A stretch of DNA of 64,000 nt from Nitrospirota bacterium (GTDB taxonomy: Bacteria > Nitrospirota > Thermodesulfovibrionia > Thermodesulfovibrionales > UBA6898), in NCBI GenBank assembly GCA_021783515.1, contig JAJXTV010000007.1:1-64000 (forward strand). Reading direction: 5' to 3'. A program made the position numbers and the translations under genes. How positions within the stretch are numbered: the stretch's first letter is position 1; every line of letters starts with the position of its first letter. The notes below the pieces were generated by a model, which saw nothing but the letters and a program-made list of their open reading frames with translations, was not told the origin of the DNA and did no database searches. Positions 1 through 64,000 of the stretch are shown here, one piece after another.

Positions 1-19
1 AAAAAGCAGACAGGCGAAA

Positions 20-34
20 GGGGGGGGGGGGGGG
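20..34. repeat. Homopolymer tract of 15 G
   Basis: An uninterrupted run of 15 G lies 38 bases before the start of the hibernation-factor gene. Tracts this long are rare and slip readily. It could alter spacing in the upstream promoter region, or it could be an assembly or sequencing artefact near a contig end. No promoter can be assigned because the window begins here. Confidence 0.9.
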
Positions 35-72
35 ACATCCCTGCCCTTGCCTGCCTAGAGAGTGGAGGTAAT

Positions 73-651
73 ATGGAGACACCGCTACGGGTAACCTACA
101 AGAACCTTGGGCCGCAGTATAAAGAGAGCATAGAGGAGGAGATAGGCGCCCTCTCCGGGAAGATGGAGAAGTTCTCTCCTTCTATCCTGAGTTGTCGGGT
201 CGTCGTCGGGATGCCGCACAAGAGGCGGCACGACGGAAATCTCTTCCGGACGACGGTCACTCTGAACGTGCCCGGCAGACGGATTGTCGTCAGCCGTGAT
301 CGTTCGCTTCGGCGGACATATGAAAACATCTATGTTGCGGTCCGCCACGCCTTCGACGATGCCGTACGACAGCTTGAGGAGTATTCGCTCAGACAGTCGA
401 GGCAGGTGAAGGCCCACGATCTGCTTCCTCGCGGAGTCGTGACGAAGCTCTTCCGGGAGGAAGGCTACGGCTTCATCGAGGGCTTCGGGGGAAGGGAAAT
501 ATACTTTCACAGAAACAGCGTGCTCGACGGGTTCGAAAAGCTGAGGGAGGGATCGCCTGTGCGATTCGAAGAGGAGGAAGGAGAAAAGGGACCGCAGGCG
601 AGCACCGTCAAGATATTAAGGAAAACGGCCACGATGCACAGAAGGCATTAG
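73..651 (+). CDS. HPF/RaiA-like ribosome hibernation domain fused to a cold-shock domain
   Basis: A 192-residue protein. Residues 1-110 read as the beta-alpha-beta ribosome-hibernation (HPF/RaiA/S30AE) fold. Residues about 119-185 read as a cold-shock/S1-like nucleic-acid-binding domain, with the core GYGFIEGFGGREIYFHRNSV resembling the RNP1/RNP2 region of cold-shock proteins. HPF proteins bind the decoding centre of the 30S subunit and silence ribosomes in stress or stationary phase. Classical long HPFs carry a dimerising C-terminal domain instead, so the cold-shock tail suggests an added RNA contact (inference). The start is set by GGAGG at 64-68, 4 bases before ATG 73. It is followed by a strong hairpin and a convergent gene, so it is probably monocistronic. 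Confidence 0.85.
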   Translation: METPLRVTYKNLGPQYKESIEEEIGALSGKMEKFSPSILSCRVVVGMPHKRRHDGNLFRTTVTLNVPGRRIVVSRDRSLRRTYENIYVAVRHAFDDAVRQLEEYSLRQSRQVKAHDLLPRGVVTKLFREEGYGFIEGFGGREIYFHRNSVLDGFEKLREGSPVRFEEEEGEKGPQASTVKILRKTATMHRRH

Positions 652-666
652 CGGGAGAGGCGTGGC

Positions 667-702
667 ATACAGAGGGGCATGGTACGCCGTGCCCCTCTGT
701 AT
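667..702. terminator. Convergent hairpin terminator
   Basis: A perfect 13-bp stem (667-679 with 690-702, arm ATACAGAGGGGCA) and a 10-base loop sit between two convergent genes. There is no long T tract on either side, so it may act as a bidirectional attenuating hairpin or an mRNA 3'-end protector rather than a classical intrinsic terminator. Confidence 0.6.
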
Positions 703-1034
703 CAAAAATCAGGGAACATCTTGAGGTAGAAGCACCGGTCCTCTCCGGCGGAGGCCCGCGCGGAAAGAATGCCGCCTTCGATATATTCGAGGTCGAAGCT
801 CCGGAAGCCCTTTGAGACGAGACCCTTGGCGTTTGCGGGGCAGCCGCTTTCGCAGCCGGCGATCCCTCTTATCATCTCGGGGATGAGTCCTCTGATGTCC
901 AGGCCCGAAAGATCGGTGCCCTTCTCTCCGGCAAAGCGTCCGATGCTGCCGACGATGCCGTCGAGGTCCGGGTGAAAGGGATCGGGGATCTGGATCGGGA
1001 GCGAGTCCTTGTCGATAATCACATCAAGAAGCAT
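702..1034 (-). CDS. Conserved-looking hypothetical protein with a CxxxC motif
   Basis: A 110-residue soluble protein of unknown function. A strong ribosome-binding site (AAGGAGGT on the minus strand) lies just before the ATG at 1034, so the frame is real. Its distinctive element is GCESGCPANAKGLV around residues 59-72: two Cys spaced CxxxC next to CPANAK, followed by an aromatic-rich C-terminus with a third Cys (DRCFYLK). The paired Cys could bind metal or be redox-active, but that is inference. It has no signal peptide or membrane segment and stands alone between a terminator hairpin and a dispersed repeat. Confidence 0.7.
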   Translation of the reverse strand: MLLDVIIDKDSLPIQIPDPFHPDLDGIVGSIGRFAGEKGTDLSGLDIRGLIPEMIRGIAGCESGCPANAKGLVSKGFRSFDLEYIEGGILSARASAGEDRCFYLKMFPDF

Positions 1035-1134
1035 AGGGCAACCTCCTTGTTTTTCTCATCAAAACAACACCTTATTGTAACCGATAGGCCCCGGGCAGGG
1101 CAAAGGAGGAAGAAGCAGGAGGCTGTCCTCGACG

Positions 1135-1193
1135 CCATGCTCTGTTAAATCCTATCGCATCAGAAGGGATTTGAGGGACGCTCTCCCTGCCGG
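1135..1193 (+). repeat. Dispersed intergenic hairpin repeat, copy A
   Basis: This shares the blocks CCATGCTCTGT, TCGCATCAG and TGAGGGACGCTCTCCC with copies at 2465-2532, 8450-8500 and 47200-47267 (the last on the minus strand). The centre can fold as ATCCT...GGGAT/AGGAT around a loop containing CGCATCAG. It lies about 100 bases upstream of the radical SAM gene. Confidence 0.8.
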
Positions 1194-1277
1194 AATGCTG
1201 CCTCCCAGGACTAAGCTCTGAGGACTGTGCCGGAAGATGACGGAGAGGAAACCTACTCACTCCTTCCTGCTTCCTGT

Positions 1278-1283
1278 TATAAT
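1278..1283 (+). promoter_or_regulatory. Extended -10 promoter, probable leaderless start
   Basis: TGTTATAAT (TG-N-TATAAT) ends 6 bases before ATG 1290, which places the predicted +1 on the A of the start codon. No Shine-Dalgarno sequence is present between them. Confidence 0.6.
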
Positions 1284-1289
1284 CCGTTC

Positions 1290-2411
1290 ATGGAGACGAT
1301 CGAAAAGCTGAAGGTCCTTTCCGAAGATTCGCAATACGATCTGGCATGCGCCTGCGGCACGAGCAGGGACGGCCACAGGACGAGGGGGCTGGACGGAAGG
1401 TGGCTCTATCCGGTCGCCCTTCCCCAGGGCGGATATTCGGTCCTCCTCAAGACGCTCCTTTCAAACGCCTGCGCCAACGACTGCAGATACTGCCCGCTCC
1501 GCTCCGGGTCGAACGTTCAACGCTGCACGCTCCGGCCGGAAGAGATAGCCCGCATCTTCATGGAATATTACCGGAGGAGAAAAGTCTTCGGCCTCTTTCT
1601 GAGTTCGGCGGTGATCGGAAGCCCCGATATCACGATGGAAAAGATCAACGCCGTCGCACGCCTTCTCAGGCAGCAGCACGAATATCGAGGATACATCCAC
1701 CTGAAGATCATCCCGGGCGCCTCGGATGCGGCGATCGAAGAAGCCCTATCCCTTTCGACGGCGGTCTCGCTCAATATCGAGGCCCCCGGCAAAAAGCATG
1801 TCGACCGCCTCAGCGGCCGGAAGGACTTCGACCGCGACATCCTCAGGCCGATAAAGCTGATGGGCAGGCTCACGTCGGAAGGGATGCGTTTTTCCAGGAT
1901 CAAGTGCACAACCCAGTTCATCGTCGGTGCGTCCGACGAGACCGACTCGGAGATCATCCATTATATGTCGGGGCTCTACCGCCGCCTCAACTTCAACAGG
2001 GTCTACTTTTCGGCCTATCAGCAGGGTCTCGGGGACCCCGGTATCCCCGGGGAAAGGCGTGAGCTGAGGGACAGAAAGGAGCCGTTCATGCGGGAACACC
2101 GCCTCTACCAGGTCGACTTCCTCTTCAGAAGGTACGGCTTTTCGGAGCAGGAGATCCCTCTCGACCTGCTCGGCAACCTCAGCCTCGACAAGGACCCCAA
2201 ACAGGTCTGGGCCGACAGCCACACCTCCTTCTATCCTGTGAGGATCAACACCGCCGACAGGGAGGCGCTCCTCAGGGTCCCCGGCATCGGGCCGGAGACG
2301 GTGAAGAAGGTCCTGAAGGCGAGGAGAGAGAGTAAGATCAGACGGGTGGAGGACCTCGGGGTGAAAGGAAGAAGGGCCGCGACGATCAGGCGGTATGCGG
2401 TGTTTGAGTAA
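1290..2411 (+). CDS. Radical SAM protein with C-terminal helix-hairpin-helix, DNA modification/repair type
   Basis: A 373-residue protein. The radical SAM cluster is CANDCRYCPLR near residues 61-68 (CxxxCxxC), followed by a TIM-barrel-like body. The C-terminus (about residues 320-370) is a helix-hairpin-helix DNA-binding motif, INTADREALLRVPGIGPETV. This architecture matches the family annotated as putative DNA modification/repair radical SAM proteins (TIGR03916). In many genomes that family sits beside a partner related to uracil-DNA glycosylases (TIGR03915); no such partner is seen here. The chemistry is unproven. ATG 1290 is preferred because it follows the -10 box directly and the upstream in-frame extension from 1227 is not conserved-looking. 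Direct copies of a dispersed repeat flank the gene on both sides. Confidence 0.8.
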   Translation: METIEKLKVLSEDSQYDLACACGTSRDGHRTRGLDGRWLYPVALPQGGYSVLLKTLLSNACANDCRYCPLRSGSNVQRCTLRPEEIARIFMEYYRRRKVFGLFLSSAVIGSPDITMEKINAVARLLRQQHEYRGYIHLKIIPGASDAAIEEALSLSTAVSLNIEAPGKKHVDRLSGRKDFDRDILRPIKLMGRLTSEGMRFSRIKCTTQFIVGASDETDSEIIHYMSGLYRRLNFNRVYFSAYQQGLGDPGIPGERRELRDRKEPFMREHRLYQVDFLFRRYGFSEQEIPLDLLGNLSLDKDPKQVWADSHTSFYPVRINTADREALLRVPGIGPETVKKVLKARRESKIRRVEDLGVKGRRAATIRRYAVFE

Positions 2412-2464
2412 GACTTTACGCATGCGACGTAAAGAGAAAGCAGGTAATTCAGTCCCAACCTCCG

Positions 2465-2532
2465 CCATGCCCTGTCAAATCCTCTCGCATCAGGAAGGAT
2501 GTGAGGGACGCTCTCCCCGCCGGTATGAAACG
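2465..2532 (+). repeat. Dispersed intergenic hairpin repeat, copy B
   Basis: The fullest copy, with blocks CCATGCCCTGTCAAATCCT, CTCGCATCAGGAAGGATGTG, AGGGACGCTCTCCCCGCCGG and TATGAAACG. TCAAATCCT and AGGATGTGA can pair across a 12-base loop with one mismatch. It lies between the radical SAM gene and the 3' end of cysC, in the same orientation as copy A. Confidence 0.85.
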
Positions 2533-2570
2533 GTGAAAGTATCCCCCGGCGATCCGCTACCCTCCCCTCT

Positions 2571-3200
2571 TCACACGCCTTTCTTCCTGGGCAGGACCCC
2601 TCGGCTGTCCAGAGCGCGGATGATTGCATTGACGCAGTCTTCGAGCTCCATGTTGAGCGTATCGAGGACAATCTCGGCGTTTTCGGGCTCCTCGTAGGGC
2701 GACGATATCCCGGTGTAGTTTTTGATAATCCCGGCGCGCGCCTTGGCATACTGCCCCTTCGGATCACGTCTCTCACACTCCTCGATCGGGCATTTTACGT
2801 AAACCTCAATAAAACAGTCCCCTTCGAAACTCTTCCTGACAAATTCCCTGTCGTCCCGCCACGGGGAGATAAATGCCGCAAGCACCATTATCCCCGCATC
2901 CATAAAGAGCTTCGAAACCTCGACAATCCGCCTCAGGTTCTCCTTCCTGTCCTCCCTGCTGAAACCGAGGTTGCTGTTGATCCCGTGACGCACATTGTCT
3001 CCGTCGAGGACGTAGGTCCTCACTCCCTGTTCGAACAGCCTCTTCTCTACCGCATGGGCAATCGTAGACTTGCCCGAGGCCGACAGACCTGTCAGCCAGA
3101 CAAGACCGCTTTCGTGGTTATTCAGATGCGCCCTGTCCTGCCGCGTCACATGCACTTTATGCCATATTATGTGGTTTTTGCTCACCAAGCACCCCCGCAT
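2571..3200 (-). CDS. cysC: Adenylylsulfate (APS) kinase
   Basis: About 209 residues, the normal size for CysC. It phosphorylates adenosine 5'-phosphosulfate to PAPS, the activated sulfate used for sulfate reduction or sulfation. Seen in the sequence: P-loop GLSASGKST, the DGDNVRHGIN substrate motif, ISPWRDDRE and the C-terminal YEEPENAEIVLDT typical of the family. The start is uncertain: ATG 3200 or the nearby GTG at 3185, which has a GGGGGTG box. No ATP sulfurylase or PAPS reductase gene is adjacent. Two sulfotransferase genes lie 19-20 kb away, so a role in sulfating surface glycans is plausible (inference). Confidence 0.9.
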   Translation of the reverse strand: MRGCLVSKNHIIWHKVHVTRQDRAHLNNHESGLVWLTGLSASGKSTIAHAVEKRLFEQGVRTYVLDGDNVRHGINSNLGFSREDRKENLRRIVEVSKLFMDAGIMVLAAFISPWRDDREFVRKSFEGDCFIEVYVKCPIEECERRDPKGQYAKARAGIIKNYTGISSPYEEPENAEIVLDTLNMELEDCVNAIIRALDSRGVLPRKKGV

Positions 3201-3574
3201 TCCGCCGCGGTCCTGTCGCCAACCCGGCCTCTCACAACACTCCCGCCTGACTCCGCGACCGACCGGGCAGAGGGAAGGCCTTCTCCCCGGCGTAAACAAA
3301 CGGGCCTACGACATGTATATTAAAGCGTAAAAGGGAATAATTCAATTTTCCTCGTCTGCATAACGGCACAGCGCCGGGGCCGCCGTGCCCCCTTGGGGAG
3401 GGACCGGCCGCTGAAGATTTTCCCTTTACAATTCTCCGTTCCTGCAGTACTATAGATTCGGGGAATTGATATGGGGAATTTTCCACAAAAAATCATCATC
3501 TCCACCCCGGCATATGACCGGCATTGCGGCCGAAAGGCCGACAGGGCCTTGTTGAATCTGTCGACGGAGGAAGC
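3201..3574. other. Divergent intergenic region, cysC / receiver gene
   Basis: These 374 bases separate divergent genes. They contain a TATATTAAA-like AT stretch near 3315, a GC-rich segment at 3368-3412 with short dyads, and two GGGGAATT direct repeats at about 3460-3478. No coding frame or known riboswitch is recognised. Confidence 0.4.
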
Positions 3575-4030
3575 ATGAACAGAGACGGGCACAGCAAACG
3601 GACCTCGGGCGGTCGCGATTATTCCAAAGGGGAGCACATGGCGGACATCGACCCGCCGGCAGCAGATAAATTCAGAATCCTGATAATCGACGATGAAATC
3701 GATCTGCGGGCGTTCCTGATGGAGTTTTGCGCCGTCAACGGATACGAAGCGGAATGCGCAGGGGACGGCCACTCGGCGCTGGAGCGCATCGAACACTCAC
3801 GTTTCGATCTTGCGATTGTCGATTACCTGATGCCCGGGATTAACGGCATTGAGTTCGTAAAGCAGGCAAAACAGCTGCGGCCCGATCTGCCGGTAATCGC
3901 AATGAGCGCCTGGTACGATCTGGAGAAGGCCTTTCTCGAAGCCGGTGCATTCAAATTCATGAAGAAACCGTTTGATCCCTATCGTCTGGAAGAAGAAGTC
4001 GCAATGCTGGCAGGGCACGGAGAATCATAG
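3575..4030 (+). CDS. Stand-alone response-regulator receiver protein
   Basis: About 151 residues, consisting of one CheY-like receiver domain after a short polar N-terminus. The signature residues are present: the acidic pair in LIIDDE, the phospho-acceptor Asp in DLAIVDYLMPG, the Ser of AMSAW and the conserved Lys of KKPFDPY. There is no output domain, so it works as a phosphorylatable partner protein or phosphorelay element. GGAGG at 3566-3570 supports ATG 3575; a second candidate is ATG 3638 with GGGGAG before it, which would remove the non-conserved N-terminus. No histidine kinase gene is in the window. Confidence 0.8.
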   Translation: MNRDGHSKRTSGGRDYSKGEHMADIDPPAADKFRILIIDDEIDLRAFLMEFCAVNGYEAECAGDGHSALERIEHSRFDLAIVDYLMPGINGIEFVKQAKQLRPDLPVIAMSAWYDLEKAFLEAGAFKFMKKPFDPYRLEEEVAMLAGHGES

Positions 4031-4245
4031 CCAGGGCCGAAGACAGTCGGCCCCGCTCGGCGGAATGAGATCGGGAGACGTCTTGCCCAGAGGCTGACAG
4101 AGAATTTATTATAAGAGCACCCAGCGGTCGCGTCATTATACTCGGGTTATACTAGCCCCGACCGCCTCCATTTTATTGAATGACAGTCTCCATTATACTT
4201 TTTGTACTGATCGCTCTTCTTCAGATTTGCCGCGCATAACGGATG

Positions 4246-4447
4246 CTATTTGAGTCGACGCAGGAATTCACTTACCGGCTCGATCAAGATGCCATCCTTG
4301 TTCAGCTTTTCCGAGCCGCGATACAGCAGAAATATCTTGGCCTCAGGATAGTCCTCCCGAAACCCCCTGAGCGGACGAAGTGCCCCGTGGACCAAGAAGA
4401 AAAAAACTTTCTCTGCCTGCCTTTATAAATCTCTCTAGCGTTTCCAT
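4246..4447 (-). pseudogene. Remnant of an AAA-type ATPase with DUF4143, internal deletion
   Basis: Reading leftward from 4447, the frame begins METLERFIKAG then SFFLLGPRGT, the N-terminus and incomplete Walker A of the AAA/DUF4143 ATPases. At about 4380 it changes frame and continues as DYPEAKIFLLYRGSEKL then GILIEPVSEFLRRLK and a stop at 4246, which is the C-terminal tail of the same family. Intact members have about 400 residues, so roughly 300 codons, including the GK[ST] of the P-loop, have been deleted. The assignment comes from recalled family motifs. Confidence 0.65.
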
Positions 4448-4574
4448 TTTCAGTCTTATTTTGGATTTATTTATTCCAAACATAGCCCTGTCCGAAAGAA
4501 AAGTCAAGGAAAAGCCTTCTTTAATATTACTCAAAAGGGACTTTCCCAAACTAACGCTAGCTGAGGAGGAATTC

Positions 4575-4757
4575 ATGAAAATAACAGACATTGATCCGAA
4601 AAAAGTCACATTTGACAAAAAGCTCGCGCTGTCATCACCAGAATTTTTGGACGCAGCATCTGTTCTCGGGGTCCGGGAAGAGGGAGAGTTCCAGTGTGGT
4701 CGCAAGACAGTCGAAGATGCCGGAGAGGACGGCATTATAATCAGCGCTCTTCCCTAA
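4575..4757 (+). CDS. Small hypothetical protein (60 aa), doubtful
   Basis: ATG 4575 is preceded at good spacing by GGAGGAATTC. The product is acidic, begins MKITDIDPKKVTFDKK and has one Cys. No domain, signal peptide or membrane segment is recognised. Codon use is more AT-rich than its neighbours, as in the surrounding remnant region. It could be a genuine small gene of foreign origin or a chance frame with a good ribosome-binding site. Confidence 0.35.
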   Translation: MKITDIDPKKVTFDKKLALSSPEFLDAASVLGVREEGEFQCGRKTVEDAGEDGIIISALP

Positions 4758-5055
4758 CACCCCCTGCTCCATCCAAAGGAAAGATTGAATTGTTGCTCTT
4801 TTGTCTTATTCTGAACATCCGCGGTAGGATAAAGCGGCCCGCCCATCTGCCCTGCCTCCATCAGTTCTTCCGTCGTGGGAGCTGTTGAGAGGTCCAGGGG
4901 TTTAAGGGAAGGTTTGACTGATGGGAACTGTGATGCGCCAAAGGCATCGGACAAAGAAAACGTGTACAAAAAGAAGATAACACTATGAGAATAAAACAGG
5001 ATATAAGAGATAAGGCACGTTTCTTTGCTGCATCATATTGATCTTCCCGCCCCAT
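4754..5055 (-). pseudogene. N-terminal remnant of a secreted protein, frameshifted
   Basis: From ATG 5055 the frame encodes a basic N-terminus and a hydrophobic signal segment (ALSLISCFILIVLSSF). Near 4965 the reading frame must change to continue into a proline-rich stretch and TAPTTEELMEAGQMGGPLYP. That motif recalls the N-terminus of large secreted repeat proteins of Nitrospirota and deltaproteobacteria (from memory, not verified). The protein is cut off after about 85 residues by unrelated sequence and a stop at 4754. Signal peptide, frameshift and truncation together indicate a decayed gene. Confidence 0.5.
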
Positions 5056-5275
5056 AGACTCCGACTCCCTTCCCCGCAGTCGAATTTAATACTATTTTTT
5101 TTGTAATATACACTGCAAACCCAGTATTATCAACCCTTCGCGAGAAATCTTGGGCCTGCTATGGGCCAATTGGCCCAAAGTGGTCTAAAAAAAAGACTTG
5201 CATCACTACCGCCAAAGGCTTGTCTGAGGCTGATTTAAGTATGATGTCTGTAGAATGGCTTAAAATCTAATTAAA
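5056..5275. other. AT-rich intergenic stretch with a 16-bp palindrome
   Basis: TGGGCCAATTGGCCCA at 5162-5177 is a perfect 16-bp palindrome. Downstream, about 5190-5270, a short open plus-strand frame ends in SVEWLKI just before the tRNA terminator and may be a fragment of a lost gene. Nothing else is recognised. Confidence 0.4.
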
Positions 5276-5301
5276 AAGGGCCTGCATCTCTGCAGACCCT
5301 T
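5276..5301 (-). terminator. Intrinsic terminator of tRNA-fMet
   Basis: On the minus strand the arms AAGGG-T-CTGCA and TGCAG-G-CCCTT pair with one internal mismatch around a GAGA loop, followed by a short T run. It lies 8 bases past the tRNA 3' end. Confidence 0.75.
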
Positions 5302-5309
5302 GATTTTGC

Positions 5310-5386
<77 letters not shown>

Positions 5387-5528
5387 ATAGAGATATAAGA
5401 ATAACCTATCGTCCCCCGGGTTGTCAAATCCGGCCGTTTCGCTCGTCATGCGCGCGGACGACGAGGATACGCCCGACCGCGACAGGGGAGCGATAACCCG
5501 TCTTCAGCGGGCGCGATAAATCACGCCC

Positions 5529-5978
5529 CTACTTGGCCGCCTTTGCCTTTGCCGCATCGAGGTACTTGATGAAATCATCCGGCTCCACCTTGTCGATAAA
5601 GCAGAGCTTCTTGCCCTCCTCTTTCACCAGGTCTCCGTTTGCATTGAGGAAGATGAGAAGGCAGTCGCTCTTGAAATTATATTTTTCTCCGAGGCTCCGT
5701 TCCTCGGATGAGAGTTTCTTGTTCAGGTCCACCCTGATCGGCACAAAGTCATCGTTGATCTTCTTCGCAATGGCCGGGTTGCTGTAAACCTCTTTTTCGA
5801 GGAACTCGCAGCGGGGACAGCCCTTCCCGAAGAAGAAGTCGATCACCACCGGTTTTGTTTCGGCCCTCGCCTTCTCCATGCCGTCCTTGAGCGTATGCCA
5901 GTTCACCAGGTCACCCGCAAAGACGGAGGACGGGAGCAACAACGCCAGCGCAACAAACAGGAAGACCGCCTTCTTCAT
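5529..5978 (-). CDS. Periplasmic thioredoxin-fold protein
   Basis: A 149-residue protein with a clear signal peptide (MKKAVFLFVALALLLPSSVFA). The mature part is a thioredoxin-like domain of the thioredoxin_7/DUF255 type. GKGCPRCEFLEKEV near residue 50 gives the CxxC active site; the cis-Pro region is less canonical and contains a third Cys (SDCLLIFL). It probably handles thiol-disulfide exchange or reductant delivery in the periplasm. GGGAGGTG precedes the ATG. It is a single gene between tRNA-fMet and the divergent helicase gene. The partner is unknown. Confidence 0.8.
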   Translation of the reverse strand: MKKAVFLFVALALLLPSSVFAGDLVNWHTLKDGMEKARAETKPVVIDFFFGKGCPRCEFLEKEVYSNPAIAKKINDDFVPIRVDLNKKLSSEERSLGEKYNFKSDCLLIFLNANGDLVKEEGKKLCFIDKVEPDDFIKYLDAAKAKAAK

Positions 5979-6065
5979 ATCGCACCTCCCCAGTATCGTT
6001 TTCTTTTATGTTATCACATTTTCACCCCCCGCACGCCAGGCACCACACGCGCTCATGTTTTGTTT

Positions 6066-6071
6066 TACAAT
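6066..6071 (+). promoter_or_regulatory. -10 box TACAAT directly before the helicase start
   Basis: TACAAT ends 5 bases before ATG 6077 with no Shine-Dalgarno between, matching the other probable leaderless starts in this window. No good -35 is seen. Confidence 0.45.
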
Positions 6072-6076
6072 CGTAT

Positions 6077-8308
6077 ATGACGGTCGAAGAGTTTGTACGG
6101 TTTCTCGACTCCGACAGGGAGTTTCAGCTGCAGGCCGCAGGGCGAAAGTACATCGAGCCCATAGAGGGGGACTACGCGGAGCCTGAGGTCGATGCCGGGA
6201 CCCGTAACGTGCTCGCCCAAAAAGGGATACCCCGGCTTTACCGCCATCAGGCCGAGACGATCCGCCTGATACGGAACGGGAAGAACGTGGTACTGATGAC
6301 GCCCACCGCAAGCGGCAAAAGCCTCTCCTATAACATTCCGGTCCTCGACTCCATACAGGCCGACCCGCAGACTGCCGCGCTTTACCTTTTCCCCCTGAAG
6401 GGGCTCGAACAGGACCAACTGAAGAACCTGAACGAACTTTCCGGGCTGCTCGGGATGGGCGACGCGGGTGAGATCTACGACGGCGACACCCCGGCGGATG
6501 AGAGAAAAAGGATCAGGGAGGCCGTGCCGCCCGTTCTCTTTACGAACCCCGACATGCTCCACCTGGCGCTGCTCCCCTTCCACAGGAAATGGGAAGACCT
6601 TTTCAGACGCCTGCGCTACGTGGTGATAGACGAAATCCACAGCTACCGCGGCGTCTTCGGTTCCCACGTCTCGCAGATATTCCGCAGGCTGAGACGGGTC
6701 TGCGATTACTACGGGACTTCGCCTGTCTTCATCGCAGCCTCCGCGACAATCGCCAACCCCGGGGGGCTCGCGGCCGATCTCACCGGACTCCCCTTCGAAA
6801 CGGTACGGCAAAACGGCGCGCCGGCGGCCGGCAGATACTTCTTTTTCATGGACCCCGTCGAAAGCCCTTACACGGCGGCGACACGACTCTTCGTGCAGTG
6901 TCTGGAGGCCGGCCTCCGGACGATCCTCTTTACCAAGGCGAGAAGGATCACGGAGCTCATCTACACCTGGACGCTCAATTATGCCCCCGGCCTCAGGGGC
7001 AGGATAAGCCCCTACCGGGCCGGGTTCCTGCCCGAGGAGCGGCGCGGGATCGAGGCGCGGCTCTTCAGCGGAGAGCTGCTCGGAGTCATTTCGACGAGCG
7101 CGCTCGAACTCGGCGTCGACATCGGCGGTCTGGACTGTTGTATCCTCTGCGGATATCCCGGATCGGTATCGAGCACCTGGCAGAGGTCCGGCCGGGTCGG
7201 CAGGCAAAGCGCCGAGTCTCTTACGGTACTGATCGCGATCCAGGACGCCCTCGACCATTATTTCATGAGGCACCCCGGTGAGTTCTTCGCAAAGAGCCAT
7301 GAGGCGGCCGTGGTGGACCCCGGAAACAGGAGCATCATGAGGAAGCATCTCGTCTGCGCGGCTGCGGAGCTTCCTCTCCGGAACGACGAGCCTGTCTACG
7401 ATATCCCCCGGCTCCTTCCGCTAATCGAAGAGCTCGCAGGGGAGCAGGCGCTTTCTCCTGTCAAGGGCGGCGGGACCTGGCGGTCGGCAGTCCGGCGGCC
7501 GCACAGGGAGGTGGGCATCCGCGCCGCAGGGGAGCGGTTTGCTCTCGTGAGCGAGGCGGGCAGACATATCGGCGAATTGAGCGGCTGGCGGGTCTTCGGC
7601 GAGGCGTTTCCCGGCGCGATCTATCTTCACGCGGGGAAACAGTACCGGGTCGCCGAACTCGACCTGCTCAGGAGAAGGGCGATATGTAAAGAAGACAAGT
7701 CCCCCTATTATACGCAGCCTCTCAGCGAAGGCAGGACCGAAATCATCAGGGAGTGCGAGAAACGCACAATAGGAACCATCGAATGCTCCTGGGGAACGTT
7801 GAGGATCACGAAAAAGATCACCGGCTACGACACAAAGAGGGCCTTCGACAGAAGAAGGATTTCGAGCCACGCCCTTGATCTTCCGAAGTACGTCTTCGAG
7901 ACAGAGGGCCTCTGGACCGTCATATCCGCGGCAACGGCCTCGGAGATCGAATCGGCCGGTTTCGACCTCGGAGGAACGCTGCACGCGGTCGAGCATACGG
8001 CGATCGCCGCGATGCCGCTGTTCGCCCTCTGCGACAGGGGGGACATGGGAGGGTTGAGCCACACGGGCTTCCCCGATTTCGGCCTGCCGGCGATCTTTCT
8101 GTATGACGGGTATGAGGGAGGTGTCGGACTGGCAAAGAGGGCGCTCGAGATCGGGGCAGAATGGCTCGGGGCGACGCTCGGGATCATCGAGGAATGTCCC
8201 TGCGCCGGAGGCTGCCCGTCGTGCGTCCAGGATGCGCAGTGCGGAAACAGAAACGAGCCCCTGGACAAGGAAGGGGCGAAGTATTTATTGAGGAAGTGGC
8301 TGGCGTAA
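6077..8308 (+). CDS. MrfA/Hrq1-like superfamily 2 DNA helicase with DUF1998
   Basis: About 743 residues. Helicase motifs in order: TPTASGKSLSYNIP (Walker A), VVIDEIHSYRG (DEIH Walker B), AASATIANP (motif III), STSALELGVDIGGLD, and QRSGRVGRQ (motif VI). The C-terminal third (about 560-743) has the DUF1998/MZB zinc-binding arrangement CPCAGGCPSCVQDAQCGN. This is the architecture of B. subtilis MrfA and yeast Hrq1, 3'-5' helicases acting in repair of mitomycin-type lesions. B. subtilis mrfA is paired with the exonuclease gene mrfB; no mrfB is seen here. ATG 6077 follows a -10 box; the extension from 6008 has no supporting features. Confidence 0.88.
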   Translation: MTVEEFVRFLDSDREFQLQAAGRKYIEPIEGDYAEPEVDAGTRNVLAQKGIPRLYRHQAETIRLIRNGKNVVLMTPTASGKSLSYNIPVLDSIQADPQTAALYLFPLKGLEQDQLKNLNELSGLLGMGDAGEIYDGDTPADERKRIREAVPPVLFTNPDMLHLALLPFHRKWEDLFRRLRYVVIDEIHSYRGVFGSHVSQIFRRLRRVCDYYGTSPVFIAASATIANPGGLAADLTGLPFETVRQNGAPAAGRYFFFMDPVESPYTAATRLFVQCLEAGLRTILFTKARRITELIYTWTLNYAPGLRGRISPYRAGFLPEERRGIEARLFSGELLGVISTSALELGVDIGGLDCCILCGYPGSVSSTWQRSGRVGRQSAESLTVLIAIQDALDHYFMRHPGEFFAKSHEAAVVDPGNRSIMRKHLVCAAAELPLRNDEPVYDIPRLLPLIEELAGEQALSPVKGGGTWRSAVRRPHREVGIRAAGERFALVSEAGRHIGELSGWRVFGEAFPGAIYLHAGKQYRVAELDLLRRRAICKEDKSPYYTQPLSEGRTEIIRECEKRTIGTIECSWGTLRITKKITGYDTKRAFDRRRISSHALDLPKYVFETEGLWTVISAATASEIESAGFDLGGTLHAVEHTAIAAMPLFALCDRGDMGGLSHTGFPDFGLPAIFLYDGYEGGVGLAKRALEIGAEWLGATLGIIEECPCAGGCPSCVQDAQCGNRNEPLDKEGAKYLLRKWLA

Positions 8309-8449
8309 ACCCCTCAGCGCCATAGACATCACCGCAAAGGCGGGGAGAGGGGCACGAAAAGCCTTTCGTCGCGGTTCATTAGCGCATCGGAAGCCGCGCA
8401 GCAACGCCCGGCCGGGACATAACGCGCGGCACAGTCTCGTATTCTCGAG

Positions 8450-8500
8450 CCACGCTCCTTCAAATACTATCGCATCAGAAAGGATGTGAGGGCCGCTCTC
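8450..8500 (+). repeat. Dispersed intergenic hairpin repeat, copy C (diverged)
   Basis: It contains CCACGCTCCTTCAAAT, CTATCGCATCAGAAAGGATG and TGAGGGCCGCTCTC, aligning with copy B but lacking its right end. It sits between the convergent 3' ends of the helicase and dCMP deaminase genes. Confidence 0.75.
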
Positions 8501-8528
8501 GATAAGGTCAAGGCAAACCGGGGCGAGC

Positions 8529-9020
8529 TCAGATCCGCCCCTTCAGCCAGCCGGCCGGTTTTACGACGTGGTACTTGCCGTTGCCGTCCGCATAAACCAC
8601 CTTCATTATCCTGGCGTTGAGGATCATGCGCTTGCACATCATGCAGGGTTCGGACTGGCATTCGCATCCGTCACCGTCGGCGCCGGATATATAAATAGTG
8701 GCGCCCTCGAGTTCGTCGGCCGACGCGCGAATGATCGCGTTCGCCTCGGCATGTACGCTGTGGCAGAGCTCATACCTCTGCCCGTGAGGGATCTGGAGCT
8801 CTTTCCTGGTGCACTTGCCGGCGTCGAGGCAGTCCTTGACCCCCGCAGCCGCGCCGTTGTATCCCGTGCTCACGATGATATGGTCCTTCGTGATCACCGC
8901 GCCGTACCTCCGCCTCATGCAGGTGGCGCGTGCCGAGACCGCCCTGGCTATGTTGAGGAAGTATTCATCCCACCCGGGACGCAGGTCGCCTTTATTCTTT
9001 CTTCCGGATTTCATCTTCAT
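8529..9020 (-). CDS. comEB: dCMP deaminase (ComEB-like)
   Basis: About 163 residues of the zinc cytidine/deoxycytidylate deaminase fold. The catalytic motif is HSVHAEANAI, with the zinc ligands completed by SEPCMMCKRM. The insert with GYNGAAAGVKDCLDAGKC and the HGQRYELCHS segment are typical of dCMP deaminases. The reaction is dCMP to dUMP, feeding thymidylate synthesis. The start at 9020 has GAAGG upstream and a TATAAT on the minus strand at 9045-9050, which argues against the longer in-frame extension. Confidence 0.9.
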   Translation of the reverse strand: MKMKSGRKNKGDLRPGWDEYFLNIARAVSARATCMRRRYGAVITKDHIIVSTGYNGAAAGVKDCLDAGKCTRKELQIPHGQRYELCHSVHAEANAIIRASADELEGATIYISGADGDGCECQSEPCMMCKRMILNARIMKVVYADGNGKYHVVKPAGWLKGRI

Positions 9021-9156
9021 CCATCCTTCTCTGCAATCTACCCTATTATAAAAAAGCTCTTTCTTTTTCGCCATGGTCCGGGACAGCGGGCGCGACGAAT
9101 CACTCCCCCGCGCCATTTCCTGCGCCTACCCTCCCGCAGCCGATTCTGCCCGTCGG

Positions 9157-10065
9157 TCAGGGTTTTCCCTTTGCGTCCCACCAGCTCCGGTGCATGCTGC
9201 AGCTCCTGACAAAAGCGGCCGGGAGTCTTTGGTAGCTCCTTCCAAGCGCATATCCGGCGTATTTCAAGCAGGCCCTCATGAGGAACTGCGGTACGAGCCA
9301 CGGCTTCCCTTCTGCCGCCAGATAACGGACACCGGATTTAATAAACTGCATCCCCTCCCCTTCGGGCCTCCCGAACGTTTCAAGAAGCCAGCGTTCGCTC
9401 GAGTGGAAGACCCCGATGTCGAAATAGCGCCTGAACTCCTCGCACGGGGTGTAATCGTGGGAATGGTAGACCTCCGCATCCGATACATACGCTATCTTGT
9501 ACCCGGCCATGAGCAGCCTCGCGCCGGCGCATACGTCCTCCCCCATGATCAGCCGCCTCCGGAAGCCGCCCACGCGGCCGAGCGCCTCCTTCCGGTACGC
9601 CGCAAAGGAATTCGAAAGAAAGGGCGTCTTGATGCCGAGCCGGGCCTTGTCCTCCATGCTCCGCACGCCGGATGTCGCGGGATAATTGAACAGTCTCAGG
9701 TGTGCGCCGAATACCGATGCCCCCGGCTTCGGCAGCTGCCTGCCGTACGCGGCGGCGACCGATGCGTCGGCAAAGGGTTTCATCAGATTCTCGACCGACA
9801 GATCGTCGGCAGGAAGCGCATCCTGCGAAAAAAATACGACGATGTCGCCCTTCGCGGCCCCGGCCGCGAGGCTGCGCGTGCCGCCGTGGTCGAACTCGCC
9901 TTCGGCGATCCTGAGGACCCGCACGCCGCCGGACCCTTGGATGCCCTCACCCGATGAAGAATCGACGATGATGATCTCGTCCGAAACCGTCTGGGTTTTC
10001 AGTTTCGCCAGAAGGGCCGCGGCCTGTTCGGGGGCGTTCCGTATGGGGACAATTATACTCGTCAT
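9157..10065 (-). CDS. Family 2 glycosyltransferase
   Basis: About 302 residues with a GT-A fold. It has the N-terminal MTSIIVPIRNAPEQ, EIIIVDSSSG, and FFSQDALP in place of the usual DXD region, followed by MGEDVCAGARLLMAGYKIAY, typical of rhamnosyltransferase-like members. It likely transfers a nucleotide-activated sugar to a surface glycan; donor and acceptor are unknown. ATG 10065 starts exactly at the conserved first strand; longer frames have no support. It is divergent from the secretion operon across about 118 bases, and a minus-strand TATAAT lies near 10098-10103. Confidence 0.85.
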   Translation of the reverse strand: MTSIIVPIRNAPEQAAALLAKLKTQTVSDEIIIVDSSSGEGIQGSGGVRVLRIAEGEFDHGGTRSLAAGAAKGDIVVFFSQDALPADDLSVENLMKPFADASVAAAYGRQLPKPGASVFGAHLRLFNYPATSGVRSMEDKARLGIKTPFLSNSFAAYRKEALGRVGGFRRRLIMGEDVCAGARLLMAGYKIAYVSDAEVYHSHDYTPCEEFRRYFDIGVFHSSERWLLETFGRPEGEGMQFIKSGVRYLAAEGKPWLVPQFLMRACLKYAGYALGRSYQRLPAAFVRSCSMHRSWWDAKGKP

Positions 10066-10172
10066 GGTCCGTTTGATGGAATTCGGAAATCCCTTGTTAT
10101 TATACAGGAATCCGCGTCTCACCGAGAAGATTCCTCCCGGCCCCTTCTTGGTAAAAGGTCCTACCCGTGTGG

Positions 10173-10178
10173 TATAAT
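10173..10178 (+). promoter_or_regulatory. Extended -10 promoter of the type II secretion operon
   Basis: TGGTATAAT (TG-N-TATAAT) ends 5 bases before ATG 10184. The intervening bases are all T, so there is no Shine-Dalgarno; the first gene of the operon is predicted to be leaderless. TTGGTA near 10148 is a possible weak -35 with a long spacer. Confidence 0.65.
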
Positions 10179-10183
10179 TTTTT

Positions 10184-11728
10184 ATGTCTGATTCGGATAG
10201 TGCTACCACTGCGGAGAAGTCCGTACTCGGCCCGGAAGACCTGCCGAAAGTCCCCTTTGTTCTGAACGGCCTGTCGGCCCGCTTCATTCGCGAAAACATG
10301 ATCGTGCCGCTCGATATGAAGCAAAACAGGCTCAAGGTGGCGATGGCCGACCCCTCGGACGGCCAGACAATCGATGCCCTGAGAGTGGCGACCGGCGCGG
10401 AAGTCGCGGTCTGCAAGGCGGACCCGAAGGCCCTCGGAGAATATATCGCCCGTTTTTACAGCCAGGAACCCCAGAATATCGGCAAGATAGTCGAGGACAT
10501 GGGGGAAAAGGGGTTCGAGTTCATCGGGGACGAAGAGGAAGACGTCGGCCATCTCAAGGACCTTGCCTCGGAGGCGCCGATCATCCGCCTTGTCAACCTC
10601 GTTCTCACCAGGGCGGTCGAAAGCAGGGCGAGCGACATCCATATCGAGCCGTTCGAGGACGAGCTGAAGGTCAGGTACCGCATCGACGGCGTGCTCCACG
10701 AGACCGAATCCACTCCGAAGAAGCTCCAGGCGGCGATCATATCGAGAGTCAAGATCATGGCGAAGATGAATATCGCCGAACGAAGACTCCCCCAGGACGG
10801 ACGGATCAAGCTCAAGGTGGGCGCGAAGGAAGTCGATCTCAGGGTCTCGACCATACCTGTCCTGCACGGCGAGAGCGTCGTGATGAGGATCCTTCACAAA
10901 GAAGGGATCGTGATCGACCTCGATCTCCTCGGCTTTCCTCCCGGGACGCTCGCCGGATTCGACCGGCTCATCAACAAACCCAACGGGATCGTCCTGGTGA
11001 CAGGCCCCACCGGCAGCGGAAAGACGACGACGCTGTACGGGGCGCTGGACAAGATAAACTCCCCCGACGTGAAGATCATAACCGTCGAAGACCCTGTCGA
11101 ATACCAGCTCAAGGGCGTCAACCAGATCCAGGTGAAGCCCCAGATCGGGCTGAACTTCGCCAATACGCTGAGGCATATCGTGAGGCAGGATCCCGACATC
11201 ATCATGATCGGCGAAATCAGGGACCTCGAGACCGCCGAGATCGCGATCCAGTCCGCCCTGACGGGGCATCTCGTCTTTTCGACCCTGCATACGAACGACG
11301 CGCCCAGCGCGATCACGAGGCTGCTCGACATGGGCGTCGAAAATTTTCTCCTCTCCTCGACGGTGAGGGGCATCCTCGCGCAGAGGCTCGTCCGGGTGAT
11401 CTGCCCCTCGTGTAAGACCATCGATACGTCGGGCGTCGACCGGGAGGGCCTCGCGAAACTCGGCATCGGCGACGAGGTGACGATCTACCGGGGCTCGGGC
11501 TGCGAACACTGCGCCCATACCGGCTTCTACGGCCGGCTCGGAATATTCGAGCTCCTCATCGTGGACGACGAAATCCGCAGGCTCGTCCTCAAGAGCGCCG
11601 ACGCAAACCAGCTGAGGGACGCGGGACGCGGCAACGGCATGAGGACACTCCTTGAAGACGGCGCCGACAAGATCCGGGAGGGCGTTACGACCCTCAGCGA
11701 AGTGCTCAGGGTCACCCAGGAGGTCTAG
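10184..11728 (+). CDS. gspE: Type II secretion ATPase GspE
   Basis: A 514-residue hexameric ATPase that powers pseudopilus assembly at the inner membrane. The N-terminal domain (about 1-110) binds GspL. The C-terminal motor has GPTGSGKTTTLYGAL (Walker A), the Asp box ITVEDPVEYQL, RQDPDIIMIGEIRD (Walker B), the HTNDA His box, and the four-Cys zinc subdomain VICPSCK...SGCEHCAHTGFYGR that separates GspE from PilT. It is the first gene of a nine-gene operon. Its stop overlaps the GTG start of gspF by one base. Confidence 0.95.
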   Translation: MSDSDSATTAEKSVLGPEDLPKVPFVLNGLSARFIRENMIVPLDMKQNRLKVAMADPSDGQTIDALRVATGAEVAVCKADPKALGEYIARFYSQEPQNIGKIVEDMGEKGFEFIGDEEEDVGHLKDLASEAPIIRLVNLVLTRAVESRASDIHIEPFEDELKVRYRIDGVLHETESTPKKLQAAIISRVKIMAKMNIAERRLPQDGRIKLKVGAKEVDLRVSTIPVLHGESVVMRILHKEGIVIDLDLLGFPPGTLAGFDRLINKPNGIVLVTGPTGSGKTTTLYGALDKINSPDVKIITVEDPVEYQLKGVNQIQVKPQIGLNFANTLRHIVRQDPDIIMIGEIRDLETAEIAIQSALTGHLVFSTLHTNDAPSAITRLLDMGVENFLLSSTVRGILAQRLVRVICPSCKTIDTSGVDREGLAKLGIGDEVTIYRGSGCEHCAHTGFYGRLGIFELLIVDDEIRRLVLKSADANQLRDAGRGNGMRTLLEDGADKIREGVTTLSEVLRVTQEV

Positions 11729-12921
11729 TGGGGATCTTTTCATACAGGGCCACCACGAGCGAAGGGGCGATCGTGGAGGGAGTAATAGAGGCCGCCACCG
11801 AAAGGGACGCGGCAGACAGGCTGAAGAACTCCGGAATCATCCCCATCAGGATCACCACCCCGAAAGAGGGACTCGGAGGAAGGTTTCTCCCGAAATCCTC
11901 GAAGGGCGACATCCTGACGTTCACGACCGAACTCTCGGCGCTCCTCGGGGCCGGGCTGCCGCTGGACAGGAGTCTGAACATCCTCTCGGACATCTCGGAA
12001 AGCGGCGAGATGAAGAATATCGTCAAGTCGGTGCTGAAATCGATCAGGGAGGGGAGCTCCTTCTCGGATGCGCTCTCGAAGCACCCGAGGGTCTTCCCCA
12101 AGATATACGTGAACATGATCAGGGCCGGCGAGGCCGGCGGCGTGCTCGACGTCGTCCTCGACAAGCTGAATGAATTCCTCGAATCGTCCCGGGAGCTGAA
12201 GGACCACATCTTCTCGGCGATGATCTATCCGGTGATCCTCCTTTTCACCGGCGGCTTTTCGATCATCGTCCTTCTGGTCTACGTGCTCCCGAAGTTCTCG
12301 ACGATATTCTCGGAGATGCACGTCGCGCTGCCGCTTTCAACCCGGCTAATCATCAGCGTCAGCGGCGCGCTGAGTTCCTTCTGGTGGGCGCTGCTTCTGC
12401 TCGCCGCCGGTGCGTGGCTTCTTTTCAGGAATTACACCCGGTCGGAAGAGGGCAGGTACGCGTGGGACTCGTTCAAGCTGAAGCTGATGGGCGAGGTGAT
12501 CAGAAAGGTCGAGACCGCCCGCTTCAGCCGTACGCTCGGCACCCTGCTGAAAAGCGGAGTCCCTCTGCTGCAGGCGCTCCACAACTCAAAAGACGTTATC
12601 GGCAACCAGGTAATCGCCTCTGCAATCGACGCCGTTTCGAAAGGGGCCAAGGAAGGCAAGGGTATCGCGGCCCCCCTTGCAGGCGCGGCGGTCTTTCCTC
12701 CTCTGGCCCTCTCTATGATCAAGGTCGGAGAGGAGACCGGCCAGCTCGACGTCATGCTCCTGAAGGTCGCCACGACGTACGAAAAAAGCCTGAAGGTCTC
12801 GATAAAACGCTTCGTCAGTTTCGTCGAACCTGCGATGATCCTCGCCATGGGCCTGATCATCGGCTTTATCGTGGTCTCGATGCTGATGGCGATCTTCAGC
12901 ATCACCAATCTGCCGTTGTAG
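11728..12921 (+). CDS. gspF: Type II secretion inner-membrane platform protein GspF
   Basis: 397 residues. Two homologous cytoplasmic helical domains (about 65-190 and 265-390), each followed by membrane segments, form the T2SSF fold; FGGFSI-like and AGEAGG/VGEETGQL motifs are visible (IRAGEAGGVLD, IKVGEETGQLD). The start is GTG 11728 inside the TAGTG overlap with gspE, a sign of translational coupling. It anchors the pseudopilus base and contacts GspE and GspL. Confidence 0.94.
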   Translation: MGIFSYRATTSEGAIVEGVIEAATERDAADRLKNSGIIPIRITTPKEGLGGRFLPKSSKGDILTFTTELSALLGAGLPLDRSLNILSDISESGEMKNIVKSVLKSIREGSSFSDALSKHPRVFPKIYVNMIRAGEAGGVLDVVLDKLNEFLESSRELKDHIFSAMIYPVILLFTGGFSIIVLLVYVLPKFSTIFSEMHVALPLSTRLIISVSGALSSFWWALLLLAAGAWLLFRNYTRSEEGRYAWDSFKLKLMGEVIRKVETARFSRTLGTLLKSGVPLLQALHNSKDVIGNQVIASAIDAVSKGAKEGKGIAAPLAGAAVFPPLALSMIKVGEETGQLDVMLLKVATTYEKSLKVSIKRFVSFVEPAMILAMGLIIGFIVVSMLMAIFSITNLPL

Positions 12922-12936
12922 GCCGGTGGCGCCGAC

Positions 12937-13368
12937 ATGAAACGGGAGCAGGGATTCACTCTTCTTGAACTGATCATCGTGATGCTCCTCGTCGCACTGC
13001 TGATGTCCCTTGCCGCGGCGTTTTTCGTCAATACGCTTCCGTCGAGCAAGTTCAACGCGTCGGCCCGCGAGCTGGCGGCTACGATCCGTCATGCGAAGGC
13101 GCTCGCACAGATCGACGGCGAACAGAAGAGCCTCACCATCGATATGGATTCCGGCCGGTACGGCATAGGAGATGCGGCGGGGAAAACGGTGCCGGAGGGC
13201 GTCCATATCAAGGTGATAGACCCTGTGGAAGGGGAGATCAGCACCGGGACCTACCGGATCGTATGCCCCCCCAACGGCAGCATCCAAGGAGGCACGATCG
13301 TGCTCTGGAACGAAAAGAAGACGGCCACCATAACCATAGACCCGGTCGCGGGTCCGGTGGTGCAATAG
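12937..13368 (+). CDS. gspH: Minor pseudopilin GspH
   Basis: A 143-residue type IV prepilin-like protein. The prepilin peptidase site is GFTLLELIIVML after a short basic leader (MKREQG), with Glu at +5. The body has ARELAATIRHAKALA and DSGRYGIGD, characteristic of GspH rather than GspG. It forms part of the pseudopilus tip assembly. The following gene starts at GTG 13368 inside its stop codon. No major pseudopilin (GspG) gene precedes it, which is the usual arrangement. Confidence 0.85.
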   Translation: MKREQGFTLLELIIVMLLVALLMSLAAAFFVNTLPSSKFNASARELAATIRHAKALAQIDGEQKSLTIDMDSGRYGIGDAAGKTVPEGVHIKVIDPVEGEISTGTYRIVCPPNGSIQGGTIVLWNEKKTATITIDPVAGPVVQ

Positions 13369-13775
13369 TGCGCACAGACAGCGTAAGCCGGTCTGCCGGA
13401 CCGGCCGGGTTCACCCTGCTCGAAGTGCTCGTCGCCCTCGCCCTTCTGAGCATCGCCCTTGTGGTGATCCTCCAGCTTTTTTCGGCGAACATGCGGGGCG
13501 TCTCCTCCTCGGACGGCTACGTCAGGGCGGTGATGACTGCCGAGTCGAAGATGAGGGAGATCACCGACGACGAAGAGATCAGCGAGAAGTCCTGGTCCGA
13601 GACGACAAACGACGGCTACCAGATAGAAGCGGCCGTCACCCCTGCCGAAACCGAGAGGACACAGGACCTGCCGGTGGCGCTCCTGCAGATTAACCTTACG
13701 GTACGGTGGACCGACGGCACCAAGGAGAGGGCGCTCACCCTCAGCACACTGAAACTCATGCCGAAGAAGGTATGA
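13368..13775 (+). CDS. gspI: Minor pseudopilin GspI
   Basis: 135 residues from GTG 13368 (TAGTG overlap with gspH). It has a basic leader, then GFTLLEVLVALALLSIAL with Glu at +5, and the GspI-type body ending LTVRWTDGTKERALTLSTLK. In known systems GspI nucleates the I-J-K tip complex. Its stop overlaps the ATG of gspJ (ATGA). Confidence 0.88.
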   Translation: MRTDSVSRSAGPAGFTLLEVLVALALLSIALVVILQLFSANMRGVSSSDGYVRAVMTAESKMREITDDEEISEKSWSETTNDGYQIEAAVTPAETERTQDLPVALLQINLTVRWTDGTKERALTLSTLKLMPKKV

Positions 13776-14467
13776 CATCGCGCCGGCGATATACGGGGTC
13801 CGCGCGCACGGCCGGAGACGGCGGATTCACCCTCCTGGAACTGCTGATATCCTTCGCGATCCTCGGCCTCATCGCGGTGATCCTGGCGGCCGCGCTGAAG
13901 GTCGGCGTGCAGGCGGTCTCCAAGGGCGAGCGAAAGATGAATTCCGTGGACAGGGTCCGGACCTCGCTCACTATCGTTGAGGCCCAGATCCAGTCCGAGA
14001 CCGGGCTGACCTACGATGACAACGGGGAGCAGAAGCGGTATTTCAGGGGCGGCAACGATGCGCTGCAGCTCTCGACGAACTATTCGATCTGGGGAGGGAG
14101 CAGGGGATACGTTGTGGTCTCCTACTCGGTCGAAACGGACAACGAGGGGAAGCAGTCGCTCAAGGCGGCCGAAAATGTAATCGGGATGGATAATCCCAGA
14201 GAGACGACGCTCTTCACTGCGATGGACCGGATATCGTTCGAATATTTTTATAAAGGACCGACGGACGAAAAAGGCAGCTGGGTGGAATCGTGGACCGATG
14301 ACCTCACCGTTCCGGTGAAGGTGAAGCTCCGCTTGGTATCGGGCGAGAGGGACTATTCTCTGATCATCCCGATGAGAACCGCGACGGCGCAGAACAGCGC
14401 GGCCCCGCCCCCCTTTTCGAATTCGCAGCGCGGCGGCTCAACCGGCCCTTTTTCGGATGTTAAGTGA
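13772..14467 (+). CDS. gspJ: Minor pseudopilin GspJ
   Basis: 231 residues. A leader of about 18 residues precedes GFTLLELLISFAILGL with Glu at +5. The larger body is typical of GspJ, with FEYFYKGPTDEKGSW and PVKVKLRLVSG resembling the conserved beta-strand region. The C-terminal tail is Pro/Ser-rich. ATG 13772 overlaps the gspI stop by 4 bases. Its own stop overlaps the gspK start region (GTGATG). Confidence 0.88.
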   Translation: MTSRRRYTGSARTAGDGGFTLLELLISFAILGLIAVILAAALKVGVQAVSKGERKMNSVDRVRTSLTIVEAQIQSETGLTYDDNGEQKRYFRGGNDALQLSTNYSIWGGSRGYVVVSYSVETDNEGKQSLKAAENVIGMDNPRETTLFTAMDRISFEYFYKGPTDEKGSWVESWTDDLTVPVKVKLRLVSGERDYSLIIPMRTATAQNSAAPPPFSNSQRGGSTGPFSDVK

Positions 14468-15456
14468 TGAGGGATAACTTAGGAAAACGCCATATTTCAG
14501 CCCTGCGGCCGCCCCTCCCGGTGGGCGACCGCAGAGGCATCGCGCTGATCATGGTCCTCTGGGTCCTGGCAGTGCTCATGGTAATCGTCCTTTCTTTCTC
14601 GTACATGACGAGGACGGAGTCCCTTGCAGCAATCTCGTTCAAGGACGGCGTGGAAAAGAAGTTCCTCGCCGAAGCCGGGATAGAGAAAGCGGCGATGGAG
14701 ATCATCTATCGCCGGATGCATCCCAACGTTCAAACCAACACCGAGGGGGTCGAGACATGGAGGGTGGACGGCACGCCCTATACCGTCAATGCCGGCGGCG
14801 GGCATTATACGGTCAGCGTAACCGACGAGGCAGGCAAGATCAACATCAACACTCTCACAGACGCTTCTGGTATACTAGTAAAGAATCTCTTGATGAATGG
14901 GGGCGTTGAGGAGACGGAGGCGGACACGATTGTCGATTCGATTCTGGACTGGAAAGACCCGGATGACCTCGTCAGACTGAATGGCGCCGAGAGCGATTAT
15001 TACATGTCGCTTCCCAATCCCTATAAGGCAAAGAACGCCAATTTCGATACGCTGGAAGAACTGCTGCTCGTGAAGGGGATGACGCCGGAGATTTTATACG
15101 GAAACGGGAAGAAGAAGGGCATCATCGATTTTCTCACGGTGAATTCGAACAGCAGCCAAGTCAGCCTGAGCGCGGCCCCGAAAGAGGTCCTGATGGCGAT
15201 CCCGGGGATGACCGCGGAAGCAGCCGATTCGATCATCGCCGCGCGCGAGACTTCGGGCGATCCGGCGGCGATGCAGGCGGCGATGCAGGGAATGTCTTTC
15301 GGCCAGTTCGCCAATTTCGGCTCGATGGGAAGCGTATTTACGATCGAGTCCGCCGGATACAAGGGAGAAGAAAAAGGCGGCTATGCAATCAAGGCCACGA
15401 TTGTCATACAGCCCGACAACACGTTCACGTACAAGTATTACAAGAGTCCGTCATAG
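14467..15456 (+). CDS. gspK: Minor pseudopilin GspK
   Basis: About 329 residues, the large pseudopilin that caps the pseudopilus. The N-terminus has GIALIMVLWVLAVLMVIVLS, which lacks Glu at +5 as is usual for GspK. VTDEAGKININTL marks the GspK core, followed by two helix-hairpin-helix-like SAM segments (FDTLEELLLVKGMTPE and PKEVLMAIPGMTAEAADSI). The start is ATG 14467 or the adjacent GTG 14464. It lies within the overlapping H-I-J-K block. Confidence 0.9.
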   Translation: MRDNLGKRHISALRPPLPVGDRRGIALIMVLWVLAVLMVIVLSFSYMTRTESLAAISFKDGVEKKFLAEAGIEKAAMEIIYRRMHPNVQTNTEGVETWRVDGTPYTVNAGGGHYTVSVTDEAGKININTLTDASGILVKNLLMNGGVEETEADTIVDSILDWKDPDDLVRLNGAESDYYMSLPNPYKAKNANFDTLEELLLVKGMTPEILYGNGKKKGIIDFLTVNSNSSQVSLSAAPKEVLMAIPGMTAEAADSIIAARETSGDPAAMQAAMQGMSFGQFANFGSMGSVFTIESAGYKGEEKGGYAIKATIVIQPDNTFTYKYYKSPS

Positions 15457-15460
15457 AACA

Positions 15461-17068
15461 ATGGCAGAAACGATCGCGATAAGGAAACTGACGTCCCTGG
15501 CCGCCGGGTCGGGCCAACGGGCGAAACGCATCGGCTCGTCCCTTCTCAGGGTGCTGACGTTCAGTGCGGCGGACGACCTGATCTTTCCCCAAAATAACCT
15601 TTCCGTATCGATCGAACGGGGAGGACTCTCGATCGCATACGGATCACGGTTCCTCTCCGGAGTCTCGGTCAGAAAAACCAAAGAAATCACCCTGGAGGAA
15701 GACAGATACCCTCACCCGGATGAAACGGCGACCTCCGTCGCCCTTGCGGTCAATGAATTCGGGGCGCCGCGAAGCAATCTGACCCTGAGCATCCCCAAGG
15801 CATGGACGATTATAAAGACGGCCGAGTTCCCCGCGACGGTGAAAGAGAACCTTGCCGCGGTAGTCTCCTATGAACTGGACAGGCTCACCCCTTTCACACC
15901 CGGAGACGCTTTTTTCGATTTCCGGCTTCTTTCAGAGAGGGACGGGAAGGTCGTCGTCCTTATCCTGGCGGCAAAGGCGGACGTGATCCAGCCTTATCTC
16001 TCCGGTCTGACCGAGCGCGGGATTACAGTCGGAAGCCTTTCGGTCAATCTTCTGGGATTCGGGACGCTCTGCCGCGGCATGAAAAATATGGCCGGGACGG
16101 TCTTCGTGAAGGCGGACGACAAGGAATACGAAGGCGCCTGGTTCTCCGGCGGGACCGTAACCCGGGTTTTTTCCGGCTCTTTTCAGTCTTCGGAGCCAAA
16201 TGTCAGGGCCGACGCCGTGGCGTCTGAAATCAAATCGCTTCTCGATGCGGCAAAGACAGAGGGCCGCTCCCCGGGTGTTGCCGTCTATTTAAGGGGGACA
16301 GAACCTGCGCTCCCGGAACTGCTGAAGGTGCGCATCCCGGCGCCGCTGACGTTCCTTCGTCCGGCGGACACCGGGCTGAAGTTCCTGGGAGACGCCACAA
16401 AGGGGACGGCCTTTTCGGCAGTGGGGGCAATGGCTGACTCACTTCAGACCAGGGAGCGTGGGCCCAATCTTCTCACCGGGGGGGTATATAAGGAACAAAA
16501 GCCGCCGGTGGCGGTCACTGTGGTCCTTGTCGTTGCGATCATCGCCGCGTTTGCAGCCTATCTCGTTGCGCCGCTTCGCGTCGAGGAGAAAAGACTTGCC
16601 GGGATTTCGCGGCAGATATCCGCAACCCGTGACGGCGTGAAGAAAGTCGAGGCGCTGAAAAAGGAAGTCGACCTGCTGAGTGCCGAGATCGAATCGATCA
16701 GGAAATTCAAGGAGGGCAGACCTCTCGACCTGAACTTGCTCAAGGAACTTACGACGGTACTGCCGAAAAACACCTGGCTGACCCGCTGCCGGATCACCGA
16801 GACGGGCGTCGACATAGAAGGATATGCCGCGTCGGCGACAGAACTGCTGCCTAAGCTCGAGGCGTCGCCGTATTTCAAAAAGGTCGAGTTCGCGTCTTCG
16901 ACATTCAGGGACGTCAGAATGAATGCGGACAGGTTTGTCATCAGGATGGAGATCGAAGGCGCGAAGAAACTCGAAGAGCCTGCGAAGAAGCCGGGGGAGT
17001 CCGCGCCCGTACCGGCTGCCGGCCTGAAGAAAACGGAAGGACGGGGGCCCAAGAATGAAAAAAAATAA
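15461..17068 (+). CDS. gspL: GspL-like protein with PilM-type and PilN-type halves
   Basis: About 535 residues. Residues 35-330 form an actin-like PilM/GspL cytoplasmic domain (SVSIERGGLSIAYG, LDRLTPFTPGDAFFDFRLL). A single membrane segment lies near 350-370 (VTVVLVVAIIAAFAAYL). A coiled-coil region and a PilN-like periplasmic domain (ELTTVLPKNTWLTRCRI) follow. GspL recruits GspE to the membrane and links it to GspM and GspC. ATG 15461 lies 4 bases after the gspK stop; the C-terminal Lys/Pro-rich tail overlaps gspM by 14 bases. Confidence 0.88.
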   Translation: MAETIAIRKLTSLAAGSGQRAKRIGSSLLRVLTFSAADDLIFPQNNLSVSIERGGLSIAYGSRFLSGVSVRKTKEITLEEDRYPHPDETATSVALAVNEFGAPRSNLTLSIPKAWTIIKTAEFPATVKENLAAVVSYELDRLTPFTPGDAFFDFRLLSERDGKVVVLILAAKADVIQPYLSGLTERGITVGSLSVNLLGFGTLCRGMKNMAGTVFVKADDKEYEGAWFSGGTVTRVFSGSFQSSEPNVRADAVASEIKSLLDAAKTEGRSPGVAVYLRGTEPALPELLKVRIPAPLTFLRPADTGLKFLGDATKGTAFSAVGAMADSLQTRERGPNLLTGGVYKEQKPPVAVTVVLVVAIIAAFAAYLVAPLRVEEKRLAGISRQISATRDGVKKVEALKKEVDLLSAEIESIRKFKEGRPLDLNLLKELTTVLPKNTWLTRCRITETGVDIEGYAASATELLPKLEASPYFKKVEFASSTFRDVRMNADRFVIRMEIEGAKKLEEPAKKPGESAPVPAAGLKKTEGRGPKNEKK

Positions 17069-17606
17069 AACGCTGATCATTTCCCTGCCGTTCCTCGCGG
17101 CGCTTCTTCTTTACGGCGCGTACCAGTACGGTTACGTGAAAATCAGGACCGACGTCGACTCACTGAAAGAAGAGCAGACAGCGAAGACGAAGCTGCTTGA
17201 AAAGTCGGTCGCCCTCATCGCCGAAAAACCACTCCTCGAGAAACGGCTTGCCGCGCTGAAGGCGGAGAAAGAGGCCGACAGGACGAAGCTGATCGAGGGG
17301 CAGACGCTGTCTCTGTCGGCAGCCACGCTCCAGGAAACGATCAAGGGCATCGTCACGGGACGCGGCGGGTCTATTTCGAGCGAGCGGGTCGGGAAACCGG
17401 AAGACTACGGGAATTTCAAGATCATCACCGTCAGCATCGACGCGGTGCTGCCCGATGCCAGGGCTCTCAGCGACATCCTCTACTCGATAGAGACGAGGAC
17501 CCCTTATCTCGTCGTGAAGGAACTCGACACACGGGTGAGGAACTACCGGGACCCGAGGGACCTGACGGTCAAACTCGATGTCTCAGCCCTTACGAGCGGG
17601 AAATAA
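17055..17606 (+). CDS. gspM: GspM/PilO-like secretion protein
   Basis: 183 residues. It has a short cytoplasmic N-terminus, one membrane helix (LIISLPFLAALLLYGAYQYG), a coiled coil with ALKAEKEADRTK, and a ferredoxin-like periplasmic domain ending VKELDTRVRNYRDPRDLTVK. It is expected to pair with GspL in the inner-membrane platform. It overlaps the end of gspL by 14 bases. Sequence similarity in this family is low, so the call rests largely on topology and gene order. Confidence 0.8.
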   Translation: MKKNKTLIISLPFLAALLLYGAYQYGYVKIRTDVDSLKEEQTAKTKLLEKSVALIAEKPLLEKRLAALKAEKEADRTKLIEGQTLSLSAATLQETIKGIVTGRGGSISSERVGKPEDYGNFKIITVSIDAVLPDARALSDILYSIETRTPYLVVKELDTRVRNYRDPRDLTVKLDVSALTSGK

Positions 17607-17607
17607 G

Positions 17608-18363
17608 ATGCGGAAGGCGCGGCGGATACTCCGAAACCTCAACGTAATAAACGTGATTCTCGCGGGAGGGTTCCTTCTGCTCCTTACCTATGCCGTACTG
17701 CCCACATTCGGCAGGCAGGCAAAGATCACCCTGTCTCCCCCGAAAAGCCGGCCCGCGGCAGCCGGCCCCGCGGCCGAAAAGCCTGCAGAGCCCAAGACCG
17801 TCTCGCCCGCCGACTATGTCGTGATCGCGGACCAGAACCTCTTTCACCCCGACAGGAAGATCCCGGTAGAAAAGAAGGAAGTCGCGGCCCTTCCGACTCC
17901 GGAATTCGTGCTATACGGCACACTGCTGACGGACGACCTGAAGATCGCGTACATGGAGGACAAGAAGGCGCCCCAAAATAGCCCCACAAGGGGAAAGAAA
18001 CAGATCCCTGTCAAACTCGGCGAGCCGCTCAGCGGTTTTATTCTGAAGGAAATAGACAAAGATAAGGTGGTCATGGTCAGGGGTGACGAGAAGGTCGTCG
18101 TCTATCTGAACGATGCCGCAAGGCCGAAGACGCGGGAGACGGCGGCCGCAGCGCCCGTTGCCGCTCAGGCCCCTGCCGGCGCCCGCATGCCGCAGCCGCT
18201 TCTCGCCACCCCGGCCCAGCCGTCTCCAGCCGTATCGCAGGGGGCTGCACAATCGCGCGTACAGGATAACACCGATAGGGCCGCCGCAAGGCGGGCAGCG
18301 ATAGAGCAAAGACGAAGAACGTACCAGCAGGACAGGGGCGGCCTTTTCCGCAACGGGCAGTGA
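17608..18363 (+). CDS. gspC: GspC/PilP-like secretion protein
   Basis: 251 residues. One N-terminal membrane helix (VINVILAGGFLLLLTYAVL) is followed by a Pro/Ala linker and the homology region: DQNLFHPDRKI, FVLYGTLLTDDLKIAYMED, KLGEPLSGFILKEIDKDKVV. That region binds the N0 domain of the secretin in known systems. No PDZ domain follows; instead there is a Pro/Ala/Gln-rich tail. ATG 17608 is the first Met after the gspM stop. It is the last gene of the operon and convergent with a GNAT gene. Confidence 0.82.
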   Translation: MRKARRILRNLNVINVILAGGFLLLLTYAVLPTFGRQAKITLSPPKSRPAAAGPAAEKPAEPKTVSPADYVVIADQNLFHPDRKIPVEKKEVAALPTPEFVLYGTLLTDDLKIAYMEDKKAPQNSPTRGKKQIPVKLGEPLSGFILKEIDKDKVVMVRGDEKVVVYLNDAARPKTRETAAAAPVAAQAPAGARMPQPLLATPAQPSPAVSQGAAQSRVQDNTDRAAARRAAIEQRRRTYQQDRGGLFRNGQ

Positions 18364-18383
18364 TGGTTTCCCGCCGTTGACGG

Positions 18384-19355
18384 CTACAGGAAATCGGTAT
18401 CCCCCATGGTATAGAAAAATTTCCCCTTCATCTCTTCTTTCTTCATATACCCTTCAATAGTAGATCGCGGGATGGACGTACCGGCAGGGTTTACTGAAAA
18501 TCCTGCGCGGATGATCCGGTCACGAAGATAATCAGGCAGCCAGAAGACGAGCCTCTTCACTCCGGCGGTATACGCATAATTGTCGACCTTCTGAAAGAGT
18601 GCGGCCAGCAGATCCAGAGGACAAACGAAATCGATAAGCAGCATCCTGTCCTTATCCCTCCTCACGACCGCGAGTCCGGTGAGTGCCATTTCCCAGCGTT
18701 TCTTAAGGCCCCAGAGTTCATAGGAGAAAAAGGGATGCTTTTGGTATCGCCACCTCAGGTACCGACTGTCTCTGATTAACGTCAGATGAAACCCGCCCTT
18801 TAATTGTTCCCACAGCGCGTCAATCCTGCGGTCATCATATCTCAGGGGGAAAAATCTATATGCGTAGCGGTTCAGATTGTTATGAAATTGCACGTCCTTG
18901 CCGGCTTCGAACACGTCTTCCACCTTCTCATAGAGGCCGAGCTTCTCAGGCAGGCGGAAGGCCCTTTCATTAGGAAACCCATAGCCCAAAACAATCCCAT
19001 GTCGCACTGCTTCAGTAGGGCCTATCGTGGCAAGATCCCGGAAAAGACGTATCCCCCTGAACCTCGGATGGGTCATGACATCGCCTATGGAGATTCCCGA
19101 AATCTCCCTCCCGCGGTGAACTGCGCGCTGGACCATACATCCGTAGTGGCCGACAATTTCTCCCGAAGCGTTCTTTGCCACCGACGAGTATACGCTCCGT
19201 TCTCCCTCCCCCGTATATTTCCACATCCATTCCTCACGCGACATCTTCCTGCCGAAGACTTTTTCGAAGAGTTCCGTGATGCCGGCTTCATCACCCTTTT
19301 CATAGAGGCAGGCCTTGACTGCTGAGGGTCCGGTTTCCTTGATGGGATCTGTCAT
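18384..19355 (-). CDS. GNAT-fold acyltransferase-like protein
   Basis: 323 residues resembling two-domain N-acyltransferases found in capsule and exopolysaccharide loci. Residues about 30-130 contain GEIVGHYGCMVQRAV and an MTHPRFRGIRLFRDL segment like the acetyl-CoA pyrophosphate loop. RYLRWRYQKHPFFSYELW near residue 200 is the YLxWRY signature of the second domain. The likely role is acylation of a surface sugar, but the substrate is unknown. A TGCTACACT -10-like box and AAAGG lie just before the ATG. It lies downstream of the polysaccharide ABC exporter. Confidence 0.7.
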   Translation of the reverse strand: MTDPIKETGPSAVKACLYEKGDEAGITELFEKVFGRKMSREEWMWKYTGEGERSVYSSVAKNASGEIVGHYGCMVQRAVHRGREISGISIGDVMTHPRFRGIRLFRDLATIGPTEAVRHGIVLGYGFPNERAFRLPEKLGLYEKVEDVFEAGKDVQFHNNLNRYAYRFFPLRYDDRRIDALWEQLKGGFHLTLIRDSRYLRWRYQKHPFFSYELWGLKKRWEMALTGLAVVRRDKDRMLLIDFVCPLDLLAALFQKVDNYAYTAGVKRLVFWLPDYLRDRIIRAGFSVNPAGTSIPRSTIEGYMKKEEMKGKFFYTMGDTDFL

Positions 19356-19449
19356 ATACCTTTAGTGTAGCAAACAACCGGAGCATTCATTGCCGGGATG
19401 ATGCACTGTGCCATCTGCGCGAAATGTGCGCCGATAGCCGCCTCCCCCG

Positions 19450-20616
19450 TCACATTATCCATTTATACGGCAAATTGACGAATCCCGGCTCGATGCTTTC
19501 CTTCGGCACGGTAAACGGCTCCGTCGCTTTTGTGTCATACTTATGAACAAAATTTTCATCCATCACGTGTATCCGCAGATAAAACGTGCCCTCCTTCAGC
19601 TGAAGCGACGGGAAACAAAGGGTGACCTTACTGTTGCCGTAAAGCAGCTTGTGGGCATCCGTCCCAATCCCCAGAATCCTCAGCTCATCTATCCTGAAGA
19701 GAACGGCAGCCAACCGGTAGGGGACGGAATCGTCCAATGACACTATCTCCATCTCGACGGTCAGATCGTCGCCGCTCCTCACCGTTGCGCTCGGCGTCAG
19801 GATCAGGCTGTGTATCGCGACGATGGCGGTGTCATGCGATTTTACCGGGACCCTGGGGGCGGCCTCCACTTTCTTGTCGGCTTCTTTCTTAAGCTGATAC
19901 GTCTCATACGCCTGCGTCACCTCGCTGGCAGGACCGTCCATCTCCAGATGGCCGTTTTTTAGCCATATCACCCTGTCGCAGAGCCTGTTGATATAGTACA
20001 AGCTGTGGGAACAAAAAACGATCGTATTGCCCTTTTCTTTAATTGACAGGATCTTGTCCGTGCTTTTCTTCTGAAAATAGAGGTCCCCCACGGAGAGCGC
20101 CTCATCGACAACCAGGATGTCGGGCTGCACAGCCATCGCAACGGCAAACGCCAGACGAACATGCATCCCGGACGAATATGTCTTGAGAGGATAATTGATA
20201 TGTTCCCCGATTTCCGCAAAGGAAACCACCTCCTCGACCCTTTTCTTCATCTCGGAAGAGGGTATCCCCAGGAGAGAGCCGTAAAAATAGATGTTGTCGA
20301 TCCCCGAAAACTCAGGATGAAATCCCGAGCCAAGCTCCAAAAGGGAAGAGACCATGCCGTCGATAACGACCTCCCCGCTCGTAGGTCTGAGGGTCTTCGA
20401 TATGATCTTGAGAAGGGTCGACTTTCCGGCGCCGTTTTCCCCCACGACGCCGAGGGTCTCCCCCTTCCTGACCCTGATAGTGAGACCATTCAGCGCAATA
20501 AATTCCTTGTGGTTCCTTCCGCGCGAGAGCATCTCCCTGAGTCTGTCTATCGGCCGCTGGTACAGCCGATAGACCTTGCTCACATCCCTTATGTCGATCG
20601 CCACGCCTTCAACCAT
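19450..20616 (-). CDS. wzt: Polysaccharide ABC exporter ATPase with Wzt C-terminal domain
   Basis: 388 residues. The ATPase domain (1-240) has GVVGENGAGKSTLLKII (Walker A), YSSGMHVRLAFAVAM (signature motif in the polysaccharide-exporter form) and DILVVDEALSVGD (Walker B). The C-terminal domain (about 265-388) is a beta-sandwich of the Wzt-C type, which in O9a/O12 systems recognises the capped end of the glycan. It energises export of an undecaprenyl-linked polysaccharide. Its ATG overlaps the stop of the permease gene (ATGA). Confidence 0.92.
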   Translation of the reverse strand: MVEGVAIDIRDVSKVYRLYQRPIDRLREMLSRGRNHKEFIALNGLTIRVRKGETLGVVGENGAGKSTLLKIISKTLRPTSGEVVIDGMVSSLLELGSGFHPEFSGIDNIYFYGSLLGIPSSEMKKRVEEVVSFAEIGEHINYPLKTYSSGMHVRLAFAVAMAVQPDILVVDEALSVGDLYFQKKSTDKILSIKEKGNTIVFCSHSLYYINRLCDRVIWLKNGHLEMDGPASEVTQAYETYQLKKEADKKVEAAPRVPVKSHDTAIVAIHSLILTPSATVRSGDDLTVEMEIVSLDDSVPYRLAAVLFRIDELRILGIGTDAHKLLYGNSKVTLCFPSLQLKEGTFYLRIHVMDENFVHKYDTKATEPFTVPKESIEPGFVNLPYKWIM

Positions 20617-21383
20617 CAGAGTATGTCGGCAAATCCCTCATTCAGTCTCAGAAACACCTTTACCCCAAGGAACAAGAACAACCCGGAACATAAGACCATC
20701 GCCCCCATATACCACCCTCCGGGGAGCGTGCCGTCGAATACTACCTTGTGGTAGGCCTCGACATAGAGCGTGACGGGGTTCAGATAGGTAAGCCCCCTGT
20801 AGGCCTCCGGAATAGCGTCCATGCTGTAAAGAATGGGGGACAGGAAGAACATTCCCTGGAGCAGATACCCAAGGATCTGCTGGAGGTCTCTTATGTAGGG
20901 GATAATTGCGGCAAGCAACATCCCGAGCCCTAGCGAAAAAAGAAGTTGCAGAAAAAGGACAGGCACAATAAGAATAATGGACAGGTGCAGGAACCCCGAA
21001 AAGGCATAGGCGACGATAAATAAGGCGACCCCCACCATGCTCTGCACATAGCAGGAAAGGGTAATCGATATCGGCAGTATGATCACGGGGAACGGGACTT
21101 TCTTGACCAGATCGGCATTCTCGATCATCGTCATCCCAGACCTGACTATGCTCTCGGATATGGCGATCCAAAAGAAATAGGTCGAAAGAAGAAAAAGCAC
21201 ATAGGGCATATTCGCTCCGGAGTGGGGCCTTACCCGCATCACTGTCGAAAAAACAAACCAGTACAACAGTATCTGGAAAAGGGGCATGATAACGGTCCAG
21301 ATGATTCCCAGCCCCGAGCCGGCATATCTGGATTTTATATCTTTTATCAGGAAATACTTTACGAGGTTAAGCCAATTTACCAT
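20616..21383 (-). CDS. wzm: Polysaccharide ABC exporter permease
   Basis: 255 residues with six predicted membrane segments of the ABC-2 family. The start SRYAGSGLGIIWTVIMPLFQ and the internal VLFLLSTYFFWIAISES are typical of Wzm/TagG proteins. It forms the membrane channel with the downstream ATPase. The minus-strand extended -10 TGGTATAAT lies 8 bases before the ATG. It is divergent from the sulfotransferase genes. Confidence 0.92.
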   Translation of the reverse strand: MVNWLNLVKYFLIKDIKSRYAGSGLGIIWTVIMPLFQILLYWFVFSTVMRVRPHSGANMPYVLFLLSTYFFWIAISESIVRSGMTMIENADLVKKVPFPVIILPISITLSCYVQSMVGVALFIVAYAFSGFLHLSIILIVPVLFLQLLFSLGLGMLLAAIIPYIRDLQQILGYLLQGMFFLSPILYSMDAIPEAYRGLTYLNPVTLYVEAYHKVVFDGTLPGGWYMGAMVLCSGLFLFLGVKVFLRLNEGFADIL

Positions 21384-21391
21384 TGACGATT

Positions 21392-21397
21392 ATTATA
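21392..21397 (-). promoter_or_regulatory. Extended -10 promoter of wzm
   Basis: On the minus strand TGGTATAAT ends 8 bases before ATG 21383. The predicted transcript would have a leader of at most one or two bases, and there is no Shine-Dalgarno. The rest of 21384-21709 is an AT/GC-mixed divergent spacer with no recognised riboswitch. Confidence 0.5.
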
Positions 21398-21709
21398 CCA
21401 CTATTGATACGGCGATTTTTTTGGCGGGGCGATGCTCATTTTTGCGGGATTCTTGCCGTTATACGTGTATCTCCGGAGCGGGAGGGGTATACTTCGGCCG
21501 TCTGCGCAAGGCGAGTAACGTACCGGGACATACTATTCAGGAAGCGGCGCCGGCGGCAATACCCACAGCGGGCATGTTTACTTTTTCTCCGGGCACATGC
21601 TAAATTTAAGATATGCGGGGGCGGCAAGCGATTTCACCGGCAATTTTTTCACATCATGCAGGGCGTCTTTTTTCCCCGCACCGGCTGACGGGATAAGAAG
21701 ACTCCGCGA

Positions 21710-22681
21710 ATGTCTATCTATCCGGCGTTCATCGGAGGGTTCCGCAGCGGATCCACCCTCCTCGTTAATTATCTCGGTCTCCATCCGTCCGTCTCTGCGA
21801 TCTATGAGACAAAATTTCTGGCGGACCTGCTTCGCATCACTCGCCTGCTTCTGGATGAAGACGGGAGAGGGCAACGAGAGCTCGTCATGCTGGCCGACTG
21901 GATCGGGGATCCGGCCCTTTCCCGGGAGAACGCGATAGAGTTTCTCATTCAAAGGTCACTGGAAGATATATCGCTGACCCAGAAAGTCCTGGAGGGCTCA
22001 GTCCCGGACGGCAAGGCACCCCACGAGCGCTATGCCCTGGGATCAAACCATATCCTCTGGACAGCACCGGAGGCCATGGAAGCGATCGGGCCGTTTCTGG
22101 AGGAGGTGCGTTCCGGCGGGAGGCCGGGCATGCTCCTGCCGGCTCTTGCCTCGGGGATGCATGAACTCTTCTCGCTGCACGCGGGCCGCGAAGGCAAGCG
22201 TTACTGGATAAACAAGACGCCCGAAATTCTGCGGTTTATTCCGGAGCTCTGCCGGATGCTGGGGCGGGTTCGTTTCATCCATCTCATCCGGGATGGACGG
22301 GATGTGGTGTATTCTTCGGCGGGGCTGAACTGGTGGACTGTCGCTGCGGGGGCGAAATGGTGGAAGATATTTGTCGAGGATGTACGGGCGGAGGCGCCCC
22401 ATCACCGCAATGACTATCGCGAGATGAGGTATGAGGAATTCGTCGCCGACCATGCCGGCAGCCTTCGGAAAGTGCTCGGTTTCCTGGAAATAGAGGGGGA
22501 TCCCGAGGAGATCATCCGGGCTCAGGAACGGCATGCGCCGGGCAGCACAAGCGCCGCCGAGGCGCTGCAGCGGGAGGGCCGATGGCGCTCCGGGATGTCG
22601 TACGGCGACAGGGATGTTTTCAAGACGGTAGCGAATGATCTGCTGGTCTCCCTTGGGTATGAAAAAAATGCTGATTGGTAG
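21710..22681 (+). CDS. PAPS-dependent sulfotransferase
   Basis: 323 residues. The 5'-phosphosulfate-binding loop is IGGFRSGSTLLVNYL near residue 8, and the 3'-phosphate-binding segment is RFIHLIRDGRDVVYSS near residue 185, including the RDGRDV signature of sulfotransferase family 3 (PF13469-like). It transfers sulfate from PAPS, most likely to a surface glycan given the exporter next door. PAPS could come from the cysC product at 2571-3200. An AAGAAG box about 10 bases upstream supports ATG 21710. Confidence 0.85.
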   Translation: MSIYPAFIGGFRSGSTLLVNYLGLHPSVSAIYETKFLADLLRITRLLLDEDGRGQRELVMLADWIGDPALSRENAIEFLIQRSLEDISLTQKVLEGSVPDGKAPHERYALGSNHILWTAPEAMEAIGPFLEEVRSGGRPGMLLPALASGMHELFSLHAGREGKRYWINKTPEILRFIPELCRMLGRVRFIHLIRDGRDVVYSSAGLNWWTVAAGAKWWKIFVEDVRAEAPHHRNDYREMRYEEFVADHAGSLRKVLGFLEIEGDPEEIIRAQERHAPGSTSAAEALQREGRWRSGMSYGDRDVFKTVANDLLVSLGYEKNADW

Positions 22682-22765
22682 ACGAAAGGGTCGTCTGGGG
22701 CATGGTGTCGCCCCACTGGGGACGGGGAGCCGGACTCATGGCGCCCCATGCCGGGAAGAGGAGTT

Positions 22766-23611
22766 ATGATAAATAGCAATCCCGGGCAGGCGCCGGGGAA
22801 ACCTGAGAAAATTTTGATAGTCGGAAACGGCAAGTCAGGGACGACCGCTCTTTATTTCAGGATCAAGAAGTCTCTCCCGGGGGAAGTGGCCGGCTTTTTC
22901 GAGCCTTCCTGCTTTGAGGAAATAGAAAAGGGCCCGCCTCAGGCCCGCCTCACGATTGCGAAGGTCCTGCTGCCCGTCGAGGGAGGATTTCTTGAGCAGC
23001 TCTCCGCCTTTTTTGACAAGAAGATACTGATCGTCAGGGACCCGCGTGATATAATCGTCAGCTCCCTTCTTTATACGGGGGCGTACGAAGTTATGTGGAA
23101 GAAAGGCGCCGGGGAGATACGGGGATGCCTGGACCTTTTGAAAGCAAAAGAGTCCGATCCCCTTTCATTACCGGTGACCTCCTTGCTGCAGCGTTTGCTG
23201 GACAGGCCGGACCTGAAGGGATATGCAGACTGGATCTCGCAGCGCGTGTCGTTTACCGTCCGGTTATCGGAAGACCCCTCCTTTTTCCTCTTCAGGTATG
23301 AAGAGCTCATCTCGGACTCACTCCGTCCACTCGAGAATTACCTCGGATTTCCGCTGACCACCGATACGGAGATCGACAAGGAATTCTCGCGTGTCGTCCG
23401 GACGAAGAAAAGCGCATCCTGGAGGGATTGGTTTTTGGAGGAGGACATGCGTTTTTTCAGGCCGCTTTTCCAGGAATTCCTCGAAAGGTTCGGCTATGAT
23501 ACGGAATGGACATTACACGAATGCCGGCGAATATTTCCCCGACATTCGTCCGAGTATTTCAGAAAGGTGATCAATGAGAGAAGGTCTCGGGAGGGATTGT
23601 CGCAAATATGA
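22766..23611 (+). CDS. Second sulfotransferase-like protein
   Basis: About 281 residues. ILIVGNGKSGTTALYFRI gives the PAPS 5'-phosphosulfate loop (KSGTT) and KKILIVRDPRDIIVSSLLY the RDPRD 3'-phosphate motif. YADWISQRVSFTV and FRYEELISD complete the pattern. ATG 22766 follows AGAGGAG; an upstream in-frame ATG at 22748 is less well placed. It is distinct from the preceding sulfotransferase rather than a recent duplicate, suggesting a second acceptor position. It is co-directional and probably co-transcribed. Confidence 0.82.
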   Translation: MINSNPGQAPGKPEKILIVGNGKSGTTALYFRIKKSLPGEVAGFFEPSCFEEIEKGPPQARLTIAKVLLPVEGGFLEQLSAFFDKKILIVRDPRDIIVSSLLYTGAYEVMWKKGAGEIRGCLDLLKAKESDPLSLPVTSLLQRLLDRPDLKGYADWISQRVSFTVRLSEDPSFFLFRYEELISDSLRPLENYLGFPLTTDTEIDKEFSRVVRTKKSASWRDWFLEEDMRFFRPLFQEFLERFGYDTEWTLHECRRIFPRHSSEYFRKVINERRSREGLSQI

Positions 23612-23656
23612 GTCCGGTGTTGCGGGAAATACCATGGGGGAGGAGTTTAAGCTGAA

Positions 23657-24379
23657 TTGACGGACTTCGGACTTCCCAGGTGTGAGAGGGCCTTGGTCCT
23701 TTCCCCTCACCCTGACGATGAGGCACTCGGGCCGGGCGGAACGATACTGCGGCTCAACGCCGCAGGCGCAGTGTCCCGCGTCGTCTTTCTCACCGACGGG
23801 GAGAGATTATACGGCGATCCGAACCCTGAGGTGGCGGAAAAGAGAAGGGACGAGGGGGTGCGATCTTCAGCCTTACTCGGCTGCCGGGAGCCCTTCTTCC
23901 TCGGCTTTCCGGACGGCAGATTGGCTTCCTGCACACAAGAGGTTTGCCGGCGGTTGTCCGGTATTATCGCGGAGGAAAGACCCGATATCGTCTTTGCTCC
24001 TTCACCGATCGATCATCATCCGGATCATATCGCCACGGCCGGCGCCGCGCTGTCGTTGCTGGAGAGTGAAGGGGGCCTCAGACTGGCCTTTTACGAGGTA
24101 TATTCGACGCTGCGCTTTACCCATCTCATTGAGGTGACCGATGTCGTTGAAAGGAAAAAAGAGGCCATCCTCACCTACCGGACCAGCCTTTACGGGAATC
24201 CCCACTTATATCTGCGCGCAGCACTCGGCCTCAACGCGCACAGGGCATTGTTCGTCCAGAGCGAGGGATTTTACGAAGCGCTGTACATTGTCGAAAATAC
24301 CGGGGAAGCCGACACGCTGCCCGACCGTCTCTGCTATAAAGACCTGCAGCCCGGCCGGGTGCAAAAGGCAACGGAGTAA
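23657..24379 (+). CDS. PIG-L family deacetylase
   Basis: 240 residues of the LmbE/PIG-L zinc deacetylase fold. The zinc motifs are SPHPDDEALGPGG near residue 16 and HHPDHIATA near residue 115. Members remove N-acetyl groups from N-acetylglucosamine-type sugars. In this locus it probably edits a glycan precursor before export or sulfation (inference). No ATG or GTG starts the domain; TTG 23657 is used, with GGGGAGGAG 11 bases upstream. A strong terminator follows. Confidence 0.85.
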   Translation: MTDFGLPRCERALVLSPHPDDEALGPGGTILRLNAAGAVSRVVFLTDGERLYGDPNPEVAEKRRDEGVRSSALLGCREPFFLGFPDGRLASCTQEVCRRLSGIIAEERPDIVFAPSPIDHHPDHIATAGAALSLLESEGGLRLAFYEVYSTLRFTHLIEVTDVVERKKEAILTYRTSLYGNPHLYLRAALGLNAHRALFVQSEGFYEALYIVENTGEADTLPDRLCYKDLQPGRVQKATE

Positions 24380-24465
24380 CGCCGGGCTTCGTTTTCCCCC
24401 GGGCGGGGCGTCAGCCGCATCGCCCTCCGTTGCGGACCCTGAGCTCACCCCGCTCCCGAAAATTC

Positions 24466-24494
24466 AAAAGGGGCGTCTTAACGCCCCTTTTTTT
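24466..24494. terminator. Intrinsic terminator between convergent genes
   Basis: AAAAGGGGCGT and ACGCCCCTTTT form an 11-bp perfect stem with a CTTA loop followed by seven T on the plus strand. It ends the sulfotransferase/deacetylase transcript, and the A/T symmetry could also serve the minus-strand foldase gene. Confidence 0.9.
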
Positions 24495-24519
24495 GAGAGG
24501 GCTGCTTCCGGCTGGGGGA

Positions 24520-25407
24520 TTATTGAGCCTTCTTTGCCCCCTCGAGAAGTTCCGGATGCATTTCCGCGCCTGTCTCCCTGAGTGCATCCTCGAGGACTGT
24601 CTTTGCACGCTGCTTCGATAGTGTCTCCATCAGCTGACTTCTCACCTTCTCCTTGGCCTCTTCGAAGGGCTCGACTCCGGCTGCCTTCTTCTCCTCGACT
24701 TTTATGATATGAAACCCGAAGTCGGTCTGGATAACGCCGCTCACCTCGCCCGGCTTCAGGGCAAACGCAGCCTCCTCGAAAGGCTCGACCATCCTGCCTC
24801 GTGCGAAAAATCCGAGCTCGCCGCCGTTCGCCTTTGAGCCGGGATCGTCCGAGTATTCTTTTGCGAGTTTGGCAAAATCCTCGCCCGCCTTGATGCGTTT
24901 CAATATGCCTTCGGCCTTTTCCTTCGCCTTGGCCTTCTCTTCTTCGGATGCGGACTTGTCGACCTTGATCAGGATATGCCGCGCCCTCACCATCTCGGGC
25001 TGCTTAAAGGTATCCATATTCGCTTTGTAGTAAGACTCCATGTCCTCGTCAGTAACTGCGACGTTCGAGAGCTCCCGCCTCAACAGCTCCTGTGCCAGTA
25101 TCTCATCGGTATAATAACCGATCTGCTCCCTGATTCTTTCGTCCTTATCGAGCCCTTTTTTGCGGGCGAGATCGGAGAGGGCGATCACCTGAGTCAATCT
25201 CTTGAGCAGGATTTCCCTGTTTTGGAGGCTCTCCCGGAGAAATTTCTGTTTTTCGGGGGGATAGGAACTGATGAAACGCTCGAAATCGGCAACGGTGATC
25301 TTCTTGTCTCCGACCTTCGCAAGCACCTGGTCGCCGCCCGCCTCGGCCCGGCCGAGCCAAAATATCGCGGCCGCAAGAAGTAATACTGCCAGAAAGACTT
25401 TCTTCAT
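24520..25407 (-). CDS. Periplasmic parvulin-type peptidyl-prolyl isomerase
   Basis: 295 residues. A signal peptide ([19 protein letters not shown]) is followed by a SurA/PrsA-like N-terminal helical chaperone region. The rotamase core begins [12 protein letters not shown] near residue 140 and continues through [38 protein letters not shown] and [14 protein letters not shown]. It would assist folding of secreted and outer-membrane proteins. GAGGAG precedes the ATG. It may help the secreted proteins encoded just upstream on the same strand. Confidence 0.92.
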
Positions 25408-25430
25408 TCTCTTCTCCTCGTTATATAAAA

Positions 25431-25463
25431 ATTGAAAAAAAAGGGGGGAGCAAAAGCTCCCCC
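25431..25463 (-). terminator. Intrinsic terminator of the repeat-domain secreted protein
   Basis: GGGGGAGC/GCTCCCCC stem with a four-base loop, followed on the minus strand by a run of eight T. Confidence 0.9.
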
Positions 25464-25505
25464 TATCCTACACAATCCGCTCGCTTCTTTTAAACAGGGC
25501 CTGCC

Positions 25506-27083
25506 TTAATATCTGCCCCACCCTACTCTGTACGTATTCGTGGCCGTTCCCTTGTTCTTGACCGCGATATAATACTTGCCGGGTAGGGATGTCACCGTGT
25601 TATCGGAGTTCGTCACGCCCTGTTTCAGGATGATCGATTCTCCGTTGGTATTTGCGCCCATTCTCGCCCATGCGAGAGGGGCCGACGCCGGAGTTCTGAG
25701 AGCAAGCGGCGGGCTTACCGTCGCAAAGGCCGAATTCGGCAGATGAATCGCATACCCCCAGCCGTACCGCGCGTATATCGCGAGGAAATCATTATAATAC
25801 GTATCGGCGGAAGAGGATGTCAGCGTCGACGTTCCCTGCACCGTGTAAACGTCGATATCCGTATTCTGGGAAAGAGAGGGGACTACCAGGATAGAGCTCG
25901 TCTCGCCGGCCGGGAGCGTGCAGGTAAAGTACTGCGTGGCGCCGGCAGCAATGGTAAACGTATAGATCGTGGCGCTGTTGTATGAGATATCCTGAGTGAT
26001 CTGCACTTCTCCGGGCACCCCCTGCGGAGTGAATGTGGCCGAGACGTTACAGTTGCTGGTGATCGTCCCCGTAACGTAGGGATTCGATCCCGTCCATGCG
26101 CCGCCGCATCCGTTCACCGAGCTGACATTGTAGCCCACATTAGGTGTAACATTGAACGAAGTCGTCTGGCCGCTGATGACGGTCTGCGGCGAAGACGGAC
26201 TGATCGAACCGCCGGTGCCAGCCGACGGAGTCACCGTATAGGTCGGCACCTGCGTAAAGTTTGCCATCACCGTGCAGTCGCCCGTTATCAGATTCGTCGT
26301 ATAGGTAAAGGCCGATGCCCCACTCGACGGAGAGCCTCCGCACGTTCCCCCCATCACAGCCGTATATCCCGGACTTGGCGTGACGGTGAACGACTTCGTC
26401 TGGCCGCTGGCAACAGTTTGCGGCGTTGACGGGCTGATCGAACCACCTGCGCCGGCCGAAGGAGTCACCGTATAGGTAGTGGACGCAAAGCTCACGCTAA
26501 CCGTGCAAGGGCCACTTATGGCATTAGTCGCATACGTAAATTGAGATGCTCCGCTCGTCGGCGAACCCCCGCACGTTCCGCCCACCGTTGCCGTATATCC
26601 CGCGTTGGGTGAAATTATGATAGCAGCGCTTGTGTTGTGCTTTATCAGTTGGCTGTCACTGACGCTTCCGCCGGCGTTTGCACTTGTGCTTACGAGCCAG
26701 CACGCTATAAAGTTGACGCCGCCGTTATCTGCAACATCGTATACCTGCGTGCCTGTTCCGGGCGCCGGACAGGTCGCGTTCGCACCGTCCTTGATAAATA
26801 AGGCGTCCAATCCAAGCGGCGCTTCAACATTAATGGAAAAAACTGACACACCCGACGGAAATTTGCTTGCCGAAAAAGAATAGCCTGTATTCAGGGGTCC
26901 GTAGTATCTCACATCTGCTAGGGAGAATTCCCCTTTGGGGTGAAGTTGGACCATTAAGCCCGGATCGTCATTAGGGGTCACGCTCCCGCTTATGTCAGCG
27001 CCTGCGACGCTCCAAAAGCTGCCAAGCATGAAGAGCGCGAGCATCGCGACGCGGCCCCAGAAATTCTTTTGCTTTTTTATCAT
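25506..27083 (-). CDS. Secreted protein with Gly/Ser-rich bacterial repeats
   Basis: 525 residues with a signal peptide (about 1-29). The middle (about 130-360) has consecutive repeats of the form YTVTPSAGAGGSISPSTPQ then FTVTPSPGYTAVMGGTCGG, the divergent 'bacterial repeat' (InlB B-repeat/Flg_new-like) unit. Each repeat carries paired Cys that probably form a disulfide. The C-terminal 150 residues look like a pre-peptidase-type beta-sandwich (ADTYYNDFLAIYARYGWGY, SLPGKYYIAVKNKGTATNTY). It is likely exported to the cell surface or medium, possibly by the window's type II system (inference). Function unknown. Confidence 0.8.
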   Translation of the reverse strand: MIKKQKNFWGRVAMLALFMLGSFWSVAGADISGSVTPNDDPGLMVQLHPKGEFSLADVRYYGPLNTGYSFSASKFPSGVSVFSINVEAPLGLDALFIKDGANATCPAPGTGTQVYDVADNGGVNFIACWLVSTSANAGGSVSDSQLIKHNTSAAIIISPNAGYTATVGGTCGGSPTSGASQFTYATNAISGPCTVSVSFASTTYTVTPSAGAGGSISPSTPQTVASGQTKSFTVTPSPGYTAVMGGTCGGSPSSGASAFTYTTNLITGDCTVMANFTQVPTYTVTPSAGTGGSISPSSPQTVISGQTTSFNVTPNVGYNVSSVNGCGGAWTGSNPYVTGTITSNCNVSATFTPQGVPGEVQITQDISYNSATIYTFTIAAGATQYFTCTLPAGETSSILVVPSLSQNTDIDVYTVQGTSTLTSSSADTYYNDFLAIYARYGWGYAIHLPNSAFATVSPPLALRTPASAPLAWARMGANTNGESIILKQGVTNSDNTVTSLPGKYYIAVKNKGTATNTYRVGWGRY

Positions 27084-27475
27084 CGAACACCTCCCGATGT
27101 TATAGTTCTGTCAATAAACATATCTGCATATCTCAAAATATAAGTCGATGTATTATAGCACAATTAGAAGCTCAGCTTAAGTTAAAATTAATTAATAATA
27201 AAAAATATCTAAATATGCCGGAACCAACTTACTCTACTAGAGGATATTAGCAGCATTCACGCCATATAGATGTGAGACAAATCACACTACCAAGCCTGGA
27301 TCCTGCCGGTTATTTTCATAAGGACGCCATCAAAGGAAGGTCGAACAATAGATACCCACGGGCATGCCCGTGGAACTCTAGATAGCGCGTTAGATTTGTT
27401 GGCCGCGAGTTGCCACTCTGCACCATGCAAGCAAGATTGAAGAGGAGAATCGTAACCACATCTACCCAAAATTCG
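27084..27475. other. Intergenic region upstream of the repeat-domain protein
   Basis: 27120-27250 is strongly AT-rich and probably holds the promoter of the 525-residue protein. 27330-27470 is GC-richer and contains CCCACGGGCATGCCCGTGG (about 27357-27375), a strong dyad. No coding frame, tRNA or riboswitch is recognised. Confidence 0.4.
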
Positions 27476-27505
27476 CAAAAAAAAAGGGGGGCTATTAGCC
27501 CCCCC
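27476..27505 (-). terminator. Strong intrinsic terminator
   Basis: GGGGGGCTA and TAGCCCCCC form the stem, followed on the minus strand by nine T. It lies just past the 454-residue secreted protein gene. Confidence 0.92.
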
Positions 27506-27519
27506 TAAAAAGACATTTA

Positions 27520-28884
27520 CTACCTTACGTCTACAGAATACGGCATTGCGAATGCGCCGCTGTTAGCGGTGATCTCGCTGACATCAAGAAGCGTCAGGCC
27601 GAGTGCCGGCCAGCCGTATGCGGTCGAGAAGGCAGGTACAGGATAACCCGTCGCGTGCGCCGGAGTAATGGCGCCGTTAGGGCCAGCCGACAGATCAGGA
27701 TTCAGATCCAGTACGAACCAGCCGAAGTTGTAGGCGGATTCGACAAGAGGAAGAACCTCAACCTGCGTCGTCATGATACCTACGCCCTGCTTGGGCCGTA
27801 TCACGTTGACCTCATAAGGAAGCGAGTCTTCCTGCTGCTGCGGGCAAGGCGAAAATTCGCAGCCCGAGCCGGTGGTCGGCTGTTCAGCATCATTGAAGAA
27901 CTGATAGGTGACCCTGTCATCGCCGAACAGGCCGGTGCACTTGGCATCCGTCAGCGCCTTGGTAGGAAGCGTTACGACGAACTCGGTGGAGGTCACGCCA
28001 CTGAGGTCAAATATCGAATACAGCATATTCTTGGTCAGGATGTAGTTGACGCCATTGATGGTATCCTGGCCGTCGCCAAGGTCGGGATAGGAAGTACCAC
28101 GGCCTGCGGGAACGTTAGCAAGCAGATCGCCGCCTGCGAAATTCGCGATCGCAGTCGCATCGTACGTAAAGGTCGAACCCGTCGGGGCTGCGTTGATGAC
28201 CGCCGCGTTACCGAACAGACTGTTGGTCGGCGCGCCTACGTTGGTGTCGGCATCAGGAACACAGCTTGCCGGCTCGGCTTCGATCGTCCTCTGACCGATG
28301 ATGGTGAAGTAGCCCTCGCGAGTGTTGAGCGCGGTAACGTTGGGGTTGATGTTCTGTCCTCCGTACTTGAACGGAACGCAGCCGCCATTTGCCAGCGCAG
28401 CGGGAATCTTCATAAAGATATCGCTGTGCGGAGTGGGGGTTGCAAGGTCAGACACGAGCGTGTCCGTATCCGGGGAGCAGAGCATCGCGCCGCCATTAGC
28501 ATCGTTGGGGTTCCGCTTGATAACGCCTGTCCACATGTCGTTAGCCGAGAGGCAGATGTCGAAGTCGAGGACTTCAACGCTTCCCGAGCATGCGCCGTTA
28601 ATGTCCGCGGCCTCTTTGAACCTGATCCTGGCCCTGATACCGTTTTTGGAGTCGGTATTGACAACGGTGAAATACGTCACGTTGCCGTCCACATTGTAAT
28701 AGTTGTAAATCAGGGTATCACCCACGCCGGTCGGGGCGATATAGTTGTTCAGCGTCGGCGGAAGGGTGGTTAACCCGGTGTTGTCCGCCAAGCCGCCGAC
28801 AACGGCCGCGCTTGCGATTCCGAATCCGGCCAGGACAAATAAGGCGATCAGAACAGCAAAAATACTTTTTCGTGTAATCAACAT
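27520..28884 (-). CDS. Secreted protein of unknown function, probably abundant
   Basis: 454 residues. The signal peptide is MLITRKSIFAVLIALFVLAGFGIASA; the rest is polar, with no membrane segment and about ten Cys. Recognisable stretches such as YFTVVNTDSKNGIRARIRFK and EVLDFDICLSANDMWTG look like beta-rich surface proteins. A textbook ribosome-binding site (AAAAAGGAGGAATTAG-ATG) and a very strong terminator suggest high expression. I do not recognise the family; surface-layer or pilus-associated roles are only guesses. Confidence 0.75.
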   Translation of the reverse strand: MLITRKSIFAVLIALFVLAGFGIASAAVVGGLADNTGLTTLPPTLNNYIAPTGVGDTLIYNYYNVDGNVTYFTVVNTDSKNGIRARIRFKEAADINGACSGSVEVLDFDICLSANDMWTGVIKRNPNDANGGAMLCSPDTDTLVSDLATPTPHSDIFMKIPAALANGGCVPFKYGGQNINPNVTALNTREGYFTIIGQRTIEAEPASCVPDADTNVGAPTNSLFGNAAVINAAPTGSTFTYDATAIANFAGGDLLANVPAGRGTSYPDLGDGQDTINGVNYILTKNMLYSIFDLSGVTSTEFVVTLPTKALTDAKCTGLFGDDRVTYQFFNDAEQPTTGSGCEFSPCPQQQEDSLPYEVNVIRPKQGVGIMTTQVEVLPLVESAYNFGWFVLDLNPDLSAGPNGAITPAHATGYPVPAFSTAYGWPALGLTLLDVSEITANSGAFAMPYSVDVR

Positions 28885-29043
28885 CTAATTCCTCCTTTTT
28901 CCTTGAATTAATACATTGTTTCTCTCTAAGGAGAGATATTTAATAACATTGCCTGTAAACAAATAAACGCCCTTTGATCCCTCTTGGTATCTCACCTCCT
29001 TATCTTCAGCAAGTTTATAAGTCAGATCCATAATCAGACCTCT

Positions 29044-29481
29044 TTACTTTGCTCCCTTGAACTGCTGCGGGACATGATACCACACGCCATCGACCCGTAT
29101 CCATTTCTCGTCCAGCACCACCTGAGGGGTGATCTCGGCTTTCTTCGCCATCTTCGTCGACATCAACTTGATATCGGTATCGACTTTAATTTGCATCATT
29201 GCCGTTTCGTCCTGCATCTCTATTTTCTCGATTGAGGCATTTTTCCAGTGCACATTGGGCCGGAATCGCCTGATATAGTCGACCATACTGACCGTTTTTC
29301 TGTATAAAGGATACTCAAATTCATACGCCTTGTCAAACTGCTGGTTGCAGATATATCCCCAGTACATGGCTCCCCTTTCCTTCAGCTCCTGTTCCGAGGT
29401 ATTTTTTACAGTCTCTTTTATAGAACATCCGCAAAAAATAATCAAGCAAAAAAATGCCAAACCAGCAACCTTTAACCTCAC
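29044..29481 (-). CDS. Small lipoprotein of unknown function
   Basis: 145 residues from GTG 29481. Lipobox FCGCS near residues 16-20 after a hydrophobic signal segment. The body (GYICNQQFDKAYEFEYP to VLDEKWIRVDGVWYHVP) has the pattern of small NTF2/SnoaL-like lipoprotein domains. TATAAA lies 5 bases before the GTG without a clear Shine-Dalgarno, so it may also be leaderless. No partner can be named. Confidence 0.65.
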   Translation of the reverse strand: MRLKVAGLAFFCLIIFCGCSIKETVKNTSEQELKERGAMYWGYICNQQFDKAYEFEYPLYRKTVSMVDYIRRFRPNVHWKNASIEKIEMQDETAMMQIKVDTDIKLMSTKMAKKAEITPQVVLDEKWIRVDGVWYHVPQQFKGAK

Positions 29482-29931
29482 CGCCTTTTATACCTCTTTC
29501 CCTATCCATTTCACACTCTTGGCAAATCACGTATAAGATATTATCTAGAGTATCGTATGTCAAGCTTTTTTTGCTCTCTTACGGCATTTTTACTATGAGA
29601 ATTTGTTTGCAATTAGCATGCCATTAAACACGCACCTTAATGGCATGCCCTCTGTTGCTTAATCTGTTGATTTTAAACAATAACACGATAAGTCCTCTCT
29701 CCCGGGTGTGTCGCAATACACACAGACTGTGTTTCCTGCTATACACTTTCCGTTCCCTCTGCCCCAAAATGCTCTCCGGGAGCCGTCTCAGCAACAGCCC
29801 TTCCTCCCATAATCAGCAAACATAAAAGATATAATCTTATACCCGCCCGCGCACAAGGCAGGTCATAACCCTGCAAACTCGCAGTTCGCCCGGTCCCGGG
29901 CAAAATCGGGCGGAGGGCCGGCCCGCTCAAT
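29482..29931. other. Intergenic stretch downstream of gspD with a 12-bp inverted repeat
   Basis: 450 bases without a convincing gene. GCATGCCATTAA (29616-29627) and TTAATGGCATGC (29637-29648) are perfect inverted 12-mers around a 9-base spacer, fitting a protein-binding operator or a cruciform. No T tract follows on either strand. The rest is AT-rich then C-rich, with no known RNA motif. Confidence 0.5.
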
Positions 29932-32244
29932 CTATTTGACCGGCATATCCTGAGGCGCCGGAGTCACCCCCGGCCTCTCGTCCTTCAGCGAGCCGTGCGG
30001 CAGCTGGTCCTTCCCGTCGCGCTCCCTGATCAGCCTGTCGATCTCATTGTCCTTCGTCGCCCCTTTATAGCGCCTTATATAGCTCGAAGTGACATCGCCC
30101 GCCTCCTGCTGGGTCCTTATCACGTGGGGCGTAAGGAGGATGATCGTCTCTTTTCTTGTGACGGTATCGGACTTGTTGCCGAAGAGGGCGCCGAGGACAG
30201 GGATCCTGCTGAGAAACGGCAGTCCCGTCGCCCCGTGAGAATTGTCTTCTCTTATCAGGCCGCCGATGATGATCGTTTCGCCGTCCCTGGCCACGAGGTT
30301 CGACGTCGCCTCCGTCTTGTCGATCGCAACCTCTCCAAGCCCGCCGACGGTCACCGTCTGGGAGCTGATCGCTGATATCTCCTGGGAAAGCTCAAGAGAG
30401 ATCAGTCCGCTGTCGTTCACCTGGGGCTTCACCTTGAGAATTATTCCGATATCTTTATATTGGACGGTAGTGGTGCCGTATACCGGGGTATTGCTCGCCG
30501 TTCCCGTTGATGTCCCGGTAATCTGCGCGGTCTGAGAAGTCGCCAGCGGGACCTGCTGCCCTATCTGGATCCTCGCCTCGCGGTTGTCCGATACCAGGAT
30601 GTGCGGCGCGGCGACCACCTTTGCCCTGGAGCTGTCCTCAAGGGCGGTAAGGACCGCACGCACATTCCCTGAGGGGTCCCTGCCTATGAAAGTAAATCCT
30701 TTGGTCGAAGGGGTTTCGGATAGCGCATTGTTAAAAGCATTGCCGGTGAGGTTCACCCCGTTCGTAAAAGGTTTAATCCCTGAAAACCTGACATCGGTAT
30801 TCACCGACCAAGAAAGCCCGTAACTCAGATTGTCGGACAGGGTGATATCGACTATCAGCCCTTCGATCATCACCTGTCTCGGCGGGATATCGATCTTCTG
30901 GATGGTGTCGTATATGAGAGCATAGTCCTCGGGCGTGGCCAGGATGACGACCGAATTCGTCACCTCGTCGGGGATGATCCTCGTAACGTCCGAGACCAGC
31001 GCCTCCCCCGCCTGCATCCCCATCGAGACCTGGGGCTGTGCCGTCGCCTGTCCCGCCGGATGAGGCTGCTGCCCCGGGAGCGTGGCCCTGGCCGGCGCAG
31101 TCGTCTTGGGGGCGGCCGCAGCGGATTTCTGCCCCTGAAATATCTGCTGGAGGAGCGCGGCAACGTCCTTTGCCTTACTGTTCTGGACGGGATAGACGAA
31201 GACCTTCGGTGTCACCTCTTTCAGCTCTTCGCTGTCGAAAACCCTTACAAGCTCGAGCAGCCTCTTGACGTTCGCATCGGTGTCCACGATGATCACATAG
31301 TTGCTCTTCGGCACATCGACAATCGTGGCGTTCTTCGAAAGAAACGGCGTAAGCACCCTCACCATCTCGGAGGACTGTATATATTTCACCTGCACGATCT
31401 GGACAAGGGCCTTCCCGGTGATCTTCACGTCGTCGGGGTTTCTGCCGAGGCCGACGGCAGCCGGCTCTTTCGAAATGTCCGCTATCGGCACTATCCGGTA
31501 TAACCCTCCTTCTTCCACGATCCCGATGCCGTTGAGCCTCAGGATCACCTCCATGAGGGGAAGCACGCGACCCTTCGACACCGGCTCGACCGACCGGAAG
31601 GTCACCCTCCCCTTGACGTTCGCGTCCACGATGTAATTCACCTTGAGCACGTCCCCGAAAATCGTCTGTATCACCGAATAGACGTCGGCATCGTCGAAGT
31701 TGAAGCTCACCTCTCCGCTCCTGGCCGCTTGCGGCCGGGGAGGCGGAGATACGAATGGCTGCGCGGCGGGACGGACGGCCTGCGTGCCGGGCGGCACCGC
31801 ACCGGCGCCGGGAATCGCTGGCGATGAGGGCGCGGCAGGCTGCGCCACCGGCTGTACAGGCTGGGACGCCGCCGGTTGAGCGGTCGAAGGCACAGTGGGC
31901 GCAAAAGGCATCGCCGGCCGCGAGGACGCAGGAAGCTCGGGGGCGGCAGGCGCCGCTGCTGCAGGCTCGGCAGGGACAGAAGGTGCTGCCGGGACTCCGG
32001 AAGCCGGCTCGGGAGTCGCAGTTGCCGGCTGAGCGGCAGGTTCCGACGCCGGAGCAGACGGCTGCGGGGCAGTCTGTTGAGGCCGCGGCCGCCTGGAAGG
32101 ACGCACCGTCCCGGGCTCACCCCCAAAGAAAGCCACCCGATAGGAATGCTCAGGCAATCCTTCAGCAGAGAGATCGCCAAGCCCCCCCAGAAAAAAACAA
32201 AGGGAGATTATGAATATATTTACAGCGATTATTCGGTTGCGCAT
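29932..32244 (-). CDS. gspD: Type II secretion secretin GspD
   Basis: About 770 residues. An N-terminal hydrophobic signal segment is followed by an unusual Pro/Ala/Gln-rich linker (about 55-175). Next come the N0 domain (VSFNFDDADVYSVIQTIFGD), N1-N3 domains with a Gln/Ala-rich insert near 380-410, and the secretin core ending GATGLPFLSRIPVLGALFGN and ETIILLTPHVI. It forms the outer-membrane channel for the machine encoded at 10184-18363 but stands alone here. GAGG precedes ATG 32244; the upstream GTG 32250 is an alternative. It is divergent from a glycosyltransferase gene. Confidence 0.93.
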   Translation of the reverse strand: MRNRIIAVNIFIISLCFFLGGLGDLSAEGLPEHSYRVAFFGGEPGTVRPSRRPRPQQTAPQPSAPASEPAAQPATATPEPASGVPAAPSVPAEPAAAAPAAPELPASSRPAMPFAPTVPSTAQPAASQPVQPVAQPAAPSSPAIPGAGAVPPGTQAVRPAAQPFVSPPPRPQAARSGEVSFNFDDADVYSVIQTIFGDVLKVNYIVDANVKGRVTFRSVEPVSKGRVLPLMEVILRLNGIGIVEEGGLYRIVPIADISKEPAAVGLGRNPDDVKITGKALVQIVQVKYIQSSEMVRVLTPFLSKNATIVDVPKSNYVIIVDTDANVKRLLELVRVFDSEELKEVTPKVFVYPVQNSKAKDVAALLQQIFQGQKSAAAAPKTTAPARATLPGQQPHPAGQATAQPQVSMGMQAGEALVSDVTRIIPDEVTNSVVILATPEDYALIYDTIQKIDIPPRQVMIEGLIVDITLSDNLSYGLSWSVNTDVRFSGIKPFTNGVNLTGNAFNNALSETPSTKGFTFIGRDPSGNVRAVLTALEDSSRAKVVAAPHILVSDNREARIQIGQQVPLATSQTAQITGTSTGTASNTPVYGTTTVQYKDIGIILKVKPQVNDSGLISLELSQEISAISSQTVTVGGLGEVAIDKTEATSNLVARDGETIIIGGLIREDNSHGATGLPFLSRIPVLGALFGNKSDTVTRKETIILLTPHVIRTQQEAGDVTSSYIRRYKGATKDNEIDRLIRERDGKDQLPHGSLKDERPGVTPAPQDMPVK

Positions 32245-32525
32245 CAGCACCTCAATTCAAGCGAGTACAATACAGATTAATGAATTCACCATCCCATGTC
32301 AAGGAACTCGACGCGGCCTCCAAAACAAATCCGCAGCAGCCGGTTGACCCATCCTTACTGCATGCGAAGGGCGAAAGAGGCCTGCCGCAAGGTGTCTGTC
32401 CCCTTAAAGTTCTAAGAATACCAGATGCGCGACCGCGATTTCAAATACACCTCACCCTTCCAACAGGCCTCATCACCGCAAATTCGCGTCTGCATGCCTC
32501 CTTGCGAACCCTTCGTCAACTTAAG

Positions 32526-32531
32526 TATAAT
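32526..32531 (+). promoter_or_regulatory. Promoter of the glycosyltransferase/DUF2304 pair
   Basis: TTGCGA (32502-32507) and TATAAT (32526-32531) are separated by 18 bases, giving a leader of about 50 bases before ATG 32587, which has GGGGAGAG upstream. The remainder of the divergent spacer 32251-32525 shows no recognised element. Confidence 0.5.
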
Positions 32532-32586
32532 GATCGAGAATGGGTTTCCGGCTTTCATACTGTACAGCCGTCCGGGGAGAGAATGC

Positions 32587-33288
32587 ATGACGCCACTGGT
32601 TATCCTGCCCGCCTATAATGAAGAAAGAACCCTACGGGACGTGATCGGAGCGATACGGGAAAACCTGCCGCAGGCGGACATCCTCGTCGTCAACGACGGA
32701 TCGACGGACCAGACGGGGCCCATCGCCTACCGCGAAGGCGCGACGGTGATCAACCATCCGTTTAATCTTGGCTATGGGGCCGCCCTGCAGACGGGTTTCC
32801 GCTTCGCCAAGAAAAGGGACTACGAATACGTGATCACGATGGATGGAGACGGCCAGCATATCCCTTCCACCGCGGCGAGCCTCGTGGCGGCGATGCAGGC
32901 CCACGACGCCGACGTGGTGATCGGGTCGAGGTTTACCGGGACCGGATACAAAATGGGGATACTGAGAAGAACGGGTGTGATGCTCTTTTCCCTGGTCGCA
33001 AAGGCCTACACCGGGATACCCATCACCGATCCCACGTCCGGGTTTCAGCTCTTTCGCCGGCGGGCGTTCTCTTATCTTGCGGAAGGCGATAATTATCCGC
33101 TCGATTACCCGGACGTCAACATCATCATGGCGCTCCACAAGAAAGAGTTCCGCATCGTCGAAGCGCCGGTGACGATGAAAGAAAACCTCTCAGGCAAGTC
33201 GATGCACAGCGGCTTCAGACCGCTCCTGTACGTCCTGAAGATGTTTCTCGCCATTATCATGGTGCTGGTCAGGGGAAGGGGCAGATAG
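32587..33288 (+). CDS. Family 2 glycosyltransferase, dolichyl-phosphate mannose synthase-like
   Basis: 233 residues of the DPM1-like branch. Key motifs: VILPAYNEERTL, ILVVNDGSTDQT, the DGDGQHIP metal-binding (DXD) motif near residue 90, and SGFQLFRRRAF. It would transfer a sugar from a nucleotide to a polyprenyl-phosphate carrier. It is immediately followed by a DUF2304 membrane protein gene, a pairing common in bacterial surface-glycan loci. GGGGAGA before ATG 32587 supports the start. Confidence 0.9.
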   Translation: MTPLVILPAYNEERTLRDVIGAIRENLPQADILVVNDGSTDQTGPIAYREGATVINHPFNLGYGAALQTGFRFAKKRDYEYVITMDGDGQHIPSTAASLVAAMQAHDADVVIGSRFTGTGYKMGILRRTGVMLFSLVAKAYTGIPITDPTSGFQLFRRRAFSYLAEGDNYPLDYPDVNIIMALHKKEFRIVEAPVTMKENLSGKSMHSGFRPLLYVLKMFLAIIMVLVRGRGR

Positions 33289-33675
33289 ATGCCTGCGGCG
33301 ATCAGGATAATGCTGCTCGTCTCCGGACTGGTTCTGTTTGCCATCGTATTTGAGCTGGTCAGGCGGAGGCGCTTCAGGGAAGAGATGTCCATTGCCTGGT
33401 TCGGGGTCGCAATCGTGCTCATGGCAAGCGCGGCCGCCGACAAGATTATCGACCCGTTTGCCCGGGCGCTCCACATAGGGTATCCGCCCGCGCTGGTTTT
33501 CGCCTGGATCATCTTCTGTCTCATCCTCGCGCTGATTTATTTTTCCTCCGTCATCTCCGACCTCAAAGGAAAGATCAAAGAGTTAAGCCAAAAGATAGCG
33601 CTGATGGAGCTCGACCTGGAAAAACAGAAGGATGACAACAGAGATGCGCCCCGATCCGGGGGATCTCAGCGCTGA
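33289..33675 (+). CDS. DUF2304 small membrane protein
   Basis: 128 residues with three predicted membrane helices (about 5-22, 38-52, 68-88) and a basic coiled-coil C-terminus (KIKELSQKIALMELDLEKQK). It matches the DUF2304 pattern, including the EEMSIAWFGVAIVLM segment. It begins one base after the glycosyltransferase stop, so the pair is translationally coupled. The family is often proposed to assist lipid-linked sugar transfer or flipping, but this is unproven. Its 3' end overlaps the convergent TPR gene by 10 bases. Confidence 0.85.
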   Translation: MPAAIRIMLLVSGLVLFAIVFELVRRRRFREEMSIAWFGVAIVLMASAAADKIIDPFARALHIGYPPALVFAWIIFCLILALIYFSSVISDLKGKIKELSQKIALMELDLEKQKDDNRDAPRSGGSQR

Positions 33676-35906
33676 CCGCCGAGTGACCGCTTCAGCGGCT
33701 GGGGAGCGTCCTCCATCGACAGCACTTTCTCCGTGTAGTATTTCACCTTTCCCCCGTCCCCCTTCAGATAATATGCCCTCGCCTTGCTCAGAGGAATGAG
33801 ATAGTCCTTCGCGCCGTGCTCCGACGCCTGCCGGTAGAATTTTTCCGCCTCCGCTTCCTTTCCCATCACGACCAGCACGGTCGCCATGGCAAGATACGGC
33901 GGGAACTGGGCGGGCGACTGGGCGACCGCCTTGGCCGCGAATTGCTCGGCCTTCTCCGGCGGCTCTTTCTTGATCAACTGGATATCGGACATATCGGCAA
34001 GCGCGAGGGGATTGAGCGGATCAAGGGCAAGGGTCCTCATCATATACTCCTCTGCCCCCTTCAGGTCCTTCATCCCCAGATACGCCGTGCCGAGACCATA
34101 GTAGGCGGCGGCAAAAGACGGATCGAGACGGATCGCCTCTTTATATTTTGCGATCGCCTCCCGGGGGTCCCCTTTCCGCACAAGCGCATCGCCCAGAAGG
34201 GTATACACGATCACCCTGTCCAGGCCTCCCGTTGAAGGGAGGGCGCCTTGGAGCTGCCGTATCGCACCGTCGTGGTCGCCGGAAAGCGAGAGGTAAAGCC
34301 CCTCCATAATGTCTGAAGTATGCGAGCCCTCTATCGTCCGTTTCATCACCTCAATCACCTTTGCGGCGTCGGCAAGGTCCCCCGTAAAAAGATCGACCAT
34401 GCCCAGACTGTAGAGGGAATCGTGCAGGTACCCCGCCCTCTCCTCCTTTGCGCTGAGGGTGGCGGCCTCCTTATACCATTTTTGGGCCGTATGGAGGTCC
34501 GATATCTTGAGATAGGAATTGCCGAGCGCAATCATCGCACGAAGGTTCCCCCCGGTCTTGTCGACCGTGTCCTTCCAGAGCGTCACCGAGTCTTTCCAGA
34601 CAAGGTTGCGCTGGAACGTCAATCCCCCGAGCACAAGCGCGATGACGCACGCAGCGGACCATACGGCTTTCCTCTTCGGCGCCTCACGGGTCAGACTGAT
34701 GATCGCCTGCGCCGTCAAACCCAGCGCAAGCCCGGCAAACGGCAGGTAGTTCCGGTGCTCGAAATACAGGTCCGACCCCAGTGCGATAAAGCTCTCAAGG
34801 GAAAGCCCGATGAAATACCAGAGCAGCCCGAACGAGAGAAAGGGCAGCTTCCTCACGGTAACAACCGCGAGCAGAAACAGGGAAACAAGGAACGCGAACG
34901 AGACCAGCGTAGTAAGAGGCGAGATAATTCCGGTGGAAACCGGGAAGCCCCACCAGTCGAAGACAAGATATCTCGGCAACGGGACGCACAGAAGAAAGAT
35001 ATATCGGCCGATGACCCGGAACTCCGTCAGGACGTGCTGCACCGGGCTCCAGTAGACGTCGACCGCCGTCCAGTCGCGGGGCTCGATGGGGCGAAGCGGG
35101 TGGAGAAAAGATTCGACGAGGCCGCCCGCCGCTTTATGAAATTCGAGAACCAGGGAAGCTGCGCCGATGAGCATCAGTCCCGCTCCGACAATCGCCCCGA
35201 CCGTCATGAAAAACCTCTTATTTGCGGGGACGCTGAGGAATACGAAATCATAAAGGATAATCAGCGGTATCGCCATAACCGCGTTCTCTTTCGAAAATAT
35301 CCCCAGCAGGACGCACAGACCCGACAAAACGTACAGGGCCGAGGTCCGCGCTGCGCCGCGCGAGCTTCTGGCGGAAAGATAGCAGAGAAGGGCCAGAAGC
35401 ACAAACATCGCAGCCAGGGAAGTCATCCGCTGCACAACGTAGGACACGGCGTTGATGTTGATCGGATGAAGGGCAAAGACCGTCGCCGTCACCAGGGAAA
35501 CGCCGAAACGATATTCGCCGTATTTTTCCTTCCATGCCGGCAGTCCCAGGGTCTTCATCGAAATGGCGTATAGGAGAAGAGCGTTGCAGATATGGATGGC
35601 GATATTCGTGATCCGATAGTTGACGGGACTCACCGGGTCTATCCATCGGTTCAAAAGGAATGAGAGATAGGCGATTTTCCGGTAACCGAGGCGGAGGTTG
35701 AGGGCATTCTGCACGCTGACATACTGTCCGATCGCAGTATCGTCAAATGCCCACGTCCCGTGCAAGGACGCCGCATAGGCAAGAAACGTTACCACCGCAA
35801 GGAACAATGCCGGCAAAAGATTTCTGGCGCGGTTTCCCCCGCCGGCCCCGGCGACGGGTTGTGCCATCATCCTCCCGGAGGGCTTTTTTCGGTTACCTTT
35901 TTTCAT
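33666..35906 (-). CDS. TMTC-like multi-pass membrane protein with TPR domain
   Basis: 746 residues. The N-terminal 430 residues hold about ten membrane helices with a luminal-type loop after helix 1 (SLHGTWAFDDTAIG), as in GT-C O-mannosyltransferase-like TMTC/DUF1736 proteins. The C-terminal part has several tetratricopeptide repeats (AIAKYKEAIRLDPSFAAAY, GLGTAYLGMKDLKGAEEY). Likely a lipid-linked-sugar-dependent protein glycosyltransferase; donor and targets are unknown. It overlaps the upstream glycosyltransferase by 14 bases, so the two are one transcript. Confidence 0.8.
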   Translation of the reverse strand: MKKGNRKKPSGRMMAQPVAGAGGGNRARNLLPALFLAVVTFLAYAASLHGTWAFDDTAIGQYVSVQNALNLRLGYRKIAYLSFLLNRWIDPVSPVNYRITNIAIHICNALLLYAISMKTLGLPAWKEKYGEYRFGVSLVTATVFALHPININAVSYVVQRMTSLAAMFVLLALLCYLSARSSRGAARTSALYVLSGLCVLLGIFSKENAVMAIPLIILYDFVFLSVPANKRFFMTVGAIVGAGLMLIGAASLVLEFHKAAGGLVESFLHPLRPIEPRDWTAVDVYWSPVQHVLTEFRVIGRYIFLLCVPLPRYLVFDWWGFPVSTGIISPLTTLVSFAFLVSLFLLAVVTVRKLPFLSFGLLWYFIGLSLESFIALGSDLYFEHRNYLPFAGLALGLTAQAIISLTREAPKRKAVWSAACVIALVLGGLTFQRNLVWKDSVTLWKDTVDKTGGNLRAMIALGNSYLKISDLHTAQKWYKEAATLSAKEERAGYLHDSLYSLGMVDLFTGDLADAAKVIEVMKRTIEGSHTSDIMEGLYLSLSGDHDGAIRQLQGALPSTGGLDRVIVYTLLGDALVRKGDPREAIAKYKEAIRLDPSFAAAYYGLGTAYLGMKDLKGAEEYMMRTLALDPLNPLALADMSDIQLIKKEPPEKAEQFAAKAVAQSPAQFPPYLAMATVLVVMGKEAEAEKFYRQASEHGAKDYLIPLSKARAYYLKGDGGKVKYYTEKVLSMEDAPQPLKRSLGGQR

Positions 35907-37011
35907 CCGCGATTAATTCTAAAGCATTCCCGAATTCCACGGCAATGTCGTCCCAGAGGAACCGGCCCGCATACCCCCGCCCCCTCCGGCCCAGTTCGGT
36001 CCTCAGGGCACTGTCGGCCAGAAGGCGTCTCATTGTCTCCTTCAGGCCGGAGGCCGAACCTGAAGGGAAAGAGAGACCGAACCCGTTTTCTTTTACAAAC
36101 GCCATCTCCGGGATGTCGCTGACGATGAGCGGTTTGCCGCAGGCCGCGGCTTCCACGATACTCACAGGGGACGACTCGTGCCGCGAAGGCAGCACCACCG
36201 CCCTCGCCCCCGCGAGCAGGGCGGTCTTATCCGGTCCCGTGAGAAACCCCGCATGGGCTACCCTTCCCTTTACGCCCGGGGGAAGCTTCGCCACGAGCCC
36301 TTTAAAGCTGTCGGTCTCATGCCCGGCCATTACGAGTCTCACATCCGGGAATTCGGCCGCCAGCCCGGCAAATGCATCAAGGAGGATGTCGAGTCCCTTC
36401 GTGTAGGAGTCCAGCCTGCTGAAAAAGAGGATGTAATCGCCCTGCTGCGCCTCATGCGTCAACAGTTCCCTGTTGATCCCGTTCGGTATGACCCGGCAGA
36501 ACCTCGCGCTCCTCCTCATTCCCCGCATCACCTTCTCCTTCGTCACCCCGGAGACGAAGATGAACCGGTCGTAGAGCGAAGGATACCATTTCTCCACCGC
36601 GTAGAGGGGGAGGGAATAGAAAGGGTTGAACTTCCTGAATACATGCCCGTACATGACACCCTGGACCTGAAGGACCACCGGTGTCTTCGACAGGAGTCCG
36701 GAAAAAAACGGAGTGGAGGGCAGGAAGTTTTCGACGATAACATCAAAGTCGCCTCCCCGCCTCCTGACAAACCGTGCGGCTTCCATGGTATACGCAATTA
36801 CGCTCCTCGTAAGCCCCCCACGGTCCGTGCCGGCGAAAGTATGCATCACCCCCCGGTGCTCGCCGTCCCGGGCTCCCGGATATCTCATGCAGAGGAATGT
36901 GACCTCGTGTCGCGCCCTCAGTCTGGTGTATATCTCGTAAGCGCGAACACCTGCTCCCCCCACCCCGAAGGGGCTGCCGTCGCTTTCATAGATGATCTGG
37001 AGGATTTTCAT
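35893..37011 (-). CDS. Family 4 glycosyltransferase
   Basis: 372 residues with a GT-B fold. The N-terminal Rossmann half begins MKILQIIYESDGSPFGVGGAG, with the Gly-rich acceptor loop. The C-terminal half carries LFFSRLDSYTKGLDILLDAF and the GT4 E-x7-E motif in SRHESSPVSIVEAAACGKPL. It would add a sugar to a lipid-linked glycan at the cytoplasmic face. It is co-transcribed with the overlapping TMTC-like gene. Confidence 0.9.
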   Translation of the reverse strand: MKILQIIYESDGSPFGVGGAGVRAYEIYTRLRARHEVTFLCMRYPGARDGEHRGVMHTFAGTDRGGLTRSVIAYTMEAARFVRRRGGDFDVIVENFLPSTPFFSGLLSKTPVVLQVQGVMYGHVFRKFNPFYSLPLYAVEKWYPSLYDRFIFVSGVTKEKVMRGMRRSARFCRVIPNGINRELLTHEAQQGDYILFFSRLDSYTKGLDILLDAFAGLAAEFPDVRLVMAGHETDSFKGLVAKLPPGVKGRVAHAGFLTGPDKTALLAGARAVVLPSRHESSPVSIVEAAACGKPLIVSDIPEMAFVKENGFGLSFPSGSASGLKETMRRLLADSALRTELGRRGRGYAGRFLWDDIAVEFGNALELIADEKR

Positions 37012-37090
37012 CGGAGGTATGGCCGATCCCGCGGTTTCACAGAAAACCTGTCAGCGCCGAAGGGTCAGGGCAAAGGCGTGATCCCCCGGC

Positions 37091-37675
37091 TCAGTCCTTC
37101 TTCTGCTCGTCTTTGCCGGTGATGGCCTTTTCTTCCCGGTTAAGCCCGCCGACCTCTTCGTTATACTTCTTGATCTTCTTGTCGAGTTCGGCATTCTTCT
37201 TCTGCAGTTCTTCGTATTGTTTGGTCGGCATCCAGTCAGGGGCCGTCTTCAGTTCTTCCTGCAGCTTCTCACGCTCCTTCAGCAGTTTCTCCCTCTCCGG
37301 GGCGACTGCCGCCTTCTGCTTCCTGATCTCCTCGAGCCTGCCGGTCCCTTCGCCCGGAGACGCTTCCTTCTGCGCTCCCTTTTCCGGCGCCCTCAGCTCC
37401 GGTTCCGCCGCGTGCGGCGACGAAGGCGCCTCTGGCGCCCCTTCATATTCTCCTCCGCCCGATATTTCCCGGGTCCGGACGATGTCCTTCTTTTCGATCT
37501 CGAATGAGCCGCCCATCTTTGAGCAGGTCAGCACCGCCCCGGTCTCCTCGCAGAAATCGGCAATGATCGTCCTGCCGTTCTTGAGCTCCACCTTGACCCC
37601 GGCAAAGGCAATCGCAGGAAGAAGGACAAGGGCACCTGCAAGGAGTGCGGCGAGATGTCCAGGGGAAACTCTCAC
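37091..37675 (-). CDS. Exported coiled-coil protein of unknown function
   Basis: 194 residues from GTG 37675. A signal peptide (about 1-25) is followed by a short domain beginning VKVELKNGRTIIADFCEETG, reminiscent of SH3-like surface domains, with two Cys that may pair. A Pro/Glu linker and a long charged coiled coil (about 115-185) complete it. It begins 2 bases after the dsbC-like stop and probably uses GAAGGG, so it is coupled to that gene and may be its substrate or partner (inference). Confidence 0.6.
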   Translation of the reverse strand: MRVSPGHLAALLAGALVLLPAIAFAGVKVELKNGRTIIADFCEETGAVLTCSKMGGSFEIEKKDIVRTREISGGGEYEGAPEAPSSPHAAEPELRAPEKGAQKEASPGEGTGRLEEIRKQKAAVAPEREKLLKEREKLQEELKTAPDWMPTKQYEELQKKNAELDKKIKKYNEEVGGLNREEKAITGKDEQKKD

Positions 37676-37677
37676 GG

Positions 37678-38487
37678 CTATCCCTTCTTTCCCGACTCCG
37701 AAACGAGGCGCTCGATCGTTTTGGCGTCGCGTGTCCCGAACACTACAAGCCCGTCGGGCATGATCAGTGTGGGCGTCCCTGTGATCCCGAGTTCCTTGCC
37801 GACCCTGATCGTCTCATCCACCACCTTTGTCGTGCAGGAGGGCTTCGGGACCGGTTTCTTCGAGAAGTTCAGGTCGAGCATCTCAAGCGACTTCGCGCAG
37901 ACGATACTCTCGGACTTCCAATGCGAGTCGGGGTGAAACGGCAGCGGCATCAGTTTCAGATAGAAGGAGATGTCCCTCCTTTCGGTAACCACCTTCTTTA
38001 GCTCGGCGTGCAGCTTAGCGCAGTACGGGCAGTCGGGGTCGGTGAAAACGATTACCCTCTTCGGCGCGTTCCGATCGCCCATGACAAGGGCGTCGTCAAG
38101 AGGGATCTTTGAAACGTCGATATACCGGTCCGCCGGCCTGTTCGCCGCGCTGAGGCTCTCCTGCGTCTTGTTCTCGGCGGTATCCACGGCAAAGATGGGG
38201 CCGGGCATGACATACTTCTTCGAAAAGCCGACATAGAGCACCCCTTTCTTGCCCTTCTCGTCGACGGTGACCTCCCAGAGTCCCCGCACCGGACTCATCT
38301 TGATATCCAGCACGTCCGCATCGTCGGCCCTGAGCTTCGTGAGTATCTGGCGGACTTCCTTTTTTTCGAGCGAGTGGCACTTTTGGCAATCCTCCTCGCA
38401 GCCTCCGAAGGCATAAACCGTCGCGCTGAATGCGAACAGCGATAACAGGACCGCCAGCAGACAGGGCGGGACAGCATACTTCTTCAT
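37678..38487 (-). CDS. dsbC: DsbC-like periplasmic disulfide isomerase with N-terminal CxxCH motif
   Basis: 269 residues. A signal peptide (1-26) is followed by GGCEEDCQKCHSLEKKE, which contains CQKCH, the haem-c attachment signature, and an extra pair of Cys. A DsbC-type dimerisation region comes next, then the thioredoxin-fold domain with IVFTDPDCPYCAKLHAEL (CPYC active site) and GITGTPTLIMPDG (cis-Pro). It should shuffle or reduce disulfides of exported proteins; the CxxCH may bind haem or contribute only thiols. AAGGAG precedes the ATG. Confidence 0.85.
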   Translation of the reverse strand: MKKYAVPPCLLAVLLSLFAFSATVYAFGGCEEDCQKCHSLEKKEVRQILTKLRADDADVLDIKMSPVRGLWEVTVDEKGKKGVLYVGFSKKYVMPGPIFAVDTAENKTQESLSAANRPADRYIDVSKIPLDDALVMGDRNAPKRVIVFTDPDCPYCAKLHAELKKVVTERRDISFYLKLMPLPFHPDSHWKSESIVCAKSLEMLDLNFSKKPVPKPSCTTKVVDETIRVGKELGITGTPTLIMPDGLVVFGTRDAKTIERLVSESGKKG

Positions 38488-38591
38488 GCGTTGTTTCTCC
38501 TTCTCATGCGGACTTACCTAATTATATACCACCAAAATGGATTATTTCACTCTCCCGGCGCACCAACGATAGGGCTTCACCCGCGCAGCCC

Positions 38592-40721
38592 TCACCGCCT
38601 GACCCTCAGTATGCCCTCCATCTGGCTGATCTTCTGGATGAGCGTCCGAAGCTGGCCGAGGTCTCTGACCTCGATGATGAACGTGATATGGCTCTTTTGG
38701 TCCTGGGTCGACGCCGCCTCCAGGTGGCTTATGTTGATGTTGATCGAAGAGATGAGGGCCGAAAGGTTCGCCAGCACCCCCGGCTTGTCTACGGTCTCGA
38801 GGAACAGCCTCGCGTTGGCGGTCGAATCGGCCGACGACTGCCACTCGACGTCGACAAGCCTCGCCTCCTCGACTACGAGCCTCTCGAGGTTCGCGCAGTC
38901 CCTGCGGTGGACCGTGACTCCCTTGCCGATCGTGACGAAGCCGACGAGATTGTCTCCCGGCACGGGATAGCAGCATTTGGCGGTATGGTAGAGGACGTTG
39001 TCGATCCCCCTGATACTGACGCCCTTCTGCTCCTTCGCCGGCTTCCGGACCCTGACCGGCTCGGGCTCTTCGGCCGTCTTTTCGGGCATCAGCCGGTTGA
39101 CGACCTGATGGGGAGAGACCTTGCCGAAGCCTACCGAGACGAAGAGGTCTTCGAGCGAGTTCATCCCGAGCGATTTCGCCGCAGTGAGGATCTCGTCGGA
39201 TCTCATGAGGGCGTTGCTCATGTTGTGCTTCCGCAGTTCCGATTCGAGGAGCTTGATCCCGAGCTCGACGCTCTGATGTCGCTCCTCCGCCTTTATCCAC
39301 TGCTTGATGCGCGTCTTCGCCCTCTGCGTAACCACGAACTTCAGCCAGTCCCTGCTCGGGCCGTGCGTCTGGGAGGTGATGATCTCGATCGTGTCTCCGT
39401 TTTTCAGCTTGTACCGGAGCGGGACGATCTTCCCGTTGATCTTCGCGCCTACGCAGCGGTGGCCGACCTGGGTATGGACGCCATAGGCAAAATCCACCGG
39501 GGTGGACCCGATCGGCATCTCCTTGATCTCGCCCTTGGGGGTGAAGACATAGACGACCTCGGGCACCACCTCGCCCTTGACCGCCTCGAGAAAGTCCATT
39601 GCGTCCGGCACCTCCTTCTGGACCTGCACGAGGTCCCTCAGCCAGGAGATGTATTTGCTGCTCTTTTCGTCGAGCTCCCCCTTCTCCTTGTACTTCCAGT
39701 GGGAGGCGATGCCCTCTTCGGCGATCCGGTGCATCTCCTCGGTCCGGATCTGAAATTCGACCCGCTCGCCCTTCGGCCCGATCACCGTCGTATGCAGAGA
39801 CTGATACATGTTGGATTTCGGAACGCCGATGTAATCCTTGAACCTCCCGGGGATCGGCGTCCAGAGCGAATGGATCAGGCCGAGGATCGCGTAGCAGTTG
39901 GCCTTGGTGTCGGTGAGGATCCGCAGGCCTATCACGTCATGCACCTGCTCGAAGGTGATCCTCTGCTTCTGCATCTTCTGGTAGATGCCGTAGTGATGTT
40001 TCACCCTCCCGGTCACCTTGCCCGGCAGACCTTCTTCCCCCAGCTTCTTCGTGATAAGGTCCATGAGTTCCCGGATGTAACCTTCCTGCTCCTCTTTCCG
40101 CTTGGCGACCTTCCTGACAAGCTCGTCGTAGAGGTCGGGCATAAGGAATTTAAAGCTGAGGTCCTCGAACTCGGTCCGCAACCAGCCGATGCCGAGCCGG
40201 TTGGCGAGCGGGGCGTAAATCTCGAGCGTCTCGGCGGCAATCCTCTGCCGCTTGTTTTCCGGAAGGTGCTGAAGAGTGCGCATGTTGTGGAGCCGGTCGG
40301 CGAACTTGATCAGGATCACCCGGATATCTTCCGACATCGCCAGCAGCATCTTGCGGAAATTTTCGGCCTGCGCCTCCTTCTTGGTCTTGAATTCGACCTT
40401 CGAGAGTTTCGTGAGAGATTCGACGATAAAGGCGACCTCTTTCCCGAAGAGGCGCCGGACGTCCTCGATCGTGGTGTTCGTATCTTCTATCGTGTCGTGC
40501 AGGAGCCCGGCCGCAAGAGAGGAGAGGTCCATCTTGATGTCGGCGAGGATATATGCCACGGCGAGGGGATGCCGGATGTAGGGCGACCCCTCGCTCCGTT
40601 TCTGGCTGCAGTGCGCCTCCCTCGAAAAATGATAGGCGTTTTCGAGAATACGGAGGTCTTTCCCGTGGCTGTAGGACCGGACTTTTTCGACGAGCTCTTT
40701 CAGCGACAGGGTATCCCGCAT
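38592..40721 (-). CDS. rel: Bifunctional (p)ppGpp synthetase/hydrolase Rel/SpoT
   Basis: 709 residues. Domains in order: HD hydrolase with LAAGLLHDTIEDT and FADRLHNMRTL (about 20-190), the RelA_SpoT synthetase with DVIGLRILTD and MYQSLHTTVIGP (about 230-350), TGS (VVYVFTPKGEIKEMP, about 385-445), and a C-terminal zinc-finger/ACT region (CCYPVPGDNLVGF, ITFIIEVRDLGQL). It sets the stringent-response alarmone level. The intact HD motif argues for hydrolase activity as well. TATAAT lies 5 bases before the ATG without a Shine-Dalgarno. It is downstream of recJ, with a small mobile element between. Confidence 0.95.
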   Translation of the reverse strand: MRDTLSLKELVEKVRSYSHGKDLRILENAYHFSREAHCSQKRSEGSPYIRHPLAVAYILADIKMDLSSLAAGLLHDTIEDTNTTIEDVRRLFGKEVAFIVESLTKLSKVEFKTKKEAQAENFRKMLLAMSEDIRVILIKFADRLHNMRTLQHLPENKRQRIAAETLEIYAPLANRLGIGWLRTEFEDLSFKFLMPDLYDELVRKVAKRKEEQEGYIRELMDLITKKLGEEGLPGKVTGRVKHHYGIYQKMQKQRITFEQVHDVIGLRILTDTKANCYAILGLIHSLWTPIPGRFKDYIGVPKSNMYQSLHTTVIGPKGERVEFQIRTEEMHRIAEEGIASHWKYKEKGELDEKSSKYISWLRDLVQVQKEVPDAMDFLEAVKGEVVPEVVYVFTPKGEIKEMPIGSTPVDFAYGVHTQVGHRCVGAKINGKIVPLRYKLKNGDTIEIITSQTHGPSRDWLKFVVTQRAKTRIKQWIKAEERHQSVELGIKLLESELRKHNMSNALMRSDEILTAAKSLGMNSLEDLFVSVGFGKVSPHQVVNRLMPEKTAEEPEPVRVRKPAKEQKGVSIRGIDNVLYHTAKCCYPVPGDNLVGFVTIGKGVTVHRRDCANLERLVVEEARLVDVEWQSSADSTANARLFLETVDKPGVLANLSALISSININISHLEAASTQDQKSHITFIIEVRDLGQLRTLIQKISQMEGILRVRR

Positions 40722-40726
40722 GCTCT

Positions 40727-40732
40727 ATTATA
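40727..40732 (-). promoter_or_regulatory. -10 box of rel, probable leaderless start
   Basis: On the minus strand TATAAT is followed by AGAGC and ATG 40721. The predicted +1 is at the start codon. The promoter lies 39 bases downstream of the MITE-like element's left end. Confidence 0.6.
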
Positions 40733-40770
40733 TACCGTTACGGCAGGGCAGTATTCAAGAACAATTTCGC

Positions 40771-40951
40771 TAGAACCTGTCTCAAAATTGATTCTGAAGC
40801 GAGAAGGAGATGAAATTGTGGCAGACAAGGAAGCAGGAAAGAAACGCCCGGAGGCGTAGCGGCGCTACGTTGAGGACTTTTTTTGTCCGATGACGCAGCA
40901 TGTCGCGATTTCAGCCTTTTGTAGCCGGAAGCAATTTCGAGATAGGTCCTA
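40771..40951. mobile_element. MITE-like non-autonomous element with 20-bp inverted ends
   Basis: The ends are TAGAACCTGTCTCAAAATTG (40771-40790) and, reverse-complemented, TAGGACCTATCTCGAAATTG (40932-40951): 17 of 20 identical. TA at each extreme fits TA target duplication of the IS630/Tc1-mariner kind. The 181-bp interior has no transposase, only an inner dyad (GTAGCGGCGCTAC) and a 27-codon frame from ATG 40810 with AAGGAG before it. The right end contributes the TAG stop of recJ. Confidence 0.75.
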
Positions 40952-42649
40952 TATGCTCGGACGGATCGCCTTGAGGACGAGCTGGAGATATCTGCCGCCG
41001 TTCCATTCGTTGATCGTCGGGGTAAAGGCGGCGTCTATCGTCCCGTAGAGGTCGAAGTCGTCGATGCGGCCGCCCATATCGAATCCTATGGCGTCGAGAC
41101 GACAGGCGCGCTGGCGTAGCTTCAGCCTCAGGTGGTTGCTTCCGACGACCTTCGGCGATTCGGCCTTCAGTATCCTCGCCCCGAAAAGCGGCTCGGGATT
41201 GCCGAGCCCGAGCGGTTCGAGCATGCTCAGTTCCTTCATGAGTCCGTAATTGATCTCGGGGAGTTCCACATCGGCATCTATCGTAATGCCCGCGTCCGTC
41301 CCCTCTGCCGAATGCGAGGCCGCCAGCCGGCCGAGGCGCTCACGGAAGGCCCCCAGTTTCGCGGCCTCAAGCCTTATGCCGGCAGCCTGTTTGTGGCCGC
41401 CATAGCTCATGAGCAGGTCCCTGCATTCCGAGAGCGCGCTGCAGATGTCGAAAGAAGGCACGCTCCGGGCCGAACCTTTCGCGATCCCGTCTTTCACCGA
41501 AAGAACGACAGCGGGACGGCAGCAGCGTTCGGCAATCCGGGAGGCGACGATGCCGATGACCCCCTCGTGCCAGCCGACGCCGGCAAGAACGATCGCGCCC
41601 GCCCCCTCCTCGTCCCCCAGTCTCGCGCAGGCCGCATGGAAGATCTCCTCTTCTATCCGTTGCCGTTCCGCATTAAGCCCGTCGAGCCAGAGCGCAAGCT
41701 CCGCCGCCTCCTCGCCTGAATCGGTCGTCAGAAGCCTGACGACGTCCTCCGACGAGGCAAGTCTGCCGGCTGCATTTATCCTCGGGATCAGCGAAAAGGC
41801 GAGCCTGCCGGTTTTCATGTTTCTGCCCTCCATGCCGGCCACCCTGAGCAGCGCCTGCACCCCGGGGCGGCGGGCCTCGTTGATCAGGGAAAGACCCGCG
41901 CTCACAATGATCCTGTTCTCCCCAGTCATCGGCACGACATCGGCTACGGTGCCGAGCGCGGCAAGATCGAAGAGCGGCTGCAAGTCTTCGGGGCGGTCAC
42001 GGTAGAGCGCCTGGGCGAGTTTCAGCGCGACCCCCGCGCCGGAAAGGAACTCGACCGCCGACCCGGCGTCCGTCACTTTCGGGTTGACGACCGCGGCGGC
42101 TTCCGGCAGCAGGACGTCGGGCTCAGAAGGCCGCCCCCTCGCCGGCTCATGATGGTCGGTGATAATGACGTCGATACCTTCTTCCCGCGCGGCGGCCGCC
42201 GCCTCAAAAGAAGTAATTCCGCAATCCACCGTAATGATCAGCGACGAGCCGGCCTCCTTCGCCCTGGCGACGCCGTGGGGCTGAAACCCGTAACCGTGGG
42301 AAAACCTGTCGGGGATGAACCAGAGGCAATCGGCCCCGAGAGAACGAAGCACGAGAACGAGGATCGAGGTGGCAGAAACGCCGTCGGCGTCATAATCCCC
42401 GTGAATGAATATGCGCTCCCCGCCGGCAACCGCATGCCTGACCCTGGCCGCAGCGGCCGAAATTCCGGGGATGTCAAAAGGATCGCCGAGCAGAGAAAGG
42501 CCCGGCCGGAGAAAATCAGAGATGGCTGACGCGGTTTTCAGCCCCCTGTTGACGAGTACCTGGGCAAAAAGAGGCGATACCGAGGCGCTTTTCGACAGGT
42601 ACTGCAGGAATTCGGGATTCGTCCTGTTTATCAGCCACCGATTATTCAT
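40949..42649 (-). CDS. recJ: Single-stranded-DNA exonuclease RecJ
   Basis: 566 residues of the DHH phosphoesterase superfamily. Motifs: HGDYDADGVSATSILV (motif I), DCGITSFE, VIITDHHEPARG (DHH), then DHHA1 with SYGGHKQAAGIRLE near residue 420. It degrades single-stranded DNA 5'-3' in recombination and mismatch repair. The ATG lacks an obvious Shine-Dalgarno. It lies downstream of secD-secF, the order found in many anaerobes. The reading frame ends ATA-TAG inside the inverted end of a MITE-like element, so the original C-terminus may have been altered. Confidence 0.94.
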   Translation of the reverse strand: MNNRWLINRTNPEFLQYLSKSASVSPLFAQVLVNRGLKTASAISDFLRPGLSLLGDPFDIPGISAAAARVRHAVAGGERIFIHGDYDADGVSATSILVLVLRSLGADCLWFIPDRFSHGYGFQPHGVARAKEAGSSLIITVDCGITSFEAAAAAREEGIDVIITDHHEPARGRPSEPDVLLPEAAAVVNPKVTDAGSAVEFLSGAGVALKLAQALYRDRPEDLQPLFDLAALGTVADVVPMTGENRIIVSAGLSLINEARRPGVQALLRVAGMEGRNMKTGRLAFSLIPRINAAGRLASSEDVVRLLTTDSGEEAAELALWLDGLNAERQRIEEEIFHAACARLGDEEGAGAIVLAGVGWHEGVIGIVASRIAERCCRPAVVLSVKDGIAKGSARSVPSFDICSALSECRDLLMSYGGHKQAAGIRLEAAKLGAFRERLGRLAASHSAEGTDAGITIDADVELPEINYGLMKELSMLEPLGLGNPEPLFGARILKAESPKVVGSNHLRLKLRQRACRLDAIGFDMGGRIDDFDLYGTIDAAFTPTINEWNGGRYLQLVLKAIRPSI

Positions 42650-42719
42650 CGCACTAGCAGGCGGCGCCGGCCGCAGCCAGCGCGAATCCGTCTTCCGTCA
42701 GGCGACGCCCCCGCCCCCG

Positions 42720-43634
42720 TTATTTTTTCCCCAGCGGCTTCTTTTTGCCGCTCCAGACCAGGACGATCGGGCTTGCCACGAAGACCGAGGAATACGTGCC
42801 GATGATCACGCCCATCAGCATCGCAAGGGCGAAATCGTGGATCACGTCCCCGCCGAACAGGAATAGCGCAAGAGAAGAAATGAATACGGTAAGAGATGTG
42901 ACGATCGTCCTTGAGAGCACCTCGTTGATGCTGACGTTCATGATCGCCTCGACCGAGTCCTTAACCCTCAGCTTCATGTTTTCCCTTATACGGTCGAAAA
43001 CCACGACGGTGTCAGTGAGCGAATATCCCGCGATAGTGAGCAGCGCGGTCACTACGATGAGGTTGATCTCACGTCCCAGGAGATAAAACACGCCGAGGAC
43101 CGCAAGCACGTCGTGGAACGTCGCGATCGTCGCGCCGACGGCGAAATTGAAACGGAACCTGATCGCGATATAGATGAGGATGCCGATGACCGACATGCCG
43201 ATCGCCTTTGCCGCGTCCGCCCTGAGCTTGCCGCCCACCTTCGGCCCTATCTCAGTGGTCGAATCGACCACATAGGGGTTGTCAGGCAGTTTTTCCTTGA
43301 TGATGCCGGTGATCGCGTCGCCCGATTTCCCGAGTTCGCTCTCGAACTTCTTCACCCGGATAAGCACCTTGTTCGTCCCCGGGAAATCCTGGAGCTCGAA
43401 GTCTTTCACCCCGCCGCCTTCCAGTGCGCCCCTGACCGCGGCAAGGTTGACCGGTTTCGCGAACTTCAGCTGGATCGCAGTGCCGCCGGCGAAGTCTATC
43501 CCGAGGTTTGCGCGCCCGTTGGCGACCTGTATGACCGCGATGATGCCGATGATCGAGAGGATGCCGGAGAAGACAAAGGCGAACTTCCTCTTCCCCATGA
43601 AATCTATATTGGTGTTTTTTATAATCTCTAACAT
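42720..43634 (-). CDS. secF: Protein translocase accessory subunit SecF
   Basis: 304 residues with six membrane helices of the SecD/SecF RND-like family. FVFSGILSIIGI opens helix 1, GIDFAGGTAIQLKF is the conserved FAGG motif, and ALLTIAGYSLTDTVVVFDRIREN marks helices 4-5. It uses proton motive force with SecD to pull preproteins out of SecYEG. It follows secD by 8 bases. Confidence 0.96.
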   Translation of the reverse strand: MLEIIKNTNIDFMGKRKFAFVFSGILSIIGIIAVIQVANGRANLGIDFAGGTAIQLKFAKPVNLAAVRGALEGGGVKDFELQDFPGTNKVLIRVKKFESELGKSGDAITGIIKEKLPDNPYVVDSTTEIGPKVGGKLRADAAKAIGMSVIGILIYIAIRFRFNFAVGATIATFHDVLAVLGVFYLLGREINLIVVTALLTIAGYSLTDTVVVFDRIRENMKLRVKDSVEAIMNVSINEVLSRTIVTSLTVFISSLALFLFGGDVIHDFALAMLMGVIIGTYSSVFVASPIVLVWSGKKKPLGKK

Positions 43635-43642
43635 CCTGCCTC

Positions 43643-45268
43643 CTATATGCTCAGTTTCTTGACGTCGCGCCGCAGATTGATGATATCGAATACCGTCTTC
43701 GTCCCGATCAGCGCCGTATACAGATTGATCAGCACGCCGAGGCTCAGTGTGACCGCAAAGCCCTTGATCGGTCCGGTGCCGAACTGAAAGAGCACCGCGG
43801 CGGTGATAAGAGTCGTGACGTGCGAGTCGAAGATCGTCCAGAAGGCCTTATGATAGCCGGAGTCGACCGCCGACTTCGGGGTCTTGCCGGTCCTGATCTC
43901 GTCACGGATCCTCTCGAACATCAGCACGTTCGAATCGACCGCCATGCCGATGGCGAGGATGATGCCCGCGATGCCCGGCATGGTGAGCGTCGCGTTGAGC
44001 GACGCCATCGCGCCGAAGAGCAAAACGATGTTCAGGACCAGGGCAAAGTCCGCGATCACGCCGGAAAGCTTGTAATAGATAACCATGAAGAGGATGACCG
44101 CAACCGTTCCGATCAGTCCGGCGATCATGCCGGCCCGGATCGAGTCTTCGCCGAGCGAGGGGCCGATCGTCACATTCTGAAGCATGTTCAGCGGCGCCGG
44201 CAGGGCCCCCGCCTTCAGCACGATGCTCAGGTCCTTCGCTTCGTCCATCGAGAAATTGCCGGTAATCTGGGCGTTGCCGCCCGAGATCCTTTCCTGGATC
44301 ACCGGCGCGGAATAGACGGTATTGTCGAGGATGATCGCAAGCCTCTTCTTGACGTTCGCGGCGGTAACCTGGTCGAAGAGCTTCGCGCCTTCGGGGTTGA
44401 ACGAGATCGAGACGTACGGCTCGCCGCCCATGCGCGTATCGAGGCTCACCCTCGCGTCGCTGAGGAGGTCTCCGGTGAGCGCCGCCTGCTTTTTCAGGAG
44501 AAGCGGAGTCCTGGTGACCGCGCCGGTCTCCCGGTTCACCTTCTTCTCAAAGAGTATCTCGTCGTCCGCCGGGATCTTGTCGGCGAACTCCTTCTGGATC
44601 TTCTCCTCGTCGCCCGGCTCGACCGAACCCGGGATCTGGGCCGCTACCGAAGACGTGTCGTCGACGATCTTGAACTCGAGCTGGGCCGTGCTGCCGATCA
44701 GCTTGATCGCCCGTGCGGGGTCCTTGACCCCCGGCAGTTCCACGACGATCTCGTTTTCTCCCTGCCTCTGGATCGTAGGCTCGGAAACGCCGAACTGGTC
44801 TATCCTGTTTCTGATCGTCTCGAGCGCCTGGTCGACGGCACTGGCCCTGATCCTCGCAGCCTCTTTATCCGAGATCTTGAGGACAAGCGTCTGGCCGGTC
44901 GAAACGGTATCGAGGATCGGGTAAATGTCCCTTATCGTCGACGCCATCTGCGGGCCAGAGGGAGAGACCTCGATATTCAGGCCGTTCCGCTTTGCCGTCG
45001 CCTCGATCTTCTTCTTTGAGAGCGTGTCGTTGATCATGCGGACATACCCGTCGGTCTGGGTTTCGACCGCCTTGTCTCCCTGCACCTCGTACACGAGATG
45101 CAGGCCGCCCTGCAGGTCGAGCCCGAGGATGATGCCTTTGTCCGGCATGCTCGTCTTCCACCACTCCGGCATATAATGAAAGACCGGGGTATTCGGAAGG
45201 AAGAAGACCGCCGCAACCAGTAACGTAACCCCTATGAACAGGACCCTCCAGAGAATATTCTTTTTCAT
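43643..45268 (-). CDS. secD: Protein translocase accessory subunit SecD
   Basis: 541 residues. Helix 1 near residues 8-26, then GIILGLDLQGGLHLVYEV (D1 motif), a large periplasmic P1 domain (about 50-370), and five C-terminal helices including GIAGIILAIGMAVDSNVLMFERIRDE. Length and motifs are normal for stand-alone SecD. GGAGG precedes the ATG. It is co-transcribed with yajC upstream and secF downstream. Confidence 0.96.
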   Translation of the reverse strand: MKKNILWRVLFIGVTLLVAAVFFLPNTPVFHYMPEWWKTSMPDKGIILGLDLQGGLHLVYEVQGDKAVETQTDGYVRMINDTLSKKKIEATAKRNGLNIEVSPSGPQMASTIRDIYPILDTVSTGQTLVLKISDKEAARIRASAVDQALETIRNRIDQFGVSEPTIQRQGENEIVVELPGVKDPARAIKLIGSTAQLEFKIVDDTSSVAAQIPGSVEPGDEEKIQKEFADKIPADDEILFEKKVNRETGAVTRTPLLLKKQAALTGDLLSDARVSLDTRMGGEPYVSISFNPEGAKLFDQVTAANVKKRLAIILDNTVYSAPVIQERISGGNAQITGNFSMDEAKDLSIVLKAGALPAPLNMLQNVTIGPSLGEDSIRAGMIAGLIGTVAVILFMVIYYKLSGVIADFALVLNIVLLFGAMASLNATLTMPGIAGIILAIGMAVDSNVLMFERIRDEIRTGKTPKSAVDSGYHKAFWTIFDSHVTTLITAAVLFQFGTGPIKGFAVTLSLGVLINLYTALIGTKTVFDIINLRRDVKKLSI

Positions 45269-45387
45269 TGAACCTCCGCAAATATATCTTCAAACTGCTC
45301 TGTCTGCATCTGCATACTCACTTCGTCACGGGTAGACGGGACCGGGAGAGACCGCGGCGCGGCCTTTTCCGGCGGAACGCGGCGCGG

Positions 45388-45711
45388 CTATTCGTCGTCC
45401 GACTGCCTCAGCGCGGCAATGTAGGCCTTGCCGTACTTCACCTTGACGTTTTCGCCGATCTTGACGACGACCGTGTTGGCCTTAACCTCTTCCACTACCC
45501 CGTATTCTCCCCCGGATGTGATCACCTTGTCGCCCTTCTTGAGGTTGTCGAGCATGGTCTTGTGCTCCTTCGCCCGCTTCTGCTGGGGTCTGATGAGCAG
45601 AAAGTAGAAGATCACGAAGATCAGAATCAGAGGAAGGAAGCCCATGAGTCCGCCAGCGCCCTGTCCGCCCTGCGGGGCAGGCCCCATTGCGTAAGCCAGT
45701 CCTGTAAACAT
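45388..45711 (-). CDS. yajC: Preprotein translocase subunit YajC
   Basis: 107 residues. One membrane helix (GFLPLILIFVIFYFLLIRPQ) followed by QKRAKEHKTMLDNLKKGDKV and a beta-rich YajC domain (TSGGEYGVVEEVKANTVVVK). It associates with SecDF. GGAGGTG before ATG 45711 fixes the start over a longer frame. It is the first gene of yajC-secD-secF-recJ. Confidence 0.95.
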   Translation of the reverse strand: MFTGLAYAMGPAPQGGQGAGGLMGFLPLILIFVIFYFLLIRPQQKRAKEHKTMLDNLKKGDKVITSGGEYGVVEEVKANTVVVKIGENVKVKYGKAYIAALRQSDDE

Positions 45712-45968
45712 CCGACACCTCCGGAGAATTGGTCTGCCCTGCCTCACGTCCGCAGGGGATCTGATGCGGGCACTCTTTATCGTCTTTATTCGCCCGCTGT
45801 CCCCGTGGCAAAACCACAAGGGATACGCCCTCTATCAATTTTAATTCGATACTATACCTTTTCGGGCGTTTTTTTATCAAGACTGAGCGGAGAAGAATAT
45901 GGCGAACGCCGGCCGAAAAGTTCATTGATCATCATATGCCGGCGGCAGACAAGGGGGAATGAGTTGAT

Positions 45969-46472
45969 CTACACGCCGACCAGCATCCTGACTTCCCGGC
46001 CCGCAGGCCGGTGTGCCACCTGCTCAACCGATCCTGTCCGGGCGACCTTGCCGTGAGAATATACGATAATCGTGTCGGCAAGAAGTGCCGCTTCTTCCAC
46101 GGCGTGCGTCACGAGGACAACCGGTATACCGAACCGCCGCCTCACCTCCTGAAGAAAACGCCCCATCTCGCTCCGGAGAGGGTCGTCGAGGGCCGAGAAC
46201 GGCTCATCGAGCAGCAATGCCTCGGGATGCCGGATGAGATCACCATCGCATGGGCCTGCGTCCAGTCGCCGCCGCTTGCAAGGCTGTAAATGGCAAGCGG
46301 CAAGGACCGTCGGGCCTCCCGCGGACTCATAGCCCCTCCCTATCGCCAGGAAGGCGTCCTTCAGACTGATCGCAGCCGATACTGTCAGTTCCGTTCGTGA
46401 CGCCGCCGGAACACTGCACCCGTTCGGGATAGATATTCGCAATTGCCGTGCCATAAAAAAATGCCGGGGCAT
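45969..46472 (-). pseudogene. Remnant of a molybdate transporter operon (modA 5' end joined to modC 3' end)
   Basis: Leftward from about 46400 the frame reads ELTVSAAISLKDAFLAIGRG, the start of a mature ModA-type molybdate-binding protein. It then breaks into scrambled sequence. A different frame near 46280 keeps a decayed ABC signature (YSLASGGDWTQAHAMV). The final part, HPEALLLDEPFSALDDPLRS and VVLVTHAVEEAALLADTII, is the Walker B/His-loop end of ModC. Most of modA, all of modB and the N-terminus of modC are missing. It is not a functional ATPase: no Walker A is present. Confidence 0.75.
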
Positions 46473-46639
46473 CGGGAACTTGGCTGCAGCAGGGCCGCGC
46501 AGAACACCATTGTTGTCAGTCTTCCTGCATTATTGTCATCAATGGGACGGCTGTCACCCGGCGAGTCAGCTGTGGGGGGGGAAGAAAAACCGGAGGGCAT
46601 TCGCAGCCGCTCCGTCGGTTGAGGATATTCTCGGGCTTC

Positions 46640-47056
46640 CTACCCGCTTTTTTTGCCGGGTCTCTCTCCCGCGGGGCCGGCGGATCTGTCCCAGAATGAG
46701 GCCGGCGGCACGCGCTTGCCCGTCAGGGAGGTGAACTTGCGCGACGACGGCATCTCCTGGACCCTCTTATAGGCGCTCCGCACCGCATATTGCACCTGGT
46801 AGCGGTACAGTGAGGGCTTTCGATAGCGCGGGTAGCGTTCCTTGAAGTCGGGAACCGCGGTCCTCAGCCTCTCGCTCCAGGCGCTAATGAAATCCATGGC
46901 GCGCTCGATCGGGATGCCCGTTTCCCTGGATATCAGCCCGAAGGAATGGGCGATATGGTAAATCTCTTTTTCGGTCTTCGGGAGCACGCTCAGGAGGATT
47001 TCCATCGCCTCGCGCGCAGCCTTGCCGTCGTTCTTTCCGGTGCTTCCCTCGGCCAT
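46640..47056 (-). CDS. Hypothetical basic protein
   Basis: 138 residues, no signal peptide or membrane segment. The central helical part (KTEKEIYHIAHSFGLISRET and GIPIERAMDFISAW) looks like a folded domain; the C-terminal 35 residues are basic and Pro-rich. A G-rich AGGAAGGGGG lies about 11 bases before the ATG, so the ribosome-binding site is imperfect. No family is recognised. It is divergent from the helicase gene at 47334. Confidence 0.55.
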   Translation of the reverse strand: MAEGSTGKNDGKAAREAMEILLSVLPKTEKEIYHIAHSFGLISRETGIPIERAMDFISAWSERLRTAVPDFKERYPRYRKPSLYRYQVQYAVRSAYKRVQEMPSSRKFTSLTGKRVPPASFWDRSAGPAGERPGKKSG

Positions 47057-47199
47057 CGGAGTCAGCCCCCTTCCTCTTGCACGCGCGCAACGATTATTTT
47101 CATGGGGATATTATAAACCGTACCGGTCCCATAAATACACACACCCGGGTCCGGGAAAATATGAGAACCTCTGCGGCGCACACGCCGCCTTATCCCTGT

Positions 47200-47267
47200 C
47201 GTTTCATACAGGAGGGGAGAGCGTCCCTCACCTCCTTCCTGATGCGAGAGGATGTGACTGAGCATGC
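47200..47267 (-). repeat. Dispersed intergenic hairpin repeat, copy D (inverted)
   Basis: On the minus strand it contains CATGCTCAGTCACATCCT, CTCGCATCAGGAAGGAGGTG, AGGGACGCTCTCCCC and TATGAAACG, closely matching copy B including its right end. TCACATCCT and AGGAGGTGA are the stem arms. It ends 53 bases before the -10 box of the UvrD-family gene. Confidence 0.85.
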
Positions 47268-47320
47268 TCTCCCCTTGGGGGTCGCAGCAGGGACCTCTCC
47301 GTGAAAAGGCCGCCCTCTGT

Positions 47321-47326
47321 TACAAT
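47321..47326 (+). promoter_or_regulatory. Extended -10 promoter of the UvrD-family gene
   Basis: TGTTACAAT (TG-N-TACAAT) ends 7 bases before ATG 47334, with no Shine-Dalgarno in between; a leaderless start is predicted. Confidence 0.55.
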
Positions 47327-47333
47327 ATCACCC

Positions 47334-49292
47334 ATGAAGAAGTATTATCTCCGGAGGGAGCCTTCAGCCTTCCCGGTCGATTACGAAAAGGACCTGAATC
47401 CGGAACAGCATGCCGCGGTAATGCATGAAAAAGGGCCGGCGCTCGTGCTCGCCGGTGCAGGCAGCGGCAAGACCAGGGTCGTCACCTATCGGGTGGCGCG
47501 GCTGATCGAGGCGGGCGCCCGTCCGGAGAACATCCTTCTTCTGACCTTCACGAACAAGGCAGCCAGGGAGATGATGCGGAGGGCCGAACAGCTCGCGGCA
47601 AGGAACATCATCGGCCTTTTCGGCGGCACGTTCCATCATGTCGCCAACCTGATCCTGAGACAGCATCACCCCCTTGCCGGGTACCGGCAGGGGTTTTCGA
47701 TAATCGACCGGGAGGACTCTCGGGAGCTCTTCGAGACCTGTGTCGCGGAGATATTCAGGAAGGAGGTGGTGCTCCCGCGGGGAGCGGTCTTTTCTGAAAT
47801 CTGCAGCCTTGCCAAAAACACCGAACTGACGGACGCCGACATCGTCACGCTGCGGTTCCCCCATTTCGTCAACGCGCTGGAGGAGATCGGGAAGGTGATC
47901 GCCCTGTACGAAAAAAAGAAGCTGTCGCTGAACCTGCTGGACTTCGACGACCTTCTTCTGTCCTGGAGGAAGATCTTTGCGGAACACGATACCATCCGGG
48001 AATATTACTCTCTGAAGTTCAGACATATCCTTGTCGACGAATACCAGGACACGAACAAACTGCAGTCCGACATCATCGACCTCACCGTCGGAGGCGACCG
48101 GAACCTGATGGTGGTGGGAGACGACGCCCAGTCGATCTACTCATTCAGGGGGGCCAACTTCGAGAATATCCTGAAGTTCCCCGACCGGTATCCGGACGCG
48201 GTCATCTTCAAGCTGACGACGAACTACCGGTCCGCGCCGGAGATACTCTACCTCGCCAACCGCAGCATCGCAAACAACCGCAGGCAGTTTTCGAAGGAGC
48301 TCCATGCCGTCCGGCAGGCCGGGGAGACGCCTAGCGTGGTGCCGCTCAAGGACGTCTTCGAGGAGGCCGCGTTCGTCGGCTCTGTGATCGTCGACATGAA
48401 TTCCGACGGCAGGGCCTTTGACGAGATTGCGGTGCTCTACCGTTCCCACTACCAGTCGATGCAGCTCCAGATGGAGCTCCAGAGGCGGGGCATCCCGTTT
48501 GAGGTACGCTCCGGCCTGAAGTTTTTCGAGCAGGCCCACGTCAAGGACATCGTCTCGTATCTCAGGATCATCTCCAACCCGTCCGACGAGATCAGCTGGA
48601 GGAGGGTCCTCAAGCTGATCCGGGGGGTCGGCAACATCACCGCCGGAAAGATCTGGGAATCCGTCGCGAAGTCGGCAAACCCGGTCGACGCGGTAGCCGA
48701 GTCATACCGTCTCGTCCCGAGGAAGTCTGCCGAAGGCTTCAGCCGCTTCGTCGGAATGCTCGGCGAGCTGCGGTCGGAACACTACCTCGCCTCCCCGTCG
48801 TCCGCAATCGACTACGTCCAGAAGAACGGCTACGAGGACTACCTTTACAATAACTACCCCAACGCCGAGATGCGGATAGAGGATATCGAGCAGATGTCCC
48901 GGTTTGCACTGAGGTACAATTCGGTCGAGACGTTCCTGAGCGAGCTCGCCCTCCAGGGGGTTGCCGAGGCCGAGGCCGGGTCCGAGGACCGGACGGAGGG
49001 GAAAGTCGTCCTGTCGACGGTACACCAGGCAAAGGGCCTGGAATGGGAGGCGGTCTTCATCATCGGGATGAACGACGGCCGGTTCCCCTCTGCGAAGTCC
49101 CTCCGTACCGACGACGAGGAAGAGGAGCGCCGGCTCTTTTATGTCGGGGTCACGCGGGCGAAAGAAGACCTTTTCCTCTGCTATCCCGTGTCGTCCGAGG
49201 ACTGGAACGCCCTGGGGTTTCTCCGCCCGTCGCGCTTCCTCAAGGAGCTGCCGGCCGATTCCTTTGAGGAGATGACGGTGGAGGATGTATAA
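47334..49292 (+). CDS. UvrD/Rep/PcrA-family DNA helicase
   Basis: About 652 residues of superfamily 1A. Motifs: LNPEQHAAVMHEKGPALVLA (Q motif), GAGSGKTRVVTYR (I), LTFTNKAAREMMRRA (Ia), ILVDEYQDTNKLQ (II), GDDAQSIYSFRGA (III), LTTNYRSAPEIL (IV), STVHQAKGLEWEAVFI (V), YVGVTRAKEDLFL (VI). A 3'-5' helicase for repair or replication restart. It is slightly shorter than PcrA/UvrD, closer to Rep-like forms. ATG 47334 is chosen over GTG 47301 because the -10 box lies between them. Confidence 0.93.
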   Translation: MKKYYLRREPSAFPVDYEKDLNPEQHAAVMHEKGPALVLAGAGSGKTRVVTYRVARLIEAGARPENILLLTFTNKAAREMMRRAEQLAARNIIGLFGGTFHHVANLILRQHHPLAGYRQGFSIIDREDSRELFETCVAEIFRKEVVLPRGAVFSEICSLAKNTELTDADIVTLRFPHFVNALEEIGKVIALYEKKKLSLNLLDFDDLLLSWRKIFAEHDTIREYYSLKFRHILVDEYQDTNKLQSDIIDLTVGGDRNLMVVGDDAQSIYSFRGANFENILKFPDRYPDAVIFKLTTNYRSAPEILYLANRSIANNRRQFSKELHAVRQAGETPSVVPLKDVFEEAAFVGSVIVDMNSDGRAFDEIAVLYRSHYQSMQLQMELQRRGIPFEVRSGLKFFEQAHVKDIVSYLRIISNPSDEISWRRVLKLIRGVGNITAGKIWESVAKSANPVDAVAESYRLVPRKSAEGFSRFVGMLGELRSEHYLASPSSAIDYVQKNGYEDYLYNNYPNAEMRIEDIEQMSRFALRYNSVETFLSELALQGVAEAEAGSEDRTEGKVVLSTVHQAKGLEWEAVFIIGMNDGRFPSAKSLRTDDEEEERRLFYVGVTRAKEDLFLCYPVSSEDWNALGFLRPSRFLKELPADSFEEMTVEDV

Positions 49293-49336
49293 TATCCGGT
49301 CTGTGTATGGTAACGTAAAGGAAAGGACGGGATGAG

Positions 49337-50383
49337 ATGACCTATTCCCAGGCGATCAGGAGCGGATTCAGGCTGATCAACAGCAGATGGCAGCTTGTCG
49401 CGGTGCAGGCCGGCCTGATGCTCTTCAACTGCATTGCGTTTTTCCTTATGGTCATCATACCGCTCGGCATCGCCTTTGTCATATTCGGGCTCGACCTCAC
49501 CGGGCTTGCGCAGCTGAAGAATGTGCTGGGGCTCATAAGAAACCCGGCGGAACTCCTTTCGAAATACTTCGGGCTGGTCATGGTGGTGCTCACAAGCCTC
49601 CTCTTTTATGTCCTGCTCGTCACGACGCTCGGTCTCTATGTCTTCGGTGGCTCGGTGGGTGTCGTCGGCAGAAGCATTCTCGAGCCCGATCTGAAGTTCA
49701 GCCTGCGGAGCTTCTTTGCCGAGGCGAAAAAGCTCTTCTTCCCGATCATGTGGTATTCGCTCGTCGCCGGTATCGTCTTCATCCTCGTCGCCTTTCTCCT
49801 GGGCCTTTTCGCCGGGGGGATCGCCGCGGTGGTGTCGGCCGCAAAGGGCCAGGACTCGACCCTTGCCCTCTTCCTCGGCATCTTCTTCTCGCTCGTACTG
49901 ATCCTGATCGGGATAAGCCTCGTCTTCGGCGCGATCGCCGTCACCGTCTACGGCATCGCGGCGCTCTTTTTCAAGGGAGAAGGGGCGATGAGGTCCTTCA
50001 GGGGCGGCTTCCGGTTCGTATGGGACCACCAGAACGCCTTCTGGCTTTATGCCGTCCTGCTGACCGTCTATATCATCGTCAGCTTCCTCGTGATGCTGAT
50101 CGTCTATCCGTTCAATCTGATACCGATCATCGGGACGATCATCTCGATCCCCTTCCAGATCATTTCCTACGTGATTCGGGGGTATTTCGGTCTTGTGATA
50201 ATCGCAATCGTATTCTGCTACTATTACGAGATCGAAATCAGGAAGGATGCGCCGGCCGGCAACAGACCGGTCCCGGCCGAAACTACCGCCGGAAGTTCCA
50301 GTCTTCCCGAAGATATTTCGTCTCCTGAAGCCGCCGGGCAAGAGACATCTCTTCCGGAGAAGGGCGGTCCGGAAGGAGACTGA
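49337..50383 (+). CDS. Integral membrane protein of unknown function
   Basis: 348 residues with about six membrane helices (near 25-50, 85-112, 140-170, 180-205, 230-255, 265-290), then a hydrophilic Pro/Ser/Glu-rich tail. The pattern resembles glycerophosphoryl-diester-phosphodiesterase-like or DUF4013-type membrane domains, but no motif is decisive. It follows the helicase by 44 bases. Its tail-coding end overlaps the convergent lipoate-type gene by 101 bases. Confidence 0.65.
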   Translation: MTYSQAIRSGFRLINSRWQLVAVQAGLMLFNCIAFFLMVIIPLGIAFVIFGLDLTGLAQLKNVLGLIRNPAELLSKYFGLVMVVLTSLLFYVLLVTTLGLYVFGGSVGVVGRSILEPDLKFSLRSFFAEAKKLFFPIMWYSLVAGIVFILVAFLLGLFAGGIAAVVSAAKGQDSTLALFLGIFFSLVLILIGISLVFGAIAVTVYGIAALFFKGEGAMRSFRGGFRFVWDHQNAFWLYAVLLTVYIIVSFLVMLIVYPFNLIPIIGTIISIPFQIISYVIRGYFGLVIIAIVFCYYYEIEIRKDAPAGNRPVPAETTAGSSSLPEDISSPEAAGQETSLPEKGGPEGD

Positions 50384-51074
50384 CCCCGAAGACCTCCTCG
50401 AAGGAAGAGACGACACTCTCTTTGAGCAGGTCCTCGCCGACTCCGGGGGCGGCATTCCTCAGCCCTGTCGCGCAGTCCGGAAGCGCATCGCAATGCCCCC
50501 CGAATATCTTCCGCATATCTCCCGTGCGGTAAGAATACGGGATCGATCCCTGCTGCAGGAGACCATCGTCCCAGCGCTTTTGGGCGGAGCCGACCGCTTT
50601 CTTGTTGCCTATCAGGATTTCTCCATAGGAGCTCGACTGAAAACAAAGGGGGCTGCCCGTCAGGACCCTTCCCTTTTCCCTCTCTGCCTTCGCCTCGGCC
50701 GCGATGCCCAACCTGCGGAAGGCGAGGTGAAGCGCGGCCCCGACCCGCCGGTAACTGTCCAGGAGCCCGCCCGAAAAAGGGCCGGAGCGCGTGCCGGCCG
50801 AAAGGCTGTAGGTGAGCTCCTCGTCGTGGAGGATCGCCCTTCCCCCGGTGGGCCTCCGAACGACCGGTATGCCGGAAGACTTGCAGTAGCCGATATCCAC
50901 GTCAGAGGACTTCTGAAAGCACCCGAGACTGAGCGAAGGCCTCTCCCATCCGTAGAGCCTCAGCACGGGGGGAAGTCCCCTCCCCCTCAGGAGAGTTGCG
51001 ACCGCCTCATCGAGCGCCATATTGAAGGCCGCAGGACAGCGGCCCGAATCGATCAGTCTCCAGGTCTCTCCCAT
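50283..51074 (-). CDS. Lipoate-protein ligase A / octanoyltransferase LipM-like
   Basis: 263 residues of the biotin/lipoyl transferase fold (BPL_LplA_LipB). Motifs: WERPSLSLGCFQKSSDVD, VVRRPTGGRAILHDEELTYS, SPLCFQSSSYGEILIGNKKA, VGSAQKR. The Cys of SPLCF sits where LipM octanoyltransferases have their catalytic Cys, which favours LipM over LplA. It attaches octanoate or lipoate to dehydrogenase and glycine-cleavage proteins. Its 3' end overlaps the convergent membrane-protein gene by 101 bases, and its ATG sits just beyond the stop of the upstream DUF922 gene. Confidence 0.87.
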   Translation of the reverse strand: MGETWRLIDSGRCPAAFNMALDEAVATLLRGRGLPPVLRLYGWERPSLSLGCFQKSSDVDIGYCKSSGIPVVRRPTGGRAILHDEELTYSLSAGTRSGPFSGGLLDSYRRVGAALHLAFRRLGIAAEAKAEREKGRVLTGSPLCFQSSSYGEILIGNKKAVGSAQKRWDDGLLQQGSIPYSYRTGDMRKIFGGHCDALPDCATGLRNAAPGVGEDLLKESVVSSFEEVFGVSLLPDRPSPEEMSLARRLQETKYLREDWNFRR

Positions 51075-51075
51075 G

Positions 51076-51864
51076 CTAGCGAAAAACCGCCTGCCGCATC
51101 CCGGGTTTGAGCCCGTGCTCGGTCACCCTGTCGTATTCGTCGTTTCTCGCCTTTATCTCCCGGATAAGGTCGTGGCCGATCTTCGCCGTCTTCTCCTGAA
51201 CGGCTTCCCTGATCGCGTCCTCCGTAACGGCAGCGGGGTCATAGTCGAGCGTCAGCCCCCTGATCGCGGTGATCCTTCTTACCGCATCGTCCCTGTATGA
51301 GGGGTCCTGTATCAGCGCCACATGGTCGTGCTCATGAGAGAGCAGCCCCCGGACAAACTCCTGCCAGATCACAAAGTCGTGGTCGCTCAGAACGGAGTCC
51401 TCGGTGAGGGCCGGCAGCAGGACGGTGATGTTCGAGCTGAATTCGACGTCGTATATGTTCAGCGATACATACACATACGGGCGCTCCGTCCGGTAGCTTG
51501 AATTGAATTTATAGGACCATCCGATGTTCCACCGCGTCTGCGCCGCAAAGCGCTTGTTCTCCCCATTGTCGAACGGCCCGTACATATTCGTTGCCATCAC
51601 CGCCTCCTGAAATGTATGCGCTCTGACGGGATAGAAGTCGTACGTCACGTCATTCCTGAAGTCGAGATCGGCCTCACGGAATTGCTGTGCAGGTGCGGAC
51701 CGCCCTTTTTCAGACGGCGCGCGGGGCGGCGGCTTCTGCCCGGGCAGGACATTCGTGACGATCAGCGTGCCCTGGTCGTCAAAATACTGGTAGACGGTCG
51801 CGTCCGCCGCACGGACGGGTAGAAAGAGAACCGCGAGAAGAAGGATGCTCCTGAAAGCTTTCAT
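51076..51864 (-). CDS. Exported DUF4124-DUF922 protein, putative Zn protease fold
   Basis: 262 residues. A signal peptide (about 1-22) is followed by a DUF4124-type strand (VYQYFDDQGTLIVTNVLPGQ), then a domain resembling DUF922, annotated as a secreted zinc-dependent protease-like family. The possible metal motif is LLSHEHDHVAL near residue 180 (HExxH-like spacing, HEHDH). Catalysis is unproven. Its stop lies directly before the ATG of the LipM-like gene, suggesting coupled translation. Confidence 0.7.
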   Translation of the reverse strand: MKAFRSILLLAVLFLPVRAADATVYQYFDDQGTLIVTNVLPGQKPPPRAPSEKGRSAPAQQFREADLDFRNDVTYDFYPVRAHTFQEAVMATNMYGPFDNGENKRFAAQTRWNIGWSYKFNSSYRTERPYVYVSLNIYDVEFSSNITVLLPALTEDSVLSDHDFVIWQEFVRGLLSHEHDHVALIQDPSYRDDAVRRITAIRGLTLDYDPAAVTEDAIREAVQEKTAKIGHDLIREIKARNDEYDRVTEHGLKPGMRQAVFR

Positions 51865-51893
51865 GTTACAAGATAGGCGTAATACGGCTTTTC

Positions 51894-52109
51894 TCAGGGC
51901 TTTTCGCAGGAGGCCTTTACCAGCTTGATCTGAGCTGGGCTCCCGTCTATCTCAGAGGGAGGCGAAGCGACCGGTCTCACCCCGAAGTCAAAGGTATTAT
52001 CGAAATTCACGACTTCGCGATGAACCCCCGCGAGGAACGTTATCAGCCCGGCTTCCTCTTCACTTACTGGAGGAGGAACCGCCTCTCTGATCGTATCGGC
52101 AGTCTTCAT
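51894..52109 (-). CDS. Small hypothetical protein (71 aa)
   Basis: A near-consensus AAGGAGGTCATT directly precedes the ATG at 52109, so it is probably expressed. The product is acidic at the start (VSEEEAGLITFLAGVHREV) and ends in Cys-Glu-Lys-Pro. No signal peptide or known domain. It lies downstream of a frameshifted small secreted-protein gene. Confidence 0.6.
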   Translation of the reverse strand: MKTADTIREAVPPPVSEEEAGLITFLAGVHREVVNFDNTFDFGVRPVASPPSEIDGSPAQIKLVKASCEKP

Positions 52110-52145
52110 AATGACCTCCTTGACCGTCCTATTTCCCTTCTCTAA

Positions 52146-52315
52146 TCATAGTACGCCGGCAGGGGCGGAAGCAAGGAAAGCCCTCGCCACGTCGCACTGT
52201 CTGGCCCCAAGGGTTATCACGTAGTTGTTGCAGATTATCGAGGAAGAGGGGGTCTCACCGTCGGCCCCCCCGGCAGCGCGACAAAGATCAGGCATAGGAT
52301 CACAATGGGTTTCAC
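52146..52315 (-). pseudogene. Small secreted Cys-containing protein, frameshifted in a G7 tract
   Basis: GTG 52315 with GGAGAG upstream opens a signal-peptide frame (KPIVILCLIFVALPGG). It runs into the homopolymer 52265-52271 (7 G on the minus strand). The continuation ADGETPSSSIICNNYVITLG to the stop at 52146 is in a different frame; one extra G would join them into a 56-residue exported peptide. It could be a real frameshift, phase variation or a sequencing error. Confidence 0.5.
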
Positions 52316-52376
52316 GATTTCTCTCCGCTTCGAATATATCACGACGGGCCGGTCTTGGCAACGCAGGAAGCGGATG

Positions 52377-52407
52377 AAAAAAAGGGCGGGCGCCGCCGCC
52401 CGCCCTT
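52377..52407 (-). terminator. Intrinsic terminator of the IPTL-CTERM protein gene
   Basis: AAGGGCGGGCG/CGCCCGCCCTT, an 11-bp stem with a 4-base loop, followed on the minus strand by a T run. Confidence 0.9.
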
Positions 52408-52426
52408 CCCTCTATCGCGAAGGGAA

Positions 52427-53260
52427 TCAGTCGGCCCTTGCAGTCTTCTTCCTTAAATAGCAAACCGAGACAAATCCGGCAAGGAGAACAAAGACTATCA
52501 TGCCCCACTCGTTCATCGCCGGCACTGACGGGACGCTCCCCTGGGAAGCGGCGAAGCTCAGGATATTGGCGCGGAGATTATGGGCTTCCGGCTGGGGCAA
52601 TTGAAAATTGTCTGTCGTCATCCCGCCGAACATCACAAAGCCGCTTCCAACCTTGAGCTGCGCAAGCACCGAACGGCTGTTCTCATTATTTATGACCGAC
52701 GTAATACCGCCCCCGCTCACCGTAGCATGCGCGAACGCAGAACCCGTATAGGAAGTAACAACGGGGGTAAAGGGGCCAAGGAATATCGGATGTGTCGGGG
52801 TTACAGCTGTAGCGGAAGTCCCGAAATCCTGATAGGTCAAGGTCACCCCGAAACCGAAGCTCATCCCGTCTCCTACGTTAGGCGCCGAGTTAAGAAAGAG
52901 CGCTCCGCCGCCGTTCACCCATGAGCTGATGGCTGCGCTGTTGGCGGTAAGAAAGCCCTCCATGATATCGGCACATTCGTCGCCGCCGTCCATATAGATG
53001 AACCGATAGCCAGACGACAAAAGCGTCCCCGCGTTCACGGTCTCGAAGCGGAGGGCGTCCCAGTTGCCCGCCCCGAAGGCCATGTCCATGGCGCCTTCGT
53101 TCGTCGTCTCGCTCCACGGAACGCTGTTACAGGTCACGTATGCGTTCTGCGCCGCTTCAGCCGAAGCGGGAGCAAACGACGTGACCGTCAGGGCAACGAA
53201 AAATACCGTGACGGACGCAAGAAATATCGAAAACCCCTTCTTTTTCAAAATCTTTGACAT
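52427..53260 (-). CDS. Exported protein with IPTL-CTERM-like sorting tail
   Basis: 277 residues. The N-terminal signal segment (about 8-36) is followed by a body with DWDALRFET-like and DGGDECADIMEGFLTANSAA stretches, resembling a ThuA/GATase-like exported domain. The C-terminus PAMNEWGMIVFVLLAGFVSV followed by CYLRKKTARAD is the W-x-hydrophobic-helix-basic pattern of IPTL-CTERM/exosortase-type sorting signals (known tails begin IPTLSEWG). No exosortase gene is in the window. It is terminated by a strong hairpin. Confidence 0.75.
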   Translation of the reverse strand: MSKILKKKGFSIFLASVTVFFVALTVTSFAPASAEAAQNAYVTCNSVPWSETTNEGAMDMAFGAGNWDALRFETVNAGTLLSSGYRFIYMDGGDECADIMEGFLTANSAAISSWVNGGGALFLNSAPNVGDGMSFGFGVTLTYQDFGTSATAVTPTHPIFLGPFTPVVTSYTGSAFAHATVSGGGITSVINNENSRSVLAQLKVGSGFVMFGGMTTDNFQLPQPEAHNLRANILSFAASQGSVPSVPAMNEWGMIVFVLLAGFVSVCYLRKKTARAD

Positions 53261-53350
53261 ACAAACCCCCTTTGCATAGAAAATGATTAAAAATATTTAA
53301 TCAAAAAAGGAATATTTTGTCAACGGCAAACTGGCCGCCGCCCTCGCCGG

Positions 53351-54109
53351 CTATACGGTTATCCGCTCCTTTTCCGTATAGACGTTCATGCGGTCGCCCC
53401 GGACGAAGCCGACTACGGTGATGCCGGCCATAGCCGCAAAATCGACCGCCAGGCTCGTCGGCGCGGCACGGCTGACGAGCACCGGCACCCTTGCCGCCGC
53501 GCACTTGTTTACGATCTCCGACGAGAGGCGTCCGCTTGCCAGAAGGATCTTTCCCCCAAACGGAATATTTTCGAGGAGGCAATATCCGACCACCTTATCG
53601 ACCGCGTTATGCCGGCCGATGTCCTCGGCAAAGGCAAGGACCTTCTTCCCGTCGGTAAGCGCCGCGCTGTGCGCGCCGCCGGTGAGTTTGTAGGCGGCGG
53701 ACCTGTGCTGAAACTCCCTGAATAGCTCCCTGATGACCCCGGCGGCAAACGTAACGTTGTCGGTCACTTTCACGGCCTCCCGGCGGCCGAAGCTCACACC
53801 TCCGCCGCAGCCGGAGGTGATGATCTTCTCCCCTTCCCGGACGGCGCCGTCCGCCGGGATATCGACCGATATCTCTTCCCCGTATTCTATCGCCATCCTC
53901 TCGGCGCACCAGTCTCCCGATATGAGCGCTTCATTGTAGAGGAAGCCGGCCACGAATTCCCGCACCATCGTCGGGCTGCAATACAGGCTGAGCAGGGCCT
54001 TGCCGTTGACCGATATCCTGATCTTCTTCTCGACCGCGACAAGGTCGTCCGCGGACTGCGAAGAGTCGCCGGTGATCCTCACGATCGGTATCCTGCGGTA
54101 GGGCTCCAT
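53351..54109 (-). CDS. fdhD: Formate dehydrogenase sulfurtransferase FdhD
   Basis: About 252 residues. FdhD moves sulfur from IscS to the molybdenum cofactor of formate dehydrogenase. Visible: VEKKIRISVNGKALLSLYCS, EFVAGFLYNEALI, the Cys motif ITSCGCGG-like (here TSGCGGGVSFG), TGGAHSAALTDG and EDIGRHNAVDKVVG. The start is ATG 54109; an upstream TTG at 54178 would add residues with a tandem DWRGE/DWRGA duplication. The enzyme it serves is probably the selenoprotein encoded 6 kb away. Confidence 0.93.
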   Translation of the reverse strand: MEPYRRIPIVRITGDSSQSADDLVAVEKKIRISVNGKALLSLYCSPTMVREFVAGFLYNEALISGDWCAERMAIEYGEEISVDIPADGAVREGEKIITSGCGGGVSFGRREAVKVTDNVTFAAGVIRELFREFQHRSAAYKLTGGAHSAALTDGKKVLAFAEDIGRHNAVDKVVGYCLLENIPFGGKILLASGRLSSEIVNKCAAARVPVLVSRAAPTSLAVDFAAMAGITVVGFVRGDRMNVYTEKERITV

Positions 54110-54213
54110 ACGACAGTTTACCAGAGAAGCTCCACGCCAGTCTTCTCCACGCCAATCTGCTTGACTTTCTTCTGCCAAGACACTTAATATTTCAGGTACC
54201 GGTTTTTTCAGAT

Positions 54214-54290
<77 letters not shown>

Positions 54291-54907
54291 TTTCCCTCAC
54301 CTCCGGGAGGCGGTATGTTTTCCGTTGTCGCACACTCCTTTCGCCTTCTGTTTCTACTCGCCCCCCTCGCGCTAACTCTCTCCCCGGCGATGCTGGGCCT
54401 TCTTTGGGAGGAATTGACGTTGAATGATGGTTTTAGAGAAAAAAGCTCCGTCTTACTCCGTCTAACCACGTGTGAGATGCTTCTCGCGCCCCCCTTCCTG
54501 GCCGATAACCAGAAGGGGTTTCAGGGCGAGCCGGCCGGCTCTTTCGAGCAATAATAGCTTGACGCCCGCCTTGGCCTAAGGCCTTTCTCTTCATTTTACC
54601 AGAGCCTCCGAAACTGAAATGTGATCTTGCAGGGAAAGAGGAAAACCATACGTATAGGAGATGTGATGATGGGATAGCGATAATCAAAGGAAAAGAAAGC
54701 GGCTGAAGAATCCTTAAAGGAAGTGCAGACTATTGGACGTCATTTGACTAAATATGCCCAAAAATATTGGCTAACTGGGCAGCACTACCGTTGCATTCAC
54801 TCGCAACTAGTCCTATGGTGGAATCAAAGAGAAAGAGATGTTAACGAAGAACAACGGACCTTTAGGGCATGGGCAATGTTTTCTCATGCAGCGAAAGGAG
54901 GACAATT
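54291..54907. other. 617-base stretch without a recognised gene
   Basis: 54291-54590 is GC-rich with a CTCCGGGAG dyad. 54600-54880 becomes AT-rich, unlike the flanks. A plus-strand frame with codons like a real protein runs about 54690-54965 (KYAQKYWLTGQHYRC) but has no good start and no known family. It ends inside the next gene. It may be a foreign remnant beside tRNA-Pro. Confidence 0.4.
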
Positions 54908-55357
54908 ATGTTTCCAGGGAAACAAAGAATTTCGCATGAAATGGGTAACATCCCAACTCTGCTGATCGTTTTGGCTGCCGCCGCGATGCTCGTTCCTGTT
55001 GCCGCGCTCGCGGGGGTAAACGTCAACATCGGCATCGGTCTGCCGCCGCCTATCGTGGCTGCGCCGCCCGACGTAGTAGTCCTGCCGGGCGTGCCCGGTG
55101 TCTATGTGGCCCCCGACTTGGGCGTGGATCTCTACTTCTGGAATGGTTGGTGGTGGCGGCCATGGGAAGGCCGCTGGTACCGCTCACGTCATTACGACAG
55201 GGACTGGCGCTTTTACCGGCATGGCGTCCCGCGCTTTTACAATCGCGTAGACCCGGGATGGAGAGGGTACTACAGGGACCACCGTTGGAATGAGCGCCCC
55301 TGGAACTACCGGCGGATTCCTCACCGTGAGTTCGAACATCGACACTATCGGCGGTAG
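54908..55357 (+). CDS. Exported Trp/Arg/Pro-rich protein
   Basis: 149 residues. AAAGGAGG at 54895-54902 fixes ATG 54908. A signal segment (TLLIVLAAAAMLVPVAALAG) is followed by GIGLPPPIVAAPPDVVVLPG and then a Trp/Tyr/Arg-rich half (YFWNGWWWRPWEGRWYRSRH). Such exported YxWxxW-type proteins are common in deltaproteobacteria and Nitrospirota near envelope-stress genes; their function is unknown. Confidence 0.7.
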   Translation: MFPGKQRISHEMGNIPTLLIVLAAAAMLVPVAALAGVNVNIGIGLPPPIVAAPPDVVVLPGVPGVYVAPDLGVDLYFWNGWWWRPWEGRWYRSRHYDRDWRFYRHGVPRFYNRVDPGWRGYYRDHRWNERPWNYRRIPHREFEHRHYRR

Positions 55358-55444
55358 TACTGGCCGGCCGGGCGACTGAACCGCTTCTGATGAGGGGTCG
55401 CGGCAGAAGCCCGGTCGGTCGTGAAGAAAGAGGAGGTGGAAACT

Positions 55445-56434
55445 ATGTTTACCATGCGCAAAACAATATCAGTTGCAAGGGATGAGAAGATAAAGATTCT
55501 GTCAGTAGTATTAACGGCGGTTCTGGTGATGCTTCTGGCAATGGCCGGGAGTGCCCAGGCCTTTACGATTACCGGCAAGGTCGTGTCGATCGACCGGGGT
55601 CAAAAGACGCTCGGCGTCGCCGCTTATTACGGGCCTGATGTGGGTGCGCTCTCGTATAACGGAGGACCTGATCGCCTGAATACATTCGCCCTTAAGCATG
55701 GCGCAAAGGTTATGAAAGGGACCGAGTCCTTGCACTTCGGAGATATTCGGGTCGGCGACTGGGTCACTGTCGACTATTACCAGTCGGGCAGCGGGCTCGT
55801 AGTGGCTGACGGAATAACGATCACAACGCCTCCGAAGGCCTATCTGGAATCGGCCGGCGTATTCTCCATTCCGGGACAGGTAGTTGCTGTCGACAGGGAT
55901 GCAAGGACGCTCACTCTTGACACTTCATACTATTACGGTCCGTCCTCCAGGGGTTCAGGGACGGTGGAAGTGTTTGCCATGAACAGGGACGTCGTAGTCA
56001 TGAGGGGCAATGAGCCGAGGGACTTTCGCGACATCAGGACAGGCGATTGGGTCACCATCACCTATCACCAGTCGGGCAGCGGTCGGATAGCGGCCGACGA
56101 TATCGCGATTACCGCTCCTCCTGCTCCCTTCCTGAGTGAAAACGCCCGGATGTTCTCGATCCCGGGAAAGGTCGTCGCAATTGACAGGGACGCACGGTCT
56201 CTCACTCTGGATCCCTCCTATTGTTACGGCGGCGAGGTCCGGGGCTTGCGGGTATTCGCGCTGAACAAAGGGACCGTAATCATGATGGGCAATGAGTCCA
56301 GGGATTTCAGAGACGTCAGGGTCGGCGATTGGGTCACCGTCAACTTCCACGAGGACGTCGGCGGGCTCGTCGTCACGGACGGCATCGCCTTCACTTCGCC
56401 TGAGTTCCTGAGGTGCTCCGGGATGCGGGGCTAA
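55445..56434 (+). CDS. Exported protein with three tandem DUF5666-like domains
   Basis: 329 residues. GAGGAGG before ATG 55445. A signal segment (about 18-40) is followed by three repeats of about 95 residues. Each opens F(T/S)I.G.VV.(I/V)DR, passes through (V/M)MKG-like (KVMKGTESLHFGDIRVGDWV, VVMRGNEPRDFRDIRTGDWV, VIMMGNESRDFRDVRVGDWV) and ends in ADGI-I. The units resemble the DUF5666 beta-barrel. Binding partner unknown. A terminator follows at 56506. Confidence 0.75.
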   Translation: MFTMRKTISVARDEKIKILSVVLTAVLVMLLAMAGSAQAFTITGKVVSIDRGQKTLGVAAYYGPDVGALSYNGGPDRLNTFALKHGAKVMKGTESLHFGDIRVGDWVTVDYYQSGSGLVVADGITITTPPKAYLESAGVFSIPGQVVAVDRDARTLTLDTSYYYGPSSRGSGTVEVFAMNRDVVVMRGNEPRDFRDIRTGDWVTITYHQSGSGRIAADDIAITAPPAPFLSENARMFSIPGKVVAIDRDARSLTLDPSYCYGGEVRGLRVFALNKGTVIMMGNESRDFRDVRVGDWVTVNFHEDVGGLVVTDGIAFTSPEFLRCSGMRG

Positions 56435-56484
56435 CCTCGGTCGACCGGGGAGGCGCCCGGCGCTCATAACGCGCGTCTCCCCGA

Positions 56485-56793
56485 TTAAAGCGGCGGTCGG
56501 TCGAAGTAGATACCCGCGGTTAGGCTGCGGATATCTACTTTCTTTTGCGGACCGGTCGAGCGGGAGTACAGGGGGGTCGTCACGTTCGGATCGCCCGCGG
56601 CCTCACGTCGATTCTCGACGGTCATCTCGTTCTTCACGTCTTTCACGCCGCAAATGTCGCTCGCTGGTTTGGGAACCAAATCTTTTTCCGCTGCGTTGTC
56701 GGTTCTGCCGCTTGCCCTTACTACGCCGTCCGTTGTCCTGACCTTCGTATTTTTCGCACTGGTGGCCATGCGAACCCAAACCTGTCTGTTCAT
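56485..56793 (-). pseudogene. Truncated BON-domain protein
   Basis: The central part, NTKVRTTDGVVRASGRTDNA then SDICGVKDVKNEMTVEN, is the second half of a BON (osmotically induced Y type) domain. The signal peptide and first half are missing, and several conserved positions are substituted. The C-terminal codons run through the plus-strand terminator hairpin of the neighbouring gene, so the frame's end is not protein-derived. It follows the PLD gene by 28 bases on the same strand. Confidence 0.55.
56506..56545 (+). terminator. Intrinsic terminator of the DUF5666-like gene
   Basis: GTAGATACCCGC and GCGGATATCTAC pair over 12 positions (one G-T) around a 9-base loop, followed by TTTCTTTT. An additional GGGGAG/CTCCCC dyad lies just before it. 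Confidence 0.8.
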
Positions 56794-56821
56794 CGTCCGT
56801 TACGCAAGACACAACTGCAAG

Positions 56822-58204
56822 CTACAGCCAGTGCAAAAATAGATGCGAAAGCCACTCCCTGATCCTGGGAAACAGGGGCCTTTTTCCCCACTCTCCCAGG
56901 CGGACCTCTTTGGACTCCCGGAGGTCGTCCTGGAACATCTTTTCCACTTCCGCTGAGAACGGCCGGCTCAGAATGATCGCATTATCTTCATTGTTGTTGA
57001 GGAAGCTCCAGAAGTCCATATTGGTGGACCCGACGGTCGCCCAGACTCCGTCGATCACGGCGGTCTTTGCGTGCAGGATGGCCTTGTGCCGCTCATACAG
57101 CTTCACGCCTGCCCTGAGAAGATCGGAATAATAATATCTTCCCGCGTAGAAGGCCAGGGGGGAATCGCTTACACTGGGCAGGACGATTTTCACGTCGACG
57201 CCCCGGCCGGCCGCCTCGGTCAGCGCCGTCACCATCTGAGAGTCCGGGACAAAATAGGCGTTTGTAAGATGAGCGAAATTATCGGAAAACGTTACCGCCG
57301 AAACATACATGATGAAGGTGGTCCTGTTCATTTCGCCCGGAGTGCTTCCGACCACCTCGATCAAGTCTTTCCCCGTTTCCCTGAGAGGGGGGAAATAATC
57401 CCCGGCGGGAAGCTCAGGCCCCTTCTGTTGTTTCCATGTCTCGAGAAAAAGCTTCTGAAACTCGGCAACGGCAGGCCCTTCTATTTGGACATCCGTGTCT
57501 CTCCAGGGAATCCTACCCACTTCTTCCACGTCGCCTGATATCTCTCCGGAATATACCTGACTGACGTTAACTCCTCCGGTAATGGCGACTTTGCCGTCGA
57601 CGATCAGGATCTTCCGGTGATCGCGATGAGTCAGCCGCCATCTGCCATGGGCCTTCAGCGGATTCACGGGATTGAATTCGAGCACCTGAATCCCCCCTGC
57701 CCTCAGCCTGTCGAAGAAGGGTCCCGGCGTGCGAAAACTTCCGACGCTGTCATAGATCAGATTCACGGCGACCCCCTCGGACTTCTTCTGCAGCAGCAGA
57801 TCTGCAAATTTGCAGCCCATTTCGTCGTTGCTGATAATGAATGTTTCGACATTGATATGGTCTTTGGCATTACTGACGGCATCAAGCATGGCAGCGTATG
57901 CGGACGGCCCGTCGAGGAGCTTCACTTTGTTGCCCTTTATCAGAGGACTCCCCGTCACCGCCTCCATCACGCTGACTTGGCGCTCGAGCAGGTCCGTCGG
58001 GTCCACCGTACGCTTTAATCTCTCTATAAGGGCATGGCTCTGCTTCTGGGTCAAAAATCCTCTGGCCGACAGGATTTCAGGCGATTCCTCACCGCCGGAG
58101 GTCTCCTGAATCACCTGGGAGACCTTGGGAAGACTGGCGCAGCCGCTGCAGGCGAGCAGACAGCACACCAAAGAACACAACACAAGGGACTTAATAGTGC
58201 TCAT
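56822..58204 (-). CDS. Phospholipase D-family cardiolipin synthase-like lipoprotein
   Basis: 460 residues. A signal segment with a possible lipobox (LLACSGC) starts it. Two HKD motifs: THRDHRKILIVDGKVAITGG near residue 200 and RHKAILHAKTAVIDGVWATV near residue 385. Cardiolipin synthases condense two phosphatidylglycerols; an exported lipid-anchored PLD could instead act on phospholipids or nucleic acid. It belongs to a same-strand group with small stress-type membrane proteins. Confidence 0.85.
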   Translation of the reverse strand: MSTIKSLVLCSLVCCLLACSGCASLPKVSQVIQETSGGEESPEILSARGFLTQKQSHALIERLKRTVDPTDLLERQVSVMEAVTGSPLIKGNKVKLLDGPSAYAAMLDAVSNAKDHINVETFIISNDEMGCKFADLLLQKKSEGVAVNLIYDSVGSFRTPGPFFDRLRAGGIQVLEFNPVNPLKAHGRWRLTHRDHRKILIVDGKVAITGGVNVSQVYSGEISGDVEEVGRIPWRDTDVQIEGPAVAEFQKLFLETWKQQKGPELPAGDYFPPLRETGKDLIEVVGSTPGEMNRTTFIMYVSAVTFSDNFAHLTNAYFVPDSQMVTALTEAAGRGVDVKIVLPSVSDSPLAFYAGRYYYSDLLRAGVKLYERHKAILHAKTAVIDGVWATVGSTNMDFWSFLNNNEDNAIILSRPFSAEVEKMFQDDLRESKEVRLGEWGKRPLFPRIREWLSHLFLHWL

Positions 58205-58347
58205 GCAACTGCCGCGTTATCGTTAAATGTTCAGCCCTCAGTGCACTCTGAGTCGAAGATAGCAGTCGTAGTCGTGGGGGGAATCATAGTCATAGTAATA
58301 GTATCGCGCATGGCGAGTCCTCTCCTTCGATAGTAACATCTTTTCCT

Positions 58348-58470
58348 TCAAACGCCTGCGGACTGATGAGGATTCTTTTCGATCCGGGCATGCTGGATAT
58401 TGCTCATGTAATACCACACGCCGGCTCCCGCAGCGATAATTATCAAAATCACGACAAGCTTGCTGGACAT
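58348..58470 (-). CDS. Small membrane protein (40 aa)
   Basis: ATG 58470 with GAGGAG 4 bases before it. The product has one membrane helix (LVVILIIIAAGAGVWYYM) and a short basic His-containing tail. It lies between the PLD gene and a GlsB-like gene on the same strand. No family is recognised; size and setting fit a stress-induced small membrane protein. Confidence 0.6.
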   Translation of the reverse strand: MSSKLVVILIIIAAGAGVWYYMSNIQHARIEKNPHQSAGV

Positions 58471-58494
58471 TTTCTCCTCACTTACTGCAGATAG

Positions 58495-58740
58495 TTACGC
58501 CCTCTTGATAAGCCTGAGCAGAAATAGCAGTACGATGGCGCCGATCGTTGCGACGATCAGATTGCTGAGAAGTCCTCCCCCGGGGAAAAAGCCCAGGGTG
58601 CGAAAGAGGAACCCTCCGATTAATGCGCCGATTACGCCCACAATGATGTCGCCGATGACTCCGAACCCGCCGCCCCTCATCAACTTTCCCGCCAGCCACC
58701 CCGCAGCGAGGCCTATCAGTATGAACCATAGAAATGCCAT
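58495..58740 (-). CDS. GlsB/YeaQ/YmgE-type stress membrane protein
   Basis: 81 residues with three short hydrophobic helices. The family signature is AGWLAGKLMRGGGFGVIGDI with GALIGGFLF following. These proteins (once called transglycosylase-associated) rise under envelope stress; their molecular role is unclear. GGAGG lies before the ATG. Confidence 0.92.
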   Translation of the reverse strand: MAFLWFILIGLAAGWLAGKLMRGGGFGVIGDIIVGVIGALIGGFLFRTLGFFPGGGLLSNLIVATIGAIVLLFLLRLIKRA

Positions 58741-58877
58741 AGCGCCCTCCTTAACGCGCCATCAGGGGCACCGGTTGATTTGACCGTTTACCTTGTAGAC
58801 GCGCGCTCAATTTGAAAAAAAGAGCGAATGCGCTGACGGACAGCACACTCGCCTTATCCGTAATGCGGCATAGGGGT

Positions 58878-59204
58878 TCACTTCTTCTCTTCGATCTTAA
58901 GCAGGCTCTTGACGTGCTTCACTCCCCTTATTTTTCTGATTTTGTCGACCAGCCGGTCCTCTGTCTCCCGGCTGTTCACAAATCCCGTAAGCACCACCTC
59001 ACCCTGGGTCGTCTCCACGTCGATCTTGAGATAATGCGCCTGCGGATCTTTGATGATTATCGCGTTGGCTTCCGCAGTGATAGTGTTGTCATCGATATTT
59101 TCGCCCGCGGTCTCACCTGTCATGCTCGCGCATCCCGCAAATAAAACCAATCCCGCAACCAGGAGCACTGTCAGAAATAAAAGATACTTCGTTTCTCTTC
59201 TCAT
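58878..59204 (-). CDS. BON-domain lipoprotein
   Basis: About 108 residues. Lipobox LFAGCAS near residue 25, then one BON domain (DDNTITAEANAIIIKDP, VETTQGEVVLTGFVNS, RKIRGVKHVKSLLKI). BON proteins of the OsmY kind bind phospholipid in the periplasm under stress. AAGGAG before ATG 59204. It is the intact counterpart of the truncated BON fragment at 56485-56793. Confidence 0.88.
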   Translation of the reverse strand: MRRETKYLLFLTVLLVAGLVLFAGCASMTGETAGENIDDNTITAEANAIIIKDPQAHYLKIDVETTQGEVVLTGFVNSRETEDRLVDKIRKIRGVKHVKSLLKIEEKK

Positions 59205-59415
59205 GTCCCTTCTCCTTTGCCGGATGATCAATCACCCGTTTACATGGTTAATGAATCAAAAACCTTCCTGCATATTCACTGTATCATGCCTTTGAGCAAA
59301 GTCAACTGCCCTTAAGAACACTGCTGTCGACAACCGTTGTCCTCCTTTTCGTCTCTCCAGTGGGCTTGCCGCCGTCAAATGCGAAACCTCTTTTTCATGG
59401 GGTGGCATCGCTGCG

Positions 59416-59835
59416 CTATCTCTTGCCGGTAAACCGCGCGGTCGCGAACCAGGGCAATAAAAAAAGCGCGGGGAGAGGGGAAAAGAGGGTGCCCAAAACG
59501 ACCGAAAAACCGAAGCGCTGAGTGGGAGGGAAGCCGGACAATGTAAATATCGCGACGCCTGCGCAGACGACGCTCATAGAATAAAGGATAGGTTTCCATA
59601 GTCTCGAGCATACTTCTGCCGAGGCCTCCCGGGATCGCATGCTCCCCGTCGGGTGCTCCTGTGAAAAGATCCTGGAGATCAGCTGGTCGCTGCGAAGTTG
59701 AGGATCGTCGCTCGAAAAGAAAAAGTTTTCATCAACGCTCGGCCTGAAATCAAGGTAACAAAAAACGCAGAAGAGGGAAAAGGCGGTCAGGCCCGCCCAT
59801 CCGCCCTTCCTTGCAATTGCCCGCCATTTTGCCAT
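59416..59835 (-). pseudogene. MMPL/RND exporter with large in-frame internal deletion
   Basis: A 139-codon open frame. Residues about 1-60 are the N-terminus of an RND-superfamily exporter: one helix, then DFRPSVDENFFFSSDDPQL and LISRIF. Residues about 85-139 are its C-terminus: PILYSMSVVCAGVAIFTLSG, RFGFSVVLGTLFSPLPALFL. Intact members have 750 or more residues, so most of the transporter is missing although the frame stays open. A residual two-helix protein could still be made. Confidence 0.65.
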
Positions 59836-59904
59836 AATGGTGATGAAGTCAATTCTTTCAACAAGCGATAGATCGCCCCGGAATAACAAGGCCGTGAAGC
59901 CCCG

Positions 59905-60164
59905 TCAGAGGAAAAAGGTGCCTTTCACCCTGTCGTCGATGTCGCTCACTTCCCCCTTCACCCGTCTCCGCTGACGGTAATCAATAAAAAGTGATAGAAG
60001 CGTCCCTTTCCCTCCCCGGCATAGAGTGTGGCCCCGCCGCCTCCGGTGATAATCTCCGTAACCCCATCTATCGTGCTCCGGAGATACAAGTGCTCGTGGC
60101 CGACAAATACCGCAGTTGTTTCTGTGACAAATCTCCCCGCGCGCGCCCGCAAACATTCTCTCAT
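59905..60164 (-). pseudogene. C-terminal fragment of a metallophosphoesterase
   Basis: Just after fdhA, the frame reads AVFVGHEHLYLRSTIDGVTE then IITGGGGATLYAG, the final GHxHxY metal motif and Gly-rich end of calcineurin-like phosphoesterases. The rest of the catalytic domain is absent. The tail continues only after a frame change (VKGEVSDIDDRVKG), with the stop at 59905. Confidence 0.6.
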
Positions 60165-62878
60165 CTCACAGCCTCTATCTTCACCGCGCAGACCTTGAAC
60201 TCCGGGATCTTGACGACCGGGTCGAGGGCGTCGTTGGTGATCACGTTTGCCGCTGCCTCACGGTAATGCATAGGGATGAAGACCGTCCCCTCCGACACCC
60301 TCTTCGTCAGCCTCGCCCTGATCTCGATCTCGCCGCGGCGGGAGGCTACCTTTATCATCTCCCCCGTCCTGACGCCGAGCCGCCCGGCGTCGAGCGGATT
60401 GATTTCGACATAAGGTTCTCCCGCATGTTTCTCGATCGACTTCACCGTCCTCGTCATCGAGCCGGAGTGGTACTGAAAGAGGTTGCGCCCGGTGGTGAGC
60501 ACAAAAGGATACTCCTCATCCGTCACCTCCGCAGGCGGACAATACGCGACGGAAGAAAACGGGGCCTTTCCCTTCGGGAACCCTTCCTTGTAGAGAAAGC
60601 GCGTGCCGGGGTGGGTCCCGGACGGACACGGCCACTGTATCCCCCCCCCGTCGAGGCGCCGATAGGTGATGCCGGCCATCGCAGGCCAGAGCCTGCCGTA
60701 TTCCTGAAAGACCTTCTCCGGCGTGTCATGCCCCATGTCGTAGCCGAGCCGCTTCGAGATTTCCAGAAGGATGGACATATCGTCCCTCGCCTCTCCGGGC
60801 GGCTCCACCGCTTTCCGCACCCGCTGGACCTTCCGTTCCGTGTTGGCGAAGGTGCCGTCCTTTTCGAAGGAGCAGGCGGCAGGCAGCACGACATCGGCCA
60901 GCTCGGCCGTGTCGATCATGAAGATGTCCTGGACGACCAGGAAATCGAGACTTCCCAGCGCCTTGATCGTATGGTGCATGTTCGGGTCGGTGATGATCGG
61001 GTTTTCGCCCATGATATACATCGCCCTGATTCTGCCTTCGGCCGCCGCGTCCATCATCTCGGTTGCGGTAAGCCCCGGCTTCGGTGGCAGGGCAGTGCCC
61101 CAGGCCTCCTCGAACTTTTCCCTTATGCCGGGCATGTCGATCTTCTGGTAACCGGGGTAGACGTTCGGCATGCAGGCGGCGTCGGATGAGCCCTGCACGT
61201 TGTTCTGGCCGCGAAGCGGGTTCACGCCGGTAGACTCCCTCCCGATATTGCCCGTGAGCATAACGAGGTTAGCGATCGCCCGCACGTTGTCGGTGCCGCA
61301 GGTATGCTGGGTGATCCCCATGGTATAGAAGATGCCCGCCTTCCTGGACAGCCCGTAGAGACGCGCCGCCCTGACAATATCCTCTTTCGGTACGCCGGTG
61401 ATCCCTTCGACCCGCTCGGGCGTAAACTCCTCGACCGACTTCTTCCACTGGTCAAACCCTTCGGTCTTCTCTCTGACGAACTCGCCGTTGAGGAGCCCTT
61501 CCTTCACGATGATATGCGCCATCCCGTTTAAAAGCGCGATGTCCGTGCCCGGCCGCATCTTGAGGAAGACCTCGGAGAACTTCACCATCGGCACCCTCCT
61601 GGGGTCTGCGACGATGATCTTTGCCCCTCTGCGGTGCGCCTTGATCATCCGGTTGGCGACGACGGGATGGGACTCCTTGGTGTTGGAGCCGATGATGAAG
61701 ATCACCTCCATCCCCTCGATCTCGGGGATCGAATTCGTCATAGCCCCTGAGCCGAAGATCGTGGCCAGACCGGCCACCGTGGGGGAGTGTCAGAGACGGG
61801 CGCAGTGGTCGACGTTGTTCGTCCCGACCGCCGCGCGCATGAATTTCTGGAAGACGTAGTTCTCTTCGTTGGTGCACCGCGCGGAGGAAAGCCCCGCGAG
61901 CGCATCGGCGCCGTGCGTCTCCTTAATCTCCCTGATCCTCGATGCGATCAGGTCGAGCGCCTCCTCCCACGAGGCCTCCCGGAAGACCTCCCCCCACTTG
62001 ATCCCCTTGCGCCCCAGGGACGGCATCCCTGACTTCGGAGCGGTCCTGATGAGAGGCCTGACGAGCCGGTCGGGGCTACTGACGAATTGATACCCGAACC
62101 TTCCCTTCACGCAAAGCCATCCTTCGTTCCACGTGTCTTCGGCCGAGGTGATCCGGACTATCTCGTTCTTCTTTACATGGGCGGTGATATTACAGCCGAT
62201 GCCGCAATAGGGGCAGACGGTATCGATCTCCTTCGTCGTGCCCGGCCTCCCTTTCAGCTTCCAGAGCTTTCCGGTCAGCGCCCCGGTCGGACAGACCGCA
62301 ACGCACTGTCCGCAAAACTCGCAGTCGAGGTCTTCCTCGTATGACGTGCATATCTTCGCCCGGAACCCCCGATACCCGAAATCGATCGCCTCGACCCCCT
62401 GGATCTCGTCGCAGGCTTTGACGCACCGTCCGCAGAGGATGCATTTCTCGAGGTCCCGCTCGATGAAGGGATTTCCGTCCCTCGTCTCATAGTTCCTGCG
62501 CTCCCCGGCGTATTCCGCCTCACGGACGCCGTACATATAGGCGAGTTCCTGGAGCGCGCAGCTGCCTGTCTTTTCGCATACCATGCAGTCGTTGGGATGG
62601 TCCGACAGGATGAGCTCGAGCACAAGCCTTCTCAACTCCTCGATCTCGGGCGACGAGGTGACCACCTCCATGCCCTCGCCGACAGTCGTCGTACAGGCGG
62701 TGACCGGCTTCAGGAAGCCCTTCACCTCGACAAGACAGAGCCTGCAGCCGCCAAACGGCGTGAGCTTCGGATGATGGCAGAGCGTGGGAATGAAGATATC
62801 GTTATTCTTCGCGGCCTCGAGGATCGTCGACTGCGCCGGGACCTGCAGTTCTTTGCCGTCAATGTTGATCCGCACCAT
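60161..62878 (-). CDS. fdhA: NAD-linked formate dehydrogenase catalytic subunit, selenoprotein
   Basis: 905 residues when the in-frame TGA at 61790-61792 (codon 363) is read as selenocysteine. N-terminal [2Fe-2S] domain (TLCHHPKLTPFGGCRLCLVE), NuoG-like Cys/His cluster (DHPNDCMVCEKTGSCALQEL), two [4Fe-4S] ferredoxin motifs (CILCGRCVKACDE, CEFCGQCVAVCPTGAL), then CPYCGIGCN and the Mo/W-bis-MGD catalytic domain. The active site reads DHCARL-U-HSPTVAGLA, where relatives have Cys or Sec. It oxidises formate to CO2 or runs in reverse. It starts 2 bases after the NuoF-like gene. Confidence 0.93.
61761..61777 (-). promoter_or_regulatory. SECIS hairpin apex of fdhA
   Basis: GTGGCC-GGTCT-GGCCAC forms a 6-bp stem with a GGTCT loop, beginning 12 bases after the TGA. 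The loop starts 18 bases after TGA, the same spacing and loop core (GGUCU) as in E. coli fdhF mRNA, where SelB binds. Confidence 0.8.
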
Positions 62879-62880
62879 CG

Positions 62881-64000
62881 TTAATCCCTCGCCACCGATT
62901 TGAATTTGCAGGCCTCAAAGCAGGCCCCGCATCTGATGCACCTGTCGGGGTTGATCCTGTGCGGCTTTTTCTTGTCGCCGCTGATCGCATCCGCGGGGCA
63001 GGCCTTCATGCAGGCCCCGCACCCCTTGCAATATTCCTCCAGGATGCTGTACCTGAGGAGTTTCTTGCATACCTTCGCCGGGCACTTTTTATCCCTGATA
63101 TGCGTCTCGAACTCCTCCCTGAAATACCGGAGGTTGCTCAGCACCGGGTTCGGCGCGGTCTGGCCGAGACCACAGAGCGAGGCGGTCTTGACCCCCCTGC
63201 TGAGACGCTCGAGACGTTCGATGTCTCCTTCCTTTCCTTGTCCTTCGGTGATGCGGGTCAGGATCTCGAGAAGCCTCTTCGTGCCGACCCTGCAGGGGAC
63301 GCACTTGCCGCAGGATTCGGCCTGTGTGAACTGGATGAAGTACTTCGCCATGTTTACCATGCAGTTGTCCTCGTCGAGGACGATCATGCCGCCCGAGCCG
63401 ACGATCGAGCCGGCCTTCGCCAGAGACTCGTAATCCACGTTCAGGTCGAGCATCCCCGCCGGGATGCAGCCTCCGGAGGGGCCGCCGGTCTGCACCGCCT
63501 TCAGTGCCCTGTTGCCTTCGATGCCGCCGCCTATCTCATGGATGATCTCGCCGAGGGTGATCCCCATCGGCACTTCTATCAGCCCCTGGTTCCGTATCTT
63601 GCCGGTCAGGGCGAAGACCTTCGTCCCCTTCGACTTCTCGGTACCGTAGGACGCGTACCATGCCCACCCCTTCCTGATGATGTAAGGGACGTTCGCCAGC
63701 GTCTCGACGTTGTTGATCACCGTCGGCCTCTGCCAGAGCCCCCTGTTGACCGGGAAGGGAGGCTTCGATCTCGGCATGCCCCTCTCGCCTTCGATAGAAG
63801 CGATCAGGGCCGTCTCCTCGCCGCAGACAAAGGCGCCGGCGCCGAGCCTGATCTCGATATCAAAGCTGAACTGGGTGTTAAAAATAGCGCGCCCCAGAAA
63901 TCTGCGCTCATAGGCCTGTTTGATGGCAAGTTTCAGCCGCTCGACCGCAAGGGGATACTCGGCCCTGATATAGACATAGCCCTTATTGGCGCCGATAGCA
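62881..64000 (-). CDS. NuoF/HydB-like NADH-binding subunit of formate dehydrogenase (partial)
   Basis: The frame is open to the window edge, so the 5' end is missing. It has part of the FMN/NADH fold (GAGAFVCGEETALIASIEGE, PTVINNVETLANVPYII), the 51-kDa-subunit [4Fe-4S] motif ESCGKCVPCRVGTKRLLEIL, and a C-terminal pair of ferredoxin clusters (CKGCGACMKACPADAI, CIRCGACFEACKF). It passes electrons between FdhA and NAD. Its stop is 2 bases before the fdhA ATG; a NuoE-like subunit gene is expected just beyond the window. Confidence 0.92.
   Translation of the reverse strand, partial: AIGANKGYVYIRAEYPLAVERLKLAIKQAYERRFLGRAIFNTQFSFDIEIRLGAGAFVCGEETALIASIEGERGMPRSKPPFPVNRGLWQRPTVINNVETLANVPYIIRKGWAWYASYGTEKSKGTKVFALTGKIRNQGLIEVPMGITLGEIIHEIGGGIEGNRALKAVQTGGPSGGCIPAGMLDLNVDYESLAKAGSIVGSGGMIVLDEDNCMVNMAKYFIQFTQAESCGKCVPCRVGTKRLLEILTRITEGQGKEGDIERLERLSRGVKTASLCGLGQTAPNPVLSNLRYFREEFETHIRDKKCPAKVCKKLLRYSILEEYCKGCGACMKACPADAISGDKKKPHRINPDRCIRCGACFEACKFKSVARD

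Follow-up and report, generated by a model that had tools for sequence, protein, structure and literature searches.

Several repeat families of bacteria offer points of comparison for the element described here. The IS427 group of the IS5 family includes IS711 of Brucella, an 842-bp element with 20-bp ends that duplicates TA within YTAR (PMC2266754), and members in Paracoccus that are 832–865 bp long and mostly generate 2-bp duplications (PMC3281130). In pneumococci, 36 CDSs take their stop codon from a BOX repeat and show no evident truncation (PMC3049150), and repeats that supply stop codons are therefore already known. Miniature inverted-repeat elements (MITEs) include the NEMIS/Correia elements of Neisseria, which are 107–155 bp long and form mRNA hairpins cut by RNase III, and RUP of Streptococcus pneumoniae, which is IS630-derived (both PMC2229807).

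The element in question lies between recJ and rel in a genome of the Nitrospirota (G000), and the window analysed is a stretch of 64,000 nucleotides in which it occupies positions 40771–40951, as a miniature inverted-repeat element of 177 bp plus a TA duplication. It is short, multicopy and devoid of a transposase. With the IS427 group it is connected through longer autonomous elements with the same ends, which share the target rule, the duplication and the size of that group, whereas the window element lacks a transposase and has an unrelated interior of 130 bp. The subfamily to which it belongs resembles BOX repeats in that the repeat encodes the stop codon of the upstream gene; the sequences are unrelated, however, and here a YTAR target combined with a G-initial end explains how the stop is preserved. 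NEMIS/Correia and the window element are both hairpin-forming MITEs of different sequence, the hairpin of the latter being a predicted one. RUP is likewise short, non-autonomous and directed to TA, but it is mobilised by an IS630-type and not an IS5 transposase. In the reading that we favour, with a probability of about 0.88, the window element is a non-autonomous IS5-family (IS427-like) MITE that sits silently in the stop codon of recJ, and whose insertion always rebuilds TAG. The features of the locus are as follows.

40771–40772, no strand: left TA target-site duplication; the local target is C-TA-T, and TA flanks the G-initial ends in most copies
40773–40949, plus strand: the MITE proper, 177 bp, without transposase
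40773–40794, plus strand: left terminal inverted repeat, GAACCTGTCTCAAAATTGATTC, common to the ~838-bp IS5-family elements
40928–40949, minus strand: right terminal inverted repeat, GGACCTATCTCGAAATTGCTTC, facing recJ
40950–40951, no strand: right TA target-site duplication, which is also the TA of the recJ stop codon
40949–40951, minus strand: recJ stop codon TAG, its TA supplied by the target and its G by the element; TAG at the empty site as well
40949–42649, minus strand: recJ, 566 aa, with unchanged C-terminus
40727–40732, minus strand: TATAAT, separated by five bases from the ATG of rel, present in element-free relatives too
38592–40721, minus strand: rel (RelA/SpoT-type protein), downstream of recJ

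A preliminary description made from the same DNA had reported a MITE-like element of 181 bp with 17/20-identical inverted ends, and both points hold. Between the two ends, TAGAACCTGTCTCAAAATTG and TAGGACCTATCTCGAAATTG, 17 of 20 positions agree, and the arms extend to 24 nt with 83% complementarity (40771–40794 pairing with 40928–40951). The conserved-looking 27-codon frame noted inside the element is present in the window, but only 6 of the 69 aligned copies retain its ATG followed by an ORF of comparable length, and the frame is therefore not conserved. The element matched none of the curated RNA models of Rfam, and a scan for terminators within it returned only two weak pattern matches and no clear terminator.

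A search with the 20-bp ends, proposed at that stage as a genome-wide check and here extended to other genomes, recovered further copies as well as autonomous elements with matching ends. The same genome harbours a second copy, 85% identical (G000:C26:13782–13960), together with what is probably a relic, in which one end is well preserved (G000:C8, near 3763); the scan as a whole returned at least 118 DNA stretches from many phyla. The short transposase-less element is present in two copies in G000 and in 40 or more in G118, and relatives of the same order carry as many as 40 or more. Given the second copy in its own genome and the many copies in others, the element is more than a chance resemblance of two ends. 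Pairs of such ends fall into two size groups, one short (138–290 bp, with several interior types) and one of about 806–838 bp. Elements of the larger group encode an IS5-family transposase (PF13340 plus PF01609, NF033580), which in the ~838-bp elements scores 222.6 bits with NF033580 against a cut-off of 110, and they have terminal inverted repeats in common with the window element. Most copies are inserted at a TA within YTAR with duplication of the TA, and the rest are mostly half matches; the window copy, at C-TA-T (A-TA-G on the gene strand), does not have the full YTAR. The size of ~838 bp and the TA/YTAR rule agree with IS711 and the Paracoccus members, hence the fit to the IS427 group. 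Neither G000 nor the relatives with many copies, all searched as draft assemblies, yielded a transposase of this family above cut-off, and for this reason the copies look like remnants, or like dependents of an element missing from the drafts. Draft assemblies may lose repeats, and a relict copy does not strictly need its mobilising transposase in the same genome. In the ~838-bp IS5 elements (e.g. L043 6657–7494 and L062 4377–5214) the transposase is often broken, or its coding sequence is divided between two frames, which is also the case in the IS427 group.

The second copy is also found in a stop codon. There, a 364-aa acetyltransferase-like gene ends in ...KKYRIYEKKL-TAG, the TAG being contributed by the element edge, and the counterpart in G002, without the element, ends in ...KKYRIYEKKL-TAA. 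Both intact copies of this genome are thus silent stop-codon insertions. Across the relatives, 31 of the 95 distinct sites of the window subfamily lie exactly in a stop codon, against 5.0 predicted from how often each target class is hit in intergenic DNA (copies that share a genome being not wholly independent in these counts); the occupancy of stop codons by the 181-bp subfamily is thus about six times that predicted from the intergenic insertion rate. In all 31 the TAG lies at the element edge. For these figures, sites from relatives were merged by their flanks, the empty site was modelled, and genes were called by our own hexamer model instead of a standard annotator; this caller was preferred to longest-ORF calls, which had misclassified recJ on account of an 809-aa antisense ORF. 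Restriction to YTAR sites leaves an odds ratio of 4.7 for stop codons (p = 6e-6). A fresh set, added after the idea had formed, has 9 of 22 sites at stops, or 9 of the 19 non-interior sites against a background of 10% (p = 4e-5). The first 1–9 bases downstream of stops are enriched too (odds ratio 3.6, p = 0.01), which indicates a preference for the extreme 3' end of the gene with a peak at the stop codon. Pfam domains were found in ten host genes that were checked, and in several (cysteinyl- and seryl-tRNA synthetase, FtsK) they reach near the C-terminus; other genes with stop-codon copies encode an HslU-like ATPase and an acyl transferase. No prior report of this element subfamily, or of the coincidence of YTAR with stops, was found in the literature searched, which left most subscription papers outside it.

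The excess could arise in the following way. A transposase not found in the assembly would mobilise the MITE in trans; the element inserts at a TA within YTAR, the TA being duplicated and the element ends beginning with G. In frame, the TAR of YTAR is a TAA or TAG stop, and the target thus overlaps the stop codon; insertion after the TA turns TA|R into TA|G and so leaves TAG at every stop hit this way. The host protein remains unchanged, because the TA of the target and the G of the element always restore TAG. The over-use of stops would then reflect this overlap together with harmless gene 3' ends, insertions elsewhere being purged by selection, and the transcribed hairpin would have at most a minor 3'-UTR effect. 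A bolder reading, which we consider less likely than not, is that in the order of the window genome this subfamily favours stop codons as a safe landing site, the target rule matching TAA/TAG and the element end remaking TAG, and that its covarying hairpin may then serve as the 3' end of host mRNAs.

It is rather unlikely, by comparison, that selection favours the subfamily at the 3' ends of genes because it works as a terminator or 3'-UTR module, with a stable hairpin that ends or protects the upstream mRNA. Such a role would accord with the enrichment at stops and in the 1–9 bases downstream, with the covariation of the hairpin (22 of 65 pairs changed on both sides, a figure reached in 0 of 500 shuffles), and with the lack of any stop excess among elements with the same ends and other interiors (3 of 45; p = 1e-4 for the difference from the window subfamily, the two coming from different genomes). 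Each strand of the element has a more stable fold than any of its dinucleotide shuffles (z of -4.6 and -5.2). Hairpins are, however, commonplace in MITEs, a clear terminator was not found, and in alignment A1 all 30 copies have the more stable fold on the plus (window) strand, the opposite of the recJ transcript (mean -85.7 versus -71.6 kcal/mol for the minus strand). Nor is orientation toward the gene reliably fixed: the right end faced the gene at 19 of 22 sites (19:3) at discovery and at 4:5 in the fresh set (combined 23:8, p = 0.011), and no orientation claim is made in view of the latter. Asymmetry of the target flanks was considered as a cause of orientation and rejected, the flanks being symmetric. 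Active targeting of stop-codon or 3'-end DNA by the transposase, beyond the TA/YTAR rule, appears unlikely as well. Stop sites are indeed preferred over YTAR sites up to 60 bases downstream (odds ratio 2.5 at YTAR, p = 0.02), and copies in stop codons are also present where the intergenic gap is wide, but surviving insertions alone are visible, and the enrichment extends into the 1–9-base zone. As the excess is specific to one subfamily, target choice and selection can be tested against each other. With a target that overlaps stops and an end that restores TAG, an element can enter dense genomes with proteins unharmed, and annotators may mistake such insertions for altered C-termini.

For the recJ site, the preliminary description proposed that the insertion may have reshaped the C-terminus of RecJ and severed rel from the upstream operon, favouring a leaderless promoter of its own, which we consider highly improbable. 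The underlying observation is right: recJ ends in AGC-ATA-TAG, where the TA of the stop is the target duplication and the right end of the element supplies the G as its first base, and 177 bp now separate recJ from rel. The interpretation is mostly wrong, with some of it supported. Once the element and a single TA are taken out, the sequence reads ...CGT CCG AGC ATA TAG CGAAATTGTTCTTGAATACTG...TATATAATAGAGCATG, and the predicted junction of the empty site, CCG-AGC-ATA-TAG-CGAAATTG, has the same stop. Counted from the final codons of recJ up to and including the ATG of rel, this empty site measures 66 bases, against 67 in element-free G002, and the two can be aligned with one gap. G001 and G002, of the same genus, have no element between recJ and rel, and their RecJ proteins stop at the equivalent residue (LKAIRPSI in the window, LKAFRPSA in G002, LKAFRSSA in G001), although these nearest element-free relatives are ~76% identical in RecJ and their flanks are not nearly identical. 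Relatives with the same recJ terminus and no element had been named beforehand as evidence against reshaping; with an empty site that already reads ATA-TAG and an equal RecJ length in such relatives, RecJ was not reshaped. Taken alone, the recJ case is a neutral insertion.

For rel, the closeness of the element's left end to the TATAAT box stands, at a distance of 38 bases and not 39. The arrangement TATAAT-N5-ATG occurs before rel with the same spacing in six relatives that lack the element at this locus (G001, G002, G003, G013, G021 and G026), so that the promoter was not created by the insertion and is older than it. The rel mRNA is likely to be a conserved leaderless transcript, independent of the MITE, and the insertion has possibly altered read-through transcription from recJ into rel. 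The box exactly five bases from the rel ATG can be seen at window positions 40722–40732 and at L142, L143, L146, L150, L153 and L159, and is conserved across the family. In L143 (G001, a sister species), a different palindromic repeat of ~150 bp lies just 3' of recJ, in the same recJ–rel gap and near the stop codon.

Descent from an IS630/Tc1-type transposon, the origin first proposed and one that the TA duplication would suit, is scarcely credible as far as matching ends can show, since the same-ended autonomous elements bear an IS5-family transposase.

Some copies have been modified further. Small palindromic insertions (e.g. CCCGCCATGGCGGG) lie within the MITE copies at L249 2501–2689 and L242 2501–2686. 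A degenerate element with one intact end (L355 1464–1610) lies beside a response-regulator gene, at its 3' end, and has a different interior with a repeat-like GGGAATGACG stretch.
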